A stretch of 64,000 nucleotides of DNA from Smithella sp. (GCA_012510495.1 JAAZHX010000266.1:1-64000); one strand, 5' to 3'; counted from the stretch's first letter, positions 1 through 64,000 are shown. The notes: a model not told the origin generated them from the letters alone. Program-made: numbers and translations.

Positions 1-2
1 AG

Positions 3-143
3 GAAGACACCAAGTATGGTTTACTTCAAATCACAAACGCAGAAACAGGCTGCGGCATGACCATTAACCCGGAGCAGCTTCACACTTATAAAACCCTGTT
101 CCCTGTCCGAAGAGGCCAGACCACCTCAGGCTTTTCCCGATGA
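3..143 (+). pseudogene. possible C-terminal end of an unidentified CDS, cut by the window edge
   Basis: An open frame enters from the left edge and gives 46 codons before TGA at 141-143. The peptide is protein-like (it contains TINPEQLHTY and FPVRRGQTT) but I do not recognise the family. The basic tail would suit the end of a transposase or another nucleic-acid enzyme, which is only a guess. No start is visible because the gene would begin outside the window. Confidence 0.25.
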
Positions 144-274
144 TTTTGTTATGATCCTACAGTATCCCATAAAGAATGAAGTGGTAATATTTCGTTTCTT
201 CCAGCGTTGTGAGCACATCGGAAACTCTTTTACTAAGCCGTACGAAACACTAATCAGTAGAGCAACAGCAATCA

Positions 275-1096
275 TCAAATACCATCTATTATTTGCTTTC
301 TTTTTTTCTGGTACTCTTTTTTTGTTATCAGCCCTTTCTTTTGCAAGTTTTTTAAAGATCCAAGTCTTTCTTCGATTGTCCAGGTTGTTTGATTAACTAT
401 TTCTTCTTTCGGAGGATTTTCATTAGTGGTAGCTATCTGGGTGTCACAGATCTGCTTGACGCAATCACTAATTGTTATCCCTTGTTTAAGCTGACCTTTT
501 TGTTCAAGGCTCTTACATGTTAATTCACACTGTGAATCATTGACGTTGGGTTCGATGATGTTTTGTGAAGCTGGACTCGCGCGTAGCTCACTTTGATTGA
601 GCTCCTCGGTAACCTTCGCAACAGAACCTTCACTTGCATCTTGAGATTCAGTGGTTTGTGTTTTTTGTAAATAAGATGGTGTTTGTATTATATTTGGATT
701 AACACTTTGTGTTTCTGCGGAAATTTTTTCTCGATAATAACCTTTTGATTTCATACAATTATCAAATTCAAGTGCTTGCGTTAATCCCTGTGTTAATCCT
801 TCAAGTACCCCCGCAACCAATGCCTGGTTTGCGTTAGCATATTGTTGCCGTTGGAATGCCTGAGCTCTCGAGGCTGAAATTTGCTGTGCGTACGAATCAC
901 ATTCTGCACGGTCTTGGTAAAGTTGAGACTCATTATTATGATATTGATTTTTCCACCTATGGGTAGGTGTACATGCTATTAAAAGGAATATGATGAGACA
1001 GGGCAGGATACTTGAGGAAATTTTTTTGGTGTTGTTTGCTGTGAATAGTTTATACAACTTCATGACGCAGAAAAGATCATGTCTATGTATAAACAT
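275..1096 (-). CDS. lipoprotein with C-terminal SHOCT-type domain
   Basis: A 273-residue protein with a late hydrophobic segment (about residues 27-42) ending in the lipobox LIAC, so it is probably a lipid-anchored envelope protein. A cysteine-containing segment follows (RAECDSYAQQ ... FDNCMKSKGYY), of the kind found in small glycine-zipper lipoproteins. Then comes a low-complexity Ser/Thr/Gln linker and a second group of cysteines near residues 190-220. The last 30 residues (LGSLKNLQKKGLITKKEYQ) match the SHOCT pattern, a short helical oligomerisation domain. The start at 1096 is chosen because AGGAGG lies 5 bases upstream; the internal ATG at 1063 has no ribosome site. Function unknown. Base composition is clearly more AT-rich than the rest of the window. 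Confidence 0.7.
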   Translation of the reverse strand: MFIHRHDLFCVMKLYKLFTANNTKKISSSILPCLIIFLLIACTPTHRWKNQYHNNESQLYQDRAECDSYAQQISASRAQAFQRQQYANANQALVAGVLEGLTQGLTQALEFDNCMKSKGYYREKISAETQSVNPNIIQTPSYLQKTQTTESQDASEGSVAKVTEELNQSELRASPASQNIIEPNVNDSQCELTCKSLEQKGQLKQGITISDCVKQICDTQIATTNENPPKEEIVNQTTWTIEERLGSLKNLQKKGLITKKEYQKKRKQIIDGI

Positions 1097-1435
1097 TAAA
1101 TCCTCCTCGCTTTTTGATTAAAAGAGGGGTAGGCGAAACTTTTTTTCTAACTTGCATTTTGTGATTATAAGACCTTGGTTAATAGTGCTCCTATGATTTC
1201 AATTTGTCAATAAATAAAATCATTGAGATCCATGAGATCGCTCTTGTTGGCTTCGATTCCAGTGTTGAGCGCTAGTGTCGTAAGGTTAAAGAATTTCGCT
1301 CCATCTGGCCGATGCATACTTTCACATACAAGTTAAGTATCCGAGTCTAAATGAAATGTTGCTAATTACTGATTGAAAGGAGTTGACAAAGAATTTACCA
1401 GAACTGCGCCCTATACCCCAAAAAAATCAAATAAC
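1097..1435. other. intergenic, no gene seen
   Basis: 339 bases, AT-rich, without a credible ORF. It carries the ribosome site of the lipoprotein gene (GGAGGA near 1101-1106) at one end and the region downstream of the caspase-like gene at the other. I see no clear terminator, tRNA or repeat. Confidence 0.5.
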
Positions 1436-3634
1436 CTATTTGCCCGACCGCACCGGGATAGCCCGCACGCTGGTATCGTTCGACTTGGGATACCATGACC
1501 GGTTACCATAGCCAAAAGTGAAGTAGGCAGCCTCGGAACCACGCGTTTCGGATGACCACACATACCAATTTGGTATATCAATTAAATCATTAACATGATT
1601 ACCATGTCGGTTAGTCTTGCTTTCATCAAATAGGCCCGCCAGTTCATCCAGAGTTGGCATCCTCCAATCTGTATAATTACCGCCACGGTAGTTTTCACAA
1701 TAGTATTTTGCGTGCTGCCAGTTGATAGTTGAACCGTTATCCCGCGCTGCCCACATCAGACCGGTTTTAGTATCCATAACCGTTCCGTCACTATAAGCAA
1801 TAAACCGTCCATCACTCTTAATTTCTTCTTTTATTGGAATCTTGGCTATCACCTCTTTCGGGGCTTCTATATTTACACTATTGACTGAGCGCACTGGGAG
1901 AGCGCGGCTATAGTCAGCGTATGATTGGTGATACCAGTTTCGATCGCCACCATCAAAACTAAAGAGTGCAGCGTAAGAGTCGCGTGTATCCGATGCCCAA
2001 GGAGCAATGCCAGTAATGCGAATCAGTTCAGTTAAATGGACATCATATCCCCGAGTGGATTTATAAGTTTTAGACCGATCATACAATCCCGCCAGTTCAT
2101 GCTGTGTTGGCATTCTCCAGTCTGTGTATCCCCCACCGCGATAGGTTTCGCAATATTTCTTGGCGTCCTGCCAGTTAATATTATATCCATTGTCTTTAGC
2201 TGCCCACATAAGGGTTGTACTGGTATCCAGAACAGTGCCATCGTGGTAGGCAATGAAATTGCCATCTCTTTTGAGCTCACTAACAGGCGATGCGAAAAGA
2301 TGCCTAGCCATAGTAACGTCTGTTTTCATATTAAAAGAACGCACTGGGAGAGCTCGATAAGCTCTAGTGAAAAATGGCCGTTTAGTCCATCCCCTTCCAC
2401 CACCATCAAATCGGAAATAGGCACCTTCACTGCTTGCTGATGCCCACGGGCAACAATTGGATAATTCAATTAATCTGGTTATGTTATAGCCATTTATGCC
2501 AATTGTTCCACTTTCAAATAAACTTTCCAGTTCATCCAGTGTTGGCATTCTCCAGTCTGTGTATCCCCCACCGCGATAGGTTTCGCAATATTTCTTGGCG
2601 TCCTGCCAACTGATTCCTGTATAGTTGTCCTTATCCGCCCACATCAGATTTGTCCGCGTATCCAGTACTGTACCATTGCTATAGGCAATGAAGCGTCCAT
2701 ATCTGCGCGTCTCTTTAGGACCGAGAATAATTGGGGGAGCCACCATGGCTAACTTCTGCTTATCTACTTCCACCTGCCGTTGTTCTTCCTTCACTGCTTG
2801 CAGTTGGCTCTGCTTCTCTTCCAACTTCTTTTTTTCATCAGCAATGTTATCGGAAACTACAGCCCCTTTGTTTAATGTTCCAACAACAAAATAAAAATCT
2901 CCATGTAATGAGGAAAGTTCCCAAGGCGTCTGCTTTCCTCCTGTTTGTTTAATGATACTGGCACGGACTTTTTTAAACATCTGCTCAATGCCCAGACCTG
3001 GTTCTTCCATATATTGCAAAAGCGCAGAAGTGTATGGGCTATTTCGTCCTTTGCCATCAAGGGCAACATCTCCTGGACTTGTTGAATACGATATAATTGT
3101 CCCAGTAGGTGCTTTGGAGACAATGGCAAGACCACGTGTTGCTGACCGAAAACTCTTCGTGTATGGATTATCACGGCAGGCATCAAGAATAACTATATTT
3201 ATCTTACTTCTGGCGTTATTCATCGCGGCCAGTATTCTACCGGCATCTATAGCTTCATATTCAACATCACTATCTTCATTGATTTCGGAACCGATAGGTA
3301 TGAGATAATTCATCCCATTAACCTGTACGCCATGACCTGCATAATAGAACAGACCCGCATCTTTTCCCTTCAGTTGCTTGCCGAAATTATCAATCGCCTT
3401 ACCCATGTCTTTTTTGGAGGCATTGGTTTTTAGAATTACTTTGAAACCGAGTTTCTTTAGCACTGCGGCTATATCCGTGGCGTCATTTACCGGATTCTTT
3501 AATGGCCCGGAACTGTAAGCGCTGTTCCCGATAACCAGCGCCGTGCGCCGCTCAGCGGCTGCATCCAGTGGTGAAGAGCAGAAAATGATAAGTATGATTA
3601 TGACAAGGAAGATTCTTATGGACATGAGGTGCAT
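1436..3634 (-). CDS. secreted caspase-like (peptidase C14) protein with three DUF1566/Lcl modules
   Basis: A 732-residue protein. An N-terminal hydrophobic signal (about residues 5-28) precedes a caspase/metacaspase p20-like domain (about 30-250) with the His of YYAGHG (about 101) and the Cys of ILDACRD (about 153), the expected catalytic dyad. A short charged coiled coil (about 268-298) links it to three successive modules at about 312-433, 456-578 and 604-732. Each module reads G.FIAY..GTV.DT...LMWA.KDN, then TDWRMPT..EL, then RA.PVRS, which is the DUF1566/Lcl C-terminal pattern, related to C-type-lectin-like folds. Such modules may recognise a ligand or surface, with the peptidase as effector. 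That role is inferred. ATG at 3634 has AGGAGG 8 bases upstream, so the longer frame from 3670 is rejected. Confidence 0.88.
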   Translation of the reverse strand: MHLMSIRIFLVIIILIIFCSSPLDAAAERRTALVIGNSAYSSGPLKNPVNDATDIAAVLKKLGFKVILKTNASKKDMGKAIDNFGKQLKGKDAGLFYYAGHGVQVNGMNYLIPIGSEINEDSDVEYEAIDAGRILAAMNNARSKINIVILDACRDNPYTKSFRSATRGLAIVSKAPTGTIISYSTSPGDVALDGKGRNSPYTSALLQYMEEPGLGIEQMFKKVRASIIKQTGGKQTPWELSSLHGDFYFVVGTLNKGAVVSDNIADEKKKLEEKQSQLQAVKEEQRQVEVDKQKLAMVAPPIILGPKETRRYGRFIAYSNGTVLDTRTNLMWADKDNYTGISWQDAKKYCETYRGGGYTDWRMPTLDELESLFESGTIGINGYNITRLIELSNCCPWASASSEGAYFRFDGGGRGWTKRPFFTRAYRALPVRSFNMKTDVTMARHLFASPVSELKRDGNFIAYHDGTVLDTSTTLMWAAKDNGYNINWQDAKKYCETYRGGGYTDWRMPTQHELAGLYDRSKTYKSTRGYDVHLTELIRITGIAPWASDTRDSYAALFSFDGGDRNWYHQSYADYSRALPVRSVNSVNIEAPKEVIAKIPIKEEIKSDGRFIAYSDGTVMDTKTGLMWAARDNGSTINWQHAKYYCENYRGGNYTDWRMPTLDELAGLFDESKTNRHGNHVNDLIDIPNWYVWSSETRGSEAAYFTFGYGNRSWYPKSNDTSVRAIPVRSGK
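2104..2173. repeat. 70-bp exact direct repeat, copy A (inside DUF1566 module 2)
   Basis: These 70 bases are identical to 2539-2608. Both encode the WQDAKKYCETYRGGGYTDWR segment of a DUF1566 module. The corresponding part of module 3 differs. Identity at the DNA level over 70 bases suggests recent module duplication or gene conversion. Confidence 0.95.
2539..2608. repeat. 70-bp exact direct repeat, copy B (inside DUF1566 module 1)
   Basis: Second copy of the 70-base repeat at 2104-2173, in the same orientation and codon register, 435 bases apart. Recombination between the two would delete exactly 145 codons in frame, so module number could vary between strains. Confidence 0.95.
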
Positions 3635-4003
3635 AGAAATGCCTCCTTCGTGGTTGTGATTATACTGCAAATATTCCTAAATTACAATTCAGATTAAGGG
3701 AACGAATTGAGTTGAGAATTACCCTTGGAAAGGTTGCATATCTCGGAGACAATCAATTTTGTTGATTTCAGCAAATATTGCATTCAATTCTATTGCCTCA
3801 TTAAAAAATGCTACCGGGCGAAGAGATTGGCCAATACAGGATGTTTTCTTATTTTTAATCCGAGCATCAGCCAAGCTCTTCCTATTACACTAAATGAGAA
3901 ACGTTACAGTCAGCCGTCATAAAAGGGCCGCGAAGCTTTAGATGGACGAATCGTTATACGACCGACTGTTGAATGATCGCAAGGATGCAAGTCAGCTGAT
4001 TCC
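3635..4003. other. intergenic, composition boundary
   Basis: 369 bases between the caspase-like gene and the lipocalin-like gene. An open frame of 65 codons at 3725-3922 has no ribosome site and no recognisable content, so it is not called. Base composition changes here from the AT-rich left end to the GC-rich remainder. I see no insertion-sequence ends or tRNA that would mark the junction. Confidence 0.5.
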
Positions 4004-5113
4004 TCACATCAGCCCCATGATCTCGTAGATACATTCTCCTTTTACCGGAGTGGTTACCCCGCCTTCGACGATGGCGCCCTCGTAATCGGCGATGATCCGG
4101 AAATAGGCCGGCCGGGCAATGAAGGTCCTGGCAATCCACTGCTTGAAAGGGTTCAGGCCGGCTTCGGCGACCAGGTCGCGGTTTTCCACCAGCGCTTTAT
4201 GGCGGATCCGGATATGCGCTTCCACTCCGTCGCCGGCATAGTCGATATCGACGTTTTGGGGATAATACCGTTTCCGTTCGGGATGAGTGATAAAATTCCT
4301 CTGTCGGATGGTCACACCATTGACGCCCGCGATCATTTGATCGCCTTTGGCGATATACAGGGGAAGAACGGCCGGAAGCGTCTGGTCGTTGTGCGACACG
4401 TTGGCATAGATCAATGTATATTGTCCGGCAAGGATCCTGCCCCAGATCCAGTAGGGCGTTATCTTATGAATAGCTTTCGTCCCCCAGTTATGGTCCGCGT
4501 ACCCTTCCCCCTTGATCTTTCGGACCACACCATTTTTGATAATGGTCCCCTCGATCCGGTTCCTGCCCTGGTGAACAGCCCAGTAGAACACATTTTTTTC
4601 CTCCGGAATATCCGCTCCTCTGGCAGGGAGCCATCCGGGCGCCAGGGTGGTCAGTTTGAAATCCGCTTTGATGCCTTTCATGTCCCATCCGATAAGAACT
4701 GTTTTGTCATCAAGACGGCGGATGTATCCGGCGGAAGAGTTGAGTTGTAAGTCTTCACCGGAGATTTTCATGTCGCCCTCCTCCAGCGTCCGGACATACC
4801 CGTCTCTGACCCAGTCCGGCCCGTAGAGGGAAAAGGTTACGACCGGTTTGCCCGATGTGAAGCTCCGGGCGTGAAAGACGCCGACAAAGGTTTCTCCCGT
4901 TTCAAAACGCCCGTCGAAGTACCACCATTCAAAGGTATTCTCCCCTTTCAGGGCGTGTCGCGCCATGTCGCCGGGTGTCGGCGGATTTTTACCGCAGTCG
5001 ATGTAAGAAGCGCTTTTGCCGGAAATTTCCACCGGCGGATTCAGATGCGTGCATGCGGAGAGCATAAGGCTCAACCCCGTAAGAACGACGAATGCTATTT
5101 TGACCTTTTTCAC
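4004..5113 (-). CDS. CrtC/AttH-like lipocalin-domain lipoprotein
   Basis: A 369-residue lipoprotein: signal segment MKKVKIAFVVLTGLSLMLSAC with lipobox LSAC (Cys21). The mature part begins with the FEWWYFDGRF motif and later has GYADHNWG, typical of the duplicated lipocalin fold of the hydroxyneurosporene synthase CrtC / AttH family. CrtC hydrates carotenoids, but most lipocalin-domain relatives in non-phototrophs have no known substrate and none of the neighbours is a carotenoid gene. A periplasmic hydrophobic-ligand-binding or hydrolytic role is inferred. The start is GTG at 5113 with AAGGAG upstream. It stands alone, with short intergenic gaps on both sides. Confidence 0.75.
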   Translation of the reverse strand: MKKVKIAFVVLTGLSLMLSACTHLNPPVEISGKSASYIDCGKNPPTPGDMARHALKGENTFEWWYFDGRFETGETFVGVFHARSFTSGKPVVTFSLYGPDWVRDGYVRTLEEGDMKISGEDLQLNSSAGYIRRLDDKTVLIGWDMKGIKADFKLTTLAPGWLPARGADIPEEKNVFYWAVHQGRNRIEGTIIKNGVVRKIKGEGYADHNWGTKAIHKITPYWIWGRILAGQYTLIYANVSHNDQTLPAVLPLYIAKGDQMIAGVNGVTIRQRNFITHPERKRYYPQNVDIDYAGDGVEAHIRIRHKALVENRDLVAEAGLNPFKQWIARTFIARPAYFRIIADYEGAIVEGGVTTPVKGECIYEIMGLM

Positions 5114-5397
5114 AAAATTTCTCCTTTTCGTTGGGGGCGTTTTGAACGGATCCCGCCCGACTCGCTTCCGGACGGAAAATTTCTTTTGACGATGGGGGGA
5201 AGTTTAGAAAACTCGTCCTCGGATGTCAAGGATGTCTTGAGAATCTTGAAAAGGCGAAATCGCGGACAGTTATCCGCATAGCGGGCAATCTTTATTTCAG
5301 AAATGAATTTTGCAACAGTGAGCAGGGTTAGAACGTGGGAGAAAACTGATCATTCAACGGCCTGTTGCCCAAATGCCAATTTCGCACATCGAGAAAC

Positions 5398-7161
5398 TCA
5401 TTTGTCCTGAATGTCGTGCAGGGACAGGTAGCGCTCGACAGCCTGCTCGATGGTGGGAAAGAAATTTTCGACACCCAGCCGGTTGAACAGGCCGTAGCGC
5501 TTCAGCCGGTCTTTCACCGGTCCTTTCAGCTCCGCGAAACATAAATCCATCCCGGCCTCGCGCAGATCGGCATCGAGCTCGGCCAGTACGTCGGCCGCCG
5601 TCATGTCCACATCCGTGATCGGCTCAGCCGCCACCACAACCCAGCGGACCGGCGCCGGCGCGTGGCTCACCGCCCGCAGGACACGCCTGCGGAACAGTTC
5701 CGCGTTGGCGAAAAACAGCGGGGCGTCCCAGCGGAAAAGCACCAGACCGTCAATACAGTTGGCTTCCGGATGACGGGAAATGTCATGGTAACTGTTCAGG
5801 GGCTCCACATACCCCATCACGGCGCTGTAGGGCTGCCAGGCGCGCCAGATGAACGCCAGCAACGAGAGACTGACGGCGATAAAAATGCCCGGCATGACGC
5901 CCAGCAGAACCACCCCGAGGAAACAAGCCAGCGATAAAACAAATTCGTCGCGCCGCAGACGGTAGAGCCGCAGAACGTTCCGGATTTCCACCAGGCTCAG
6001 ACAGGCGGCCACCACGACGGCGCCCAGCGCCGCCTGAGGCAGATGGGAAAGCAGTTCGGGGGCAAAAAGCAGCAGGAGAGCGACACAAAGCGCTCCAACC
6101 AACCCCGTGACTTGCGTCTTGGCACCCGCGGCTTCGGCCACCGGCGTGCGCAACTTGCTGCTGCTGACGGGGAAACCCGAAAACAGACCGGCCGCCGCGT
6201 TGGCCGCACCGAGCGCGAGAATTTCCTGATTGCTGTCCACTTCCACGCCGGCGCGGTGCGCAAACGTGCGCGAAACCGCGCTCATGTCGGTAAAGGACAC
6301 CAGAGTGATCGCAACGGCGGCGGCAAACAGCTCGCCGATTTCGGCAAGCGACACGTCGGGAATCCGGAATTGAGGCAGTCCCTGCGGCAGCGGACCGATG
6401 ACGGCGATTCCCTCCCGAATGGGGCCGGAAAGCCAGGGCACGAGGATCGTCGCTCCCGCCACGGCAATCAACACGCCGGGAGCGGCCGGCGCCCACCGGC
6501 GGAATCCGAGAATCACCGCCAGACAGGACAAACCGATAACACATGCCATCGGGCGAATTTGTCCGCTTCCGATGCCCTGCAGCAGATCACCGGTTTCCGC
6601 AAGGAAACTGCCCGGACTGACGGAGAAGCCGAGCACTTTGGGCAACTGGCTAACCAGCACGGTCAGCGCAATGCCGTTGATATAGCCGTCCCGGACGGGT
6701 TTGGAGAGAAGGTCCGTAATGAAGCCGAATTTGGCCAGGCCCGCCAGAATGCACAACAGCCCCGACAAAACCGCCAGCATGGAGGCCAGCGCCACCGCCT
6801 TTTCCGGACTGCCGGCGGCGAGAGGCAGAATCGTCGCGGCGATGAGGCCGACCAGCGCGGAGTCCGGACCCAGAACCATAATGCGGCTGGGACCGAAAAC
6901 GGCATAGGCGATCAGCGGAACGATGGTGGCATACAGGCCGTAAATGGCGGGCAGACCCGATGCCGCGGCATAGCTCATTCCCACCGGAACCAGGAGGGCC
7001 GTCAGGGCCAGCCCGGCGGCAAGGTCGCGCCACAGCCAGCCGCGCTGATAACCGCGCAGAGTTGCAAGCAGGGGAATCCAGCGGGCAAGACCGTCCCGGT
7101 GATTTTGACGCGCAAAGGGATTCGTTTCCGGATTTTGTAGAGCCGCCACGGCGCACCTCAT
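5398..7161 (-). CDS. SulP/SLC26-family anion permease with STAS domain
   Basis: A 587-residue inner-membrane transporter. The N-terminal half begins with the family hallmark (LTALLVPVGMSYAAASGLP, then YGLYATIVPLIAYAVFG), followed by about a dozen hydrophobic segments to about residue 430. The C-terminal 130 residues form a cytoplasmic STAS domain; its DMTAADVL segment occupies the usual phospho-regulatory loop, with Thr in place of Ser. Family members carry sulfate, bicarbonate or other anions, and sequence alone does not settle which. The ribosome site before 7161 is weak, so the exact start is uncertain by a few codons. A divergent AT-rich gap separates it from the next lipoprotein gene. 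Confidence 0.9.
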   Translation of the reverse strand: MRCAVAALQNPETNPFARQNHRDGLARWIPLLATLRGYQRGWLWRDLAAGLALTALLVPVGMSYAAASGLPAIYGLYATIVPLIAYAVFGPSRIMVLGPDSALVGLIAATILPLAAGSPEKAVALASMLAVLSGLLCILAGLAKFGFITDLLSKPVRDGYINGIALTVLVSQLPKVLGFSVSPGSFLAETGDLLQGIGSGQIRPMACVIGLSCLAVILGFRRWAPAAPGVLIAVAGATILVPWLSGPIREGIAVIGPLPQGLPQFRIPDVSLAEIGELFAAAVAITLVSFTDMSAVSRTFAHRAGVEVDSNQEILALGAANAAAGLFSGFPVSSSKLRTPVAEAAGAKTQVTGLVGALCVALLLLFAPELLSHLPQAALGAVVVAACLSLVEIRNVLRLYRLRRDEFVLSLACFLGVVLLGVMPGIFIAVSLSLLAFIWRAWQPYSAVMGYVEPLNSYHDISRHPEANCIDGLVLFRWDAPLFFANAELFRRRVLRAVSHAPAPVRWVVVAAEPITDVDMTAADVLAELDADLREAGMDLCFAELKGPVKDRLKRYGLFNRLGVENFFPTIEQAVERYLSLHDIQDK

Positions 7162-7307
7162 GGAAATGATGAGAAGCTTATAAATTTTTAACTTTTATTA
7201 CAATATGAAATACTTTCTGCGTGATTTCTTCCGCGGCATTTGTCTTTTTTGGAAAATCGGTGTATAGGTCAATCGCATTTTCCGAAGTTCCGGCCCGGAG
7301 GTCAGCC

Positions 7308-8006
7308 ATGATCAGACCCCATCGCAACCTTTTTTCCCGTACGCCGGCAGGACTATTTTTTGTTTTCGTTCTCCTGTCGCTATCCGGCTGCGACTATCTC
7401 AAATTTGTCGGGCAGAAAAGGACTCTGAAAAACGAATTCCACAATCACCCGAAGATGGATCTTCTGCGGAAACTGAACTTTAAAAAGGTCGCTCTGCTGC
7501 ACGATCAAAGTCTTTACGGAAAAAGCCTGGCGGAATCCGTCACGCATCAGCTTCATGCCTGGATGATTTCCGTCGTTTATAGCTGGTCCCTGACGCCGGG
7601 CCAATCCGATGCCACGGAACTTCTGAAAAAAATTCAGGCGGCCCCGGACATGATTTTCTTCGCGGGCTATTATCCGGAAGCGGCCGAACTCCTCCGGGCA
7701 AAGCGACAACTCCAGTGGAAGGTTCCCCTCATGGGAGGCAACGGCGTGAATCATCCGCAGCTGGCAGCGCTGGCCGGCAACGCCCTTCTGGCGTTTACCC
7801 AGAGCGCGACGCAGATAAAAACAACTGAAACCAAAGCCGTGGCCGATTATCTGCATCGCCGGTATTTCAACAAATCCGGCCTGGCCGGCGAGATCTTTTT
7901 CAACGCTTGGGGGGATGTGGTCAACGACCTCTACGCCGTCTATTTCGTGGATGCCAACGGCCGCTTCATTCTGAAGAAACAGATTCTGCATGGCGATTTT
8001 ATCTAG
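7308..8006 (+). CDS. half-length type 1 periplasmic-binding lipoprotein (LivK-like C-terminal lobe)
   Basis: A 232-residue lipoprotein with signal segment and lipobox LSGC near residue 27. The mature sequence resembles the second half of branched-chain amino-acid-type ligand-binding proteins: KKVALLHDQSLYGKSLAESV opens a Rossmann-like lobe, PDMIFFAGYYPEAAELLRA and KVPLMGGNGV follow, and FFNAWGDVVNDLYAVYF ends it. Family members are usually 370-400 residues, so the first ligand-binding lobe is missing. ATG at 7308 has GGAGG 6 bases upstream, and the signal peptide is directly fused to the lobe, so this looks like a stable short form rather than a broken gene. No ABC transporter genes lie nearby. 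A sensor or partner role is possible. Confidence 0.7.
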   Translation: MIRPHRNLFSRTPAGLFFVFVLLSLSGCDYLKFVGQKRTLKNEFHNHPKMDLLRKLNFKKVALLHDQSLYGKSLAESVTHQLHAWMISVVYSWSLTPGQSDATELLKKIQAAPDMIFFAGYYPEAAELLRAKRQLQWKVPLMGGNGVNHPQLAALAGNALLAFTQSATQIKTTETKAVADYLHRRYFNKSGLAGEIFFNAWGDVVNDLYAVYFVDANGRFILKKQILHGDFI

Positions 8007-8058
8007 CGATCGCCATTTTATGCGTCATTCTGAAAGAAAGGGAGGCTGGTTGTTCCGG

Positions 8059-8460
8059 ATGAAAAAATACTTTGTCCTATCCATGATTCTGTTGCTCGCC
8101 GGTTGCACGGTAAGCCCGGTGCTTTACCCCAACGCCCATTTAAGCAATGTCGGAAATGATCAGGCCCAGCGGGACATCGCTCTGTGCCGGGAGCAGGCCG
8201 ACCTGTACGTCAAGACGAACCCGGCCGGGAAAACCGTGAAGGGAACCGCCATCGGCGGCATCGGCGGCGGGGTGGTCGGTGGCGCGGTGGGCGCGGTGGA
8301 CGGAAGCTTCGGCAGGGGCGTGGGCATGGGCGCGGCCGGGGGAGCGGCGGCGGGGCTGGTCGGCGGAATCATCCGGGCTTCCCAGCCCGATCCGCTCTAT
8401 ATCAATTTCGTCAATCGCTGTCTGAACGAAAAGGGCTACGAAATCATCGGATGGCAGTGA
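8059..8460 (+). CDS. glycine-zipper lipoprotein
   Basis: A 133-residue lipoprotein: MKKYFVLSMILLLAGC is a signal with lipobox LAGC at Cys16. After DIALCREQADLYV comes a long Gly/Ala-rich stretch (about residues 70-110: GGIGGGVVGGAVGAV and similar) forming a glycine-zipper transmembrane or oligomerising region, and a conserved tail FVNRCLNEKGYEIIGW. The two cysteines flanking the zipper recall the arrangement in the lipoprotein gene at 275-1096. An outer-membrane structural role is inferred. It follows the binding-lipoprotein gene by about 50 bases and precedes the TerB-like gene by 20, so the three probably form one transcript. Confidence 0.75.
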   Translation: MKKYFVLSMILLLAGCTVSPVLYPNAHLSNVGNDQAQRDIALCREQADLYVKTNPAGKTVKGTAIGGIGGGVVGGAVGAVDGSFGRGVGMGAAGGAAAGLVGGIIRASQPDPLYINFVNRCLNEKGYEIIGWQ

Positions 8461-8480
8461 CCGATCAAGGAAGGCGCATC

Positions 8481-8897
8481 ATGAAAATATCCCTGCTGGA
8501 CCGGAGCCTCTACTACAAAGGGCTGATGATCCTGGTTCGCCTGGACCGTGAGATTCATGAAAAAGAAAGAAATCTTCTGATGAACATCGGGAAAAAACTC
8601 GGGTTTGACCGGAAATTCTGCGCCAAAACCATAAGGGACATTCTGGTAAACCGCTACATCACCGACGCACCGCCCCGTTTCTCGAAAGCCGGCATCGCCC
8701 GCGCTTTTCTTCTCGACGGGTTGAGACTCGCCGCAGCCGAGGGACAGACTCACGAAGTGGAGATCGCCTGGCTTTCATTGGTAGCCGAAAGCAACGGCCT
8801 GGCCGATTTCTGGGCCGATGCGCTGGAGCAATTCCGGTCTTCGCTCCCCGCCGGCATTTCCGGCGATCACTTCGAAGTGACAAAATTTCAATGGTGA
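8481..8897 (+). CDS. TerB-like helical protein
   Basis: A 138-residue cytoplasmic all-alpha protein. Two related helical hairpins are visible, each with an acidic connector: DREIHEKERNLLMNIGKKLG (about 21-40) and EGQTHEVEIAWLSLVAESNG (about 90-110). This pattern resembles TerB/tellurite-resistance-type domains, which bind metal or act as protein-interaction modules. The resemblance is by eye only. ATG at 8481 has AAGGAAGG upstream and the gene lies 20 bases after the glycine-zipper lipoprotein, suggesting co-expression. Confidence 0.6.
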   Translation: MKISLLDRSLYYKGLMILVRLDREIHEKERNLLMNIGKKLGFDRKFCAKTIRDILVNRYITDAPPRFSKAGIARAFLLDGLRLAAAEGQTHEVEIAWLSLVAESNGLADFWADALEQFRSSLPAGISGDHFEVTKFQW

Positions 8898-8921
8898 AAA
8901 ATCGCGCGGCGGCGACAATCC

Positions 8922-9755
8922 CTACAGGAAAATTTTGACAAGCTCCGCGGCCGACATCTGATATTTGTTTTTGATTGTCCGCCTGCCGTCCGATTCCCCC
9001 GTGACGGTGCAGGCCTTGAACCGCGAACAGTTTCCGTCTCTGTCCGGCCGGAAACCACGACAAACCCGCAGGACGTCCGGCGATATTTCATCAATCAGCA
9101 CGATTTTGCCGTCTCTGTGTTTCAACCGTCCCAGCTCGAATTTCCCATCGACAACGTGCAGCTTTCTGGACGCAAACTCTTGCGAAACGATAGCGGCTAT
9201 TTTTTGCACCAGCTTCACACTCTCGCCGATTTCCTTCCGGGTCAGCGCGCCTGTTTCGGCCAGCGCGTCCATCGTGATCAGAACATCGCTGTCGCCTTTC
9301 GTCCATGCCTCGACCACCCGGCGGAGATTTTTACAGGGCCGGACAAAGGGATAACGCCTCCAGAAGCTTCCGGTCGCGTTGTTTCTCCAGGTGAACTCCA
9401 GATTGGCCAGCGGGGCCGATCCGGGAAACGCCGGCGCCTGCGTCTTCATGCCGAGCGGAATGGCCGGCTCCACGATCATTTCGTTGTCGCTGATCGTATC
9501 GATGTAGTGCGTCGCAACGCCCTTTGATTTCAGAAGCTGGAAAAAATACGTGGCAAACCGGCATGCGATGGCCCCCTTCCCCGGAATTTCACCGACGACG
9601 ACGTCGTATCCCGGATCAAAAACCGGTTTGCCGTTTTCGAAGTAGCCGGTGCCCCGGTCGGTAAAGACAAACCGGTACTTTCCTTTGTGCGCCCCGCCCG
9701 TTATCCGGAATACGTCTTTCGATTTTCCGCGGCAAACCAGGTTTTTCTCCGCCAT
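8922..9755 (-). CDS. purC: SAICAR synthetase (phosphoribosylaminoimidazole-succinocarboxamide synthase)
   Basis: A 277-residue ATP-dependent ligase of purine biosynthesis that joins CAIR and aspartate to give SAICAR. Visible family motifs are the N-terminal CRGKSKDVF nucleotide-binding segment, RRYPFVRP in the middle, KFELGRL, and the magnesium/CAIR-binding VLIDEISPDVLR near residue 220. Length is within the normal PurC range. The first ATG is preceded by a usable GGGGGACA stretch. It is convergent with the TerB-like gene, with a gap of only 24 bases. Confidence 0.88.
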   Translation of the reverse strand: MAEKNLVCRGKSKDVFRITGGAHKGKYRFVFTDRGTGYFENGKPVFDPGYDVVVGEIPGKGAIACRFATYFFQLLKSKGVATHYIDTISDNEMIVEPAIPLGMKTQAPAFPGSAPLANLEFTWRNNATGSFWRRYPFVRPCKNLRRVVEAWTKGDSDVLITMDALAETGALTRKEIGESVKLVQKIAAIVSQEFASRKLHVVDGKFELGRLKHRDGKIVLIDEISPDVLRVCRGFRPDRDGNCSRFKACTVTGESDGRRTIKNKYQMSAAELVKIFL

Positions 9756-9984
9756 TGTGTCCCCCGTCAGAAATAAATTTTTAAAATGACAGCCGTTGCC
9801 GTGCCGCTGCCCTGTAATAAAAAATCAGAGTGCTGCATATAAAGAAAGCCCGGACGTGTCAAACGAAAAATGGCTTCAGGAGGTTCCCGGCCGGTGGCGC
9901 TTCTGGAACAAGGCTCCGCTAAACCAGGGCATCCATACCGGTGCCAGGCTGCCGTTTTAAGCGGGATGAGACACACTTCAATAA

Positions 9985-10014
9985 GAGAGCTTTATCTTAG
10001 GAAATAAAGCTCTC
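9985..10014 (-). terminator. 11-bp perfect stem-loop downstream of tRNA-Arg
   Basis: Arms 9985-9995 and 10004-10014 are perfectly complementary (gagagctttat with ataaagctctc) around an 8-base loop. It lies about 36 bases past the end of tRNA-Arg in the direction of transcription. The T-run precedes rather than follows the stem on that strand, so it is not a textbook intrinsic terminator, but termination or RNA processing is the likeliest role. The rest of 9756-10049 holds no supported gene. Confidence 0.5.
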
Positions 10015-10049
10015 AAAAAAGAAATGAAGTATTGTATTCCCGGATATAA

Positions 10050-10126
10050 TGGTGCCCCTGGCGTGAGTCGAACACGCGGCCCACAGATTAGGAATCTGTC
10101 GCTCTATCCTGCTGAGCTACAGGGGC
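10050..10126 (-). tRNA. tRNA-Arg (anticodon CCT)
   Basis: A cloverleaf can be folded on the minus strand. The acceptor arm GCCCCTG pairs with CAGGGGC, the D arm contains TAGCTCAGC..GATAGAGC, the anticodon arm is ACAGA-TTCCTAA-TCTGT with anticodon CCT, and the T arm has GTTCGACTC. The 3' CCA is encoded (10050-10052 on the complement). Confidence 0.96.
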
Positions 10127-10157
10127 AACCGGATTGGATATGTCCGAAGGAAGCGGC

Positions 10158-10186
10158 GATTTAACATTCTTTGCCGGCGCTGTCAA
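10158..10186 (-). promoter_or_regulatory. sigma70-type promoter of tRNA-Arg
   Basis: On the minus strand TTGACA (10186-10181) is followed after 17 bases by TAAATC (10163-10158), about 32 bases before the tRNA. The -35 is perfect and the -10 is weak. Confidence 0.55.
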
Positions 10187-10197
10187 CTCCCGCGCTT

Positions 10198-11103
10198 TCA
10201 TGCGTTTGCGAACTCCTTCAGGTGCGTTTCCAGCAGGCGGTCTTTGCTGAAATTCACCAATTTGAGTTTTTCAGGCCTGACGCCCGTAAAAGCGCATTTG
10301 GGCGCCAGGCCGATCAACTCCGACTCCAGAATCCGCACACCGCGTTCGGCGGCGAGGGCTTCCACCCGTTGATAAACCGCTTTGAGCGGGGTTTCTTTGC
10401 AGTTGGTCAGATTCATGGAAACCTGCGCCAGACGCCTGCTCTTTAAAATGACGCCGATGGCGCGCACATGCGGAAGGCCGCCGCTTTTTTCGCGGATGAG
10501 CGAGGCGATTTTCTGAGCCAGTCTCAGATCATCACCGTTCAAATTGATGTTGTATGCCACCAGCGGCTCGCGCGCGCCGACGGCCGCCGCGCCTGCGCCG
10601 GGATGAAAGACGGGTTCGCCGACGTCCGGCGCGTCTTTCTGAGCGGACATCTTTTTCGCCAGGGCCTCATAGCCGCCACGACGGACATCCGCAAGTTCTT
10701 TGCGCCCCGGAACGAGCGCCGCTTCGCCGTAAAAATAAACCGGAACGCCGAAGAGTTCATATAACCGGTTGCCGAAGAGGCGCGCCAGCTTCACGGCGTC
10801 CTCCATTTTCGTTCTTCCCAAGGGAATGAAGGGAACCACGTCCACCGCCCCCAACCGGGGATGGACACCGGCCTGCCGCCGCATATCGATGACCTTGAGC
10901 GCCTGACCCGCCGCGGCCAGCGCCGCGGCCAGCACATCTTCCGGCTTTCCCAAGAACGAAAAAACACTCCGGTTGTGATCCCGGTCCCCGGCGTAATCCA
11001 TCAGGCGAATCCCTCCGGACGCCTTCAGTACCCTTGCGATCGAATCGATCTTTGCATCGTCGCATCCTTCGCTGAAATTCGGCACACACTCGATGATTTT
11101 CAT
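10198..11103 (-). CDS. ftcD: glutamate formimidoyltransferase
   Basis: A 301-residue folate enzyme that moves the formimino group from N-formimino-glutamate to tetrahydrofolate (or formyl from N-formylglutamate). Family features seen are the start IIECVPNFSEG, the HNRSVFSF segment with its catalytic-site His, GVHPRLGAVDVVPFIPLG, VPVYFYGEAA, and the C-terminal domain with AIGVILKSR and VSMNLTNCKETPL. The cyclodeaminase domain found in fused versions is absent. The gene overlaps the upstream phosphatase by 4 bases (ATGA), so translation is coupled. No histidine-utilisation genes lie nearby, so a role in one-carbon supply is also possible. Confidence 0.9.
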   Translation of the reverse strand: MKIIECVPNFSEGCDDAKIDSIARVLKASGGIRLMDYAGDRDHNRSVFSFLGKPEDVLAAALAAAGQALKVIDMRRQAGVHPRLGAVDVVPFIPLGRTKMEDAVKLARLFGNRLYELFGVPVYFYGEAALVPGRKELADVRRGGYEALAKKMSAQKDAPDVGEPVFHPGAGAAAVGAREPLVAYNINLNGDDLRLAQKIASLIREKSGGLPHVRAIGVILKSRRLAQVSMNLTNCKETPLKAVYQRVEALAAERGVRILESELIGLAPKCAFTGVRPEKLKLVNFSKDRLLETHLKEFANA

Positions 11104-11747
11104 GTCGATACCTGATAAAATTTTAACGCCGGCAACTCCACGCAGGTAAGTCTGCCGCCGTAAACCGCGCCGGTGTCAATGCCGATCTTGTTTTCGGCAA
11201 CCAGCGGCGCGCTGAAATGCGTATGTCCAAAAACCACCCGCTTCCCGAAATCGTATTCGGAATCGATGAACTCCCGCCTGATCCACTGCAGATCCTGGGC
11301 GGACTGACAGGCAACCGGCGCCCCGGGACGCAGCCCGGCATGAACAAACAGATACTGATCCGTTTCATAATACGGCAGAAGCGATTCAAAAAAGATCAGG
11401 TGTTCGGCGGGAATTTTCCCCTTCCGGACACGCGGAGAATCCGACAGGAATATTTCGTAGGCCCGGAGCGTCGCCCAACCGCCGTTTTGCAGATACAGAT
11501 CCTCCTCCACGCCTTCCAGATAGTTCAGGAGCATGGATTCATGATTCCCGCAAAGGCAGACCAATTTCGCATAGGCCGCGCGCAGTCCTAAAACATAGTC
11601 CACCACCCCTTTGCTTTCGCCGCCGCGGTCAATGTAATCGCCGATAAAAACCAGGGTGTCTACTGCCGGATCGGCCGGAATTTTCCGCAAAAGCCGCTGA
11701 AGCGGATCCAGGCAGCCGTGAATGTCGCCGATGGCAAATATCTTCAT
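11100..11747 (-). CDS. calcineurin-like Ser/Thr-type metallophosphatase
   Basis: A 215-residue PPP-family phosphatase. All metal-binding motifs are present in order: GDIHG (about 7-11), GDYIDRGGES (about 36-45), GNHES (about 68-72), the His of LFVHAGLRPG (about 136) and the His of VVFGHTHF (about 175). The size fits bacterial PrpA/ApaH-like protein phosphatases; the substrate could be a phosphoprotein or a diadenosine polyphosphate. It lies 26 bases after ftsY and overlaps ftcD by 4 bases, so the three share a transcript. Confidence 0.88.
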   Translation of the reverse strand: MKIFAIGDIHGCLDPLQRLLRKIPADPAVDTLVFIGDYIDRGGESKGVVDYVLGLRAAYAKLVCLCGNHESMLLNYLEGVEEDLYLQNGGWATLRAYEIFLSDSPRVRKGKIPAEHLIFFESLLPYYETDQYLFVHAGLRPGAPVACQSAQDLQWIRREFIDSEYDFGKRVVFGHTHFSAPLVAENKIGIDTGAVYGGRLTCVELPALKFYQVST

Positions 11748-11773
11748 GATCCTTTGCCGTCATAAGCAGACTG

Positions 11774-12685
11774 CTAATCCAGAAGAGCGGCCGTAAAATC
11801 TCTGCTGTCGAAGGATCGCAGATCCTCCAGCCCCTCACCGACGCCGATAAAGCGCACCGGAAGCCCCAGTTCGCCGGCGATGCGCACCACCACGCCGCCC
11901 TTGGAAGTCCCGTCCAGCTTGGTCAGCACAATGCCGGTCGCTCCGATTTCCTCCTGGAACATTCTGGCCTGAATGACGGCGTTCTGGCCCGTCGTGGCGT
12001 CCAGAACCAGCAGGATTTCATGCGGAGCTCCGGACAGCTCCCTGCCGATGACTCTTTTGACTTTTTTGAGTTCTTCCATCAGATTGGTCCGGGTGTGCAG
12101 ACGCCCGGCGGTATCCACGATCACGACACCGTTAAAACCCGCTTTGATCTTCCCGGCGGCGTCAAAAACAACAGCAGCGGGATCGGCGTTCATTTTCTGT
12201 TTGATGACCGGCGCGCCGACGCGAGCGCCCCATACCTCCAGTTGTTCAATGGCCGCCGCGCGAAAGGTGTCGGCCGCCACAAGCAAAATTTCATGACCGT
12301 CCCGGCGCAGCATATGGGCCAGTTTGCCGATGGTGGTGGTCTTGCCGCTGCCGTTGACGCCAACGGCCATAATAACAAAAGACCTGTCTTTCGGGATGGA
12401 GAGCGGTTTATCCATCTGCCGGAGAACGGCGATCATGCGATCCTGTAAAACCTTCCTGATCTGCGACGCGTCGGAAAGCTCTCTGCGTTTGACCCGTTGT
12501 TTGACGTCTTCAATCAAATCAAGGGCAAACTGCGGACCCATATCCGCCGAAATCATCAGCTCTTCCAGTTCGTCGTAGAGCGCCTGGTCCAGAACCCTTT
12601 CGCCGAAAACGAGCTGATCCAGATTTTTGGCCAGGGCGTCCCGTGTCTTGGTCAGCCCCGCTTTTAGTTTGTCGAATAAACCCAC
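11774..12685 (-). CDS. ftsY: signal recognition particle receptor FtsY
   Basis: A 303-residue SRP GTPase that docks ribosome-SRP complexes at the membrane. It has an N-terminal helical N domain (from GLFDKLKAGLTKTRDALA) and a G domain with P-loop GVNGSGKTTTIGKLA, DTFRAAAIEQL, DTAGRLHT, TKLDGTSKGG and the C-terminal GVGEGLEDLRSF. The acidic A domain of E. coli FtsY is absent, as in many bacteria. I chose GTG at 12685 because the protein then starts exactly at the conserved GLFDKLK; a TTG at 12709 would add eight unconserved residues. Confidence 0.93.
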   Translation of the reverse strand: MGLFDKLKAGLTKTRDALAKNLDQLVFGERVLDQALYDELEELMISADMGPQFALDLIEDVKQRVKRRELSDASQIRKVLQDRMIAVLRQMDKPLSIPKDRSFVIMAVGVNGSGKTTTIGKLAHMLRRDGHEILLVAADTFRAAAIEQLEVWGARVGAPVIKQKMNADPAAVVFDAAGKIKAGFNGVVIVDTAGRLHTRTNLMEELKKVKRVIGRELSGAPHEILLVLDATTGQNAVIQARMFQEEIGATGIVLTKLDGTSKGGVVVRIAGELGLPVRFIGVGEGLEDLRSFDSRDFTAALLD

Positions 12686-12974
12686 TTTGCTTCTTGTTCC
12701 TTTCCGCAAGAATCCTCTTGGCGAAACGGCAACACAACCGCCCCTTGGACAGACGGCGGGAAACCGTTATGGCTGTCCATGATTCATAACGACTTTCGAC
12801 GCCAAAGTAAAGAAATGGATGATTTTCTAAAAAAAGGCGGGGTTTCCCGTGGTGTGCAGAAAACTCCCGCCTGCTGAATACAGACTGGGTCCGGATGCCG
12901 CCCGCTTCTCCCGCCGGGGCGGATGTCGGACGGACCAGCCGCCGGATTCAGAGGGCGGCGGGCCGAACAAAATG

Positions 12975-13424
12975 CTATTTAAACACCGGCCGTTGGGGCA
13001 TCAGTTTGATGTACTTGATCTCTGCTTTGGTCTCTTCGTATTGAAATCCCAGGATATCCCGCATGGAAATCATGCCCACCACCCTTTTGCCGTCCGCAAT
13101 CGGAATATGCCGGATCTTTTTATTTCTCATGGTGTTGATCGCGTAATCCAGATCGTCTTCCATCGACGCGATGGCGACTTCATGGGTCATGATATCCCCG
13201 ACTTTCTTGTCGTCGCAATTCCCCCCGTGCGCGAGGCACTTACGCACGATGTCTCTTTCTGTAATGATGCCGATCAACTCATTTTTTTCATCCGTGACGG
13301 GAAGTGCCCCTTTATCGTGCTGCGCCAGTTTTTGAATCGCCGCTGAAATAAATTCATCCGCCTCAACGGTGATTAAAGATTTATTTTTGAATCCCGTAGC
13401 TTTCAACATATCCCGTATCTTCAT
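12975..13424 (-). CDS. tandem CBS-domain protein
   Basis: A 149-residue cytoplasmic protein made of two CBS motifs. The first is about residues 8-65 (ALPVTDEKNELIGIITERDIVR) and the second about 75-130 (IRHIPIADGKRVVGMISMRDIL). CBS pairs bind adenine nucleotides and sense energy state, usually controlling partner proteins. No effector domain is fused. ATG at 13424 follows GGGAGATG. The gene sits between smc and ftsY with gaps over 260 bases, so it is probably an independent transcript. Partner unknown. Confidence 0.85.
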   Translation of the reverse strand: MKIRDMLKATGFKNKSLITVEADEFISAAIQKLAQHDKGALPVTDEKNELIGIITERDIVRKCLAHGGNCDDKKVGDIMTHEVAIASMEDDLDYAINTMRNKKIRHIPIADGKRVVGMISMRDILGFQYEETKAEIKYIKLMPQRPVFK

Positions 13425-13688
13425 CTCCCTTTTCCTCCCTTGTTCAATATGCTCTTGAGCAGGTCAAGAATCGATTTCCGAATGATAATGCCTTTAACGA
13501 CGAAAACAAAATTTTCATCCTGGAAAACTTCACGTCTTCCATATAACTCATTTTTTTCCGAAAGCAAGCCTTTTCTTCAAAGCAGCGCCGAAGATGATTT
13601 TCGAAGCGGCCCGAAAAGTTTCCGCGCAAAAACAACGCTCTTGCGGGCGGCAGGAGAATCTGCGCCGAAGGCGATCGAACGGACCGGA

Positions 13689-16600
13689 TCAATTGAGGGC
13701 TACGGATACCAGGGAGGAAATCCCCTGCTTTTGCATGGTCACGCCGAAGAGCGTGTCGGCAACTTCCATCGTGCTCTTGTTGTGCGTAATCATGATGACC
13801 TGGGATTTTTCGGCGACATCCCGGATCAGGCGGTTGAACAGGTTGGTGTTTGCGTCGTCGAGCGCCGCATCGACTTCGTCCAGAATCAGGAAGGGCGACG
13901 GACGGTACAGCAAAATGGCGAAGATCAGCGCAATCGCCGCCAGAGATTTTTCGCCGCCGGACAACAGGCTGACGCTTTGCGCTTTCTTGCCGGGAATCTG
14001 AATGTCGATGTCCACGCCGGTTTCCAGAAGATCGCTTTCATCGGTCAGCAGCAGTTCGCCGCGCCCGCCGGGGAAAATATGGGCAAAGGTTTTCTTGAAG
14101 CATTCATTGACGGCGGCAAAGGTTGCGGAAAACCGTTCGCGGGATATTTTATTAATCCGGGTGATCGTCCTTTGCAGCGACGCCAGCGAGTCGTTGAGGT
14201 CGTTCAACTGCGTGGCCAGAAACTGGTTGCGCTGATCCAGCTCGGCGTATTCATTGAGCGCCAGCAGATTCACTTCGCCGAAATTTTCGATCATCTGCTT
14301 GTCTTTTTCCAGCAGGGCGCCGAGTTCGGCAATTTTTTCATCCTCCAGCATCTCAAAATCCGCCATCAGGGAGGCCAGGTCCACCTGGTGCTTTTCCGCA
14401 ACCGCGTTTTGCAGGTTTTCCAGGGTCAGCACTCCCTCGCGGCACTGCATTTCCAGCTCGCTTTGCTGCCGGTGCAGCTCGTCCATTTTTTTCTTGATGT
14501 CGCGGATTTCATTTTCCTGAATGTTGAGCCGCTCGTCGTCCCCGACACGCTTTTCTTTCAATTCGATCAGAACCGTTTCACAGGCCGCCAGTTTTTCGTA
14601 AAGGGTCTTGAGCGCCTCCGTATCCGCCTCGACGGCGGTGAAAAGACCGGCCAACTGCTGTTCACAGGCCGCGATATCCTCCCGCTTTCGTGCGGCTTCG
14701 CTTTCGCTTGCGGTGAGATCATTCTGCACTCGCGCGATCGTCCGCAAATCCGCTTCCTTCTTTTCCGCCAGCGCGGCCAGCAGAACTTTTTTCTCCGTGA
14801 GCCGCTTTTCCTGGGCGTCAATGGCCGCGCGTGACTGCTGGCGGCGGCTGTTGAAGCCGGAGATGATTTCGTTGAGTTCCTTTTCCGCCGCTTCCTTCAC
14901 CAGAATTTCCGCCTCGAGCTCCCGCAGTTTCTGCCGGGCCTGGGCCTCCTCCGATTTAATATTCCGGCGATTGAACTCCAGAACAGCGATTCTCTGCTTG
15001 AGCCTTTCCGATTCATCGCCGAAGCGCTCCAGATCTTTCTTCCGGCTGTAGGCGTTCATTTCCAGTTGATGTTCGCTGTTTTTCAGCCCGGCAAGCTCTT
15101 CATCCCAACGGGCAATCGACGCCGCCAGTTCTTTCTTTTCCCGCATGCGGTCGTCGATCTCGCCGGAAAGCTTCCGGACTTCACGCTCCAGCTCCGCGAT
15201 TTCCCGCTTGGTGGCCAGCAGGCTTTTCTCCACCGCCCGGCCGCTGCCGCCGGTCAGAACGCCGTCGGGACTGATGGTATCGCCTTCGGGAGTCACAAAG
15301 GTACCCCGGAAGCCGTTTTTCTTCCAGAGATTGATGCCGGTTTCAATGGAGGGCGTCAGCAGCACATCGCCCAGCAGACAGTCGGCGATTTTTTTGAACT
15401 CCTCCTGGACAGCCACTTTCTCCAGCAGGGGCTCCGCTTCCTGAAGATGTTCCGCGCTGTAGTGTCGGGCGTTGTCGCCGCGCAGCTCCACCGGCACGAA
15501 ACTGCCCCGGCCCAGCTTGTAATTTTTCAGATAATCAATGGCGCGGAGGCCTTCTTCCTGGTTCTTCACCACGACATACTGGAGTTTGTCGCCCAGCACC
15601 GCTTCCACAGCCGATTCGTATTCGCGGGGAACGTCGATGTGGTCGGCCACGACGCCGTAAAACGCGTCGGAGCCGTCCTGCTTTTCAATGACTTTTTTGA
15701 CTCCCTCGTTGGACCATTTGAAGGCGGCTTCAAATTCTTCAAGCGATTGCAGCCGCGACGATTTGCCGCCCGCCTCTTCCTTGACCTGGAGGATGCGTTC
15801 TTCAACCGCCTGCAGGTCCGATTTGGTTTTTTCCAGCGCGTCGGCTGCTTCTTCTTTCTCCTTCGTAATCCGTGCGATTTCCTCTTCTTCCGCCGCCAGC
15901 CCGAGGGAAAGCTCCCGCATTTTTCCCGCAAGCTCGGCAAGCCGCTTTTTGTCCTCGTCGATTTCCCTGGTTTCCCTCTCTTCGCGCCTGTGAAAATCCT
16001 CCATGCTTTTTTTGAGGCTCGTGGCGGCGTTCCCGAATTTGGCCAGATCCTGCATCACGTCAATGTAGCGGATTTTATGCTCTTCCAGGCGGGCGTTGAT
16101 GTCCCGGTCGGTTTCTAAAAACCCTTGAATCTCACTCGCCCCTTCATCCAGCTCCTGCTGAAGAACGGCCATCTGCTGGAGGGCGTCCCCGGATTTCTTC
16201 TGCAGATTCCCGATCTCGACGGAGAGGCTTTCTTTCTTCCGGCCCATCGCTTCGATCTCGGTCAGGTTGTTCTGCCTGCGTTCCGAGACTTCCGCCATCC
16301 GACGGCGCGAAAACTCAACATTCTTTTCCTTGATGTTGATGGCGTTTTTCGCCTCATAAAGCCCGGTTTGATGAAGGCCGATCTGCTCGTCTTTTTCCAG
16401 GAGGGCCGCCTTCATTTCCTGCAGAGAAGATTCCCTGGCTTCCATTTGCGCCCTGACGGCGTCCGCCTGGCCGGCAATGCGCGCCCGCTCGTCCTGCAGC
16501 GCGGCGTTCTTTCCGGCCATTTTGGCATAGCCCTGACGGGACAACGTCAGTTCCGTCTCTTTCATTCGCTGCTTTACTGCTTTATACTGCTCGGCTTTTT

Positions 16601-17237
16601 TGGCCTGACGGGTGACGGCGTTGAGTTGCGATTTGACTTCCCTGTGAATGTCGTTCAGGCGCAGGATATTCTGTTTGGTGGCCTCCATCTTGCGAACGGC
16701 GGCATCTTTGCGGCTTTTATACTTGGACACGCCGGCTGCGTCTTCGATAAAGAGGCGGCGGTCTTCCGGCTTGGCTTCTACCAGATTGGCCACAGCCCCC
16801 TGCTCCACCAGGGAATAGGTCCGGGCCCCGATGCCCGTGCCCATGAAGAACTCTTTCACGTCCAGCAGGCGGCACGGCACCCGGTTGATGCAATATTCAC
16901 TCTCGCCGTCGAGAATGGTTTTGCGCGAAATGGAAATTTCCGTCAATTCGCCGTAAATGCCCGGAAAGGACGATCCGTTGCTCGACAACGTCATCACGAC
17001 TTCCGCCATGCTTACGGGAGCGGCGTCCTCGCTGCCGTTGAAAATCACGTCGTCCATCTTCTTGCCGCGCAGCGCTTTGACCCGCTGTTCGCCCATAACC
17101 CAGCGAATCGCATCGACAACATTTGATTTTCCGCAGCCGTTGGGTCCGACAACCGCACTGACGCCCTGGGAAAAGTCAACCGTAACCTTCTCGCGGAAGG
17201 ATTTAAAACCTGTGATCTCCAGACGCTTTAGTTTCAT
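13689..17237 (-). CDS. smc: chromosome segregation ATPase SMC
   Basis: A full-length SMC (1182 residues). The N-terminal head has Walker A GPNGCGKSNVVDAIRW (about 32-47). A long coiled coil (about 170-500) leads to the hinge (about 520-660, including YGVVADHIDVPREYE and the GDTISPDGVLTGGS segment), then the returning coiled coil (about 680-1010). The C-terminal head has the signature LLSGGEKSLAAIAL and Walker B FLILDEVDAALDD. It compacts and individualises chromosomes with ScpA and ScpB, which are not in this window. The last codons end at 13689, with about 260 bases of apparently noncoding DNA before the CBS gene. Confidence 0.97.
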   Translation of the reverse strand: MKLKRLEITGFKSFREKVTVDFSQGVSAVVGPNGCGKSNVVDAIRWVMGEQRVKALRGKKMDDVIFNGSEDAAPVSMAEVVMTLSSNGSSFPGIYGELTEISISRKTILDGESEYCINRVPCRLLDVKEFFMGTGIGARTYSLVEQGAVANLVEAKPEDRRLFIEDAAGVSKYKSRKDAAVRKMEATKQNILRLNDIHREVKSQLNAVTRQAKKAEQYKAVKQRMKETELTLSRQGYAKMAGKNAALQDERARIAGQADAVRAQMEARESSLQEMKAALLEKDEQIGLHQTGLYEAKNAINIKEKNVEFSRRRMAEVSERRQNNLTEIEAMGRKKESLSVEIGNLQKKSGDALQQMAVLQQELDEGASEIQGFLETDRDINARLEEHKIRYIDVMQDLAKFGNAATSLKKSMEDFHRREERETREIDEDKKRLAELAGKMRELSLGLAAEEEEIARITKEKEEAADALEKTKSDLQAVEERILQVKEEAGGKSSRLQSLEEFEAAFKWSNEGVKKVIEKQDGSDAFYGVVADHIDVPREYESAVEAVLGDKLQYVVVKNQEEGLRAIDYLKNYKLGRGSFVPVELRGDNARHYSAEHLQEAEPLLEKVAVQEEFKKIADCLLGDVLLTPSIETGINLWKKNGFRGTFVTPEGDTISPDGVLTGGSGRAVEKSLLATKREIAELEREVRKLSGEIDDRMREKKELAASIARWDEELAGLKNSEHQLEMNAYSRKKDLERFGDESERLKQRIAVLEFNRRNIKSEEAQARQKLRELEAEILVKEAAEKELNEIISGFNSRRQQSRAAIDAQEKRLTEKKVLLAALAEKKEADLRTIARVQNDLTASESEAARKREDIAACEQQLAGLFTAVEADTEALKTLYEKLAACETVLIELKEKRVGDDERLNIQENEIRDIKKKMDELHRQQSELEMQCREGVLTLENLQNAVAEKHQVDLASLMADFEMLEDEKIAELGALLEKDKQMIENFGEVNLLALNEYAELDQRNQFLATQLNDLNDSLASLQRTITRINKISRERFSATFAAVNECFKKTFAHIFPGGRGELLLTDESDLLETGVDIDIQIPGKKAQSVSLLSGGEKSLAAIALIFAILLYRPSPFLILDEVDAALDDANTNLFNRLIRDVAEKSQVIMITHNKSTMEVADTLFGVTMQKQGISSLVSVALN

Positions 17238-17470
17238 AAACCATCTTTAACTGAAGTTGTGCAAATTTTGGCAAATCCTAACAAAAGAATGTCTCTTTGT
17301 AAAGCGAAAATACAACAAAATGTATTCCCGAAAAAACACTACCACAACATATAGTGCTTGCCGGTTCATTTTCGAAGATCTGGTTTTAACAGCCGTCTTC
17401 CTGGAAGCAGAAAAGAGCAGAAAAAAGCTCGTGGTTTAACGGATGTTATGATGCATCCGGTCTTCAGCGA

Positions 17471-18511
17471 TTATTGACCAAATGCCTCGATTCCGAACGC
17501 CTGCAACAGGCCTTCCAGCCTTTGGCCGCAGGAGGGGCACTGACGCCCCGAAAGGAAATGGTCAAGAATTCTGAAACCATAACGCCGGATTAACAATTTA
17601 TGGCAGTTTGAACAGTAGGTGTTTTCACCCTCATCGCCCGGCACATTGCCGCTGTAAACATGATGCAAGCCTGCTTCTTTCCCGATCGCGCAGGCGCGCC
17701 TGAGAGAGGCGACGGAGGTGGAAGCGACATCGAGCATTTTGAACTGCGGGTGGAATCTGCTGATATGCCATGGGGTTTCCGGACCCAGGGCCCGGATGAA
17801 TGCGGCAAGGTCCTTTAATTCTTCGGCGGAGTCGTTCAATCCGGGAATTAAAAGCGTGGTAATTTCCAGCCAGATACCCAGGTCTTTCATTTTTTTGAGG
17901 CTGTCCAAAACGGGGTCAAGTCTCGCGCCGCACTGCTTTTTATAAAACTTGTCCCGGAAGGACTTCAAATCCACATTGGCGGCGGCCAGATAAGGTGACA
18001 TCAGATCAATGGCCTGGGGCGTCATGAACCCGTTGGTGACAAAAAGGTTTTTCAGTCCTGCCCGGCTGGCGATCTTCGCGGTTTCCAGAGCGGTCTCCAG
18101 GTAAACCGTCGGCTCCGTGTACGTATAGGCAATCGTTTGGCAATTATTTTTCCCGGCTCTTTCGACTATTGTTTCGGGCGGCACCTCTTCCCCCATGATC
18201 ATGAGCGTGGAGCGGGGCATCTGGGAAATTTCGTGGTTCTGGCAAAACAGACAGGTAAAATTGCAGCCGGCGGCGGCCACGGAATAGGACCGCGAGCCGG
18301 GAAGCACGTGAAAAAAAGGCTTCTTTTCAATCGGATCCGCGTGTTCGGCGATCAGCGTCCCGAAAACGAGGGAGTATAAAACACCGTCCCGGTTTTCCCG
18401 GACTCCGCACAGACCGCGTCGACCGGGTCCAATGTTGCAGTGGTGGGCGCATAGTCCGCAGAGCACCCGGGACCCGGCCAGCCTTTCGTAAAGCAGCGCC
18501 TCGCGGATCAT
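17471..18511 (-). CDS. AmrS-like radical SAM enzyme (AmmeMemoRadiSam-type)
   Basis: A 346-residue radical SAM protein. The N-terminal segment has two conserved cysteine motifs (VLCGLCAHHCNIGPGRRGLCG), then the [4Fe-4S] motif CNFTCLFCQN (CxxxCxxC), GEEVPPETIVERA, AYTYTEPTVY and NVDLKSF, all typical of the AmrS family that resembles pyruvate-formate-lyase activators. The C-terminus adds a CxxC...CxxC zinc ribbon. In other genomes AmrS lies with AmrA/AmrB; those are not seen here. ATG at 18511 is chosen because it overlaps the upstream methyltransferase stop by 4 bases; a longer open frame to 18742 has no family similarity. Confidence 0.85.
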   Translation of the reverse strand: MIREALLYERLAGSRVLCGLCAHHCNIGPGRRGLCGVRENRDGVLYSLVFGTLIAEHADPIEKKPFFHVLPGSRSYSVAAAGCNFTCLFCQNHEISQMPRSTLMIMGEEVPPETIVERAGKNNCQTIAYTYTEPTVYLETALETAKIASRAGLKNLFVTNGFMTPQAIDLMSPYLAAANVDLKSFRDKFYKKQCGARLDPVLDSLKKMKDLGIWLEITTLLIPGLNDSAEELKDLAAFIRALGPETPWHISRFHPQFKMLDVASTSVASLRRACAIGKEAGLHHVYSGNVPGDEGENTYCSNCHKLLIRRYGFRILDHFLSGRQCPSCGQRLEGLLQAFGIEAFGQ

Positions 18512-19290
18512 GATTTTCCCTCCCGCAGCATATCCCGAACGGCTTCCGGAGCAGCAGACCTCTCTCTCGCTTTCAGCTTGAAAGAATTTAAAACGGGATG
18601 CTGGACGGTTCGATACGTATAGTTGACGGCAAAAACCATCCCGACAAACGCCCCGAGTGGATTTTTCCTCATGGGAAAAAGGTCTTCCAGTGACGGCAAC
18701 AGGGCATGCGCCGGGCCGGGAAGACACATCACGGATCCCCATTGAATTTGAGCACCCGACATAGTTTTACGGATCAGGCGCTGCATTTCTCCTATAGAAA
18801 AAAAGCGCGCCTCCGACGCGGCGGAAAAACCGAAAAACTTCCGCATGGCCTGTTCTGTTCCGGCCAGGGAATGCCGGTTGAAAAAACCGACAAAAACTCG
18901 ATTGCGGCTGACCCGGATCGCTTCCGCAAGGGCTCTTTGCGGATTTGCTGAGCCCTGCAGGCCGCCCATTACCGTGACCATGTCGAATTCGTTGTCGGAA
19001 AAAGGAATATCGGCGGCATTTCCCAAAACCAGTTCACACGAGGCGCCAAGCTTCCTCCGGGCAGCTTCCAGAGCGGCCTGCGACGGGTCCATTCCCGTCA
19101 GAAGACATTTTTTCCGTTCGAACAGACGCAGATAATTTCCACTGCCGCAGCCCACGTCCAGAACGGACTCCCCGGCGACGGGAGAAACCAGGTCCAGGAT
19201 CAATTTTTCCTGCAGTACATACAGGCGGCGACCCTGGCGGGTTTGCAGCCAGTTATCCCCTGGCCCGGCCTGAAGCGGATCGAAAAACAT
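18508..19290 (-). CDS. class I SAM-dependent methyltransferase
   Basis: A 260-residue methyltransferase. The SAM-binding fold is clear: VLDVGCGSGNYL (motif I, about 42-53), an acidic residue in TGMDPSQ (about 65), NAADIPFSDNEFDMVTVMGG (motifs II/III, about 90-110). The C-terminal half is unlike UbiE or the small-molecule families I can name. It lies 25 bases after moaA and overlaps the AmrS-like gene by ATGA, so it probably works with that radical SAM enzyme or on its product. Substrate unknown. Confidence 0.82.
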   Translation of the reverse strand: MFFDPLQAGPGDNWLQTRQGRRLYVLQEKLILDLVSPVAGESVLDVGCGSGNYLRLFERKKCLLTGMDPSQAALEAARRKLGASCELVLGNAADIPFSDNEFDMVTVMGGLQGSANPQRALAEAIRVSRNRVFVGFFNRHSLAGTEQAMRKFFGFSAASEARFFSIGEMQRLIRKTMSGAQIQWGSVMCLPGPAHALLPSLEDLFPMRKNPLGAFVGMVFAVNYTYRTVQHPVLNSFKLKARERSAAPEAVRDMLREGKS

Positions 19291-19315
19291 GGATCACCAC
19301 CCCTTTGGAAAGAGT

Positions 19316-20308
19316 TCAGCCTCCGATGTCCGACATGTCCCGGTGGCATTTTTTCAGGTGTTTGTCCGTGCAGTCCAGGTCGTGCTTTTCGGGTTTGAGC
19401 CGGACGGCCCGGCGGATCAGTTCGTCCAGTTCGCCGTCGTTGCAGTTTCGGCGAAGCGCCGCTTTTAAATCGACTTCCTCATCCTTGAGCAGGCAGGCGC
19501 GCAGTTTGCCGTCCGCCATCAGACGCAGGCGGTTGCAGGTCGCGCAAAAATGGTCGCTGACCGGGTCGATAAACCCGATTTCTCCCAGCCCGTCCGGCAG
19601 TGTAAAGACTCTGGCCGGACCGTCCGACTTGCGTTTCCTGGCCGCGAGAGGGATAAGCCGGAAGTGACGGCCGATGATTTCCTGCAGGTGACGGTTCGGT
19701 AAAAAATCCGCCGGGTAGCCGGTATCGACCTCGCTTACCGGCATGATTTCGATAAAACGAACCTGAAAAGGTCTGGTCAGCGCCAATTTCGCAAAATCCA
19801 GCGCCTCGTTGTCGTTGAATCCCCTGACGATGACGGTGTTTATTTTGATGGGGGAAAAACCCGCTTTCTCCGCCGCGGCTATCCCGCGAAACACATCGTC
19901 CAGGTTTCCGCCCCGCGTGATTTGAGCGTATTTGTCCCGGTCCAGGGAATCCAGGCTGATGTTGATCCGGGTGATGCCGGCGTTGAAAATCCCTTCCGCG
20001 TACTTCGCGAGCAGGATGCCGTTGGTCGTCAGACTGATGTCCTCGAGGCCTTTTATTTTTTTTAAATCTGCAGCAAATTCAACAAAACCGCGCCGGACGA
20101 GCGGCTCGCCGCCGGTCAGCCGCACCTTGACAAATCCCATGGTCACCACCCGGGAGACCACGCGGAGAATCTCCTCGTACCGGAGAATATCGTCATGACC
20201 TTTCAGCGAAACCCCTTCCATGGGGCGGCAATACAGGCAGCGCAGATTACAGCGATCGGTGATGGAAATCCGAAGATAATTGATGTCCCGATTGTATGCA
20301 TCCCGCAT
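19316..20308 (-). CDS. moaA: GTP 3',8-cyclase MoaA
   Basis: A 330-residue radical SAM enzyme of molybdenum/tungsten cofactor synthesis that rearranges GTP to 3',8-cyclo-7,8-dihydro-GTP for MoaC. Seen are the N-terminal RISITDRCNLRCLYCRP (CxxxCxxC cluster), RLTGGEPLVR, TTNGILLA, NTVIVRGFND, and the C-terminal second cluster site CATCNRLRLMADGKLRACL. The usual C-terminal GG is also present (SDIGG). It leads a three-gene run with the methyltransferase and AmrS-like gene. Confidence 0.95.
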   Translation of the reverse strand: MRDAYNRDINYLRISITDRCNLRCLYCRPMEGVSLKGHDDILRYEEILRVVSRVVTMGFVKVRLTGGEPLVRRGFVEFAADLKKIKGLEDISLTTNGILLAKYAEGIFNAGITRINISLDSLDRDKYAQITRGGNLDDVFRGIAAAEKAGFSPIKINTVIVRGFNDNEALDFAKLALTRPFQVRFIEIMPVSEVDTGYPADFLPNRHLQEIIGRHFRLIPLAARKRKSDGPARVFTLPDGLGEIGFIDPVSDHFCATCNRLRLMADGKLRACLLKDEEVDLKAALRRNCNDGELDELIRRAVRLKPEKHDLDCTDKHLKKCHRDMSDIGG

Positions 20309-20510
20309 GATATCAAACCAATGCTCCTTTAATTTTCCAGCCGTCGTTCAATAACACAAACCGCTTTACAAAACAACTTCAGCCTCACCCGGACGAATCC
20401 ATGAGGCGGCGTTTTCCCGCCGGAGAAACATCCGGCGCGGGCGCAAACGATCGGGCCGAATGGATTTTCCGTGCGGGCAACCCTTCACCTCAAATATACG
20501 AAACAAGTTC

Positions 20511-20539
20511 TTGACACGACGTTCTTTCTCGTCTAAACA
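20511..20539 (+). promoter_or_regulatory. sigma70-type promoter of greA
   Basis: TTGACA (20511-20516), 17-base spacer, TAAACA (20534-20539). The -35 is perfect and the -10 weak. The leader to the greA ATG would be about 70 bases. Confidence 0.5.
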
Positions 20540-20615
20540 AAAATTAAATGCGTTTCCTGCCTGTCATCGAGCCGTCGATTGCGTCAGCGCAAGGCAAAAT
20601 CATTCGGAGCCGTTC

Positions 20616-21086
20616 ATGGACAAAATTCCGATCACGAAAGAGGGTTTTGACAAATTGAAGAAGGAACTGGAGACGGTGAAAAACGTTTTCATTCCGGCAA
20701 ACATCCGGGACATAGAAGTTGCCCGGGCGCACGGCGATCTTTCGGAAAACGCGGAGTACGCGGCAGCCAAAGAGCGGCAATCCTATCTGCACGGCAAGCT
20801 TCAGGAGCTGGAAAATAATCTGGCTTCCTGCAACATCATCGTCCTGAAAGATATCCCGAGCGATCGGGTGGTTTTCGGCTGCTTTGTTACCATCGCTGAC
20901 AGTAAGAGGGAAGAGATCAAATACCAGCTGGTCGGCCCTTTTGAATCGGATATCAGCCAAAACAAAATATCCGTCACCTCACCCATCGGCAGGGCGCTGG
21001 TCGGAAAAAGCATCGACGCCGAAATTTCCGTCAACACCCCCGGCGGAACCCGCAATTTTCAGATCACCGGCATTTCGGCCGAATAG
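20616..21086 (+). CDS. greA: transcription elongation factor GreA
   Basis: A 156-residue protein that rescues backtracked RNA polymerase by stimulating transcript cleavage. The N-terminal coiled-coil hairpin carries the acidic tip ARAHGDLSENAEYAAAKERQ (about 36-55) with the essential Asp/Glu pair, and the C-terminal FKBP-like domain has ISVTSPIGRALVGKSIDAEI. ATG at 20616 starts the conserved MDKIPITKEGFDKLKKEL; the longer open frame upstream has no family similarity. It is followed at once by a strong terminator shared with the ATP synthase operon. Confidence 0.95.
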   Translation: MDKIPITKEGFDKLKKELETVKNVFIPANIRDIEVARAHGDLSENAEYAAAKERQSYLHGKLQELENNLASCNIIVLKDIPSDRVVFGCFVTIADSKREEIKYQLVGPFESDISQNKISVTSPIGRALVGKSIDAEISVNTPGGTRNFQITGISAE

Positions 21087-21103
21087 CCCGCTTTCGGGAA
21101 AAT

Positions 21104-21140
21104 AAAAAAGGCAGCTTCGTTTCGGAAAGCTGCCTTTTTC
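21104..21140. terminator. bidirectional intrinsic terminator between greA and atpC
   Basis: Stem aaaaaggcagctt paired with aagctgccttttt, 9-base loop, with T-runs on both strands. It serves greA (+) and the convergent ATP synthase operon (-). Confidence 0.9.
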
Positions 21141-21156
21141 GTCTATAGGGGGCGGA

Positions 21157-21573
21157 TTAGCTTTGTGAGAGTTTCTCCGCAACACTGATCCTGTTGACCG
21201 CCCGAAGAAGAGCCAGACGCATTTTTTCATAATCGCTGTGCTCTTTGGCTAATTGGGACAGGGTGGTTTCCGCTTTTTCTTTTGCCTTGAGAGCCCGGTC
21301 CTTGTCGATGGCGTCGGCTCTTTCCGCCGTCTCGATCAGGACGGTGACCTTGCTGCCCGTCACCTCGGCGAAACCGGTGTTAACGGCGTAATGCGTTCTC
21401 TTGCCGTCGTTGATGTAATAAAGCTCTCCGATGTCCACGGACGTCAGGAAGGGCTCATGGCCTCTTAAAACGCCGAACTCCCCTTCCGTGCCCGGAATCG
21501 TCACTTCATCCACTTTTCCGGAAAAAACCATCTTCTCCGGTGTTACCATTTCCAGCATTAATTCATCCGACAT
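21157..21573 (-). CDS. atpC: ATP synthase F1 epsilon subunit
   Basis: A 138-residue F1 subunit that couples rotor and catalytic head and can inhibit ATP hydrolysis. The N-terminal beta-sandwich ([44 protein letters not shown]) and the C-terminal helical hairpin are both present. Last gene of the operon, 15 bases after atpD. Confidence 0.95.
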
Positions 21574-21588
21574 GGAAATCCTCGTTCA

Positions 21589-23031
<1,443 letters not shown>

Positions 23032-23056
23032 TTACGCGCGAGGTGCCGCCGCAAAA

Positions 23057-23935
23057 TCAACCCTTGGCCAAAGCCTCCGTGCCGCCTACAATATCCATCA
23101 GCTCCGCCGTAATCGCCGCCTGTCTGGCTTTATTCATCTTCAACGTCAATGAGCTGATCAGTTCTTCGCAATTGCTGGTCGCATTATCCATGGCGGCCAT
23201 CCGCGCGCCGTTTTCACCGGCGGATGTCTCCAGCAGCGCCCGGTAAACCAGAACGTGGACATACATCGGCAACAATTTGTGCAAGAGCACCTCATCCGAC
23301 GGCTCGTAAACATAATCCAGCCGCGTATCCGTTTCCAGGTCCGCGTCCGGGCTGCCGATGGAAGGAAGGGGAAACAGGCGGACAACGGTCGGCCGCTGGA
23401 CGGAAACATTCACAAACTGATTGTAGATCAGATACAGCTCGTCATATTCGGCCTTGATGAAAGGTTCGATGACTTCATCGGCGATCGCCACGGCGAGCGT
23501 CATGTCGAATTTGCTCAGACAGTCCACCTTGTACGCCAGGATATTGGCCTTTTTTCGGAAAAAGTCTCTGCCCTTCCGGCCGACGTTGATCAGGGCCACG
23601 TCCCTGCTCTCATAGGCCTTGTCCCGTAAAAATCGTTCCGTGGCCTTGATCAGATTCGTATTGAATCCTCCGCAAAGCCCCCGGTCGGACGTCATGCAGA
23701 TCACTTGAACTTTTCGGGGGTCCCGTACTGCCAGGAGCGGATGCGTGGAGGCGTCCACCCGCAAAGCCAGGCTGTTGAGAACATCCATGAATTTTCCGGC
23801 GTAGGGCCGGAAATTGTCCATTTTCAATTGCGCTGATTTGAATTTGGACGCGGCCACCATGTTCATGGCCCGTGTAATCTGCTTCGTTTTCTGAACGGCA
23901 GTTACTTTTCTTTTAATATCTTTTAGCGAGGGCAC
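23057..23935 (-). CDS. atpG: ATP synthase F1 gamma subunit
   Basis: A 292-residue central rotor stalk. It starts with the conserved long N-terminal helix (MPSLKDIKRKVTAVQKTKQITRAMNMVAASK) and ends with ATSNCEELISSLTLKMNKARQAAIT, the two coiled-coil helices that turn inside alpha3beta3. The middle carries TSDRGLCGGFN. Start codon GTG at 23935 with GAGGAG upstream. Confidence 0.96.
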   Translation of the reverse strand: MPSLKDIKRKVTAVQKTKQITRAMNMVAASKFKSAQLKMDNFRPYAGKFMDVLNSLALRVDASTHPLLAVRDPRKVQVICMTSDRGLCGGFNTNLIKATERFLRDKAYESRDVALINVGRKGRDFFRKKANILAYKVDCLSKFDMTLAVAIADEVIEPFIKAEYDELYLIYNQFVNVSVQRPTVVRLFPLPSIGSPDADLETDTRLDYVYEPSDEVLLHKLLPMYVHVLVYRALLETSAGENGARMAAMDNATSNCEELISSLTLKMNKARQAAITAELMDIVGGTEALAKG

Positions 23936-24011
23936 TGAAAACTCCTCTCAACCTGAATTGATTTTCCACTCCGCGGAGATCCCCTTTTGAGAATCGCGCA
24001 CGGATCAAAAA

Positions 24012-25526
24012 TTATTCCGCCACGAAAACCGATTCGAAAGCCGTCAGCATGTCTTTCATTTTCTTTTCCAGGTCCGCGGAAATGATCTGTTTTTCATCGA
24101 TTTCCTTCAGGATATCCTGATGTTTGCTTTTCACATAACTGAGCAGCTGCTGTTCATAAACGAGGACCTTTTCCACATCCACCTTGTCGATGAAACCGCG
24201 GCTTCCGGCAAACAGCACCACCACTTCCTCGCCCAGAGACATCGGCTGGAACTGGGGCTGTTTCAGCAATTCCACCAGACGAACGCCGCGATCCAGCTGC
24301 GCCTGGGTCGATTTGTCCAGATCGGAGCCAAACTGGGCAAAGGCCGCCAGTTCCCGATACTGGGCCAGATCGAGTTTCAGGGTACCGGCGACCTGCTTCA
24401 TCGCCTTCACCTGGGCCGCGCCGCCGACGCGGGACACGGACAAACCGACGTTGATGGCCGGACGGATTCCGGAGAAGAACAAGCTGGGTTCCAGGTACAC
24501 CTGGCCGTCGGTAATGGAAATCACGTTGGTCGGAATGTAGGCCGACACGTCGCCGGCCTGCGTTTCAATGATGGGCAAAGCCGTGAGAGATCCGCCGCCC
24601 ATTTCCTTGCTCACGCGGGCGGCCCGCTCCAGGAGACGCGAGTGGTTGTAGAAAATGTCGCCGGGGAAGGCTTCCCGTCCGGGCGGACGGCGAAGCAGCA
24701 ATGAAATCTGACGATAGGCCACGGCCTGTTTGGACAGGTCATCGTAAATGATCAACGCGTCCTGGCCGCGGTCGCGGAAGTACTCGCCGATGCTGCAGCC
24801 GGCATACGCCGCAATGTACTGAAGGGTTGCCGGGTCGGAAGCGCAGCCGGCGACCACGCAGGTATAAGCCATGGCGTCATGCTGTTTGAGCCTTTCCACG
24901 ACCTGCGCCACGGTGGATTTTTTCTGGCCGATGGCGACATAAATGCATTTGACACCGGTGTCTTTCTGGCGGAGGATGGTATCCACGCAAATGGCCGTCT
25001 TGCCGATCTGGCGATCGCCGATGACCAGCTCGCGCTGGCCGCGTCCAATCGGGGTCATGGCATCGATGGCTTTGAGTCCTGTGTACATGGGCTCGTTGAC
25101 CGGCTGGCGCTGAATCACGCCGGGGGCGACCATCTCAATACGACGGAACTCCGATGATTCAATCGGGCCTTTGCCGTCCAGAGGAGTGCCGGTCGCGTCG
25201 ATCACACGGCCCAGCAACGCTTCGCCGACCGGAACCTGGGCAATCTTGCCGGTTCTTTTGACGATATCCCCTTCTTTGATGTGGGTTACTTCGCCGAGAA
25301 CAGCAACACCGACATTGTCCGTTTCGAGGTTGAGCACCATGCCCAGAATGCCGCCGGGGAACTCGAGCAGTTCCATGGCCATGGCGTTTTGCACACCGTA
25401 CACTCTCGCGATGCCGTCACCGACGGAAAGAACGGTTCCGGTTTCGCTTATATCCAGCTTTTTTTCATAGCTTTTGATCTGCTCAGAAATAATTTGACTG
25501 ATTTCTTCCGCCTTGATGGTTTCCAT
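24012..25526 (-). CDS. atpA: ATP synthase F1 alpha subunit
   Basis: A 504-residue non-catalytic nucleotide-binding subunit. P-loop [15 protein letters not shown] (about 169-183), where the usual Thr of GDRQTGKT is Ile; [34 protein letters not shown] and the arginine-finger region SISRVGG-like [13 protein letters not shown] are intact. N-terminal beta-barrel and C-terminal helical domain are full length. Confidence 0.98.
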
Positions 25527-25529
25527 GCT

Positions 25530-26072
25530 CTATCTTGCCTCCCCTAAGAGATTCCTCATATTGTTCAATTGGTTTTTGATGCTGCCGTCATACAACGTAT
25601 CACCAACACCAATAACTATGCCGCCCATCAGATCCTTGTCGTCCTCTACCGTAACTTCAACCGACCGGCCGGTCATTTTTTTCAGGCCGGACGTGATGTA
25701 GCTCTGCATTTCCCCGGACAGTGGAAACGCCGTCTTCACGATAACCCTCACCGTCTGAAGCGTTTCATCCATCAACTGCCGGTAGCAGGTTTCGATGTCC
25801 GGAAGAACGTCGATCCTTTTCTTATCGATCAGCAATTTCAGGAAATTAATCGTCATGGGGGAAAGCGACAGCTTGTCGATGATGCTCTCCAGCACTTTTT
25901 TCTTACTTTCCTGCTCAAAGATCGGGTTGGCCAGAAAGCCCCCCAGATTCTTGTTTTGCGCGATGACGGAAGAGAACTGATGCAGCTCGTTGTAGTAGAG
26001 CTCCAGCTTGTTTTCTTCTCCGGCAATGTCAAAAAAAGCGCGAGCGTATCGTTTTGATATATTGCTGATCAA
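25530..26072 (-). CDS. atpH: ATP synthase F1 delta subunit
   Basis: A 180-residue stator subunit linking the b stalk to the top of alpha. It begins ISKRYARAFFDIAGE and ends with the conserved GGIVIGVGDTLYDGSIKNQL. The start appears to be TTG at 26072, overlapping the atpF stop as TTGA, so translation is coupled. atpA follows after 3 bases. Confidence 0.93.
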   Translation of the reverse strand: MISNISKRYARAFFDIAGEENKLELYYNELHQFSSVIAQNKNLGGFLANPIFEQESKKKVLESIIDKLSLSPMTINFLKLLIDKKRIDVLPDIETCYRQLMDETLQTVRVIVKTAFPLSGEMQSYITSGLKKMTGRSVEVTVEDDKDLMGGIVIGVGDTLYDGSIKNQLNNMRNLLGEAR

Positions 26073-26662
26073 TTTTTGTTCACCACCTTATCCATATATT
26101 CCCTGACCATGGCTTCATGATCCTGGGCCGTGATGCTCTTCTTTAAAATTTCTTCCGCCATCTGCACGGAAAGAGCAACGGCTTCCGTGCGAAGCTGCCC
26201 GGATGCTTTTTTCAATTCCTGCTCGATGCGCGCCTGGGCGTCTTCCTTCATCTTCTGGGCCACCCTGTGCGCGTCTTCGATGATTTGTTGCTTTTCGACC
26301 ACTCCCTGCGCCTTGATCATCTCAAAAATACCGTCGATTTCCTGGGACGCCTTGTCGATTTTCTCTGCATACTCCCGGTACTGCTTTTCCGCCTCCGCTT
26401 TTTGAACGGTAGCGTTCTCCAGAGACTCCTTGATTTCCTGGCGGCGGCCGACAAAGAAACCTTTGATTTTCGACCCCAGCAAATACACCAGAAATCCAAT
26501 AATCAGGGCAGCATTCAGGGTTTTCCAGGCGAAGTCTTTCCACTGCGAGCCGTGCCCCTCGCCGCCTTCACCGCCGGACGCAAACGCCAAGCCAACGGAA
26601 AGCAACAGGAACATCAGGGAAAGAAGGATTGGAAAATGGACCGGACGAAATGAAGATTTCAT
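26069..26662 (-). CDS. atpF: ATP synthase F0 b subunit
   Basis: A 197-residue stator stalk. Unlike the short form, it begins with a cleavable-looking signal segment (about residues 1-28, ending LAFASGG), then an acidic/glycine spacer, a transmembrane helix (about 48-65) and a long charged coiled coil. Such extended b subunits occur in Desulfobacterota. AAGGAGAG lies upstream of ATG at 26662. Pairs with b' encoded just before it. Confidence 0.93.
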   Translation of the reverse strand: MKSSFRPVHFPILLSLMFLLLSVGLAFASGGEGGEGHGSQWKDFAWKTLNAALIIGFLVYLLGSKIKGFFVGRRQEIKESLENATVQKAEAEKQYREYAEKIDKASQEIDGIFEMIKAQGVVEKQQIIEDAHRVAQKMKEDAQARIEQELKKASGQLRTEAVALSVQMAEEILKKSITAQDHEAMVREYMDKVVNKN

Positions 26663-27093
26663 TGAACTCTCCTTCCCAGAACCTTTTCGGCAATTTCCAG
26701 CGAGAGTCTGCGGGACTGGCCTTCCAGGATCTGACGGGCGGACTGCATTTCCGCATCCATCTTCTTTTGAAACTCCTGGGTCATCAGCGGGATTTCACTG
26801 CGAACGGCGTCCACGATGCTTCTCGCCTCCGCCGCGCCTTCGCCGATGATTTCTTTTTTCAACTCCGAAGCGCTGGTCTTGGCCCGGCTGAGTTTTTCAT
26901 CGTATTCGGCGACTTTTTTATTCACGGAGTCATTGAAAAGCTTGATCTCGTTGTCCAGTTCTTCCAGCTGCTTTTTACGACGCTCGATGATGGACAAGAT
27001 AGGTTTGTAAAGAAGAAAATTGAGGATAAAAATCAAGGCTATGAATGTAGCCATCTGAACCAGGAGCGTATAATCGGGAATTACGGTAACCAC
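26659..27093 (-). CDS. atpF': ATP synthase F0 b' subunit
   Basis: A 144-residue second b-type stator subunit. It has one N-terminal transmembrane helix (about 10-28, MATFIALIFILNFLLYKPI) and a long coiled coil. Having b and b' together gives a heterodimeric stalk. First gene of this operon; it overlaps atpF by 4 bases. The a and c subunits of F0 are not in this window. Confidence 0.93.
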   Translation of the reverse strand: MVTVIPDYTLLVQMATFIALIFILNFLLYKPILSIIERRKKQLEELDNEIKLFNDSVNKKVAEYDEKLSRAKTSASELKKEIIGEGAAEARSIVDAVRSEIPLMTQEFQKKMDAEMQSARQILEGQSRRLSLEIAEKVLGRRVQ

Positions 27094-27387
27094 AGCTGAC
27101 CTCGTCTTTATTTTATCAAACCTTCCCGGCCCTCAACGAACGTTGATCAACGCAGGAAGATGCATTATAGTGGATCCGGCATTTCAAACAGCGTAATCTC
27201 TGGGAGTGATTTGCTTCAGACAACGTAAGGCTTTCATACAAGCCGGGCTTATGCTGAACCTAGCCACACCGCGAGGACGGAGGTTACTAATCACACCCGC
27301 ATAGGGTTTGTCAAGCTTTTTTATGACCGGCGGTCTAATTTCAGAGAATTAATGTTTAAACCAATGATTTTCATTGTTTGAGAATGA
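27094..27387 (-). promoter_or_regulatory. noncoding leader/promoter region of the ATP synthase operon
   Basis: 294 bases without a gene. On the minus strand a perfect TTGACA (27314-27309) lies upstream, but nothing close to TATAAT sits 16-18 bases after it. A separate TATAAT (27169-27164) lies about 70 bases before atpF' without a matching -35. Either could drive the operon; neither is convincing alone. The leader would be 70-190 bases. Confidence 0.35.
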
Positions 27388-27765
27388 TTATTCCCCCGCC
27401 AAAGTTATTCTTTTTTGCTCCTTCACCTCGCTCATATGCGATTGGCCGTCAAAAACCGCCCCTTCCTCCATAACAAAGACCGGCGCCCTTACATCGCCTG
27501 CCAGTTTGCCGGTGGAATGGATGTTGATTTTTTCTTTCACCTCGATATTGCCCTGAACTTCGCCGCCGATGAAAACGCTGCCGACTTCCATGTTGGCCTT
27601 TATCAGGGCGCCTTCTCCGACATCCACCGCTCCCTGTCCGAAAATTTCCCCCTGAAAATCACCGTCAATGCGAACATGACCGGTAAAAATCAGCTTTCCG
27701 ATAAATTCGGCGCCTTTGCCCAAAAAAGCTTTGGTGTCGTCAAGACATTTCTTTTTTTCCCACAT
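27388..27765 (-). CDS. bactofilin (polymer-forming cytoskeletal protein)
   Basis: A 125-residue DUF583 protein. The central region repeats a six-residue hydrophobic pattern (FIGKLIFTGHVRIDGDFQGEI, GALIKANMEVGSVFIGGEVQGNI) that folds as a right-handed beta-helix and polymerises without nucleotide. ATG at 27765 has AAGGAG 7 bases upstream; the longer frame to 28089 is antisense-like noise over rodA. It is the last gene of the mre/rod cluster, consistent with a role in localising cell-wall synthesis. Confidence 0.92.
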   Translation of the reverse strand: MWEKKKCLDDTKAFLGKGAEFIGKLIFTGHVRIDGDFQGEIFGQGAVDVGEGALIKANMEVGSVFIGGEVQGNIEVKEKINIHSTGKLAGDVRAPVFVMEEGAVFDGQSHMSEVKEQKRITLAGE

Positions 27766-27794
27766 ACCGCACTCCTTGTCGTTTTGAAATAAAA

Positions 27795-28910
27795 TCAGCG
27801 CTGCAAGGTGAACCTGCGCACACTCACATTCATCAGCAGTCCGATCGCCGCCATCAGGGAAACTGCCGCCGAACCGCCGTAGCTGATGAAAGGCAGCGGA
27901 ATGCCGACCACCGGCAGGACACCCAGCACCATTCCCATATTGATCAGCACCTGCCAGGCGATCAACGCGGTAATGCCGAACGCGAGGATCGTGCCCAATA
28001 AATCTTTCGAATGCAAGGCAATTTTTAACCCCCAGATGATCAGGGACGTAAAAATCACCATCAGCGCCAGGCCGCCCACAAATCCCCACTCTTCGGCAAA
28101 CACGGAGAAAACAAAATCCGTCTGCTGTTCGGGCAGAAATTTCAGCTGGGTCTGGGAGCCCTTCAAAAAGCCCTTACCCAGAAATCCCCCGGAGCCGATC
28201 GCGATCATGGACTGAATGATGTGGTACCCCGTTCCCAGCGGATCACTCTCAGGAGAAAGAAACGCCAGCAAACGGTTTTTCTGATAATCCCGTAAAACAT
28301 GCCAGACCAGGGGCAACACGATCAGAGCGCTCGCGGCGGCAATGGCGACGGATTTCCAGTTCATCCCGATAAAAAGAACGATGGAAGCGGAAACGATGAC
28401 GATCATCAGCGCCGTCCCCAAATCCGGCTGCTTCAAAATCAGGGCGCAGGGAAGCATCACGATCCCGAAGGGGACAAGCAATTCCCTCAACCGATACGGT
28501 TCGTGCGACTTGTGATCATCGAAATACCGGGCCAGCGCAATGATAATGCTGATTTTCATCAGCTCGGAAGGCTGGAATAAAAAGACACCGAACGAGATCC
28601 ACCGCTGAGCCCCGTTTGCCGTGTGGCCGAACAGGGCGACCGCAATGAGGAAGGCCATCGAAACAGCGTAAAGGCCGTACGCCGCCCGATTGATGTGGCG
28701 GTAGTCGATCAGAAAGGCAACCATCATGAACAACAGGCCGAAGAAAACCCATTGCATCTGCTTTAAATACAGCGGAGACGCACTTTCACCCAGGCTGAAC
28801 CCCGTGGAATAGATATTGACGACGCCGATGGCGCAGATCAACATCACCAGGGCAAACAGCGTACAGTCAAAATTCTGGAAGATGCGGCGGTCGTATTTGA
28901 AAAAAAACAT
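27795..28910 (-). CDS. rodA: rod-shape peptidoglycan glycosyltransferase RodA
   Basis: A 371-residue SEDS-family membrane protein that polymerises lipid II with PBP2. About ten hydrophobic segments are visible; conserved pieces include GANGAQRWI-like NGAQRWISFGVFLFQPSELMK, KQPDLGTALMI, FAEEWGFVGGLALM and GIPLPFISYGGSA. ATG at 28910 with GGGAGG 4 bases upstream starts at the first sensible residue before transmembrane segment 1. It follows mrdA by 28 bases. Confidence 0.94.
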   Translation of the reverse strand: MFFFKYDRRIFQNFDCTLFALVMLICAIGVVNIYSTGFSLGESASPLYLKQMQWVFFGLLFMMVAFLIDYRHINRAAYGLYAVSMAFLIAVALFGHTANGAQRWISFGVFLFQPSELMKISIIIALARYFDDHKSHEPYRLRELLVPFGIVMLPCALILKQPDLGTALMIVIVSASIVLFIGMNWKSVAIAAASALIVLPLVWHVLRDYQKNRLLAFLSPESDPLGTGYHIIQSMIAIGSGGFLGKGFLKGSQTQLKFLPEQQTDFVFSVFAEEWGFVGGLALMVIFTSLIIWGLKIALHSKDLLGTILAFGITALIAWQVLINMGMVLGVLPVVGIPLPFISYGGSAAVSLMAAIGLLMNVSVRRFTLQR

Positions 28911-28938
28911 AACGCCTCCCGGCCTGCTCCCATGGCCG

Positions 28939-30825
28939 TCAGTTTCCGGCCTCCAGCGCTGTCTGCTGCCGGACAGCAACTTCAACGGACCGGTCTTTTT
29001 TCTTTCCGTTAAAATAAGCCTTTAAAATTCTGCGGGCAATCGGAGCAGCGACAGCGCCGCCTCCGCCGGCATGCTCGGCAATGACGGAGACGACGATTTC
29101 CGGATGCCCGGCCGGCGCCCAGCAGGCAAACAACGCATGATCCTTGTGAAAAGCGGCAATTTTTTTCCGGCGCCGCGCCTGTTCATCCTGGGGCAGACCG
29201 ATCACCTGCGACGTCCCCGTTTTACCGCAAACGTCCTCGCCTTCGATGCGCGCCGCGTAGCCGGTGCCTCCGGGTTCATTCACGACGCCCCACAGCGCCT
29301 GTTGGAGCAGCTCCACGGTTTTCCCGCTCAGGCCCAGCTCTCCCTTTTTTTCCGGCAAATATTCCTTTATCACGCCACCCTCGGCCGCTTCAATCCGCTG
29401 CACCAGACGGGGGCGCCACAGTGTGCCGCCGTTAGCCAGCGCGCCGTAAGCCTGTGCCAGCTGCAGCGGAGTGGTCAAATTGAACCCCTGGCCGATGGCA
29501 ATCGATATGGTTTCGCCCATCTGCCACGGTTCTTTCATGCGATCCATCTTCCAGTCCCGGGTGGGGACCAGCCCCCTCCGCTCATGGGCCAGCTCAATGC
29601 CGGTGGCCTCGCCCAGGCCGAACTGCCTGGCGAAGCGCGCAATGCGATCCACACCCAGCTTTTTTCCGACGGTATAAAAATAGACATCGCACGACTCCAC
29701 CAGCGCCCGGTGAAGATTGACCGGCCCATGCCCGTTTTTTCTCCAGCAGCGATAGGTCCGGTTGCCCAGAGCGAAGGACCCGTTGCAGTGGATTCTGGTT
29801 TCGGGGGTGATGACCCCCTCTTCCAGCGCCGCGGCCGCCACGATCATCTTGTAGGTTGACCCCGGCGGATATTGACCCGCAATCGCCCGGTTGGACATGG
29901 GTTTCAGCGGATCCTTCTGCAGCTTTTCCCATGCTTCACGGGCGATGCCGCTGTTGAACAAATTCGGGTCGAAAGACGGCGAGCTGACCATCGCCAGGAT
30001 GGCGCCGCTTTGCGGATCCATCGCGACCGCCGCTCCCGGCCTTCCTTCAAAGGCCTCCCAGGCCGCCTTTTGGAGAGAGGCGTCGATCGTCAACACCACA
30101 TTGGAACCGCAAACCGGATCGATCCGCCCCAGATTCTTGATGACTTTGCCGTACACGTTCACTTCGACCAGCTCATTGCCCCGGCGGCCACGCACGTAAG
30201 GATCCAGCGCTTTTTCAATGCCCGACTTTCCCGTGATGTCGCCGAACAGGTACCCTCCCTCCGGCTTTTCCAGCTCCTCCTTGCTGACTTCTCCCGTGTA
30301 GCCGATGATCGGCGCGATGATCTCCCCGTCCAGGTAAAGACGGATCGGCGTGACATCCACGTAGACCCCCGGCAAATCCAGGCTGTTGGTTTCCACCAGC
30401 GCCACTTTTTCCATGCCGACATTTTTTTCCAGCCGGACGGGAAGATAGGGCTTCATCGTTCTGGGGAAAAGCTGGACCGAAAAATCAACCGACTTGGTTG
30501 CGTAGATATCCCGAATTTTCCCCATCAGCACGTCATGATCGACCCCCCGGGCGGGCAGGTACAGCACATCAAAAGAGGGGCGGTTGTCCACCATGACAAA
30601 ACCGTTCCGGTCCATGATCAAACCGCGCAGGGGCTGAATTTTGCGAAACCGGACAGCGTTGTTTTCAGAGCGCTGCTTGAGTTCATCCCCTTTGATGATC
30701 TGCAGATACCACAGGCGGATCGTCAGGGCCGACAGGGCCGCGCAAATCAGAATCATCACCACGGTAAGCTTGCGCCGGAAGTCCACCGGCTCCGGCCCGT
30801 TCTGGAGGCTGCCCGGTTTATCCAT
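28939..30825 (-). CDS. mrdA: penicillin-binding protein 2 (transpeptidase)
   Basis: A 628-residue class B PBP. It has a single N-terminal transmembrane helix (about 18-40), a dimerisation domain with RGLIMDRNGFVMVDNRPSF, and a C-terminal transpeptidase domain with the active-site serine in GSTYKM, the second motif SCD (in VESCDVYFYTVG) and the third motif KTGT. It cross-links peptidoglycan during elongation, in complex with RodA and MreBCD. ATG at 30825 overlaps the mreD end by 8 bases; the open frame beyond it lies inside mreD and is rejected. Confidence 0.96.
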   Translation of the reverse strand: MDKPGSLQNGPEPVDFRRKLTVVMILICAALSALTIRLWYLQIIKGDELKQRSENNAVRFRKIQPLRGLIMDRNGFVMVDNRPSFDVLYLPARGVDHDVLMGKIRDIYATKSVDFSVQLFPRTMKPYLPVRLEKNVGMEKVALVETNSLDLPGVYVDVTPIRLYLDGEIIAPIIGYTGEVSKEELEKPEGGYLFGDITGKSGIEKALDPYVRGRRGNELVEVNVYGKVIKNLGRIDPVCGSNVVLTIDASLQKAAWEAFEGRPGAAVAMDPQSGAILAMVSSPSFDPNLFNSGIAREAWEKLQKDPLKPMSNRAIAGQYPPGSTYKMIVAAAALEEGVITPETRIHCNGSFALGNRTYRCWRKNGHGPVNLHRALVESCDVYFYTVGKKLGVDRIARFARQFGLGEATGIELAHERRGLVPTRDWKMDRMKEPWQMGETISIAIGQGFNLTTPLQLAQAYGALANGGTLWRPRLVQRIEAAEGGVIKEYLPEKKGELGLSGKTVELLQQALWGVVNEPGGTGYAARIEGEDVCGKTGTSQVIGLPQDEQARRRKKIAAFHKDHALFACWAPAGHPEIVVSVIAEHAGGGGAVAAPIARRILKAYFNGKKKDRSVEVAVRQQTALEAGN

Positions 30826-31306
30826 ACGCCAACAATCTTTCCACCCTGCGCATCGCGTAAAAAAAGCAGACGGAAAGAACGCCGACCAGCAGGGTCTGCG
30901 GCGCCAGGACGGGGAGAATTTTACCGACCATGTCAAAGTCAAACACAAACTGGCAGATCAAAACCAGCGCCAGCGATTCCGCGACCGAACAGATCAGGCT
31001 GAAGCCGGCAATCAGGTAAAGCCTTTCCGAATCAATGTGCGAGGAAGCAAACCAGGCGAACAAAAAAACGCAGACATACAACAACGTGAACAACCCCAGG
31101 ACGGTTCCGGACAGACAATCCATCGCCAGCCCCACGACAAAGGAAAGAGCCGCTCCCTTCCACAGATCCAGGCGAAAACCGGCGTAGATCACCACGATCA
31201 GAGACAGCTCCAGCGTGACAAGCCCGGAAAAAAGGATTTCGGCCAGCTTGGACTGCAGAGCCACCAGCACAACGGCCGCGAAAGGCAACAGAACATAATA
31301 CATCAT
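30818..31306 (-). CDS. mreD: rod-shape determining protein MreD
   Basis: A 162-residue protein with about five transmembrane segments, matching MreD in size and in position between mreC and mrdA. Identifiable mostly by context plus pieces such as YAGFRLDLWKGAALSFVVGL and DCLSGTVLGLFTLLYV. It overlaps mreC by 4 bases and mrdA by 8. Confidence 0.88.
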   Translation of the reverse strand: MMYYVLLPFAAVVLVALQSKLAEILFSGLVTLELSLIVVIYAGFRLDLWKGAALSFVVGLAMDCLSGTVLGLFTLLYVCVFLFAWFASSHIDSERLYLIAGFSLICSVAESLALVLICQFVFDFDMVGKILPVLAPQTLLVGVLSVCFFYAMRRVERLLAYG

Positions 31307-32148
31307 TTTGCGGTCTTCCTTTCCCCGAACGGCTCCTTTCTTTCCCCCGCCAGAACCAGAACTTCCTCCAGCGAAGTAAAGTCAACAAAAGGGGACACCC
31401 GGATATTCAAAAACATTCCCGCGTCCGACCGGCTCACATGAACCACCTTCCCGACCAGCAGTCCCTTCGGGAAAATATTGCTCAAACCGGACGTCAGAAT
31501 CACATCCCCTTCCCGGACATCCTGAGTCCTGGAGATATACCGGACGACGCAGCCGCGAGATCCCGCTCCGCGAAGCATGCCTTGCTGGCGTGTCCTTTCA
31601 ACGAGGACATCCACGTTGGAGCCTTCGTCGATCAGAAGCTGAACTTTGGCGCTGCGCCGGGAAACATTCGTCAGCCGGCCGATAAGACCGGGAGGGGCCA
31701 TCACCGGCATGCCCGGTTTCAGGCCGTCGGCCTGGCCCTTGTCGATCCAGAGGGTTTTGGCCAGAGCGCCCTGTTCCTTGCCGATGACGCGGACGGCGAT
31801 GAAGCGGTAGGGTGCCCGCTCCCCGAGCGACAGGAGCGTCTGCAGCCTCCGGGCTTCCAGAAACCCCTGCCGGTAAAGCGCCAACTGCGCCTGAAGATCG
31901 CCCATGGCACCCTTCAGTTTCCGGTTCTCCTCTTCCAGTCCCACCAGGCGGACATAGCGCGTCCAGGCGTCGTCAACGCTTTTCACGCACAGCGTCAACA
32001 ATTTTTGAACCGGCGCCGCCACCTCCAGCGCCAGCTTCTGCGGAAGGCTCCGGCCGGTGTCGTATTTCAGACCGTACGAAAAAAGGAAAACAGCGGCGAG
32101 AACCACCGCTCCGACAAAGATGACGGCTCGATAATTTTTAAAAAACAT
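31303..32148 (-). CDS. mreC: rod-shape determining protein MreC
   Basis: A 281-residue bitopic protein. An N-terminal transmembrane helix (about 8-26) is followed by a periplasmic coiled coil (about 65-105) and the double beta-barrel domain with AVRVIGKEQGALAKTLWIDKG, GMPVMAPPGLIGRLTNVS, VQLLIDEGSNV and SGLSNIFPKGLLVGKV. It links MreB filaments to the periplasmic wall enzymes. Confidence 0.94.
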   Translation of the reverse strand: MFFKNYRAVIFVGAVVLAAVFLFSYGLKYDTGRSLPQKLALEVAAPVQKLLTLCVKSVDDAWTRYVRLVGLEEENRKLKGAMGDLQAQLALYRQGFLEARRLQTLLSLGERAPYRFIAVRVIGKEQGALAKTLWIDKGQADGLKPGMPVMAPPGLIGRLTNVSRRSAKVQLLIDEGSNVDVLVERTRQQGMLRGAGSRGCVVRYISRTQDVREGDVILTSGLSNIFPKGLLVGKVVHVSRSDAGMFLNIRVSPFVDFTSLEEVLVLAGERKEPFGERKTAK

Positions 32149-32198
32149 GCTTAACCCAAACTATCCGCCGCCAGTGAAGACCGAACCGCCGGTCGGCA

Positions 32199-33308
<1,110 letters not shown>

Positions 33309-33415
33309 CTAAGCAACGCCTTTTTAAAATGTATTTGCAATTTGCCCTTCTCTGTAATACTAACGGCCTCAATGACCCCGGTTATGAGTTCCATCATCAC
33401 TTTCGAGGAGACGCT

Positions 33416-35014
33416 ATGCTGAAATTTTTCCGCAAACATGCGCGAGGCTGGTTCATGCTGGTCTTTATGGGCATCATCATCTTTGTTTTTGTCCTGTATT
33501 TCGGCACGGACCGGAGCATGCAGGCCGCCAACGCCCTTGCCATTGTTGACGGCTTTGTGGTCACCGAATCCGAATATTACAATGAGCACTCCAAAATGAC
33601 GGATATGGTCAAAGCGCGCTACGGCGGCGTGCTGACGGCAGACATGCTCAAGCAGATGGACCTGAAAAAAATGGCCTACGACAACCTGATCAACCGCCAG
33701 GTCATCATCGCCAGGGCCAAAGACATGAAGATGCAGGTGTCCGACGACGAGCTTCGGCAAATGATCATGGCCATGCCCGCCCTGCAGACGGATGGCAAAT
33801 TCGACAACGACAAATACCGGCAGCTTTTACGCTTCAACCGGATGACCGCCGAAGATTTTGAGGCCGGCCAAAAAGTCAGCCTGGCGGCCGGTAAAATCGA
33901 AACCATTATTCTCGAGGGAATCAAGGTCTCCGACCAAGAAGTGCTGGACCTGTACACCCTGCAGAACCAGAAAATCAATCTCGGTTTCATGGCCATCGCC
34001 GGATCCGATGTCGCGGGAAAAATCAACCCCGCCGCCCCGGATCTGGAAAATTATCTCAAAAACAACAGCAATGCGTTTCGCGTTGCCGAACAGGCCAAAA
34101 TTCAATATCTCTATTTTGCGGGCGAGGCCTTCTCTCCGGCCGAAATCAGCGCCTCCGACATTCGGGACCATTACAACCGGCACAAAGACAGCTACAAAGG
34201 CAAAGACGGCAAGCCCCTGGCGCTGGAGCAGGCCGCTTTGAGCATTGCCCGGGAGATGAGGCAGAACCGCGGAATGCAGGAAGCTTATCTGGAAGCCAAA
34301 AAAGCGCACGACACCATCTACCAGGAGGAAAATTTCGAAGACTACGCGGCAAAGCACAAACTGAAAATTCAGACGGTTGATTTTTTCCCGCTCAACAAAC
34401 CGCCACAGGCGCTCGCGTCCGTCAAGGATCTGGCGCAGGAACTGGCCTCTCTGCAGCGAAAAGACATCAGCCGGGTCTTGAGCTCAGGGAGCGGTTATTT
34501 TATGATCCGCCTGGAAGACAAAAAAGCCGCCTACACGCCACAGCTCAAGAACATTGAAGCCGATGTCCGGCAAGCCTATCTGAAAAGCGAGCAGGAAAGA
34601 GTGGCCGCACTGGAAGCGGAAGGCCTGCTGGAAAAACTACGCAAGGGCGAGAGCATGGAAAAGCTGGCTGCGGCAAAAGGCCTGAGAATCCAGGAAACCG
34701 GCTTCTTCCAGCCCGGCAACGTCATTCCCAAACTGGGTGCAAACCCGGATGCCGTCAACGTCCTGATGTCCCTGTCCCTGAGCCACCCTTATCCGGAAAA
34801 ACCCATGGCCATCGGCAACTCGCAGGTCATCCTCAAGCTCAAAGACCAAAGCACGCTGGACATGAAGGACTTCGACGCCAAAAAGGAAATCTACCGGAAA
34901 GTCGCCATGAACCTGAAGCGGGAGGAAGCGATGAAATCATGGCTGGAGGGAAACAAAGAGGCGCTGATGAAAGAAAAACGATTGAAAATTAACAAAGAGG
35001 TAAAAGACTTATAA
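33416..35014 (+). CDS. PpiD/SurA-like membrane-anchored periplasmic chaperone
   Basis: A 532-residue protein: a cytoplasmic basic start, one transmembrane helix (about 13-30), then a SurA-N-like helical chaperone region with AIVDGFVVTESEYYN, AYDNLINRQVIIARAKDMKMQVSDDELR and MTAEDFEAGQ. It matches the layout of PpiD (about 620 residues), which helps newly exported proteins at the Sec translocon. The segment where the parvulin rotamase domain should be (about 260-400) lacks the usual hallmarks, so prolyl-isomerase activity is doubtful. ATG at 33416 has GAGGAG upstream. A strong terminator follows about 90 bases later. Confidence 0.85.
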   Translation: MLKFFRKHARGWFMLVFMGIIIFVFVLYFGTDRSMQAANALAIVDGFVVTESEYYNEHSKMTDMVKARYGGVLTADMLKQMDLKKMAYDNLINRQVIIARAKDMKMQVSDDELRQMIMAMPALQTDGKFDNDKYRQLLRFNRMTAEDFEAGQKVSLAAGKIETIILEGIKVSDQEVLDLYTLQNQKINLGFMAIAGSDVAGKINPAAPDLENYLKNNSNAFRVAEQAKIQYLYFAGEAFSPAEISASDIRDHYNRHKDSYKGKDGKPLALEQAALSIAREMRQNRGMQEAYLEAKKAHDTIYQEENFEDYAAKHKLKIQTVDFFPLNKPPQALASVKDLAQELASLQRKDISRVLSSGSGYFMIRLEDKKAAYTPQLKNIEADVRQAYLKSEQERVAALEAEGLLEKLRKGESMEKLAAAKGLRIQETGFFQPGNVIPKLGANPDAVNVLMSLSLSHPYPEKPMAIGNSQVILKLKDQSTLDMKDFDAKKEIYRKVAMNLKREEAMKSWLEGNKEALMKEKRLKINKEVKDL

Positions 35015-35102
35015 CCGGGACGCCTCTGTGTCCATTAAGGATAGAAAATAATTTTGAGGTTCTCTCCCCGGCGAGTTCGGAAAAGGACCGGGTGAAGAGG
35101 AT

Positions 35103-35135
35103 AAAAAAGGGAAGAACGCCGGTTCTTCCCTTTTT
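35103..35135 (+). terminator. intrinsic terminator of the PpiD-like gene
   Basis: Stem aaaaagggaagaac paired with gttcttccctttt, loop gccg, then a T-run. Because of flanking A and T runs it also works on the minus strand, where it would end tRNA-Ala transcription. Confidence 0.9.
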
Positions 35136-35141
35136 GTGTTT

Positions 35142-35217
<76 letters not shown>

Positions 35218-35244
35218 AGTAAATTCCCAACAAATTCGCCTGCC

Positions 35245-35273
35245 CCTTAACATGCCCCTCCCCGGCTGTCAAC
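35245..35273 (-). promoter_or_regulatory. sigma70-type promoter of tRNA-Ala
   Basis: Minus strand TTGACA (35273-35268), 17-base spacer, TAAGGG (35250-35245), about 28 bases before the tRNA. Good -35, weak -10. Confidence 0.5.
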
Positions 35274-35284
35274 AGATTTTCAGC

Positions 35285-35312
35285 TTGACTTTTGGCCTTC
35301 CGTCTATATAAT
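35285..35312 (+). promoter_or_regulatory. sigma70-type promoter of tRNA-Leu
   Basis: TTGACT (35285-35290), 16-base spacer, perfect TATAAT (35307-35312), 9 bases before the tRNA-Leu gene. The divergent tRNA-Ala promoter sits directly alongside. Confidence 0.85.
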
Positions 35313-35321
35313 CGCGCCCGT

Positions 35322-35408
35322 GCCGGAGTGGTGAAACTGGTAGACGCAGAGGACTCAAAATCCTCCGCCCGCAAGGGCATCCCGGTTCGATTCCGGGCTC
35401 CGGCACCA
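35322..35408 (+). tRNA. tRNA-Leu (anticodon CAA)
   Basis: 87 bases with encoded CCA. Acceptor GCCGGAG pairs with CTCCGGC, anticodon arm GAGGA-CTCAAAA-TCCTC gives CAA, a long variable arm (CGCCCGCAAGGGCAT) marks a class II tRNA, and the T arm has GGTTCGATTCC. Confidence 0.97.
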
Positions 35409-35416
35409 ATGGAATC

Positions 35417-35459
35417 AAAGGCTTGCAAGGTTTTCATGACTTGCAGGCTTTTTTGTTTT
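35417..35459 (+). terminator. intrinsic terminator of tRNA-Leu
   Basis: Stem gcttgcaag (35421-35429) with cttgcaggc (35440-35448, one G-U pair), 10-base loop, then a T-rich tract of eleven bases. Confidence 0.8.
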
Positions 35460-35597
35460 TTCTCTGGCCGGTCACTTGATCCCGCCCATGTCCCGCTTTT
35501 TATTTCCATGCATAAAAACCCGCAGCAACAACTTCGAGCAGTGCCGCCGTGAATTTCGGCAAACCGGAATTGCTTTCTATTGCAGGCAGGATGAAAG

Positions 35598-35924
35598 TCA
35601 GACACCCAGGTAATCCTTCAGTTTGCGGACGGCCTGGCGATGTTTGGCCGGTACCATGCGTCCGATATTCAGAAGCTTCCACCGGACGGCCGGCAGGTTC
35701 TGAACCTCTTCTAGCCCGAGCAGGTCCCATTGTGGCGCTCCTTTCTTGGCCGACAGAAGGAATTGACGCTCCGGAAGGGTCAGGTCATTGGCAATCTTGG
35801 CAATAAGCGTTTTTCGCGTCTCTTCCAGTTCTCCGCAGGTCACCGCCAGAGAGGCCATCTCGCGAAATTCGGTTTCAAAGACCGGCCGGATATCGATCAG
35901 GCCGGGATTGAGAATCTCCACCAT
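35598..35924 (-). pseudogene. C-terminal remnant of an AbiEii/AbiGii-type nucleotidyltransferase toxin
   Basis: 108 codons remain. The sequence (NPGLIDIRPVFETEFREMA, RQFLLSAKKGAPQWDLLGL, LPAVRWKLLNIGRM) matches the C-terminal third of AbiEii/DUF1814-type nucleotidyltransferases, the toxin half of type IV toxin-antitoxin/abortive-infection pairs. The catalytic nucleotidyltransferase domain is missing because an IS3-type fragment abuts the 5' side at about 35925. No antitoxin gene remains. The remnant is therefore inactive as a toxin. Confidence 0.75.
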
Positions 35925-36034
35925 GGGTCATATTCGCTCGAAAGCCGGGCCATGGTTTTCTCCCCTTTTACGGCTTCGAGGGCGACTCTGGCTTTGAAGG
36001 CACCATCGTGGTTTCTTCGCATGCTCTTTGCCAT
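35897..36034 (-). pseudogene. IS3-family transposase OrfA, N-terminal fragment
   Basis: Starting at ATG 36034 (GGAGAG upstream) the frame reads MAKSMRRNHDGAFKARVALE, then AVKGEKTMARLSSEY, the N-terminal helix-turn-helix of IS3-family OrfA. After about 37 residues homology stops at the AbiEii remnant junction, and the frame ends at 35897. OrfB and the right end of the element are gone. The region just upstream (about 36035-36095) is probably the element's left end. Confidence 0.75.
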
Positions 36035-36055
36035 TTCTCTCTCCTTCTCAAGTAT

Positions 36056-36840
36056 GGCAGACTAACATGCACCTTATTCACCTGTCCAGTTTCTGGGGAG
36101 TAGTATACATCATACATAGTGACTGACCAGAAAGCACCCACTTCGGGCAGACCGTCTGCGGCAAACCGCATGACATAGGCATTAGCGCCATTAAGCGGCA
36201 ATCCATGCGAGTCCATGGTGACGTTTATATAAGTGCCTTCCGCCGCATCAAGTGTCACTAATCCGACATTGCAGTGTGCGACGCGCGTGAGGAAGTCATT
36301 AGCCAATCCTGACCGTCCGGAGTACTGGGGTGGATATGACCAACCGTTCACAAACTTACCATTACCACCAGTGATATTGAAATTATACATTAACACCCGG
36401 CTATCCGCTTCGGCGCGAAGCGGCCCGCGTTTAGTGGCGGCGTCCATAGCTTCCACATCTTGGTTGGGACCTACGCCAATCTGCGCAATGGTCGCGAGAA
36501 AAGACTGTTGGTCCGGTGCCAGCGGAGGATTCTCGGTCATGGCACGATTAATCGTCTTCCAAGTGGCGAGCGGATCACTGGCGGGATAAGGCACCCAAAC
36601 ATCGCGATTTTCCGGCAAAGTATTCGTTGTGCCCCAGCAACTGAGCGGCGTGAGCTTGTATTGGTCTTGGATAGCATGGACAGTTGGCTCGTCTTCCACG
36701 TTGTAGATCAGCGTCCGACCTGCCATATACGCATAGGGTGTGCGATCGTGACAATTCGATCACACCAGGCGGCAATGCCCCCGTCCATGTCGGTCCGATG
36801 ATGGCATAGTCACCGGCCATATTCGGACCGGTCTTCGATA
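36056..36840 (-). pseudogene. broken DUF1254/DUF1214 protein gene
   Basis: Two frames together encode a DUF1254-DUF1214 protein. The first (to about 36730) has MAGDYAIIGPTWTGALPPGV and LSRSHTLCVYGR, the second from there has GRTLIYNVEDEPTVHAIQDQYKLTPL, then NAYVMRFAADGLPEVGAFWSVTMYD. A frameshift lies near 36725-36735. The N-terminus is cut where the IS91 remnant begins, and the C-terminus where the IS3 fragment begins. Intact relatives are usually 400-500 residue secreted proteins of unknown function. Confidence 0.8.
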
Positions 36841-37452
36841 AAGCTGATAATGCGCATGATTCCTTTACAATGAGGACAGACCAGAGGATCAAACTGATAT
36901 ATTTTTTGAATCAGTCTTGCCCAGCTTTTTCTGAAAGCCTTTACATTCCCCGCCGGTTCGAGAATGCAAGGGATGGCATCGTCCGTTTCTGTTGCTTTTC
37001 GTTTTCCTCGTGCGACGTTGCTGTAATACCCGTAGTACCGCACCATCTGCTCACCCCTTTTCAGGCACGGCATTTTGCATGAAAACCTTCAGGGAATCCC
37101 AGGCGCAACGGCTAAGACTGACAAGAAGCTTTCGATCATACAAGAAGTAACGGCAGAGAATCTTCGGGAGGCTGAAGATGAAATGCCGGTGAGGGGCCTT
37201 TTTGAGAACATCCATGCAGAGTCACTCCCCGAATTCCACGACGCGCTTCTGATGGCAGGACGGGCAGAAATGCCTTCTTTTACAAGAGAAGGCCAGCAGG
37301 TATTCATGGCCGCAGTCTTTGCATTTGACACGGGCAAGGCCGTTTTTAATATCGCCGCAATCGAGATAACGGTAAATCACTTTTTCGATATAGGGCCGCC
37401 AGAAGCCATACTGCCGCGAGAAGTGTTCATTGTCAGTGATAATCATGAACAA
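36838..37452 (-). mobile_element. degenerate IS91-family transposase remnant
   Basis: Three pieces in order on the minus strand. The N-terminal zinc-binding domain is 37452-37222 (CKDCGHEYLLAFSCKRRHFC, CPSCHQKRVVEFGE). A following piece in another frame contains HRHFIFSLPKILRRYFLYD and CAWDSLKVF (about 37210-37070). The C-terminal tail has VRYYGYYSNVARGKRK and CPHCKGIMRIISFIED. The central catalytic Tyr region is deleted at about 37065, and the tail is cut at about 36838 by DUF1254 sequence. It cannot transpose. 37453-37707, beyond it, shows nothing recognisable and is AT-rich. Confidence 0.85.
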
Positions 37453-37707
37453 ATCAAATTATCAGTTTGACAGTTATGCAGGATTTGGATAAAAATTGAT
37501 CATTAACGAGGCCTGGCTGCTTAGATTACCTGCTCTGCGCGAACTATCACAACAATGCAAAAGTGTTTTTAAAGCTTAAGAGCTTGAATTAATTTAATAA
37601 TAGCCGCAAAAACAAAAAACGCGATTACATAATGGGATTAACGCATATTTTGCACTGTAGTCCTGCCGCGCTGGTTTGACGAGGACGGCTTGCTGATGCA
37701 GAAGCTT

Positions 37708-37944
37708 TTATGCTTGCAGGATTTCGGCTTCACCCAGTTCCACAGAAATGAATTCACCATCTCCTCTGGAAATAATCCGGGAAGACCGGCACGGTAAAGG
37801 ATGCAAATCCGCACAACTGGCGCAGTGGGCTACAGCGGGGACGGTGAAGGTGCCGCCTGGCGCGTCAATCAAGCCCGACTTCAGTGCTGCAACGACAAGC
37901 AGAAGACGCTTCACGGATTGCCTGTCGCCCAGCGACATCTTCAT
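37708..37944 (-). CDS. small hypothetical cysteine-containing protein, translationally coupled
   Basis: A possible 78-residue protein whose ATG (37944) overlaps the TGA of the upstream large gene in an ATGA junction, with GCAGAGG directly before it. The sequence has a helical start (SVKRLLLVVAALKSGLID) and then CASCADLHPLPC, a possible metal or disulfide site. I do not recognise a family. The overlap and operon position favour a real gene; the lack of homology argues for caution. Confidence 0.45.
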   Translation of the reverse strand: MKMSLGDRQSVKRLLLVVAALKSGLIDAPGGTFTVPAVAHCASCADLHPLPCRSSRIISRGDGEFISVELGEAEILQA

Positions 37945-40907
37945 CCTCTGCCCGGCTTGAAGATCACGCCTCGCTGGCGTTTGCCGTTCAGCTTCACAAC
38001 GAGTGGCTTGTCGAACTGCAGATGGCGCACCACTCCGTCCGCGGGACCGAATACCTCTTCCAGCCATGCCCAGTCGAGAAAACCCTCTCCCGCCGCCGTG
38101 TTGACGGTGAAATAGCCTATCCGGAACGATGTCAGATTCTGGAAGAAATGGCTGCCTTGAGATGGCGTGACCCGCGAATCGTAGAATCCGGACTCCACAA
38201 TCACGCGCGCGCCCGCAATCTGCTCCCATGTGACCGGCACCCCCAGCCACGGATCTGCCGACCCCCAGCGGCCTTGCCCGATGAGAATATAAGGAGTCCC
38301 TGCCGATACTAGAAGCGCGTTCCGGCGCGCTATTTCCGTGACCACTTCCCGGCTCTTGCTACGCTCGAAGCGTCGCTGATCAACCATGACGATATCACGG
38401 ATGTGATCGATCCTGCCGTTCCCTAGCACGCTGTCGGACAGGCACAACACATCGGCGGCCTCTGTATCCCCTATCTCCACCTCGTCCGATTCCCGGGACA
38501 TAGCCATCGGACGTATCTGCAAGAAACCGAACTCCTTGGGCCTGTTCCCCGAACTGGTGAGATCGACGGCAAACTCAATCTCGACCTCCGTCCTCATGCC
38601 CCAGCACCCAAGCTCCATCAGGCGCATCAAGATGTCAGGCAGCGGAAATATCTGGTGTTTGAGAATCGGCGCGAAGCTGACAAGTCGGATACCCGGACGG
38701 GTGATGCTGTCGTAGACACAGTCGTTCTCCGGAGAGTATGTTGAAGCGACGTAGCTCAACGTGTGGTCCTCTTCGGCCACTTTCAAGGGGTGATGCGCCT
38801 CCGTGGGCTCTCCCTCGCCGGCTTCCATCTCAATGGCTATAAACTCCCGTTGCGAATTGTCAAGCATGTCCTTCAGCATCGAAAAGTGGACGAGATTCTG
38901 CGGATACTTGGGACAGAAAGACTGCGCCTTCTCTCCGTCAACCACCGTCCGCCCTAGCCCCAGGGCCACCGTAGCCACCCCGTCCTCCGGAGTCTGCGGA
39001 GGATAGGGATAGAAATTGTATGAACGAGCCACGCCCGCCAGGTGCGGATAGAAACGGGGCCCGTGCCGCGACCCGACGACCCTCTGGATGAGCACTGCCA
39101 TCTTTTCTTCTTCGAGGCGATACGGGGTCACTTTGAAGTAGTTCTTGGCATAGGTAAGAAAAGTCGAGGCGTAGACACGCTTGACCGCGGTGACAAGCTC
39201 CCTGAACCGCACATCAATGTTGTCATCGACGTTAGGCAACATGAACGTGTTGTACACACCGGCCAGCGGCTGATACTGTGAATCCTCAAGTAGGCTCGAT
39301 GACCTTACGGCCAGCGGAGTAGGCATAGCTTCAATAAAAGCCCTCAGATCATCCTCGTATTCGGGCGGGAATGCGGCGGCAATAAAGCGTCTTTCGATTT
39401 CCGCGTCATCCTGCGAGCTCATGGCAAAGTCATGAAGCCCGTTTTTCTGGATAAACCGGTCGAAGACATCAGTACCAAGAACCACCGCCGGCGGCACCGT
39501 GATCTGCACACCTTCAAACTGGTCGAACATATCTGCATCCTTGAGCAGATGGCGCATGAACGCGAGAGCACGGGCCTTCCCACCCAGCGAGCCTCCTCCG
39601 ATACGCGAGAAGCTTGTCGTGGCATCGAAGGCGCCCGCGTCGAAATCGCCGATAGTCTCGCGCGCCTGCTCCCGCCGGTAGGCATCAATGCGGGATATAA
39701 TGTAATCACGACGTTGTTCCGGGCTCGAGTAGTCGGTCCCCCGGCGCGTACGCAGGTGGTTCGCCAGGTTGAATTCGGTTCGGACCCTGAGCCATCGAGA
39801 GAAATCGTTCCGGTCCGCGTGGTAGGTAATCGATTCGGCAGGCACGACCCGCAGCTTGCGGAGCAACTCCCGAAGATCCCGCGCTCGATCTACCGTCGTC
39901 CCGTCCGGCATCTCAAAAACAAAATCGCCGAACGCCAGGCTCTCGACCATGAATTGGCGAAGGCTGCTGAGCAGGGTTGGCGAGCCTTTCAGCATGAACG
40001 AGGCCCATACCCCGCGGGCAAGCTGTTCGGTTTCTTTACGGCTTGATTGCAGCAGAATCGGGACATCGGGCCACTTCTCGCGCACCATGCGGGCGAATTC
40101 AAGCCCCGCTTCGGGCGCAAGCTTTCCCTCGCGAGGAAACTCGATGTCGGCGATAACACCCAGGGTCTGGTCAGGAAACGAGGAGAAATAGCCCCAGGCT
40201 TCCTCGAAGTTTGTGCACAAGAGGATTTTAGGACGCGCCCTCATGCGGAGAATCCGGTGCGCCATGTTGAGCCCCTCTGCGATGAGGCTTTGCGAGTGCC
40301 TCATTACTTCCTGGTAGATTAACGGGAGGAACGCGGAGTAGAAGCGGATATTGTCTTCGACCAAAAGGATGCACTGCACGCCGGCTATTCCGGTGTCATA
40401 GGCCACATTCATGCGATCCTCGACGTACTTCACGATGGCCAGCAGTATCCGGGGATCACCCTGCCAGAGAAAGATACGCTCAAGCGCCGAGGTGTCCTGG
40501 CGCGCCATGAACTCTGACAGCTCCCCGCCGTCGTAGGCGAGTATAATCACCGGGATGTCGAGTCCTGCCTCACGCAGCTTCCCAGTAAGTTCAACCGCGT
40601 TCATGTCACCCACGTTCACGGCCGTGATGATGAGGTTGTAGCGGGGCTCCGACTTGGCGAGGGCAATTGCCTCTCCCCCACTCGATACGTGCGTAAGCCC
40701 GCTGGTATGGTGCAAATTGAGTTCGAGAAACTCGCTCAGAATCAGTTCGTCAAGCTGTCCGTCTTCTTCCAGGATGAAGGTGTCGTAGAGGCTCGACACC
40801 AAGATGATATCCTCAATGCGTCTCGCCATAAGGCGCTGGAAAAGTTCCCCGTGTGTCTCAGGGGAAAGTATCCGTTCCCGATCAATTCGTGAAGCGTTCG
40901 ATTTCAC
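37941..40907 (-). CDS. receiver-like plus PPDK/PEP-synthase ATP-binding domain protein
   Basis: A 988-residue protein. Residues about 30-165 and 175-330 look like two receiver domains. The first lacks a phospho-acceptor Asp (LIITAVNVGDM), while the second keeps the acidic pair in LLVEDN, an Asp in VIADIEFP and a Lys in FMLKGSP. The rest (about 430-760) is a pyruvate-phosphate-dikinase N-terminal ATP-binding fold: GGGSLGGKARALAFM, VPPAVVLGTDVF, PLAVRSSSLLEDSQYQPLAG and VLIQRVVG. The phosphohistidine swivel domain and the PEP/pyruvate barrel of true dikinases are not seen, so it probably phosphorylates something else or acts as a regulator. It starts with GTG overlapping the gdhA stop (GTGA). 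Confidence 0.8.
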   Translation of the reverse strand: MKSNASRIDRERILSPETHGELFQRLMARRIEDIILVSSLYDTFILEEDGQLDELILSEFLELNLHHTSGLTHVSSGGEAIALAKSEPRYNLIITAVNVGDMNAVELTGKLREAGLDIPVIILAYDGGELSEFMARQDTSALERIFLWQGDPRILLAIVKYVEDRMNVAYDTGIAGVQCILLVEDNIRFYSAFLPLIYQEVMRHSQSLIAEGLNMAHRILRMRARPKILLCTNFEEAWGYFSSFPDQTLGVIADIEFPREGKLAPEAGLEFARMVREKWPDVPILLQSSRKETEQLARGVWASFMLKGSPTLLSSLRQFMVESLAFGDFVFEMPDGTTVDRARDLRELLRKLRVVPAESITYHADRNDFSRWLRVRTEFNLANHLRTRRGTDYSSPEQRRDYIISRIDAYRREQARETIGDFDAGAFDATTSFSRIGGGSLGGKARALAFMRHLLKDADMFDQFEGVQITVPPAVVLGTDVFDRFIQKNGLHDFAMSSQDDAEIERRFIAAAFPPEYEDDLRAFIEAMPTPLAVRSSSLLEDSQYQPLAGVYNTFMLPNVDDNIDVRFRELVTAVKRVYASTFLTYAKNYFKVTPYRLEEEKMAVLIQRVVGSRHGPRFYPHLAGVARSYNFYPYPPQTPEDGVATVALGLGRTVVDGEKAQSFCPKYPQNLVHFSMLKDMLDNSQREFIAIEMEAGEGEPTEAHHPLKVAEEDHTLSYVASTYSPENDCVYDSITRPGIRLVSFAPILKHQIFPLPDILMRLMELGCWGMRTEVEIEFAVDLTSSGNRPKEFGFLQIRPMAMSRESDEVEIGDTEAADVLCLSDSVLGNGRIDHIRDIVMVDQRRFERSKSREVVTEIARRNALLVSAGTPYILIGQGRWGSADPWLGVPVTWEQIAGARVIVESGFYDSRVTPSQGSHFFQNLTSFRIGYFTVNTAAGEGFLDWAWLEEVFGPADGVVRHLQFDKPLVVKLNGKRQRGVIFKPGRG

Positions 40908-42268
40908 ACAACACCTTGGTCGAGCAGAGCATTCGCTACTTTGAGAAAGCCGGCAATATTGGCGCCCGCGACATAGTTGCCTTTCTCACCGTATGCTTCG
41001 GCGGCATCAGTAATCTGTCGAAAGATCGCCCTCATGATACCATGAAGCTTACTGTCGGCTTCTTCCCGGGTCCAGCTCACGCGCATGCTGTTCTGGCACA
41101 TTTCGAGGCCCGAGGTGGCGACGCCGCCGGCGTTGGCTGCTTTGGCCGGCAGAACCTTAACTCCGGCATCCATCAGACACACCGTAGCCGCCGTGGTGCA
41201 CGGCATGTTCGCGCCCTCGGTTATCAGCCTGACGCCACCCTTGACAAGATTGGCCGCGTCGGTGGCATTTATCTCGTTCTGAGTCGCACTGGGGAAGGCA
41301 ATGTCGGCCTTGTGCGTCCAGAGCGGGTTGTATTCGAGAGAGGGGTCGGCGGGTACAAACACTGCTTCAGGGTATTTTTCGGCATACTCCTTGATCCGGC
41401 CGCGAGTGACATTCTTCAACCGTAGGACGAAGTCGAGCTTCTCGCGGGTGATGCCACCTTCGTCATAAATGTAGCCGCCCGTGTCGGACAACGTGACCGG
41501 CTTCGCGCCCAGCTGAATAAGCTTTTCGACAGTGTACTGCGCCACGTTGCCGCTGCCGGAGACGAGACACGTCTTGCCGCAGACCGAGTCTTTCTTGAGG
41601 GCAAGGACTTCGCCGGCCAAATACACCGCGCCGTAACCCGTCGCCTCAGGCCGGATGTGCGAGCCGCCCCAGCCAAGGCCCTTGCCGGTGAAGGTTCCGG
41701 TAAATTCATTGCGAATGCGCTTGTACTGGCCATACAAATAACCGATCTCGCGCCCGCCTACGCCGATATCCCCAGCCGGCACGTCGGTGTCGGGACCGAT
41801 GTGCCGGTACAGCTCGGTCATAAAACTCTGACAGAAGCGCATAACCTCCATGTCGCTCTTGCCCTTGGGATTGAAATCCGAGCCTCCCTTGCCACCGCCC
41901 ATAGGAAGGGTCGTCAGGGCGTTCTTGAACGTCTGTTCGAACGCCAAAAATTTGATGATGCTGAGGTTCACCGACGGATGGAAACGCAAACCTCCCTTGT
42001 AGGGGCCTATGGCAGAGCTCATCTGGAGGCGGAAACCGCGGTTCACCTGGATCTCGCCCCGGTCGTCCACCCAGGGAACACGGAATATCACCGTGCGCTC
42101 CGGTTCGACCATCCGCTCGAGAATGCGGGCCTGACGATACTCAGAATGAGTGTCGAGAACCGGTGATACGGAATCGAACACCTCCTCAACGGCCTGATGG
42201 AACTCCGGTTGCCCGGGATCCTTGACCCTGACTACTTGCTCCAGGGTTGTTCGGCAATATTTATTCAC
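40904..42268 (-). CDS. gdhA: hexameric glutamate dehydrogenase (NADP type likely)
   Basis: A 454-residue enzyme interconverting glutamate with 2-oxoglutarate and ammonia. Conserved are the substrate site GPYKGGLRFHPSVN, the catalytic Lys in LPMGGGKGGSDFNPKGKSD, PAGDIGVGGREIGYL, the nucleotide fold VSGSGNVAQYTVEKL and AANAGGVATSGLEMCQN. The length matches the small hexameric (S50-I) class. The start is GTG at 42268, preceded by AAGGAGG (spacing 4). It leads a tightly overlapping operon with the receiver-PPDK protein, and a near-consensus promoter lies about 60 bases upstream. Confidence 0.97.
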   Translation of the reverse strand: MNKYCRTTLEQVVRVKDPGQPEFHQAVEEVFDSVSPVLDTHSEYRQARILERMVEPERTVIFRVPWVDDRGEIQVNRGFRLQMSSAIGPYKGGLRFHPSVNLSIIKFLAFEQTFKNALTTLPMGGGKGGSDFNPKGKSDMEVMRFCQSFMTELYRHIGPDTDVPAGDIGVGGREIGYLYGQYKRIRNEFTGTFTGKGLGWGGSHIRPEATGYGAVYLAGEVLALKKDSVCGKTCLVSGSGNVAQYTVEKLIQLGAKPVTLSDTGGYIYDEGGITREKLDFVLRLKNVTRGRIKEYAEKYPEAVFVPADPSLEYNPLWTHKADIAFPSATQNEINATDAANLVKGGVRLITEGANMPCTTAATVCLMDAGVKVLPAKAANAGGVATSGLEMCQNSMRVSWTREEADSKLHGIMRAIFRQITDAAEAYGEKGNYVAGANIAGFLKVANALLDQGVV

Positions 42269-42325
42269 TAGGCCTCCTTTTAATTATTGGTAATTATTGA
42301 TAAGAACTTGTTTTTTGTTGTCGGC

Positions 42326-42354
42326 AGTATAGAAAACGTTCTCTTGTGTGTCAA
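42326..42354 (-). promoter_or_regulatory. near-consensus sigma70 promoter of gdhA with palindrome in spacer
   Basis: Minus strand TTGACA (42354-42349), 17-base spacer, TATACT (42331-42326). The spacer contains gagaacgttttc, a 10-of-12 palindrome centred on ACGT, placed where a repressor would block RNA polymerase. The promoter is clear; the operator is a suggestion. Confidence 0.85.
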
Positions 42355-42396
42355 GAATATTCTGCCACAATATAGGGCAATGAATAAGTGTGCGCG

Positions 42397-42453
42397 CAAG
42401 TTGCAGGAGCGCTTTTTGGGGCGACAAAAAGGGCTGAACTCTGACGCAACTTG
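42397..42453. repeat. nested inverted repeats in the leader of the FGGY kinase gene
   Basis: The outer arms caagttgc (42397-42404) and gcaacttg (42446-42453) enclose inner arms ctttttg and caaaaag around a 6-base loop. Both pairs are perfect. The structure ends 56 bases before the kinase ATG. It could be a terminator/attenuator-like RNA hairpin or an operator pair. I see no canonical riboswitch. Confidence 0.45.
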
Positions 42454-42509
42454 TGGTAAAAACATTCCCGTTAAATCATCAGCCATCTTCCCGGGACAAG
42501 GGGGCCAGC

Positions 42510-44099
42510 ATGAACGAAAAGAATCTGATCCTTGCGGTGGATGTCGGCACCACGGAGACAAAGGCGGCGCTGGTAAGCTCTGACGGGTACATCGATTCCC
42601 GCCAGTCGTCTTGCTGTTTGTGTTATCCGGATAAATCGTGCGTCGAGCAGTCGCCCGAAGAAATATCGGGCGCCATCTATCAGTCCAGCCGGGCGGTTCT
42701 GGCTGCGCATCCTGATCTGACCGCAAGGCTTGCCGGTCTCGTCTTCACAAGCCAGATGCAGAACACCGTTCCGGTGGACCGCGGCGGAAAACCGCTGATG
42801 AACATGCTCTCTTGGATGGATGAGCGCGCGGCCTGCTTCACGCAGGAGGACATGTTCCGGGGCTGGGTGAAGATCGAGGGCTACCCGGTTTCCAAGCTGC
42901 TCAAGTTCATGAGAATCACCGGCGGCATGCCCGGAAAAACCGGCAAGGACACGGTCTGCAAACTGGCCTGGATGAAAAAAAACAAGCCGGATCTGTATGA
43001 TTCGGTCCATAAATTTCTGGACGCGAAGGACTACGCAATTTTTCTGGCAACCGGCAATTATGTGACGTCCTATGACATGGCCAACGTCACCTGGCTGATG
43101 GACGCGCGCGATAAAGACATGAGAAAGTGGGCCTGGTCGGAGGACATTCACAGGATGTACGGACTCGATTCCCGCAAAATGCCCGAACTTCGGGCGTCCA
43201 CCGCAATCGCCGGCAGCGTCACCGCTGATTTTGCAGCGAAAACCGGCGTGCCCGAGGGGCTGCCGGTCGTGACCGGCTGCGGCGACCTTCTCGCCTCGGC
43301 GATCGGCTCCGGCGCCATCGAAATGGGGCACCTGCACGTGAACATCGGCACGGCCGGCTGGGTCGCGACGCACCATCCCGGGACGGCAATCGACACCAAG
43401 CACTACATCGGCGCCATCGTGTCGGGCGTTCCGGGCAAATATCTTCTGATCAGCAAGCAGGAAACCCTGGGCGCGGCGCTGGACTGGCTGAAGGGCGTGC
43501 TGTATCCTCCCGAACTCCTGTCCGGGAAAACCGCCGCCGAGATCTACAAGATGATGGATGCGGAAGCGGCCCAGTCTCCTCCCGGCGCAAACGGCGTTCT
43601 TCTGACCCCCTGGCTGTTCGGGGAGCGATCGCCCATCAACAATCCGGACCTGCGGGGACAGATCTTCAATATCGGCATGAACACGACGCGGGCCGATCTG
43701 AGCCGGGCGGTCATGGAGGGAGTCGCCCTGAACATCCGCTGGGGTATGGAATTTGTGGAAAAAATATCGTTGAAAAAAAGCAAACCGTCCACGGACGAAG
43801 TCCGGCTGATCGGCGGCGCTTCGAAAAGCGACATCTGGTGCCGGATTTTTGCGGACGTATTGCAGAGGCCGATCGCGCAGATGAAAAACCCCCAGATGGC
43901 CTCCGCGCAGGGCGCGGCCGCCGTCGCGATGGTGGCTTTCGGCCTTTACAGAGATTTCAGCGAAACCGACCGGATGCTGCAAAAAGGAAGCGTCTTCAGG
44001 CCCGATCCCGGCACTGCCGCGCTGTATGACAAGCGCTACCGGCAGTATCAGGCTCTGTATAAAAACAACCAAAACACGTTTCGGGAACTCAATCATTGA
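42510..44099 (+). CDS. FGGY-family carbohydrate kinase (kinase 1)
   Basis: A 529-residue sugar/polyol kinase of the xylulokinase-glycerol kinase superfamily. The first actin-like domain starts LILAVDVGTTETKAALV (ATP phosphate loop) and has the substrate-site motif WMDERA (about 110). The catalytic Asp lies in TGCGDLLASAIGSGA (about 258), followed by VNIGTAGWVATH and PWLFGERSPINN. The C-terminal FGGY-type signature is LIGGASKSDIWCRIFADVL. The substrate cannot be read from the sequence. ATG at 42510 has AAGGGGG upstream; the longer frame from 42453 enters the inverted repeat. It converges on the RuBisCO-like operon that holds a second, divergent FGGY kinase. Confidence 0.92.
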   Translation: MNEKNLILAVDVGTTETKAALVSSDGYIDSRQSSCCLCYPDKSCVEQSPEEISGAIYQSSRAVLAAHPDLTARLAGLVFTSQMQNTVPVDRGGKPLMNMLSWMDERAACFTQEDMFRGWVKIEGYPVSKLLKFMRITGGMPGKTGKDTVCKLAWMKKNKPDLYDSVHKFLDAKDYAIFLATGNYVTSYDMANVTWLMDARDKDMRKWAWSEDIHRMYGLDSRKMPELRASTAIAGSVTADFAAKTGVPEGLPVVTGCGDLLASAIGSGAIEMGHLHVNIGTAGWVATHHPGTAIDTKHYIGAIVSGVPGKYLLISKQETLGAALDWLKGVLYPPELLSGKTAAEIYKMMDAEAAQSPPGANGVLLTPWLFGERSPINNPDLRGQIFNIGMNTTRADLSRAVMEGVALNIRWGMEFVEKISLKKSKPSTDEVRLIGGASKSDIWCRIFADVLQRPIAQMKNPQMASAQGAAAVAMVAFGLYRDFSETDRMLQKGSVFRPDPGTAALYDKRYRQYQALYKNNQNTFRELNH

Positions 44100-44257
44100 C
44101 GGGAATCCGGTGGGAAAACAGGCCGTCGGCGCCATGGCATCGACCGGGCGTTTCTTTTTGATTCCCTGACGGAACTATTCGCTGGTCGGCAGCGAGATCG
44201 AAGCCGTGGAGGCGATCCTGAAGGTTCCGGCGTTATGACGCCGTCCGTGCGGGCGGA

Positions 44258-45325
44258 TTACCGCACTTTGGCGTCCGCAAAGGACCGAAACAGCATTCCC
44301 AGCATCCGGCCGACGTCCTCCAGAATCCCAACGGTGATCCCGTCGAGGAAGCCGAGCGCCGGAAGGCTGCCGTCCCTGAAAATCACCCTGGCCGCGTCCG
44401 CGGAGCATTTATTGGTCTGCGCTGCCGTTTCCGAGGGACCATTCGGGTTCACCCGGCTGAAAACATCCAGCAGGTCCCGGCCGTACTGCTCGAGGAAAAA
44501 ATAAAATATCGCGTTGTGCGTCTTTCCGGCCTTTTTCATATACGCCGGAAGAAGGCGCTGCACGCTCCCGGGCGCTTTTTGCCCTTCCCGCGCCCCTTGC
44601 AAGAGGGCCTCTCCGAAAGGACCGAATCCTTCACGGAAGCGGCGTTCGACATACACCTCATAACTCTGATGCACCGCGGAAGCCGTTTTAAACAGCGTCT
44701 GTCCGGAAAAAATGTTTTTCATGAGGAAAAAAGCGGGCAGCACCCTGACGTGAAAAGGATTGCCCAGATCCGCCAGGTAGTGACAGCACCGGGAAAGGTA
44801 GCGCCACCCCCAGTAGTCGTTGCCGTTTTCAAAAGCGAGCGCGGCGAAATCTTTATGAACGCGGAAGGATTGGGGGGCCGCGCCGAAGGTCGAAGTCAGG
44901 AGCCGGAATTCCATGTGACGCCAGCCGTGGGACCCGCCGGTGATTTTCTGGTTTTTGTGGACGGCCAGATCGTGGTCCAGGTCAAGATCCGGCTCCGTGC
45001 TGTAGATCACCAGCACTTTCCACGGCTCGATCGTTTTCTCCGAAGGCGGCTCCAGGGCGAAGTCGCCGTTTCGTTTTTTATAGTCAAAAGACCAGACCGG
45101 GTCCAGATGCCGGCGCTCCTGATAACTTTCCTTGTAAATATCGATGTGCTTCGGGCCGACGGGCCAGACCTTGTCGCCGAACGGGGGACGGGGCTTTACG
45201 GCGACGGGCGGAAGAGAAGCGAGGCCGTCCAGCGCCCGGACGGCAAAGTAGGTGATGTATTCGTGTGAGAACCAGGGCGCCCAGGCCTGCGGCAGATCCG
45301 GGTTGTTGTGGAGATGATCGTTCAA
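44258..45325 (-). CDS. zinc-dependent phospholipase C / S1-P1 nuclease-fold protein
   Basis: A 355-residue mostly helical protein. Zinc-ligand-type motifs of this fold appear in order: the early His in WAPWFSHEYITYFAV (about 21), HGWRHMEF (about 131), CCHYLADLGNPFHV (HxxxDxxxxxxH, about 183-196) and HQSYEVYVE (about 218). Classical members are secreted lipases or nucleases, but no signal peptide is visible here, so this one is probably cytosolic. The start is TTG at 45325 with AAGGA 9 bases upstream. It is last in the RuBisCO-like operon, 61 bases after that gene. Activity could be a phosphohydrolase step, which is inferred. Confidence 0.7.
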   Translation of the reverse strand: MNDHLHNNPDLPQAWAPWFSHEYITYFAVRALDGLASLPPVAVKPRPPFGDKVWPVGPKHIDIYKESYQERRHLDPVWSFDYKKRNGDFALEPPSEKTIEPWKVLVIYSTEPDLDLDHDLAVHKNQKITGGSHGWRHMEFRLLTSTFGAAPQSFRVHKDFAALAFENGNDYWGWRYLSRCCHYLADLGNPFHVRVLPAFFLMKNIFSGQTLFKTASAVHQSYEVYVERRFREGFGPFGEALLQGAREGQKAPGSVQRLLPAYMKKAGKTHNAIFYFFLEQYGRDLLDVFSRVNPNGPSETAAQTNKCSADAARVIFRDGSLPALGFLDGITVGILEDVGRMLGMLFRSFADAKVR

Positions 45326-45386
45326 TGCCGGGTATCCTTATCAGCGAAGCGGGGAGCGACCGCTCCCCGCTTCATGCGTTTCGTGA

Positions 45387-46730
45387 CTAGATTTTGAAAT
45401 CGGTTTTCTTGTTCCAGACGCCCAGCGCGACACCCAGCTCTTCATGCTCTTTGGCGTATTCTTCCAGCCGGATGCCTTGAATCGCGGCGTCGATGGCCTG
45501 CCGGAGAGCGCGGGCGCCGGCTTTCGGTCCTCCCGGATGGGCGTGAATGCCGCCGCCCGAACCGATCATGGTATCTCTGCCCAGCGTGTTGACGATGTCC
45601 GCCACATTGGCCGGCGTGATGCCGCCCGAAGGCATGGGCAGGGACGGCTTCAGGCCGCCCATTGGATACGTCAGGTTGCGCACGGTACTCATGAAGCGAT
45701 CGTGCATATACATGGCCTTGCCGCCCAGGGAGAAGGGCAGAACGACCGAGTCCGCTCCGCACAGACGGGCAAACTTGCCTAAAATAAGCGGCGACGACAC
45801 TCCCTGATTGGGCGCCATATAATAGGCGCCGGCAAAATCCATGTGCGCCAGAATCGGCACGTTGATGGCCGGATCATCGGCCAGCGCGCGCATGGCTTCC
45901 GGTCCGACGGACAGGTAGTTCACCATCATTGCGTTTGCGCCCGCGTCAACGCAGCGCCGGGCCAGGTCGAACATCCGCGGCAGGCGGTCGGTGACATTGA
46001 CGGTGTAAAGGGTATGTTCGCCGGTTTCTTCAAATACTTCTTTTTCAATCTTCATATAAGCCTTCACGCGTTTGACTGCGTCGTTGTAGCGCATATTGGC
46101 GATCAACTCATCGTCCTTGATCACATCGCAGCCGCCCAGCGCCGCTTCCCGGAAGAGCTTGGTGCCGACTTCCAGCGGATAGCCGCTGCAGGGTTTGATC
46201 ATGTTGTTCAGCAGCGGACGGCCTTTTTTGAGACCCAGCGCCTTCCACCAGCCGTCCGTCCCGAACTTCGGCCCGTTGAACTGATCCAGCGTGGCTTTGG
46301 GGAGGCGCAGATCCAGCAGTTTGAAGTTGGGCACCATGGAAATGTTGCCGATCACGGCGGTGAGCATCATCGGCAATTGATCTTCGATATTGGCCGCCGG
46401 AAAAGCGATCTGAAGAACGTATTGCCGCTCGGTCACATCCGCCGGCAGGGCGTGTTCATAATAAGGAACTTCAAAAACGCCGATGACTTTGGCCACATGG
46501 CCCGCGCGCACTTCAGGCGTTTCGCCCGGCACCGGCAACCAGGTGCCGGTGGTCTGCTCGATCGCCAGAACCTGCCCCATCACCGCCATATCCCAGCCTT
46601 TATCCGCCTTGATCCAGTAAGTGGCGATGACATGTTTTTCCATATCGATGCCTTCCGGCAAAGCTATGGGCTTATCGTCAAAGGGGCCGATTTTGGCTTT
46701 GGAAACCGTCGAATTTTTCTTTGTTTTCAT
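45387..46730 (-). CDS. RuBisCO-like protein (form IV)
   Basis: A 447-residue RuBisCO large-chain homologue. Counterparts of the carbamate-Lys/metal site K201-D203-E204 are kept (GGCDVIKDDE, Lys205-Glu208), as are the N-terminal Glu58, Thr63, Trp64 and Asn129, Lys179 of IKP, a loop-6 Lys (about 338), SGG (368-370) and the GGG phosphate loop followed by HPGG. The second Lys of the KPK motif is Cys181, Arg295 is Met297, His298 is Ala, and His327 is lost. CO2 fixation is therefore not expected. The chemistry is more likely enolisation, isomerisation or (trans)decarboxylation of a sugar phosphate, as in known RuBisCO-like proteins. ATG at 46730 has AGGAG 9 bases upstream; the longer frame overlaps the aminotransferase gene. 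Confidence 0.93.
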   Translation of the reverse strand: MKTKKNSTVSKAKIGPFDDKPIALPEGIDMEKHVIATYWIKADKGWDMAVMGQVLAIEQTTGTWLPVPGETPEVRAGHVAKVIGVFEVPYYEHALPADVTERQYVLQIAFPAANIEDQLPMMLTAVIGNISMVPNFKLLDLRLPKATLDQFNGPKFGTDGWWKALGLKKGRPLLNNMIKPCSGYPLEVGTKLFREAALGGCDVIKDDELIANMRYNDAVKRVKAYMKIEKEVFEETGEHTLYTVNVTDRLPRMFDLARRCVDAGANAMMVNYLSVGPEAMRALADDPAINVPILAHMDFAGAYYMAPNQGVSSPLILGKFARLCGADSVVLPFSLGGKAMYMHDRFMSTVRNLTYPMGGLKPSLPMPSGGITPANVADIVNTLGRDTMIGSGGGIHAHPGGPKAGARALRQAIDAAIQGIRLEEYAKEHEELGVALGVWNKKTDFKI

Positions 46731-46762
46731 AAATGCAATGCTCCTTTGTGTTTTAAATGGGT

Positions 46763-48172
46763 TTACTCTCCGGGAATCAGCGAAAGGACGTATTCCCAAA
46801 TGCTCAACGTTTTCTTTAACGCCTCGTCATCATGCTGCATACAGGCGTACATGCGGGTTCCGGCCAGCGTGCACAATCCGTGCGCCATGGTGACGATCTG
46901 ATAATTGTCCGCAACTTCTTTCCTGGCAAAAATCTGCACAAGGGCGTCCGGCGCCTTCACGTCCACGGAGAAAAACGCCGTTGTCATATAATGCATGATC
47001 GCGCCAAAATTATAAACAAAGAACCCCAGATCGGGACGCGTCGCAAAAAGGTCATTGAGCGCTCCGGTCAGCTTATCGGCGTAAGCCGCCGCCTTTTCCA
47101 CGGCTTTGTTTTCTTCCATGTATTTGAGCGCATAATAACAGGCCGCCATCGAAATGGGATTGGCGGCCAGCGTGCCGCCCACGAATACTTTTTCGCCGAT
47201 GCTGCCGGCGCATACTTTCATGATGTCCTTTTTGCCGGCCACCGCGCCCGATGAAGGATAGCCGTGCGTGATGATTTTTCCCAGAACCGTGAGATCCGGA
47301 ATGATGTTGTAGTATTTCTGAGCGCCGCCCATATCCAGACGGAAGCCCGTGACGACCTCGTCAAAAATCATTAAGGCTTCATACTGATCGCACAGCCGGC
47401 GAATGGTTTTGTTCCAGTCCGGATGAACCGGATGAGCGCCGGATTCGCCGCCGATCGGTTCGACCATCACGCCCGCCACACCGCCTTTGTCCTGATGATC
47501 TTTAAACGCTTTTTCCAGCCCTTCAAAGTCGTTGGGCGAGACATCGACCGTATGGGCGAAACATTCTCCGGGAACGCCTTTGGCTTCCAGGTTATACGTT
47601 TGGGGGATATGCACGGAGTAAACCATCTGATCCGACCAGCCGTGATAGCTGCCGCCGATCTTGATGATTTTGAGTTTGCCGGTATAGGCGCGCGCGATGC
47701 GCAAAGCGGCCATGTCCGCTTCCGTTCCGGACTGAAGGAAACGAACCATTTCCACCCCGGGCATGTTTTTGATGATGGCTTCGGCGGCGAGAAGCTCGTA
47801 TTCGGAAGTAAGCCCCGTGGCGGGCCCCTTGTGCCGGATGAGATCAATGATCTTTTCATCGAGTGGTTCGTAGCCGTGCCCCAGGATAATCGGCGCGCCG
47901 CACAACAGATAATCGAGATACTCATTGCCGTCCACATCCCAGATTTTATATCCTTTGGCGCGGTCCATCGCCAGGGGGAAAGGTTTGTTCTGGCTCAGGT
48001 TGTGCTGCACACCGCCGGGAATTATGCCTTTGGCCTTCTCGAAGATCTCGATGGATTTGCGGCATCGCGCGGCATAAAGTTTATGTTCGGTTTCCAGTTT
48101 GTCTTTGGGAATCGGCCGGGGCGCGCGGGCCAGCAGCTCATCTTTTCTTTTCATAATTTCCGCGTATTCCAT
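46763..48172 (-). CDS. class III aminotransferase, glutamate-1-semialdehyde aminomutase-like
   Basis: A 469-residue PLP enzyme. GSA-aminomutase-like features are IIPGGVQHNLSQNKPFPLAM near the start, the cofactor loop SGTEAD (149-154), YHGWSDQ, the Asp of IFDEVVTGFR (271) and the Schiff-base Lys in LTVLGKIITHGYPSSG (299). It is about 40 residues longer than HemL, and no other haem genes are nearby, so haem synthesis is unlikely. It sits 34 bases after kinase 2 and 32 before the RuBisCO-like gene, so it likely interconverts an amino and a carbonyl group on a pathway intermediate. Confidence 0.9.
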   Translation of the reverse strand: MEYAEIMKRKDELLARAPRPIPKDKLETEHKLYAARCRKSIEIFEKAKGIIPGGVQHNLSQNKPFPLAMDRAKGYKIWDVDGNEYLDYLLCGAPIILGHGYEPLDEKIIDLIRHKGPATGLTSEYELLAAEAIIKNMPGVEMVRFLQSGTEADMAALRIARAYTGKLKIIKIGGSYHGWSDQMVYSVHIPQTYNLEAKGVPGECFAHTVDVSPNDFEGLEKAFKDHQDKGGVAGVMVEPIGGESGAHPVHPDWNKTIRRLCDQYEALMIFDEVVTGFRLDMGGAQKYYNIIPDLTVLGKIITHGYPSSGAVAGKKDIMKVCAGSIGEKVFVGGTLAANPISMAACYYALKYMEENKAVEKAAAYADKLTGALNDLFATRPDLGFFVYNFGAIMHYMTTAFFSVDVKAPDALVQIFARKEVADNYQIVTMAHGLCTLAGTRMYACMQHDDEALKKTLSIWEYVLSLIPGE

Positions 48173-48206
48173 AAAATCACGTCCTCCTGCGATGCTTCTT
48201 TTTGCT

Positions 48207-49808
48207 TTATAAAGCGCATGTCCCTTCTTTTTGTTGGTTCATGCGGGCGCATGCCTTCTTTTGCGAATTATAATATACGGTGAACTCCTTGAACAATTCG
48301 TCGTAAACTTCCCGGTTGTCGGGGTTGGGCGTGTATTCGGCCTTGATTTGAACGTATTGCGGAATGTCTTCCAGGCGGATGCGCCCCAGCGCCATCGCCG
48401 CCAGAAAAGCGGCGCCCCGGACGTTGGAATAAATCGGGTCTTTGACCTGGCGGATTTTACGATCGAAAATATCGGCAAAGATTTGCGACCAGACATCGGA
48501 ATTGGCGCCGCCGCCGATAAAATTCAAATACTCAAACGGGCGCCCCATGAATTTTTCCACCGGCGTAAGCAGCCATTTGGCGTTGAAAGCCACCCCTTCA
48601 TAAACGGCCCGGACAAGGTCCTCGCGCGTATTTTCCAGCGAAAGATTGAAGATGGACGAGCGGATGCGGCAGTCATCCACCGGAGAGCGCTCTCCGTAGA
48701 GCCAGGGCGTGAAAATCACTTTGTTGGCGCCCGCCGGAACCCGCCCGACAATTTTATCCATCACTTTGTAAATATCCGGCGCGCATTCTTCCCGCATCAG
48801 TTCGTCCTTGTGATACAAAACATTGTCCCTGAGCCAGGTCAGGCATTTGCCGGCGCATTCCTGCTCGCAGAGAATGAGGTAGCGGCCGGGCACCGGACTG
48901 GGAAAAGATCCGAGGTTATTGGAGATGTCCGTTTTTTTAAACGGCACGTGGGCGGAGATCCACGACGACGTGCCGATATACAGGTGTCCTTCAAAATCCC
49001 GCACGGCGCCGGATCCCACGCCCGCCGAGGGAACATCGGGCGTCCCGCCAATGACGGGCGTTTCTTCCTTAAGTCCCAGCTCGGCGGCAATTTCTTTTTT
49101 CACCGGGCCGACAATCTCCAGGGCCTGTATCAAATCCGGCAACTTTGAACGATCAAAGCCGATCATTTTCAGGAGTTTATCGCAATAGACCACGCGCGAA
49201 GGATTGCGGTTGTCCGTCAACCAGTGCAACAAAATGGAATCATAGGTGGCGGTGAACCTCCCCGTAAACCGCAGATTAAGGTAATCTTTGGGTTCGAGAA
49301 ATTTATACGCCGCGCGGTAGATTTCCGGTCGGTTTTTTTTCAGCCAGAGAATATGTCCCGCCGGGTCTTTCCCGGTCAGCGTGGGCAGCGCACCGGTATA
49401 CTTTTGCCAGAGCAGCGCCTTGTATAAAGAGTATCCGCTGATATTCAACAGGCCGCCGAAGACATCTTGAACATCCCCCGCCCCCCGGCTGTCCATCCAG
49501 ATGATGGCGTTCATCAAATGATTGCCCGCTTCGTCCACTGCGACGGTTCCGGACCACTGGCTCGTGACGCTCACGGCCACAATGTCGTCGGAAGACACGC
49601 CGCTTTTTCCGATCACGCGCTTTGCCGTGTTCAAAATCGCGTTCCACCAGCCCTGCGGATCCTGTTCGGCCCCGCCGTCGGGAAGCAAGATGACGGGCGT
49701 GTCCTCAAACTCGCTGCCGATCACTTCACCGTAAACCGAAACAATCGCCGTTTTGGGCCCTGAAGTTCCCAGATCCACGGCCAGCACATATTTTTCATTG
49801 CTTTTCAT
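48207..49808 (-). CDS. FGGY-family carbohydrate kinase (kinase 2, XylB-like)
   Basis: A 533-residue kinase. VLAVDLGTSGPKTAIVSVYG is the ATP phosphate loop, IIWMDSRGAG the substrate motif, GGTPDVPSAGVGSGAV holds the catalytic Asp, YIGTSSWISAHVP and PWLYGERSPVDD follow, and FIGGGANSDVWSQIFADIF is the C-terminal signature. It is clearly a different branch from kinase 1 though collinear along its length. ATG at 49808 has GGAG 7 bases upstream. First gene of the operon kinase-aminotransferase-RuBisCO-like-phospholipase fold. No transcription factor is encoded beside it. Confidence 0.92.
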   Translation of the reverse strand: MKSNEKYVLAVDLGTSGPKTAIVSVYGEVIGSEFEDTPVILLPDGGAEQDPQGWWNAILNTAKRVIGKSGVSSDDIVAVSVTSQWSGTVAVDEAGNHLMNAIIWMDSRGAGDVQDVFGGLLNISGYSLYKALLWQKYTGALPTLTGKDPAGHILWLKKNRPEIYRAAYKFLEPKDYLNLRFTGRFTATYDSILLHWLTDNRNPSRVVYCDKLLKMIGFDRSKLPDLIQALEIVGPVKKEIAAELGLKEETPVIGGTPDVPSAGVGSGAVRDFEGHLYIGTSSWISAHVPFKKTDISNNLGSFPSPVPGRYLILCEQECAGKCLTWLRDNVLYHKDELMREECAPDIYKVMDKIVGRVPAGANKVIFTPWLYGERSPVDDCRIRSSIFNLSLENTREDLVRAVYEGVAFNAKWLLTPVEKFMGRPFEYLNFIGGGANSDVWSQIFADIFDRKIRQVKDPIYSNVRGAAFLAAMALGRIRLEDIPQYVQIKAEYTPNPDNREVYDELFKEFTVYYNSQKKACARMNQQKEGTCAL

Positions 49809-50015
49809 TTTTTCGCTCCGAAAGAATCCAGGTTATGACGTTTCTCTGATTGCCTTCCATTTTTAAGCGGAACAAAAGCCTTTCACGGATTTAACGGTTA
49901 CTTTCACGTTCGACATACGCTGCCTCCCGCGGTTGGTCATACTTCTTAAAGACAGAGTCCTTCCGGATGCGGGTGTCCGAAGGACCATCCGCATCCGCCG
50001 GTTTTACCGCTGCGT

Positions 50016-50471
50016 TCAGTATATTCCCATCGCGCAGCCGCCCGCGAGCGTGCCGCCCAGCTCGCGGCACGATTCGAGAACCGTTTCGGTGATGTCGCCC
50101 CTGGCTACCACCGGCGCGAAGACGGTTTTGAATTTGTAGCCCAGCGCGATGCGCTCGATGGCGCGCAGCGCGCCCGAGCCGTCGTTGCCGGCGCTGATGA
50201 ATACGACAAAGGGCTTGCGGAACACTTTGTCCTGCGCGTCAACGTAGGTGCGGTCGAAGAAGTCCTTAAGCATGCCGGACATGTAGCCGAAGTTTTCGGG
50301 CGTGCCGACGGCCAGGCCGTCGCAGGCCAGCAGGTCATCGAGGGTGGCGTCGGCGGCTTTCTTCAAAACCACTTCGACGCCGTCAATGGCTTTCGCGCCT
50401 TCGTAAACGGCCTGGGCCATTTGTCCTGTGTGCCCGGTCTGGGAATGGTAAACGATCAAAATTCGGGTCAT
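50016..50471 (-). CDS. flavodoxin/WrbA-like NAD(P)H oxidoreductase
   Basis: A 151-residue flavodoxin-fold protein. The FMN phosphate loop is YHSQTGHTGQMA (about 8-19), the isoalloxazine loop TPENFGYMSGMLKDFFDR (about 70-87), and FISAGNDGSGAL precedes the last strand. The C-terminal GCAMGIY ends with a Cys/aromatic pair. ATG at 50471 begins the conserved first strand; a longer frame runs into a hairpin repeat. It lies downstream of tpiA but is separated by a terminator-like element, so it may be expressed separately. Confidence 0.85.
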   Translation of the reverse strand: MTRILIVYHSQTGHTGQMAQAVYEGAKAIDGVEVVLKKAADATLDDLLACDGLAVGTPENFGYMSGMLKDFFDRTYVDAQDKVFRKPFVVFISAGNDGSGALRAIERIALGYKFKTVFAPVVARGDITETVLESCRELGGTLAGGCAMGIY

Positions 50472-50582
50472 AATAAAAAGGCCATCTGCTATGGGCAATA
50501 GGTGACGGGCGATGGGAAGCAAGAGGCGTACTTCTAAATCTTCTTCTGTCCTCTCGCTCCTTGCCTCTGACCCATAGCCTTT
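50472..50582. repeat. long imperfect hairpin between tpiA and the flavodoxin gene
   Basis: On the minus strand the region begins aaaaaggctatggg and ends cccatagcagatggccttttt, forming a stem with a T-run at its far end. Inside are further complementary pieces (agaggc / gcctct) and degenerate tandem words of the type gatggg/tatggg/aatagg. This could be a terminator, or a dispersed MITE/REP-like repeat that acts as one. Confidence 0.5.
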
Positions 50583-51329
50583 TTACGTCATTTTGGCGAC
50601 GATGTCCAGAAATCCGTCCGGCTTCAGGGAGGCGCCGCCGACCAGCGCGCCGTCAATGTCTTCCATGGCGGCCAGCTCCGCGATATTGTCTTTGGTCACG
50701 CTGCCGCCGTACAGAATGCGGATGCCCTTCGCAAGGATTCCGTAAAGCTCTCCGATCAGGCCGCGAATGAAGGCGTGGACTTCTTCGGCCTGCGCGGACG
50801 TGGCCACCTTGCCCGTCCCGATGGCCCAGACCGGCTCGTAGGCGATCACCACATCGTCGGGCTTTTCAATGCCGTCCAGAGCGCCGCGCACCTGGCGATC
50901 GACAACCGATTGCGTCACGCCCTGCGCCCTTTCCTCATCCGTTTCGCCCACGCAGACGATTGGTTTGAGCCCCGCGGCCTGCGCCTTTTTCACTTTGGCG
51001 TTGACGCTCTGATCCGTTTCGGAAAAATATTTGCGCCGCTCCGAATGACCGAGAATGACGTAGGCGCAGCCGGCATCTTTGAGCATGGCGGGGGAGATTT
51101 CGCCCGTGAAGGCGCCCTTGTCCTCGCTGTACATGTTTTGCGCGGCCAGCGCCACGGCCGAACCTTTCAGAGCGTCGCCCACCGCGGCGAGCGCGGTAAA
51201 CGGCGGCGCCACGACGACTTCGCCTTTGGCCGAAGCGGAAAGTCCCTCCCTGATCGCACAGGCCAGGGCGACGGATTCACCGATGGTGTTGTGCATCTTC
51301 CAGTTGCCGGCGACTATCCATTTTCTCAT
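50583..51329 (-). CDS. tpiA: triosephosphate isomerase
   Basis: A 248-residue TIM barrel interconverting DHAP and glyceraldehyde-3-phosphate. Catalytic elements are all present: Asn/Lys in VAGNWKMHN (about 10-12), His in VILGHSERRKYF (about 95), Glu in AYEPVWAIGTGK (about 166) and the phosphate loop YGGSVTKDN. It lies 14 bases after pgk in the gap-pgk-tpiA operon. Confidence 0.97.
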   Translation of the reverse strand: MRKWIVAGNWKMHNTIGESVALACAIREGLSASAKGEVVVAPPFTALAAVGDALKGSAVALAAQNMYSEDKGAFTGEISPAMLKDAGCAYVILGHSERRKYFSETDQSVNAKVKKAQAAGLKPIVCVGETDEERAQGVTQSVVDRQVRGALDGIEKPDDVVIAYEPVWAIGTGKVATSAQAEEVHAFIRGLIGELYGILAKGIRILYGGSVTKDNIAELAAMEDIDGALVGGASLKPDGFLDIVAKMT

Positions 51330-51343
51330 GGGGATCCTCCGCC

Positions 51344-52519
51344 TTAACCCAGCGCCGCAACGGCGGGCAGGGTCTTGCCTTCCAGCAGCTCCAGAAACGC
51401 GCCGCCGCCGGTGGAAATGTAGGATATCCTGTCGCTTTTGCCCGTCTTGTGAATGGCCGTGTCCGTATCACCGCCGCCCACGATCGTGAGAGCGCCGGAG
51501 GCAACCGCCGCATCCACCAGCTGGAATGTCCCCGCAGAAAAGGGCGCCAGTTCAAACATGCCCAGCGGTCCGTTCCAGACGATGGTCCTGGCGGACTTCA
51601 CGGCTTCGGAAAACGTCGCAATTGTGGCGGGACCGATGTCGAGGCCCATCCAGTCGTCGGGAATATTCTTGATATCCACAATCTTGACGTCCGCGTCCGC
51701 CGTCGGCGTCCGGGCGATGACCACATCGACCGGCAGGAGGAACTGCACGTTTTTGGCTTTGGCTTTGTCGAGAATCGTTCCGGCCAGATCCAGCATATCT
51801 GTCTCGCACAGGGACTTGCCGACGTTGTATCCCTGGGCTTTCAGGAACGTGAAAGCCATGCCGCCGCCGACGACCAGACGATCAACCCTGTCGATCACAT
51901 TTTCCAGAACCTTGATTTTGTCGGACACTTTTGCGCCACCGATAATAGCGGCAAGCGGGCGGGCCGGATCACCCATAGCTTTGTTGAAATATTCGATTTC
52001 GTTTTTCAGCAGAAAACCCGCGGCACAGACGGGCACGAATTTCGTAATGGCGGTGTTGGAGGCCGCCGCGCGGTGCGAAACGGCAAAGGCGTCGTTGATA
52101 TACACGTCGCACAGCCTGGCCAGTTCCTGCGCAAAAGCCTCGTCGTTTTTGTCTTCGCCGGGATGGAAGCGCAGATTTTCCAGCAGGATCACGTCGCCCG
52201 CTTTCATAGCGGCCACGGCCGCAAGCGCTTTTTCACCGATGCAGTCGTCGATGAAGGGAACATCTTTCTTCAAAAGGGCGGAAAACACCGGCGCGACGGG
52301 TTTCAGCGAAAATTCTTCCACTCTCTTGCCCTTGGGACGCCCCAGGTGGGAAGCCACGATAACGCGGGCGCCTTTTTCGCGAAGGTAAGTGACGGTGTTT
52401 AAACTCGCTTTGACGCGGGTGTCGTCTTTGACGTTGCCGGATTTGTCCATGGGCACGTTGAAATCCACCCGCACAAAAACCCTCTTTCCGCTGACCTCGA
52501 CCTGATCCAGATACTTCAT
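51344..52519 (-). CDS. pgk: phosphoglycerate kinase
   Basis: A 391-residue enzyme forming ATP from 1,3-bisphosphoglycerate in glycolysis or the reverse in gluconeogenesis. Family features: RVDFNVPMDKSGNVKDDTRV near the N-terminus, SHLGRPKG, FINDAFAVSHRA-like YINDAFAVSHRAAASN, KVSDKIKVLENVIDRVD, WNGPLGMFE and the hinge-side nucleotide loop GGGDTDTAI. Length is typical. Confidence 0.97.
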   Translation of the reverse strand: MKYLDQVEVSGKRVFVRVDFNVPMDKSGNVKDDTRVKASLNTVTYLREKGARVIVASHLGRPKGKRVEEFSLKPVAPVFSALLKKDVPFIDDCIGEKALAAVAAMKAGDVILLENLRFHPGEDKNDEAFAQELARLCDVYINDAFAVSHRAAASNTAITKFVPVCAAGFLLKNEIEYFNKAMGDPARPLAAIIGGAKVSDKIKVLENVIDRVDRLVVGGGMAFTFLKAQGYNVGKSLCETDMLDLAGTILDKAKAKNVQFLLPVDVVIARTPTADADVKIVDIKNIPDDWMGLDIGPATIATFSEAVKSARTIVWNGPLGMFELAPFSAGTFQLVDAAVASGALTIVGGGDTDTAIHKTGKSDRISYISTGGGAFLELLEGKTLPAVAALG

Positions 52520-52543
52520 GCAAATTTCCTCTCTTTGCGTATT

Positions 52544-53548
52544 TTATTTCATGATGAACGACAACAGTTCCAGCATCCGGTTGGAGAAGCCCCACTCGTT
52601 ATCATACCATGAAAGGATTTTAACCATGTTGCCGCCGATGACGGTTGTGTTCGGCAAATCCACAATCGACGAATGGGGATTGCCGTTGAAATCTCTGGAA
52701 ACCAGCTCTTCCTCCGAGCACAGAAGGATGCCCTTCATGGTCCTCCCGGCGTATTCCTTTAGTTTTTCGTTGATTTCCTGCCGGCTGGTCTTGCGCGCGA
52801 GCGTTGCCACGAAATCGACCAGCGACACGTTGGGCGTGGGGACGCGGATGGCCAGGCCGTCGAGCCTTCCCTTCATTTCGGGAATGACTTCCGCGATGGC
52901 CCGGGCAGCGCCGGTGGTCGTGGGAATCATCGAAAGGGCCGAAGCGCGCGCGCGCCGCAGATCCTTGTGCGGCTCGTCGATGACCACCTGATCGTTGGTA
53001 TAGGAATGGATCGTCGTCATCAACCCGTATTCCACGCCGAACTCCCCGTGCAGGATTTTGACGATCGGCGCCAGGCAGTTGGTGGTGCAGGAGCCCATGG
53101 AAATGATGGAATGCCTGCTTTTATTATAGTCTTCGGCGTTCACGCCGAAGACTACCGTCACGTCGGGATTTTTGGCGGGCGCGGAGATGACGACTTTTTT
53201 GGCGCCTGCTTTGAGATGCTTTTCCGCGCCGTCCCGGTCCGTGAATCGGCCGGTGCTTTCCAGAACAACGTCCACCTCCAGATCTCTCCAGGGGAGCTCT
53301 TCGGGGTCGCGGACGGAAAAAGTTCTGATTTCCCTGCCGTCAACCAAAATCGCATTGGGCGTCGATTGGACATCCGCCCGGAGCGTGCCGTGGGTGGAAT
53401 CATATTTGAGCAGATGGGCAATGGTTCTGGCGTCGGCAAGATCATTGACGGCCACAAATTCCACATCGCTGCTTTTGCTTTCGAAACCCGCCCGAAACAC
53501 CAGCCGGCCGATGCGCCCGAATCCGTTGATTGCAACTCTTATCGCCAT
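52544..53548 (-). CDS. gap: glyceraldehyde-3-phosphate dehydrogenase, type I
   Basis: A 334-residue dehydrogenase. NAD site INGFGRIGRLVFRAG, catalytic Cys in ISMGSCTTNCLAP (about 152), its His partner in HSYTNDQ, and WYDNEWGFSNRM near the end. I start at ATG 53548 (MAIRVAINGFG) because GGGGAG is 7 bases upstream; ATG 53554 sits directly against that ribosome site. First gene of the lower-glycolysis operon, next to the RuBisCO-like cluster. Confidence 0.97.
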   Translation of the reverse strand: MAIRVAINGFGRIGRLVFRAGFESKSSDVEFVAVNDLADARTIAHLLKYDSTHGTLRADVQSTPNAILVDGREIRTFSVRDPEELPWRDLEVDVVLESTGRFTDRDGAEKHLKAGAKKVVISAPAKNPDVTVVFGVNAEDYNKSRHSIISMGSCTTNCLAPIVKILHGEFGVEYGLMTTIHSYTNDQVVIDEPHKDLRRARASALSMIPTTTGAARAIAEVIPEMKGRLDGLAIRVPTPNVSLVDFVATLARKTSRQEINEKLKEYAGRTMKGILLCSEEELVSRDFNGNPHSSIVDLPNTTVIGGNMVKILSWYDNEWGFSNRMLELLSFIMK

Positions 53549-53574
53549 GGCCATCTCCCCGATTTTGATGCTTG

Positions 53575-53603
53575 AGCCTAAACAAAAGCCCGGACCTTGT
53601 CAA
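53575..53603 (-). promoter_or_regulatory. sigma70-type promoter of the gap operon
   Basis: Minus strand TTGACA (53603-53598), 17-base spacer, TAGGCT (53580-53575), about 27 bases before the gap ATG. Strong -35, weak -10. Confidence 0.5.
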
Positions 53604-53692
53604 CCCATTTCTCTTTAACGACAATGGTTTAGCGCAGATAGCGCGGGATGCCGCCGTTTTGAATTCAACCGGCAAGCCTCTTTTATTTTTCC

Positions 53693-53721
53693 TTGCACTT
53701 GGAGGCCATTGTTCATATACT
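53693..53721 (+). promoter_or_regulatory. sigma70-type promoter of the DUF2147 gene
   Basis: TTGCAC (53693-53698), 17-base spacer, TATACT (53716-53721), 49 bases before the ATG. Confidence 0.7.
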
Positions 53722-53770
53722 CGCGCACGGTAAAGAGATGGACGGTGTGATTTTATCCGGGAGGACACGT

Positions 53771-54214
53771 ATGAAAAACATGGCGGCAGCTTTCATGACG
53801 CTTCTTTTGATGGCGTCATTTTTACCGGCAGGACACGCGGCGGATCCGTCGATTACCGGCGTTTGGTCTCTGCCGGTTCTGAAGGGCAGGGACAAAGGTA
53901 AGGAAAGGTTTCAGGTTGAAATCTTTGAAAAAAACGGCGTGTACTACGGTAAAATTGTAAAACTGACTTCTCTGCCCGAAAACGCGCGTTGCGCCAAATG
54001 CAGGAAAGAAAGAAAGGACAAGCCGTTGATGGGGATGCTGATGTTATGGAATCTGAAAAAAGAAGCCGGCCGGTACGTTGAGGGAAAAGTTTTTGACGTC
54101 GAAGCGGGGAAGGAATATAAGTGCAGCATCACGCAAATTACTCCGGACAGGCTGAAAGTCACGGCCAGTTTGTTTTTTTTAAGCGAGAGCCATTACTGGA
54201 CAAGAGTAAAGTAA
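53771..54214 (+). CDS. DUF2147-like secreted protein
   Basis: A 147-residue protein with a cleavable signal peptide (about 1-24, ending GHAAD). The mature part (SITGVWSLP, YYGKIVKL, MLMLWNLKKEAGRYVEGKVFDVEAGKEYKCSI, LKVTASL) follows the beta-rich DUF2147 pattern, lipocalin-like in shape. A CxxC pair (CAKC) lies in the middle. Periplasmic, function unknown. ATG at 53771 has GGGAGG upstream, so the longer frame from 53693, which overlaps the promoter, is rejected. Confidence 0.75.
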   Translation: MKNMAAAFMTLLLMASFLPAGHAADPSITGVWSLPVLKGRDKGKERFQVEIFEKNGVYYGKIVKLTSLPENARCAKCRKERKDKPLMGMLMLWNLKKEAGRYVEGKVFDVEAGKEYKCSITQITPDRLKVTASLFFLSESHYWTRVK

Positions 54215-54322
54215 GCTTTGATGAGCAAGACGCGGCAGGCGCCCCGCATGATGATTGAACATTTCCGGTCGTCCGGGGTCAAAAGGTGTTTGAAGGACAG
54301 AGTATGGGGCTTCAAATTTCGA

Positions 54323-54351
54323 TTGACAGAAGCCCGGGGCTTTCCTATAGT
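54323..54351 (+). promoter_or_regulatory. near-consensus sigma70 promoter of the YtfJ-like gene
   Basis: TTGACA (54323-54328), 17-base spacer, TATAGT (54346-54351), 50 bases before the ATG. One of the best promoters in the window, suggesting high expression. Confidence 0.85.
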
Positions 54352-54401
54352 CAACGCCAATGAAAAACCAGTTTCTATTCAAATTAAAAGGAGGGTTAGG
54401 T

Positions 54402-54950
54402 ATGAATCAGTCTTTTTTACGCAAGGGTCTTGTTGTCGCCGGATGTGCAGTGATTGCTTTTGTTCTCAGCACGGGATTGGGGCTGGCCGCCACAGTCGGT
54501 CAGGAATTGGCCGATCCTCAGTTGAGGGACGCGAATGACCAGCCGGCAACGATTCCGGATTTTGGAACGCACGTAATTACCGTGACCTACGCCGACTCGA
54601 GCGCGAGTGACTATGGAGATCCCATGAACGACGCGACGAAGACAAAAAATTACAGCAAGGCGGCGTACCGAGGGCTTGGTGTCGCCAACATGAAAGATTC
54701 CGTCGCGCCTAATTTTCTGATTCGAAAAATTGTCAGAGGCAAAATTGAAAAATATAAAAGCGTGATCCTGACGGACCCGGATCTGACGCTGGCCAAGACA
54801 TGGAACCTCGGCAACTGCAAAGGCAAGTCCGTATATATTGTGGTCGGCAAGGACAAAAAGCTCAAATACATCCGTTACACCGACAAGAGCAATCCCTGGA
54901 CCCAGGCGGACATCGACAGCGTTTTGAAAATGATAGAAGGCTTGATGTAA
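54402..54950 (+). CDS. YtfJ-like thioredoxin-fold secreted protein
   Basis: A 182-residue protein with a signal peptide (about 1-29). The remainder (VGQELADPQLRDANDQPATIPDFGTHVITVTY ..., then SVILTDPDLTLAKTWNLGN, KGKSVYIVVGKDKKLKYI) has the order of strands of a thioredoxin-like fold related to YtfJ, but without a CxxC redox pair. It is probably periplasmic with a structural or binding role. AAGGAGGG lies before ATG 54402, and a strong promoter and a strong terminator bracket it as a single-gene transcript. Confidence 0.7.
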   Translation: MNQSFLRKGLVVAGCAVIAFVLSTGLGLAATVGQELADPQLRDANDQPATIPDFGTHVITVTYADSSASDYGDPMNDATKTKNYSKAAYRGLGVANMKDSVAPNFLIRKIVRGKIEKYKSVILTDPDLTLAKTWNLGNCKGKSVYIVVGKDKKLKYIRYTDKSNPWTQADIDSVLKMIEGLM

Positions 54951-54977
54951 ACCAATAAGATTTTACGGAAAGTCCTG

Positions 54978-55018
54978 AAAAACCCTCAAACGTCATTGTC
55001 AGGCGGTTGAGGGTTTTT
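54978..55018. terminator. bidirectional intrinsic terminator
   Basis: Stem aaaaaccctcaa with ttgagggttttt, 17-base loop, T-run on the plus strand and, for the convergent potassium-channel gene, on the minus strand too. Confidence 0.88.
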
Positions 55019-55027
55019 TTTGGCGAA

Positions 55028-56725
55028 TCAGGCGAGAAATTTCGAAAGGAAAGATATCTCCGCGTCGTAGGTGCCGATGAGGATGAGTTCATCGTCCTTG
55101 CCGATTGCGTACGCGGGGTCCGGATTGATGATGGTTTCGCCCCGATGCTGAATCGCGACCACGGTGCAGCCGGTTTTTTCCCGGATGCCGGAAAGAGCCA
55201 GCGCCTTTCCGATCAGGGATGTCGGAGCAGGAAGGTGGAAGAAGTTCAGCCCCTCCGCCAGAAGCATCGTTTCCTCATTCATCAGAAAATTGTAGATGGC
55301 GTTGGCGCCCAGCGAAGCGTAAGACATGACGAAGTCCGCCCCTGCGCGGTGCAGCGTGGAGACATTACGCTCCTCGTTGGCGCGGCTCAGGATCTGCATG
55401 TCCGGGCGAAGGCTTCTTAAATATTTAGTGAGATAAATATTGGTGGCGTCGTCGTGCGAGGTGATAATTGCCGCCGGGGCTTTTTCAAACCAGGCCTTCT
55501 GCAGGGTGTGAATGTCCGCCGCGTCCCCGAAAACAAAATGTCCGTCCGCTTCGTTGCGTTTTTTGGTCCGTTCGATGATCAGGTACGGGATGTCCGCCTT
55601 TTGAAACCGCTCGGCAATGGCATGGCCGACGCGCCCTCCGCCGACAATGATCACCGGGTCGCCCGCCACCTTGCAGATCTGATAGAAGGAATACACCTCA
55701 TCGTAGGCCGTCAGGGCAGCTTCCGTGCCGGCGAACACCAGAACACTGGTGCGGTCGATGACCGTGTCCGGTCTGGGAATGATGAAATTACCCCGCTTCC
55801 AGATGCCCGCCACCGCCAGGCCGAAAGTTTCGCGGATGCCGCTTTCGGCCAGCGTCTTGCCGATCAGCGGCGTGCCGATGGCCGGCGCCTGCGCGATGAC
55901 CAGCTGTTCGTAGCGGCCGATAATGTTGGCTTTGCAGTCTCCCGCGATGGTCCAGGCGGCCAGCGACCCCCCCAGCAGATCGTAAAGCTGCAGGACGCGC
56001 GAACTTCCCGCCAATTGAAGGATATCCACGGAATGAGGAGACTCGGCCGTGGTGACAATCGGCAGATGCTCGAAATCCTCCCGCAGCGTGAGCGTGATAT
56101 TGGTGTTTATCTGGTCGCTGTTGGTGGCCACGACCAGCGCGGCGTTTTGCGCGCGCAGCCGAAAGTAGGTTTTGGGATCGTCGATATTACCGATAGCGAC
56201 ACGGATGTTTTTGTCGTATAGCTCAAGCGCCTGATGCAGTTCGCCAACGACCACGACGTAGTTTTTCTTATAGCTGTCCAGCCTTTCGATCAGATCGGCA
56301 GTCACCGGGTCATAATGCGTAATGATCACGTGATTACGGGTATCCGGCGGAAGCTCCCTGGGAGCGCGGCTCCGCGCCTGCGCTTCCATCCAGGGGGCGA
56401 AAAAAAACTTAATGAAGACAAAAGGAAGAAGAATCAAAAAGACAACCACACCGGACAGAAGCACCAGAACGGAAAAGGCCCGGCCGATGTCGCTGGAGAA
56501 CGTGATATCCCCGAACCCCAGTGTAGACATGACTACCATGGTCCAGTAAAAACCGGTAATCCAGGAATGCCGCTGTCCTTCCAGAGCCATGAGATAGTGA
56601 AAAACCATGCTGTAGACCGTGATCAGGACAAGGATGACCAGAAGGTACTTTGCCAGCAGGCCGATATTGGCTTTGACGATTTTGCTTCGGGAGATCGTGC
56701 TGATGATGGCCGACAAAAACTTCAT
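55028..56725 (-). CDS. RCK-domain potassium channel with two TrkA-type NAD-binding modules
   Basis: A 565-residue ion channel. Two transmembrane helices (about 25-45 and 80-105) flank a pore loop with the selectivity filter MSTLGFGDI. The first RCK/TrkA-N module (about 125-245) is followed by a TrkA-C segment. A second RCK module with a clear Rossmann loop VIIVGGGRVGHAIAERF (about 345-361) and a final TrkA-C (TSLIGKALALSGIREKTGCTVVAI) complete it. The first module lacks the GxGxxG loop (VIITHYDPVTADLIE). The filter GFGD rather than GYGD is a common variant. ATG at 56725 has GAAGG upstream; 21 extra residues of the longer frame are unconserved. Confidence 0.88.
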   Translation of the reverse strand: MKFLSAIISTISRSKIVKANIGLLAKYLLVILVLITVYSMVFHYLMALEGQRHSWITGFYWTMVVMSTLGFGDITFSSDIGRAFSVLVLLSGVVVFLILLPFVFIKFFFAPWMEAQARSRAPRELPPDTRNHVIITHYDPVTADLIERLDSYKKNYVVVVGELHQALELYDKNIRVAIGNIDDPKTYFRLRAQNAALVVATNSDQINTNITLTLREDFEHLPIVTTAESPHSVDILQLAGSSRVLQLYDLLGGSLAAWTIAGDCKANIIGRYEQLVIAQAPAIGTPLIGKTLAESGIRETFGLAVAGIWKRGNFIIPRPDTVIDRTSVLVFAGTEAALTAYDEVYSFYQICKVAGDPVIIVGGGRVGHAIAERFQKADIPYLIIERTKKRNEADGHFVFGDAADIHTLQKAWFEKAPAAIITSHDDATNIYLTKYLRSLRPDMQILSRANEERNVSTLHRAGADFVMSYASLGANAIYNFLMNEETMLLAEGLNFFHLPAPTSLIGKALALSGIREKTGCTVVAIQHRGETIINPDPAYAIGKDDELILIGTYDAEISFLSKFLA

Positions 56726-56994
56726 GAGAGACGCCTTCACATTCCTCGCTGTTGGCGGCAGTATATGAAGCGCCGCGTGGTCTGTCAATCAAAATCGAGC
56801 GCCCCATCCGCGGCCGGACCAGCCGGGAAATCGCCGCCGGCCGGGATGGACAGATCCTGGCGTTTTCAAAAGATTCGCCAAAGCCGCATGATTCTTTCTT
56901 TGATTTTATCCGGTTTTATAGTAAATCAGGGTGCCGGATGCGGAATAAAAGACGCGAAAATGGTCTCTGAAACAACAGACCGGGAGGAAGCGAA

Positions 56995-57636
56995 ATGGCA
57001 TTGAAAATTTTAGGCATCTCCGGCTCGCCGGTGAAAAAGGGCAACGTGGAAACATTTCTGACGCAGGCGATGGAAGGACTGCCCGCAAAGAATTTTCAGT
57101 TCGAAATCGTTCATCTTTCCGGTTTGAAGATCGGCGACTGCATCCATTGTAATTTCTGCCTGACCAAACAAACACCGGGCAAATATTGTTCGCTCAAAGA
57201 CGACGCCCAGCGGGTTTTTGAAAAGGCCGAAGCGGCGGATATCCTTGTGCTGGCCAGCCCCGTGTATTTCATGCGCTCGTCCGCGCGGATGGCCGCGCTG
57301 CTCGACCGGTTCCGCGTGTTTGTCTTCGGCAACCTGGCGGGCGGAAAAATGAAAAACAAGATCGGCGTGAGCATGGCCGTCGCCTGGCTGCGCCAGGGCG
57401 GCCTCGAGCTTGCGCACCTGTCTCACATCACCGCCTTCCTGACGCTGGAAATGATTCCGGCCAGCGTCCATCAAGGCGTCAGCCCTCTGGGCGCCTCCGC
57501 CCTCGCCAGCGCCGATGGTTCGGGAGGCTTTGATCCGAACATCCGGCGCGGCATCGAAAACGACGAAGCGGGACTGCAATCGGCGCGTCTGATTCTGCGG
57601 CGTGCGCTGGAACTGGCCCGCCTGGTGCGGAAATGA
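56995..57636 (+). CDS. NADPH-dependent FMN reductase / iron-sulfur flavoprotein-like
   Basis: A 213-residue flavodoxin-fold protein. FMN phosphate loop GISGSPVKKGNVETFL (about 7-22); a cysteine motif CIHCNFCLTKQTPGKYC (about 46-62), close to the compact cysteine motif of archaeal-type iron-sulfur flavoproteins; and the flavin loop SPVYFMRSSARMAALLDR. If the cluster is bound, the protein would shuttle electrons between ferredoxin-like partners and flavin-linked acceptors. GGAGGAAG lies before the ATG. It is upstream of the M23 peptidase, with no obvious link to it. Confidence 0.82.
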   Translation: MALKILGISGSPVKKGNVETFLTQAMEGLPAKNFQFEIVHLSGLKIGDCIHCNFCLTKQTPGKYCSLKDDAQRVFEKAEAADILVLASPVYFMRSSARMAALLDRFRVFVFGNLAGGKMKNKIGVSMAVAWLRQGGLELAHLSHITAFLTLEMIPASVHQGVSPLGASALASADGSGGFDPNIRRGIENDEAGLQSARLILRRALELARLVRK

Positions 57637-57701
57637 CGGAGGTTTGAAAAACATTGAATCCCGCGTTAACTGACGCGGACAAAGCTTTCTGGAGAATCGC
57701 C

Positions 57702-58634
57702 ATGGCCCGATACATTGCTTCGCCGTTTCCGCCGGCCAGCCCCAAACGCGGGGAAACGGCTTTCCTGCGCCGGTTATCCGCCGTGTTACTGATGGCGCTT
57801 ATCCTGACCGTGATGCCATTCGAATCCCGGCCGTCCGGTCCGGACGTGTCTTTTTCATCGGACACGCTGGTCCGCGGCGATCTGATCCTGCTCAGGGTCC
57901 GCGGTGAAGCATCCGATAACATTCAGGTCGTTTGGATGGAAAAGGAAATCCCTCTGGTCCACAACTCCAACGGCTGCCTGTGGCACGGATTTCTCGCCGC
58001 CGATTTGAACCAGAAGCCGGGAGTGTATCCGGTGGCCGTGCGTGTTCCATCCCGGGGGCTCGAAAGATATTTTAAACTCCGGGTCAACGACCGGGATTAT
58101 GGCGTGCGCAAAATCCGGCTGCCCCGGGCCAAGGTCGAACTGGACGAAGCATCCCTGCAGAGAGTGAAGAAAGAAGCGCAGACCGTGAATTCCCTGTGGG
58201 ATGCGGATTGCCGGCCTCCGGAATGGAAAGGGTCTTTCAGGATTCCGGTGGACAACAAAATTGTCGGGCCCTTCGGGCAGAAAAGCATCATCAACAAAAA
58301 GAAGCGGTCCCCGCACACGGGCGTGGACATCCGGGGAAAAACCGGCTCTTTGGTCCGGGCGGCCAATTCCGGCACCGTCGTTTTGGTTGCCGATCACTTC
58401 TTTACGGGCAAGTCCGTTTACATGGATCACGGCGGCTGTATATTCAACATGTATTTCCATCTGGATTCGATACAGGTTGAAGAAGGGGACTTCATCGAAA
58501 AGGGGCAGATCCTCGGGCGCGTCGGCGCCACCGGGCGGGCAACCGGCCCGCATCTGCACTGGGGCGTGCGGGTCAACGGGGCCAGGGTCAATCCGTTAAC
58601 GCTGATCGAATTGAGTCGGGAGTTGGACCCGTGA
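57702..58634 (+). CDS. M23-family (LytM) metallopeptidase
   Basis: A 310-residue exported or anchored protein. A hydrophobic segment lies at about 25-42 behind a basic stretch. A beta-rich domain follows (about 50-150), then the peptidase core with zinc ligands in HTGVDIRG (about 207) and GPHLHWGV (about 287), plus the conserved YFHLD. All ligands are present, so activity on peptidoglycan cross-links is expected. ATG at 57702 has GGAG 7 bases upstream; the longer frame would start with TTG at 57654 and is less likely. Confidence 0.88.
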   Translation: MARYIASPFPPASPKRGETAFLRRLSAVLLMALILTVMPFESRPSGPDVSFSSDTLVRGDLILLRVRGEASDNIQVVWMEKEIPLVHNSNGCLWHGFLAADLNQKPGVYPVAVRVPSRGLERYFKLRVNDRDYGVRKIRLPRAKVELDEASLQRVKKEAQTVNSLWDADCRPPEWKGSFRIPVDNKIVGPFGQKSIINKKKRSPHTGVDIRGKTGSLVRAANSGTVVLVADHFFTGKSVYMDHGGCIFNMYFHLDSIQVEEGDFIEKGQILGRVGATGRATGPHLHWGVRVNGARVNPLTLIELSRELDP

Positions 58635-58750
58635 CCTAACGGCTCCGGAAGCTTGCGCCCCGAAATGTTCCGCGGTGTTTGGCAGGATGATCCATCGCGG
58701 CGACCGGTGCCTGTGCGCTCGAACGCGAAAAATCAGTCTCAAATGGTGTG

Positions 58751-58778
58751 TTGACATCGTTTTTTGATTATATATAAT
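58751..58778 (+). promoter_or_regulatory. consensus sigma70 promoter of the universal stress protein gene
   Basis: TTGACA (58751-58756), 16-base spacer, TATAAT (58773-58778). Both hexamers are perfect. The leader is only about 16 bases, with GGAGG 5 bases before the ATG. The rest of 58635-58800 holds nothing I recognise. Confidence 0.92.
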
Positions 58779-58800
58779 TCTGACGGTTCAGGAGGCGCGT

Positions 58801-59211
58801 ATGCGAGATTTTCGAAATATTTTATACGCAATAGATCTGGATGCGGAGCGTTTTTCTTCCCTGATGCGCGCGCTGGAATTCGCCCGGCTTTTAGGAAGCC
58901 GGATGCACATCTTGTATGTCAACGACCCGCAGGCCGGCTACCGTCATCCGACGGATTATGAAGATGCCGTTGCTTTAAAGGTCAAAAAAGCCGCGCCCGA
59001 ATCCCTGCTGGAGGGTCTGAAAATCATTTATGCCGTTTCCAAAGGCAACCCTGTCCAGGAAGTCGTGCAGTACGCCCGGGATCATCGGATCGACCTGATC
59101 GTTGTCGGGCATGAACCCCGCGGCAAGCTGTATGCGGCGATGTTTGACAGCACGGATGTCCGCATCATTGACGAGGCCATACTGCCCGTTTTAGTCTTCC
59201 CGGAAATATAA
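58801..59211 (+). CDS. universal stress protein (UspA family)
   Basis: A 136-residue single-domain Usp. The first strand FRNILYAIDLD, the region AKLHIL-like SRMHILYVND, and the C-terminal strand-loop RIDLIVVGHEPRGKL...DEAILPVLVF follow the family. The nucleotide-binding GxxG...(S/T) loop is partly changed (GHEPRGKLYAAMFDST), so ATP binding is uncertain. It has the strongest promoter in the window. It precedes the DapB-like gene by 78 bases. Confidence 0.88.
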   Translation: MRDFRNILYAIDLDAERFSSLMRALEFARLLGSRMHILYVNDPQAGYRHPTDYEDAVALKVKKAAPESLLEGLKIIYAVSKGNPVQEVVQYARDHRIDLIVVGHEPRGKLYAAMFDSTDVRIIDEAILPVLVFPEI

Positions 59212-59289
59212 GTTCTTTCTGCAAAGAAGATCCTCTAAGCCAAAAGACCTGACCGCGCCCGGCGCCATGCGCGAAGGAGTATTTTGCCC

Positions 59290-60081
59290 ATGAAAATAAA
59301 TAAGGACGCGAATCCAAAAAATATCAAGATCGGCCTTTTCGGTTTCGGGAAAACCGGCCGCCTGGTGGCGGAAGAATTTTTTCAAGACGGCCTGTTCGAT
59401 CTGGAATGGGTGGTCCGAAAAACCAACAAAGACAATCACAAATACGCGACCCGGCTATTGGGACACGAAGTCGATGACGCAAGGATTTTTTCCGTGGATG
59501 AAGTGTCCCCCGATTTTTACGGGCGGTGCCCGGTGGACATCATCGTTGATTTTTCAAGCGCCGCCGCCCACAGGTATTACGCTCCCGCCGCTGACGCCGA
59601 CATTAAAATCATTTCCGCCATTTCGAAGTACAAAGCGGAAGACTTGGAGGATTTAAGGCGAATGGCTGAAAAAACAGCGGTGCTGTATTCGCCGAACATC
59701 ACCCTGGGCATCAATTTTCTGCTGGTGGCGTCTCAAATTCTTCAGAGTATCGCTCCGCACGCGGATATTGAAATCGTGGAAGAGCACTTTCGCAACAAGA
59801 AGGAGGAATCCGGCACCGCTTTAAAAATCGCGGAGATTCTGGGCCTCGAAAAGAAACAGCACGTCAACTCCATTCGCGTGGGAGGGATTGTGGGCAAGCA
59901 CGAAATCATTTTCGGCCTGCCTAATCAGACCATCCGCCTGGTGCATGAGAGCATCAGCCGGGCGGCGTTCGGCCAGGGCGCCATTTTTGCGGCCAAATGG
60001 CTGATCCATGCTCCGCCAGGGCTGCATTCCATGGAAAATATCATCGTGGACATGTTTAAGAAAAACATCCCTGTTTACTAG
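59290..60081 (+). CDS. DapB-like NAD(P)-dependent reductase/dehydrogenase
   Basis: A 263-residue two-domain protein. The N-terminal nucleotide-binding fold begins IKIGLFGFGKTGRLVAEEF, and DIIVDFSSAAAHRYYAP recalls DapB. The catalytic segment in DapB is E.HH..K.D.PSGTA; here it is EEHFRNKKEESGTAL, keeping the first His, one Lys and SGTA but replacing the second His with Phe. It may be a diverged 4-hydroxy-tetrahydrodipicolinate reductase, or a related enzyme such as a 2,4-diaminopentanoate-dehydrogenase type. ATG at 59290 is preferred; a TTG two codons earlier is possible. It lies 29 bases before the CoA-transferase gene. Confidence 0.75.
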   Translation: MKINKDANPKNIKIGLFGFGKTGRLVAEEFFQDGLFDLEWVVRKTNKDNHKYATRLLGHEVDDARIFSVDEVSPDFYGRCPVDIIVDFSSAAAHRYYAPAADADIKIISAISKYKAEDLEDLRRMAEKTAVLYSPNITLGINFLLVASQILQSIAPHADIEIVEEHFRNKKEESGTALKIAEILGLEKKQHVNSIRVGGIVGKHEIIFGLPNQTIRLVHESISRAAFGQGAIFAAKWLIHAPPGLHSMENIIVDMFKKNIPVY

Positions 60082-60110
60082 ATTTTGCAGAATTGATGGA
60101 GGGCGTCTTG

Positions 60111-62042
60111 ATGAAAGACTGCACAATGACGGGTTTCTTCGATTATCGCAGCAAGGTGATCGGCACGGATCAGGTGCTGGAAAAGCTGAAGCCCGGACAG
60201 AAGATCTTTTTATCCAGCGGCGTCGCGGCGCCGGGGAAAGTCCTGACGGCGCTGGCCCGGTCGGACGCGAAGAACCTGCGCGACTTGGAGATCATTCAGC
60301 TCATTACGCTGCGCAAATACCTGTCTCACCAGTGCTCCGACCAGTACCGGCTGAAAACGTTCAACGTCGGAGAAAGTATCAGCAAGGAAGTCGCCGAAGG
60401 CCGGGTCGATTTCATCCCCGCCAACCTGATGGAGCTGCCGTACATTTTTTTAAGCGGCGCGGTGGCGGTGGACGTCGCGATCATTCAGACGTCCGTGCCG
60501 GACGACAAGGGCTTCATGTCGTTGGGCGTCGCGGTGGACGTGGCCAATATCGTCATCAAGCAGGCTGCGCTGGTGATCGCCGAAATCAATCCAAACATGC
60601 CGGTGACGCTGGGCGAAACGACCATCCACATCAGCAGCATCGACTATGTCGTCGAAAGCGATCTGCCGTTGGTCGAGCGGATCAACCGACCGTATGACGA
60701 GATTACGGACCGCATCGGCTGGAATATCTCCAACCTGATCGACGACGGGGCGACCGTCGTGCTGCACGTGGGCAGACTGTTCAACGCCGTGGCCGATCAC
60801 CTGAAGCAAAAGCGCAACCTCGGCATCGTAACGCATGTGGTTTCCGACTGGGCGCTGGACCTGATTGAATCCGGCGCCATCTCACTGGACCGCAGCCGGT
60901 TCAACGGCGGACTGGTTACCGCCAGCTATTGCTACGGCAGCAAGGCGCTCTACCAGTACGTTCACCGCAACCCCATCTTTGAATTCTATCCGATCGCGAG
61001 GCTCAACAATCCTTTCGTGGTGCGCCGAATCAAAAGCCTTATCGGCATCATGAACGTGAAAAAGATCGACATCTCGGGCGAGTCGGTCATCTTCCATTCC
61101 GGCGACAACCTGCTGACCGGCTACGAAAGCAAACTGAACTTCGCCGTCGGCGCGACCATGACCCGAAGAGGCAAGGCGATCGTGGCGCTCAATTCCGTGG
61201 ATACGGAGGGAAACAGCAACATCGTCATCAAGTTTGACGGCCGGACCGACAACACCCACAGCACGCTCGGCGTCGTAAAATACATCGTCACCGAATACGG
61301 CGTGGCCAATCTTTTCGGAAAGTCTATTCGGGAAAGGGCGCTGGCCATGATCGACATCGCCCACCCCGACCATCGCGAAGAACTGCTCAAGCAGGCCAAA
61401 GCACTCAATTATGTTTATGCGGACCAGATTTATGTCGCCCGCCACGCGGCCAACTATCCGGCTCTGCTGGAAACGCGCAAATCCCTGAAGGACGGTTTGG
61501 AAATCAAGGTTCGTCCGATCAAGCCCTCCGATGAGGACAAGATGCGGCGGCTGTTCTACAACTTTTCCGATGAATCGAAATATTTCCGTTATTTTGCCCC
61601 GAAGCCGGTCATGCCTCACAAGGAAATGCAGACCTATATGAGCATTGATTATGAGAAGGTTCTGTCTGTAGTGGCCATCGCGGAAAAGGGGCGGAATGAG
61701 AGGATTATCGCCGAGGCCCGTTATGCGTATGACAAAAGCGCCGACGCGTATGAGATTGCGTTCATCGTCGATGAGGACTTCCAGGGAAAGGGCGTGGCCA
61801 CCTTTTTGTTCAGGTATCTGATCAAAATTGCGCGGGACCGCGGAATTCAATGGTTTATCGCCTATGTGCTGTCGCGCAATGACTCCATGCTGAAGGTCTT
61901 TGAAAAATCAAATTTGCCCATCGCGAGATCGTACGAGAACGATGCGCTGGTTTTACGTTTTGATCTGGCGCAGGCGGCTGCGGAACCGGAATGCGACCGT
62001 AAAGAAGCAGGCGCTGCGCCGCATAATTCATTCTTGCCATAG
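60111..62042 (+). CDS. acetyl-CoA hydrolase/transferase fused to a GNAT acetyltransferase domain
   Basis: A 643-residue two-part protein. Residues about 10-440 are an acetyl-CoA hydrolase/CoA-transferase of the 4-hydroxybutyrate CoA-transferase family, with an N domain (KIFLSSGVAAPGKVLTAL, IQTSVPDDKGFMSLGVAVD) and a C domain (AVGATMTRRGKAIVAL, EYGVANLFGKSIRERALAMI). Residues about 470-620 are a GNAT fold with the acetyl-CoA loop VDEDFQGKGVATFLFRY. Such fusions are known; the GNAT part may sense or respond to acyl-CoA by lysine acetylation. ATG at 60111 has GGAGG 8 bases upstream. Confidence 0.9.
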   Translation: MKDCTMTGFFDYRSKVIGTDQVLEKLKPGQKIFLSSGVAAPGKVLTALARSDAKNLRDLEIIQLITLRKYLSHQCSDQYRLKTFNVGESISKEVAEGRVDFIPANLMELPYIFLSGAVAVDVAIIQTSVPDDKGFMSLGVAVDVANIVIKQAALVIAEINPNMPVTLGETTIHISSIDYVVESDLPLVERINRPYDEITDRIGWNISNLIDDGATVVLHVGRLFNAVADHLKQKRNLGIVTHVVSDWALDLIESGAISLDRSRFNGGLVTASYCYGSKALYQYVHRNPIFEFYPIARLNNPFVVRRIKSLIGIMNVKKIDISGESVIFHSGDNLLTGYESKLNFAVGATMTRRGKAIVALNSVDTEGNSNIVIKFDGRTDNTHSTLGVVKYIVTEYGVANLFGKSIRERALAMIDIAHPDHREELLKQAKALNYVYADQIYVARHAANYPALLETRKSLKDGLEIKVRPIKPSDEDKMRRLFYNFSDESKYFRYFAPKPVMPHKEMQTYMSIDYEKVLSVVAIAEKGRNERIIAEARYAYDKSADAYEIAFIVDEDFQGKGVATFLFRYLIKIARDRGIQWFIAYVLSRNDSMLKVFEKSNLPIARSYENDALVLRFDLAQAAAEPECDRKEAGAAPHNSFLP

Positions 62043-62168
62043 CCACCGGATTGTGGAATACTTCGCCGCGAATCCGGCCGGTTCGTGAAGTATTACAGAC
62101 TTTTGGTTTTGCCGGGTTGTAAAAACAACATCAACGATATCAATCCTATCGAGGGAGGTAGCAGGATC

Positions 62169-63458
62169 ATGTCAAATGCAGTCATTGTCAGCGGTGTGCG
62201 CACAGCGGTTGGAGCCTTCGGCGGCTCTCTGAAAAACGTTCCCGCCAAAGATTTGGGAGCGCTGGTGATTCGTGAATCGTTAATCAAAGCCGGTTTCAAG
62301 CCGGCTTTGCCGGCTCATGCCAAAGAAGACGCGCCGGATACGGCCAAAAACGAGGGCCTTTGCCCGGTCGAACAGCAGTATTCCAGGTGGGACGCAAATC
62401 TCCGGGAAATCGCCGTGGACGAAGTGATCATGGGCAATGTCATCGGCGCGGGCCAGGGGCAGAACGTCGGACGCCAGGCCATGATCCGCGCCGGCCTTCC
62501 CAAGGAAACGACCGCCATCACCGTCAACAAGGTATGCGCCTCCGGCATGAAAGCCATTGCGCTCGCCGCCGCCAGCATCAAGGCCGGCGACAACGAAGTG
62601 GTGATTGCGGGCGGCATGGAAAACATGAGCGACGTACCCATCGGTCTGCCCAAGGCCCGCTGGGGGCACCGCATGGACATGCCGTTCGGCAAAACCGTCG
62701 ATCTGATGGTGTTTGACGCCCTTTATGAGATCTTCTACGGCTATCACATGGGCGTCACCGCGGAAAACATCGCCGCCCGCTACAACATTTCCCGCGAGGA
62801 GCAGGACAAATTGAGCCTGGAAAGCCATACCCGCGCGCGTAATGCGATCAAAGGCGGCCTTTTGAAGGATGAAATTGTTCCCGTGACGATTCCCCAGAAG
62901 AAGGGCAACCCCATCGTATTCGATACCGATGAGCGTCCTATGGAAACCAGCATGGAGAAGCTGGCCAAGCTGGGCACGGCCTTCAAGAAAGACGGTACGG
63001 TGACGGCCGGCAACGCCTCCGGCATCAACGACGCCGCGGTTGCGCTGCTGATCATGAGCGAGGACAAAGCCAAAGCGCTGGGGTTGAAACCCCTGGCCCG
63101 CATCAAGGGCTACGCGTCGGGCGGCGTCGATCCGGCCTACATGGGACTGGGGCCGGTTCCGGCCGTGCGCAAACTGCTGCGCATCACCGGCACGTCGGTC
63201 AAGGATTACGGCTTGTTTGAACTCAACGAAGCGTTTGCCTCCCAGGCCATTTCCTGCCTGCGCGAGCTGGACATTCCCTGGGACATCACCAACGTCAACG
63301 GTTCGGCCATTTCCATCGGCCATCCGGTCGGCTGCTCGGGAGCGCGCATCGTGCTGGCGCTGGCCAATGAAATGAAGCGCCGCAACGTGGGGCTGGGGCT
63401 GGCTTCCCTGTGCATCGGCGGCGGACAGGGCATGGCGATTGCAATCGAAGCAGTTTAA
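62169..63458 (+). CDS. acetyl-CoA C-acetyltransferase (thiolase), with insertion
   Basis: A 429-residue thiolase that condenses or cleaves acyl-CoA chains. The catalytic Cys is in VNKVCASGMKAIALAA (about 123), the active-site motif NEAFASQA and the second Cys in GHPVGCSGARI near the end. Typical thiolases have about 395 residues; the extra length is a 30-35 residue insert (about 37-72, FKPALPAHAKEDAP...YSRWDANLRE) between the first helix and DEVIMGNVIG. ATG at 62169 follows GGGAGG. It lies in line with the CoA-transferase genes, fitting acetoacetyl-CoA or butyrate metabolism. Confidence 0.93.
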   Translation: MSNAVIVSGVRTAVGAFGGSLKNVPAKDLGALVIRESLIKAGFKPALPAHAKEDAPDTAKNEGLCPVEQQYSRWDANLREIAVDEVIMGNVIGAGQGQNVGRQAMIRAGLPKETTAITVNKVCASGMKAIALAAASIKAGDNEVVIAGGMENMSDVPIGLPKARWGHRMDMPFGKTVDLMVFDALYEIFYGYHMGVTAENIAARYNISREEQDKLSLESHTRARNAIKGGLLKDEIVPVTIPQKKGNPIVFDTDERPMETSMEKLAKLGTAFKKDGTVTAGNASGINDAAVALLIMSEDKAKALGLKPLARIKGYASGGVDPAYMGLGPVPAVRKLLRITGTSVKDYGLFELNEAFASQAISCLRELDIPWDITNVNGSAISIGHPVGCSGARIVLALANEMKRRNVGLGLASLCIGGGQGMAIAIEAV

Positions 63459-63474
63459 CAAATATTTTATATCG

Positions 63475-63508
63475 TAGGGAACGGCTCCAAACTGTTCCCT
63501 ATATTTTT
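63475..63508 (+). terminator. intrinsic terminator after the thiolase gene
   Basis: Stem tagggaac (63475-63482) with gttcccta (63494-63501), 11-base loop, followed by an A/T-rich tract (tattttta). Termination is probably partial. Confidence 0.65.
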
Positions 63509-63520
63509 ATGGAGTTGTTC

Positions 63521-63817
63521 ATGCCTCATCAAACCGTCAACGGCATCAATATCTATTACGAAGAACAGGGAACGGGTGAGCCGCTGCTGCTTCTCAACGG
63601 CCTGGCTTTCCCGATGGACTTGTGGTTTGCGCAGATCGAGGCGTTGTCCAAAGAATTCCGTGTAATTGCGCCGGACAACCGGGGCATCGGCCGAAGCGAC
63701 AAGCCGGACGATGTGTATTCCATGGAGTTGATGGCCTCTGATACCGTGGGGCTGCTCCGGCTGGAAAAACCGGACCGGCTTTCAAAAGATATAAGAGAAT
63801 TTTTAAAAGGGAATTAG
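63521..63817 (+). pseudogene. alpha/beta-hydrolase with internal deletion
   Basis: 98 codons. The first 80 residues are a normal alpha/beta-hydrolase start: VNGINIYYEEQGTGEPLLLL, NGLAFPMDLW, VIAPDNRGIGRSDKPDD. Then the sequence jumps from SMELMASDTVGLL to KPDRLSKDIREFL, which looks like the end of such a protein. The nucleophile elbow and the catalytic Asp/His are lost, so about 150 residues seem deleted in frame. Ribosome site GGAG is 6 bases before the ATG. It is probably non-functional, although the short peptide may still be made. Confidence 0.7.
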
Positions 63818-63893
63818 ACCTTCAGTCTTTTTCTGTATCCTTGCCGGCCGGAAGGATGTTGGGGTCACAGCAACCCATAAAACATGAGTGTCA

Positions 63894-64000
63894 ATGAGAG
63901 TAAATTCCATTCAAACCGTCACGCCTGACGAAGCCGTCCGGGCCGTTCGCTCCGGCGATCACGTCCATATCAGCGCGACGTCCAACACTCCCGTGTGCCT
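63894..64000 (+). CDS. CoA-transferase / acetyl-CoA hydrolase family, N-terminal start (runs off the window)
   Basis: The frame begins MRVNSIQTVTPDEAVRAVRS and continues GDHVHISATSNTPVC, the typical N-terminus of 4-hydroxybutyrate CoA-transferase/acetyl-CoA hydrolase proteins. It is cut by the window edge. The ribosome site is weak, so the start is provisional. It would be the second CoA-transferase of this cluster. Confidence 0.7.
   Translation, partial: MRVNSIQTVTPDEAVRAVRSGDHVHISATSNTPVC

Follow-up and report, generated by a model that had tools for sequence, protein, structure and literature searches.

A clade of RuBisCO-like proteins coupled to FGGY kinases in Syntrophales, probably in a catabolic cassette for sugar acids

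A 64,000-nucleotide stretch of DNA from Smithella sp. (GCA_012510495.1 JAAZHX010000266.1:1-64000; hereafter the window) contains a cassette of four genes built around a RuBisCO-like protein (RLP) of a distinct clade, whose members are encoded with an FGGY kinase at nearly all related loci. We propose that this cassette is probably a catabolic module of Syntrophales and neighboring Desulfobacterota that would convert a sugar acid or amino-sugar acid to C3 phosphates. Within it, the RLP may function between the FGGY kinase and a ketose-1-phosphate aldolase as a decarboxylase of a 3-oxo (sugar-)acid monophosphate, with chemistry like that of OiaX, a reading that we put forward tentatively and hold to be somewhat short of probable.

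Genes of the cassette and their setting

The first gene of the cassette encodes the FGGY kinase K2 (48207..49808, minus strand) and is followed on the same strand by genes for AT, a GSA-type class III aminotransferase (46763..48172), the 447-residue RLP (45387..46730) and a zinc-phospholipase-C/P1-nuclease-fold protein (PLC-fold protein; 44258..45325), with intergenic gaps of 34, 32 and 61 bases; convergent with them is the gene for K1, a second, XylB-like FGGY kinase (42510..44099, plus strand). An initial annotation of the window had described this gene order, strandedness and spacing, and all five genes and the gaps stand as it gave them. The start of the RLP is the ATG at 46730, which has AAGGAG just upstream and is in register with the starts of its relatives; the mechanical ORF begins at 46799. 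Directly upstream of the cassette, on the same strand, is a glycolytic operon (50583..53554, minus strand), which from sequence recognition we take to be tpiA-pgk-gap, and between the two lies a gene for a flavodoxin/FMN reductase-like protein (50016..50522, minus strand), whose membership in the cassette is uncertain and which is syntenic in a genome of the same genus (G067). A glutamate dehydrogenase gene flanks K1. These neighbors would suit the handling of dihydroxyacetone phosphate (DHAP) and glutamate; the placement of the cassette after gap-pgk-tpi, in the same orientation, is a synteny seen only within the genus. The host genome amounts to 2.8 Mb in 332 contigs, and the relatives of its RLP come from Smithellaceae/Syntrophaceae (Syntrophales, Desulfobacterota). 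Because G067 shares the RLP-PLC pair as well as the order flavodoxin-tpi-pgk-gap, a binning artefact can be excluded.

Both kinases contain FGGY_N and FGGY_C domains that score above the Pfam cut-offs, and they are 36% identical to each other; neither reaches any named FGGY equivalog of NCBIfam, the best matches being to XylB (273 and 286 of 380 bits). Orthologs of K1 occur only in G067 and G358, both of the same genus, where a gene for a GlpD-like FAD dehydrogenase, absent from the window, directly follows. As K1 is found at only 3 of 27 RLP loci, we reject it as a core part of the system and regard it as probably a genus-level add-on; of the two-kinase system originally envisaged, the link of one FGGY kinase to the RLP is conserved and the second kinase falls away. 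Separately, at the loci of two distant relatives (L058 and L059) an RLP is accompanied by two FGGY kinases. AT contains the Aminotran_3 domain (Pfam) and scores 300 bits against the HemL model TIGR00713, the cut-off of which is 527. It was rejected as the housekeeping HemL, the genuine version of which is encoded on contig C181 (592 bits).

The PLC-fold protein has no match in Pfam or NCBIfam, and comparison of its sequence with the PDB yielded only chance matches to helical repeats. Its predicted model (16 homologs, mean pLDDT 79) aligns with B. cereus PLC at a Z-score of 14.6 (rmsd 3.3 over 214 residues) and with P1-type nucleases at Z 10.7-11.5, the first fold outside this group being at Z 3.3; Foldseek returned no match with E below 0.07. 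H21, H133, H137, H182, D186, H192, H219 and E223 are invariant in the 16 homologs, and the spacing H182-x3-D186-x5-H192 with H219-x3-E223 presumably matches that of the zinc ligands in B. cereus PLC. Together, the predicted model and these His/Asp/Glu residues support the original assignment to the zinc-dependent PLC/P1 nuclease fold. As its Trp is internal, the protein would not be expected to have a Trp ligand at a mature N terminus, and no signal peptide was seen on reading the sequence by eye.

The RLP, its phylogenetic position and its active site

The Pfam matches of the RLP (RuBisCO_large and RuBisCO_large_N) and its predicted model (pLDDT 89.6) place it in the RuBisCO large-subunit fold with a carbamylated-lysine metal site, and K205, D207 and E208 of this site are invariant. 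Its best NCBIfam matches are to MtnW (320.9 of 409 and 276.7 of 513.6 bits, both below the cut-offs), as is its best structural match (Z 49.5 to 2zvi over 382 residues), and these similarities could be taken to indicate an MtnW-like enolase in a salvage-like route for 5-deoxy- or 5-thio-pentulose phosphates, in which the class II aldolase of related loci would serve as an MtnB-type dehydratase. The occurrence of MtnA in the genome, and of MtnC near the RLP at the distant locus L059, would also fit such a route. However, in a tree of 38 sequences, for which the reference rows were transcribed from HMMER alignments, 12 Syntrophales RLPs form a single clade (support 100/100) separate from that of the four MtnW-type references (100/100, monophyletic in 100% of bootstraps), the two being joined by L054-L059 and L038 in a larger clade. 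A tree in which the Syntrophales RLPs were forced into MtnW was rejected (p-AU 5.7e-10) by an AU test on the tree without its longest branches, MtnW being represented by the four solved MtnW-type references only. Moreover, the catalytic base lysine of MtnW, reportedly K98 of the Geobacillus enzyme (Imker et al. 2007), occupies the position of N123 in RuBisCO and is Lys in all four MtnW-type references, N129 in the window RLP and Asn in 12 of 12 clade members compared. The class II aldolases score highest, though under all cut-offs, against the models for FucA and ribulose-1-phosphate aldolase, with FucA outscoring MtnB, and no other mtn gene was noted in the fetched flanks of the Syntrophales loci. 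We accordingly find the enolase reading quite unlikely. Membership of the RLP in MtnW is itself ruled out by the tree, the AU test, the active-site residues and the family cut-offs, which agrees with the role outside methionine salvage foreseen for it in the initial annotation; the accompanying statement that methionine-salvage genes are absent holds for the cassette but not for the genome, in which an MtnA homolog over the cut-off lies on another contig. One further RLP (L060), encoded with UPF0261 and RpiB, has the C. tepidum and R. palustris RLPs as its best PDB matches, falls in the same clade as these in the tree, and was set aside as photo type.

Comparison at 17 catalytic and bisphosphate-binding positions of RuBisCO (spinach numbering, used throughout unless stated) revealed that the RLP keeps 14 (E60, T65, W66, N123, K175, K201, D203, E204, H294, K334, S379, G381, G403 and G404) and is changed at three (K177 to C181, R295 to M297 and H327 to V330), which sets it outside RuBisCO forms I-III. 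In its own numbering the kept residues include E58, N129, K179, K205, D207, E208, H296 and K338, along with the glycines of the P1 phosphate site. In RuBisCO, the residues that act on CO2 or on the intermediate formed by carboxylation are E60, N123 and K334, and those for binding of the second phosphate are R295 and H327. None of the former three varies among the 12 clade members compared or the sister proteins L054-L059, the equivalent residues being G, K and S in MtnW and E, E and R in photo-type RLPs; the latter two are lost throughout the clade. This combination fits a monophosphate substrate with a stabilized carboxylated intermediate, and the simplest reading of the residues would be a carboxylated or carboxyl-bearing intermediate formed from a monophosphate. 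The same CO2-handling residues and the carbamate lysine are present in 3nwr, which among solved RLPs comes closest to the OiaX model (426 bits, likewise under its cut-off).

The retention of the CO2-handling residues alongside a single-phosphate site might alternatively imply a carboxylase fixing CO2 onto a sugar monophosphate in these anaerobic syntrophs. We consider this the least probable of the readings, since the neighborhood looks catabolic, K177 and H327 are lost, and carboxylation would be unfavorable without the hydrolytic cleavage of RuBisCO. A stronger contender, albeit still an unlikely one, is that the RLP is an isomerase or epimerase that deprotonates the ketose 1-phosphate produced by K2 and reprotonates it at a different carbon or face, giving a product that fits the aldolase. 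Rhodospirillum rubrum has a 1,3-isomerase RLP, the enolization residues (carbamate lysine, metal ligands, K175 and H294) are all kept here, and the co-occurrence of K2 and the aldolase without an RLP at two loci (L096 and L097) would be expected if the RLP only adapts stereochemistry; nevertheless, such a role leaves the strict conservation of E60, N123 and K334 unexplained, and the MtnW and photo-type RLPs examined do not keep these residues as a set.

Conservation and remodeling across genomes

The RLP is patchily distributed, being present in 22 of 155 Syntrophales genomes. Our locus survey comprised 27 non-redundant Desulfobacterota genomes with an RLP of at least 60% identity (22 from the order search and 5 from the phylum search). 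An FGGY kinase is encoded at 26 of these loci (K2 at 22, another FGGY kinase at 4), AT at 19 (including, in G385, a partial match adjoining a truncated RLP), the PLC-fold protein at 17 and, no more than 6 kb away, a FucA-like class II aldolase at 10; MFS carriers (9), TetR regulators (10) and AraC-type regulators (5) also recur. In G030 and G334, for example, the aldolase shares a single locus with K2, the RLP and AT. The order K2-AT-RLP is seen in 18 non-redundant genomes including the window, with protein identities of 65-87%. Across the 155 Syntrophales genomes, AT orthologs occur in 14, all with the RLP (hypergeometric p 1e-14), and K2 orthologs (at least 58% identity) in 19, of which 16 have it (p 3e-14), shared ancestry being ignored in both values. 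The arrangement is far beyond chance, and the conservation of the neighborhood in related genomes, on which the initial annotation had made its proposal depend, is thereby borne out. It is true that K2 and the RLP are each found without the other in some genomes, as in two of the three with K2 alone (G250 and G343; loci L096 and L097), where K2 directly adjoins a class II aldolase. That the genes are adjacent but functionally unrelated is nonetheless very improbable, given the co-occurrence (p about 1e-14, again ignoring shared ancestry), the reappearance of the association in several families whose flanking genes differ, and the independent pairing of RLPs with other FGGY subfamilies (L058, L059, L082 and L084).

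Gene content varies among the deepest branches of the clade: L080 and L083 have K2-RLP, L081 (G382) combines saccharopine-dehydrogenase-like, aldolase, TetR, K2 and RLP genes, and in L082 and L084 the RLP has as neighbors a histidine phosphatase and a kinase of another FGGY subfamily. No AT occurs in the deeper members, and it thus is not essential to the RLP reaction itself; the PLC-fold protein was likewise not found in any of them. Hence, the core probably consists of an FGGY kinase, the RLP and often a FucA-like aldolase, with AT and the PLC-fold protein as later additions. In G067 the RLP-PLC pair is kept, whereas K2-AT gives way to an SCP2-domain protein and to another GSA-type aminotransferase, which is 27% identical to AT; G358 resembles it as far as its short contig reaches. 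Two genomes without AT (G083, L049; and G382, L081) have a saccharopine-dehydrogenase-like gene, which suggests a link to an amine via different enzymes. The presence of the PLC-fold protein at 17 loci, as well as the replacement in G067, could hint at a biosynthetic or lipid-related system, in which this protein frees a phosphorylated head group and the kinase, AT and RLP build or remodel it. We regard this as improbable, to much the same degree as the enolase reading, because the porin-like protein, MFS carrier, TetR/AraC regulators and aldolase nearby point to inducible catabolism and the deeper members lack a detectable PLC-fold protein.

More distant loci display comparable associations. 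At L057 (RLP 44% identical), genes for the RLP, an OiaK-like 3-oxo-acid kinase (437 of 700 bits), a small ORF, a GSA-type aminotransferase (35% identical to the window AT) and a TRAP carrier, the last read by eye, lie on one strand. L058 and L059 (43%) encode the RLP with a VOC protein, the two FGGY kinases and ABC transporter-like genes, L059 adding MtnC. In Oceanobacillus (L038, 39%), an RLP without E60 and K334 is encoded near PTS-like genes, a class II aldolase, a DUF1537 kinase and a PdxA-like protein (PTS and PdxA assignments read by eye). RLPs thus repeatedly occur with a kinase for a sugar or sugar acid, and the triad with a GSA-type aminotransferase appears in two lineages that are far apart and use kinases of different families.

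A candidate pathway and its relation to known systems

From the observed gene content, conservation, active-site residues and phylogenetic position, we infer a candidate set of reactions, their order and the type of substrate. A sugar-acid-like compound would enter via the porin and MFS carrier present in relatives, where the PLC-fold protein may hydrolyze a phosphodiester. AT would then remove an amino group to leave a ketone beside the carboxylated carbon, a step possibly taken over by the saccharopine-dehydrogenase-like enzyme in genomes without AT, and K2 would phosphorylate a terminal hydroxyl. The RLP could bind this monophosphate in its P1 site and, with its carbamylated lysine and Mg2+, decarboxylate the 3-oxo acid via an enediolate, in a reversal of RuBisCO chemistry as in OiaX, to give a ketose 1-phosphate. 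The FucA-type class II aldolase would cleave the latter into DHAP and an aldehyde, and tpiA-pgk-gap would use the DHAP; the ketose 1-phosphate step is suggested by aldolase similarity only, the best models being below cut-off.

The decarboxylase reading is supported by the FGGY kinase at 26 of 27 loci and the restriction of AT to genomes with the RLP, by the aldolase adjoining K2 even without the RLP (L096 and L097), and by the L057 operon with its OiaK-like kinase, GSA-type aminotransferase and TRAP transporter. Counted against it are the score of the RLP far below the OiaX model (171.7 bits, equivalog cut-off 700) and the retention in 3nwr of R295 and H327, both lost here. Further, K2 at L096 and L097 must act on a substrate needing no decarboxylation, and in the window genome the nearest aldolase (60%) is encoded on another contig (C295), where its neighbor is a fusion of a different FGGY kinase with a 2-hydroxyacid dehydrogenase. 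The route to C3 phosphates first suggested for this locus hence gains from the FucA-like aldolase in relatives, with its substrate, reaction and direction still putative.

In D-apionate catabolism, as described in PMC6302742 with reference to Carter et al. 2018, OiaK is the 3-oxo-isoapionate kinase and OiaX the RLP decarboxylase, a precedent for decarboxylation by an RLP. The proposed pairing of a kinase and an RLP on a sugar-acid monophosphate is similar, E60, N123, K175, K201 and K334 are kept in both the window RLP and the OiaX-like 3nwr, and the sister locus L057 has an OiaK-like kinase. However, the window RLP belongs to another clade, scores far below the OiaX cut-off and has lost the second phosphate site; its kinase is FGGY rather than DUF1537; and its partners are an aminotransferase, a class II aldolase and a PLC-fold protein. 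MtnW/YkrW (2,3-diketo-5-methylthiopentyl-1-phosphate enolase) offers the nearest solved structures and family models, shares the larger clade and has the P1 site, but the window RLP differs in Asn for the base lysine, in E60 and K334, in its separate clade and in the lack of a methionine-salvage operon. The adjacency of K2 and a FucA-like aldolase in several genomes recalls the L-fucose/L-rhamnose or ribulose-1-phosphate pathways, to which an RLP and a GSA-type aminotransferase are here added, with kinase and aldolase under the equivalog cut-offs. In the 2,3-diketo-L-gulonate/ascorbate route, the FGGY kinase LyxK, UlaD, a Mg2+-enediolate decarboxylase of a 3-keto acid phosphate, and UlaF present a parallel succession of FGGY kinase, decarboxylation and class II aldolase-fold enzyme; UlaD, unlike the RLP, is of the OMP-decarboxylase family, and no aminotransferase takes part.

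Among open-licence papers, none joined Smithella with RLPs, and none of the top-ranked results described an RLP with FGGY kinases. The cassette probably adds to RLP-dependent sugar-acid catabolism, and we found no earlier report of the RuBisCO fold being so used. Few reactions of this fold are known outside CO2 fixation (PMC6302742), and the full range of RLP functions is stated to be unknown (PMC7325909). A defined clade with the CO2-handling residues kept, the bisphosphate site lost and a conserved operon makes a new reaction directly assayable and would clarify the relation between carboxylation-type chemistry and the ordinary breakdown of sugar acids. Finally, the sister protein L054 passes the PRK09549 cut-off for MtnW (419 versus 409 bits) and yet lacks the MtnW base lysine, a warning against automatic annotation of such proteins as MtnW.

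Kinase-aldolase pairs

The FGGY kinase of the cassette (K2) also has relatives in loci of a different composition. At L096 and L097 (G250:C36 and G343:C178), a K2 orthologue and a class II aldolase gene are immediate neighbors, in two genomes from which the RuBisCO-like protein (RLP) is absent. This adjacency in RLP-free genomes suggests that these pairs constitute a minimal kinase-aldolase route. At four further loci (L099, L100, L101 and L102), K2-like FGGY kinases, matching K2 at 47-51%, are paired with a saccharopine-dehydrogenase-like protein, and no RLP adjoins them. The genome that carries the cassette itself encodes, on contig C295, an 886-aa fusion of an FGGY kinase with a D-2-hydroxyacid dehydrogenase (L095, 6981-10364). 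It is adjoined by a class II aldolase with 60% identity to the cassette-associated aldolase, and together the two could possibly represent an additional, undescribed kinase-aldolase route.

Annotation of the RLP of L054

The RLP of L054 (3945-5264) scores 419 bits against the NCBIfam model PRK09549 (MtnW, the methionine-salvage enolase) and thus passes its 409-bit cut-off. Despite this score, the base lysine of MtnW is missing while N123 and K334 (RuBisCO numbering) are present, and hence the model likely mis-annotates this protein.

Joined frames and contig assignment

In G358, a single 646-aa frame spans the RLP and zinc-PLC-fold genes (L032, 1249-3186), with each truncated where the two meet; this is either a genuine deletion fusion or an assembly error. 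The contig bearing L045, filed under Dehalococcoidia, encodes members of the Syntrophales cassette, namely the end of the RLP, the PLC-fold protein, the aldolase and the porin, its first and last genes being partial; it is probably a misbinned Syntrophales contig. Separately, the window encodes a 988-aa protein (37941-40907) in which response-regulator-like regions are joined to a PPDK_N ATP-binding domain.
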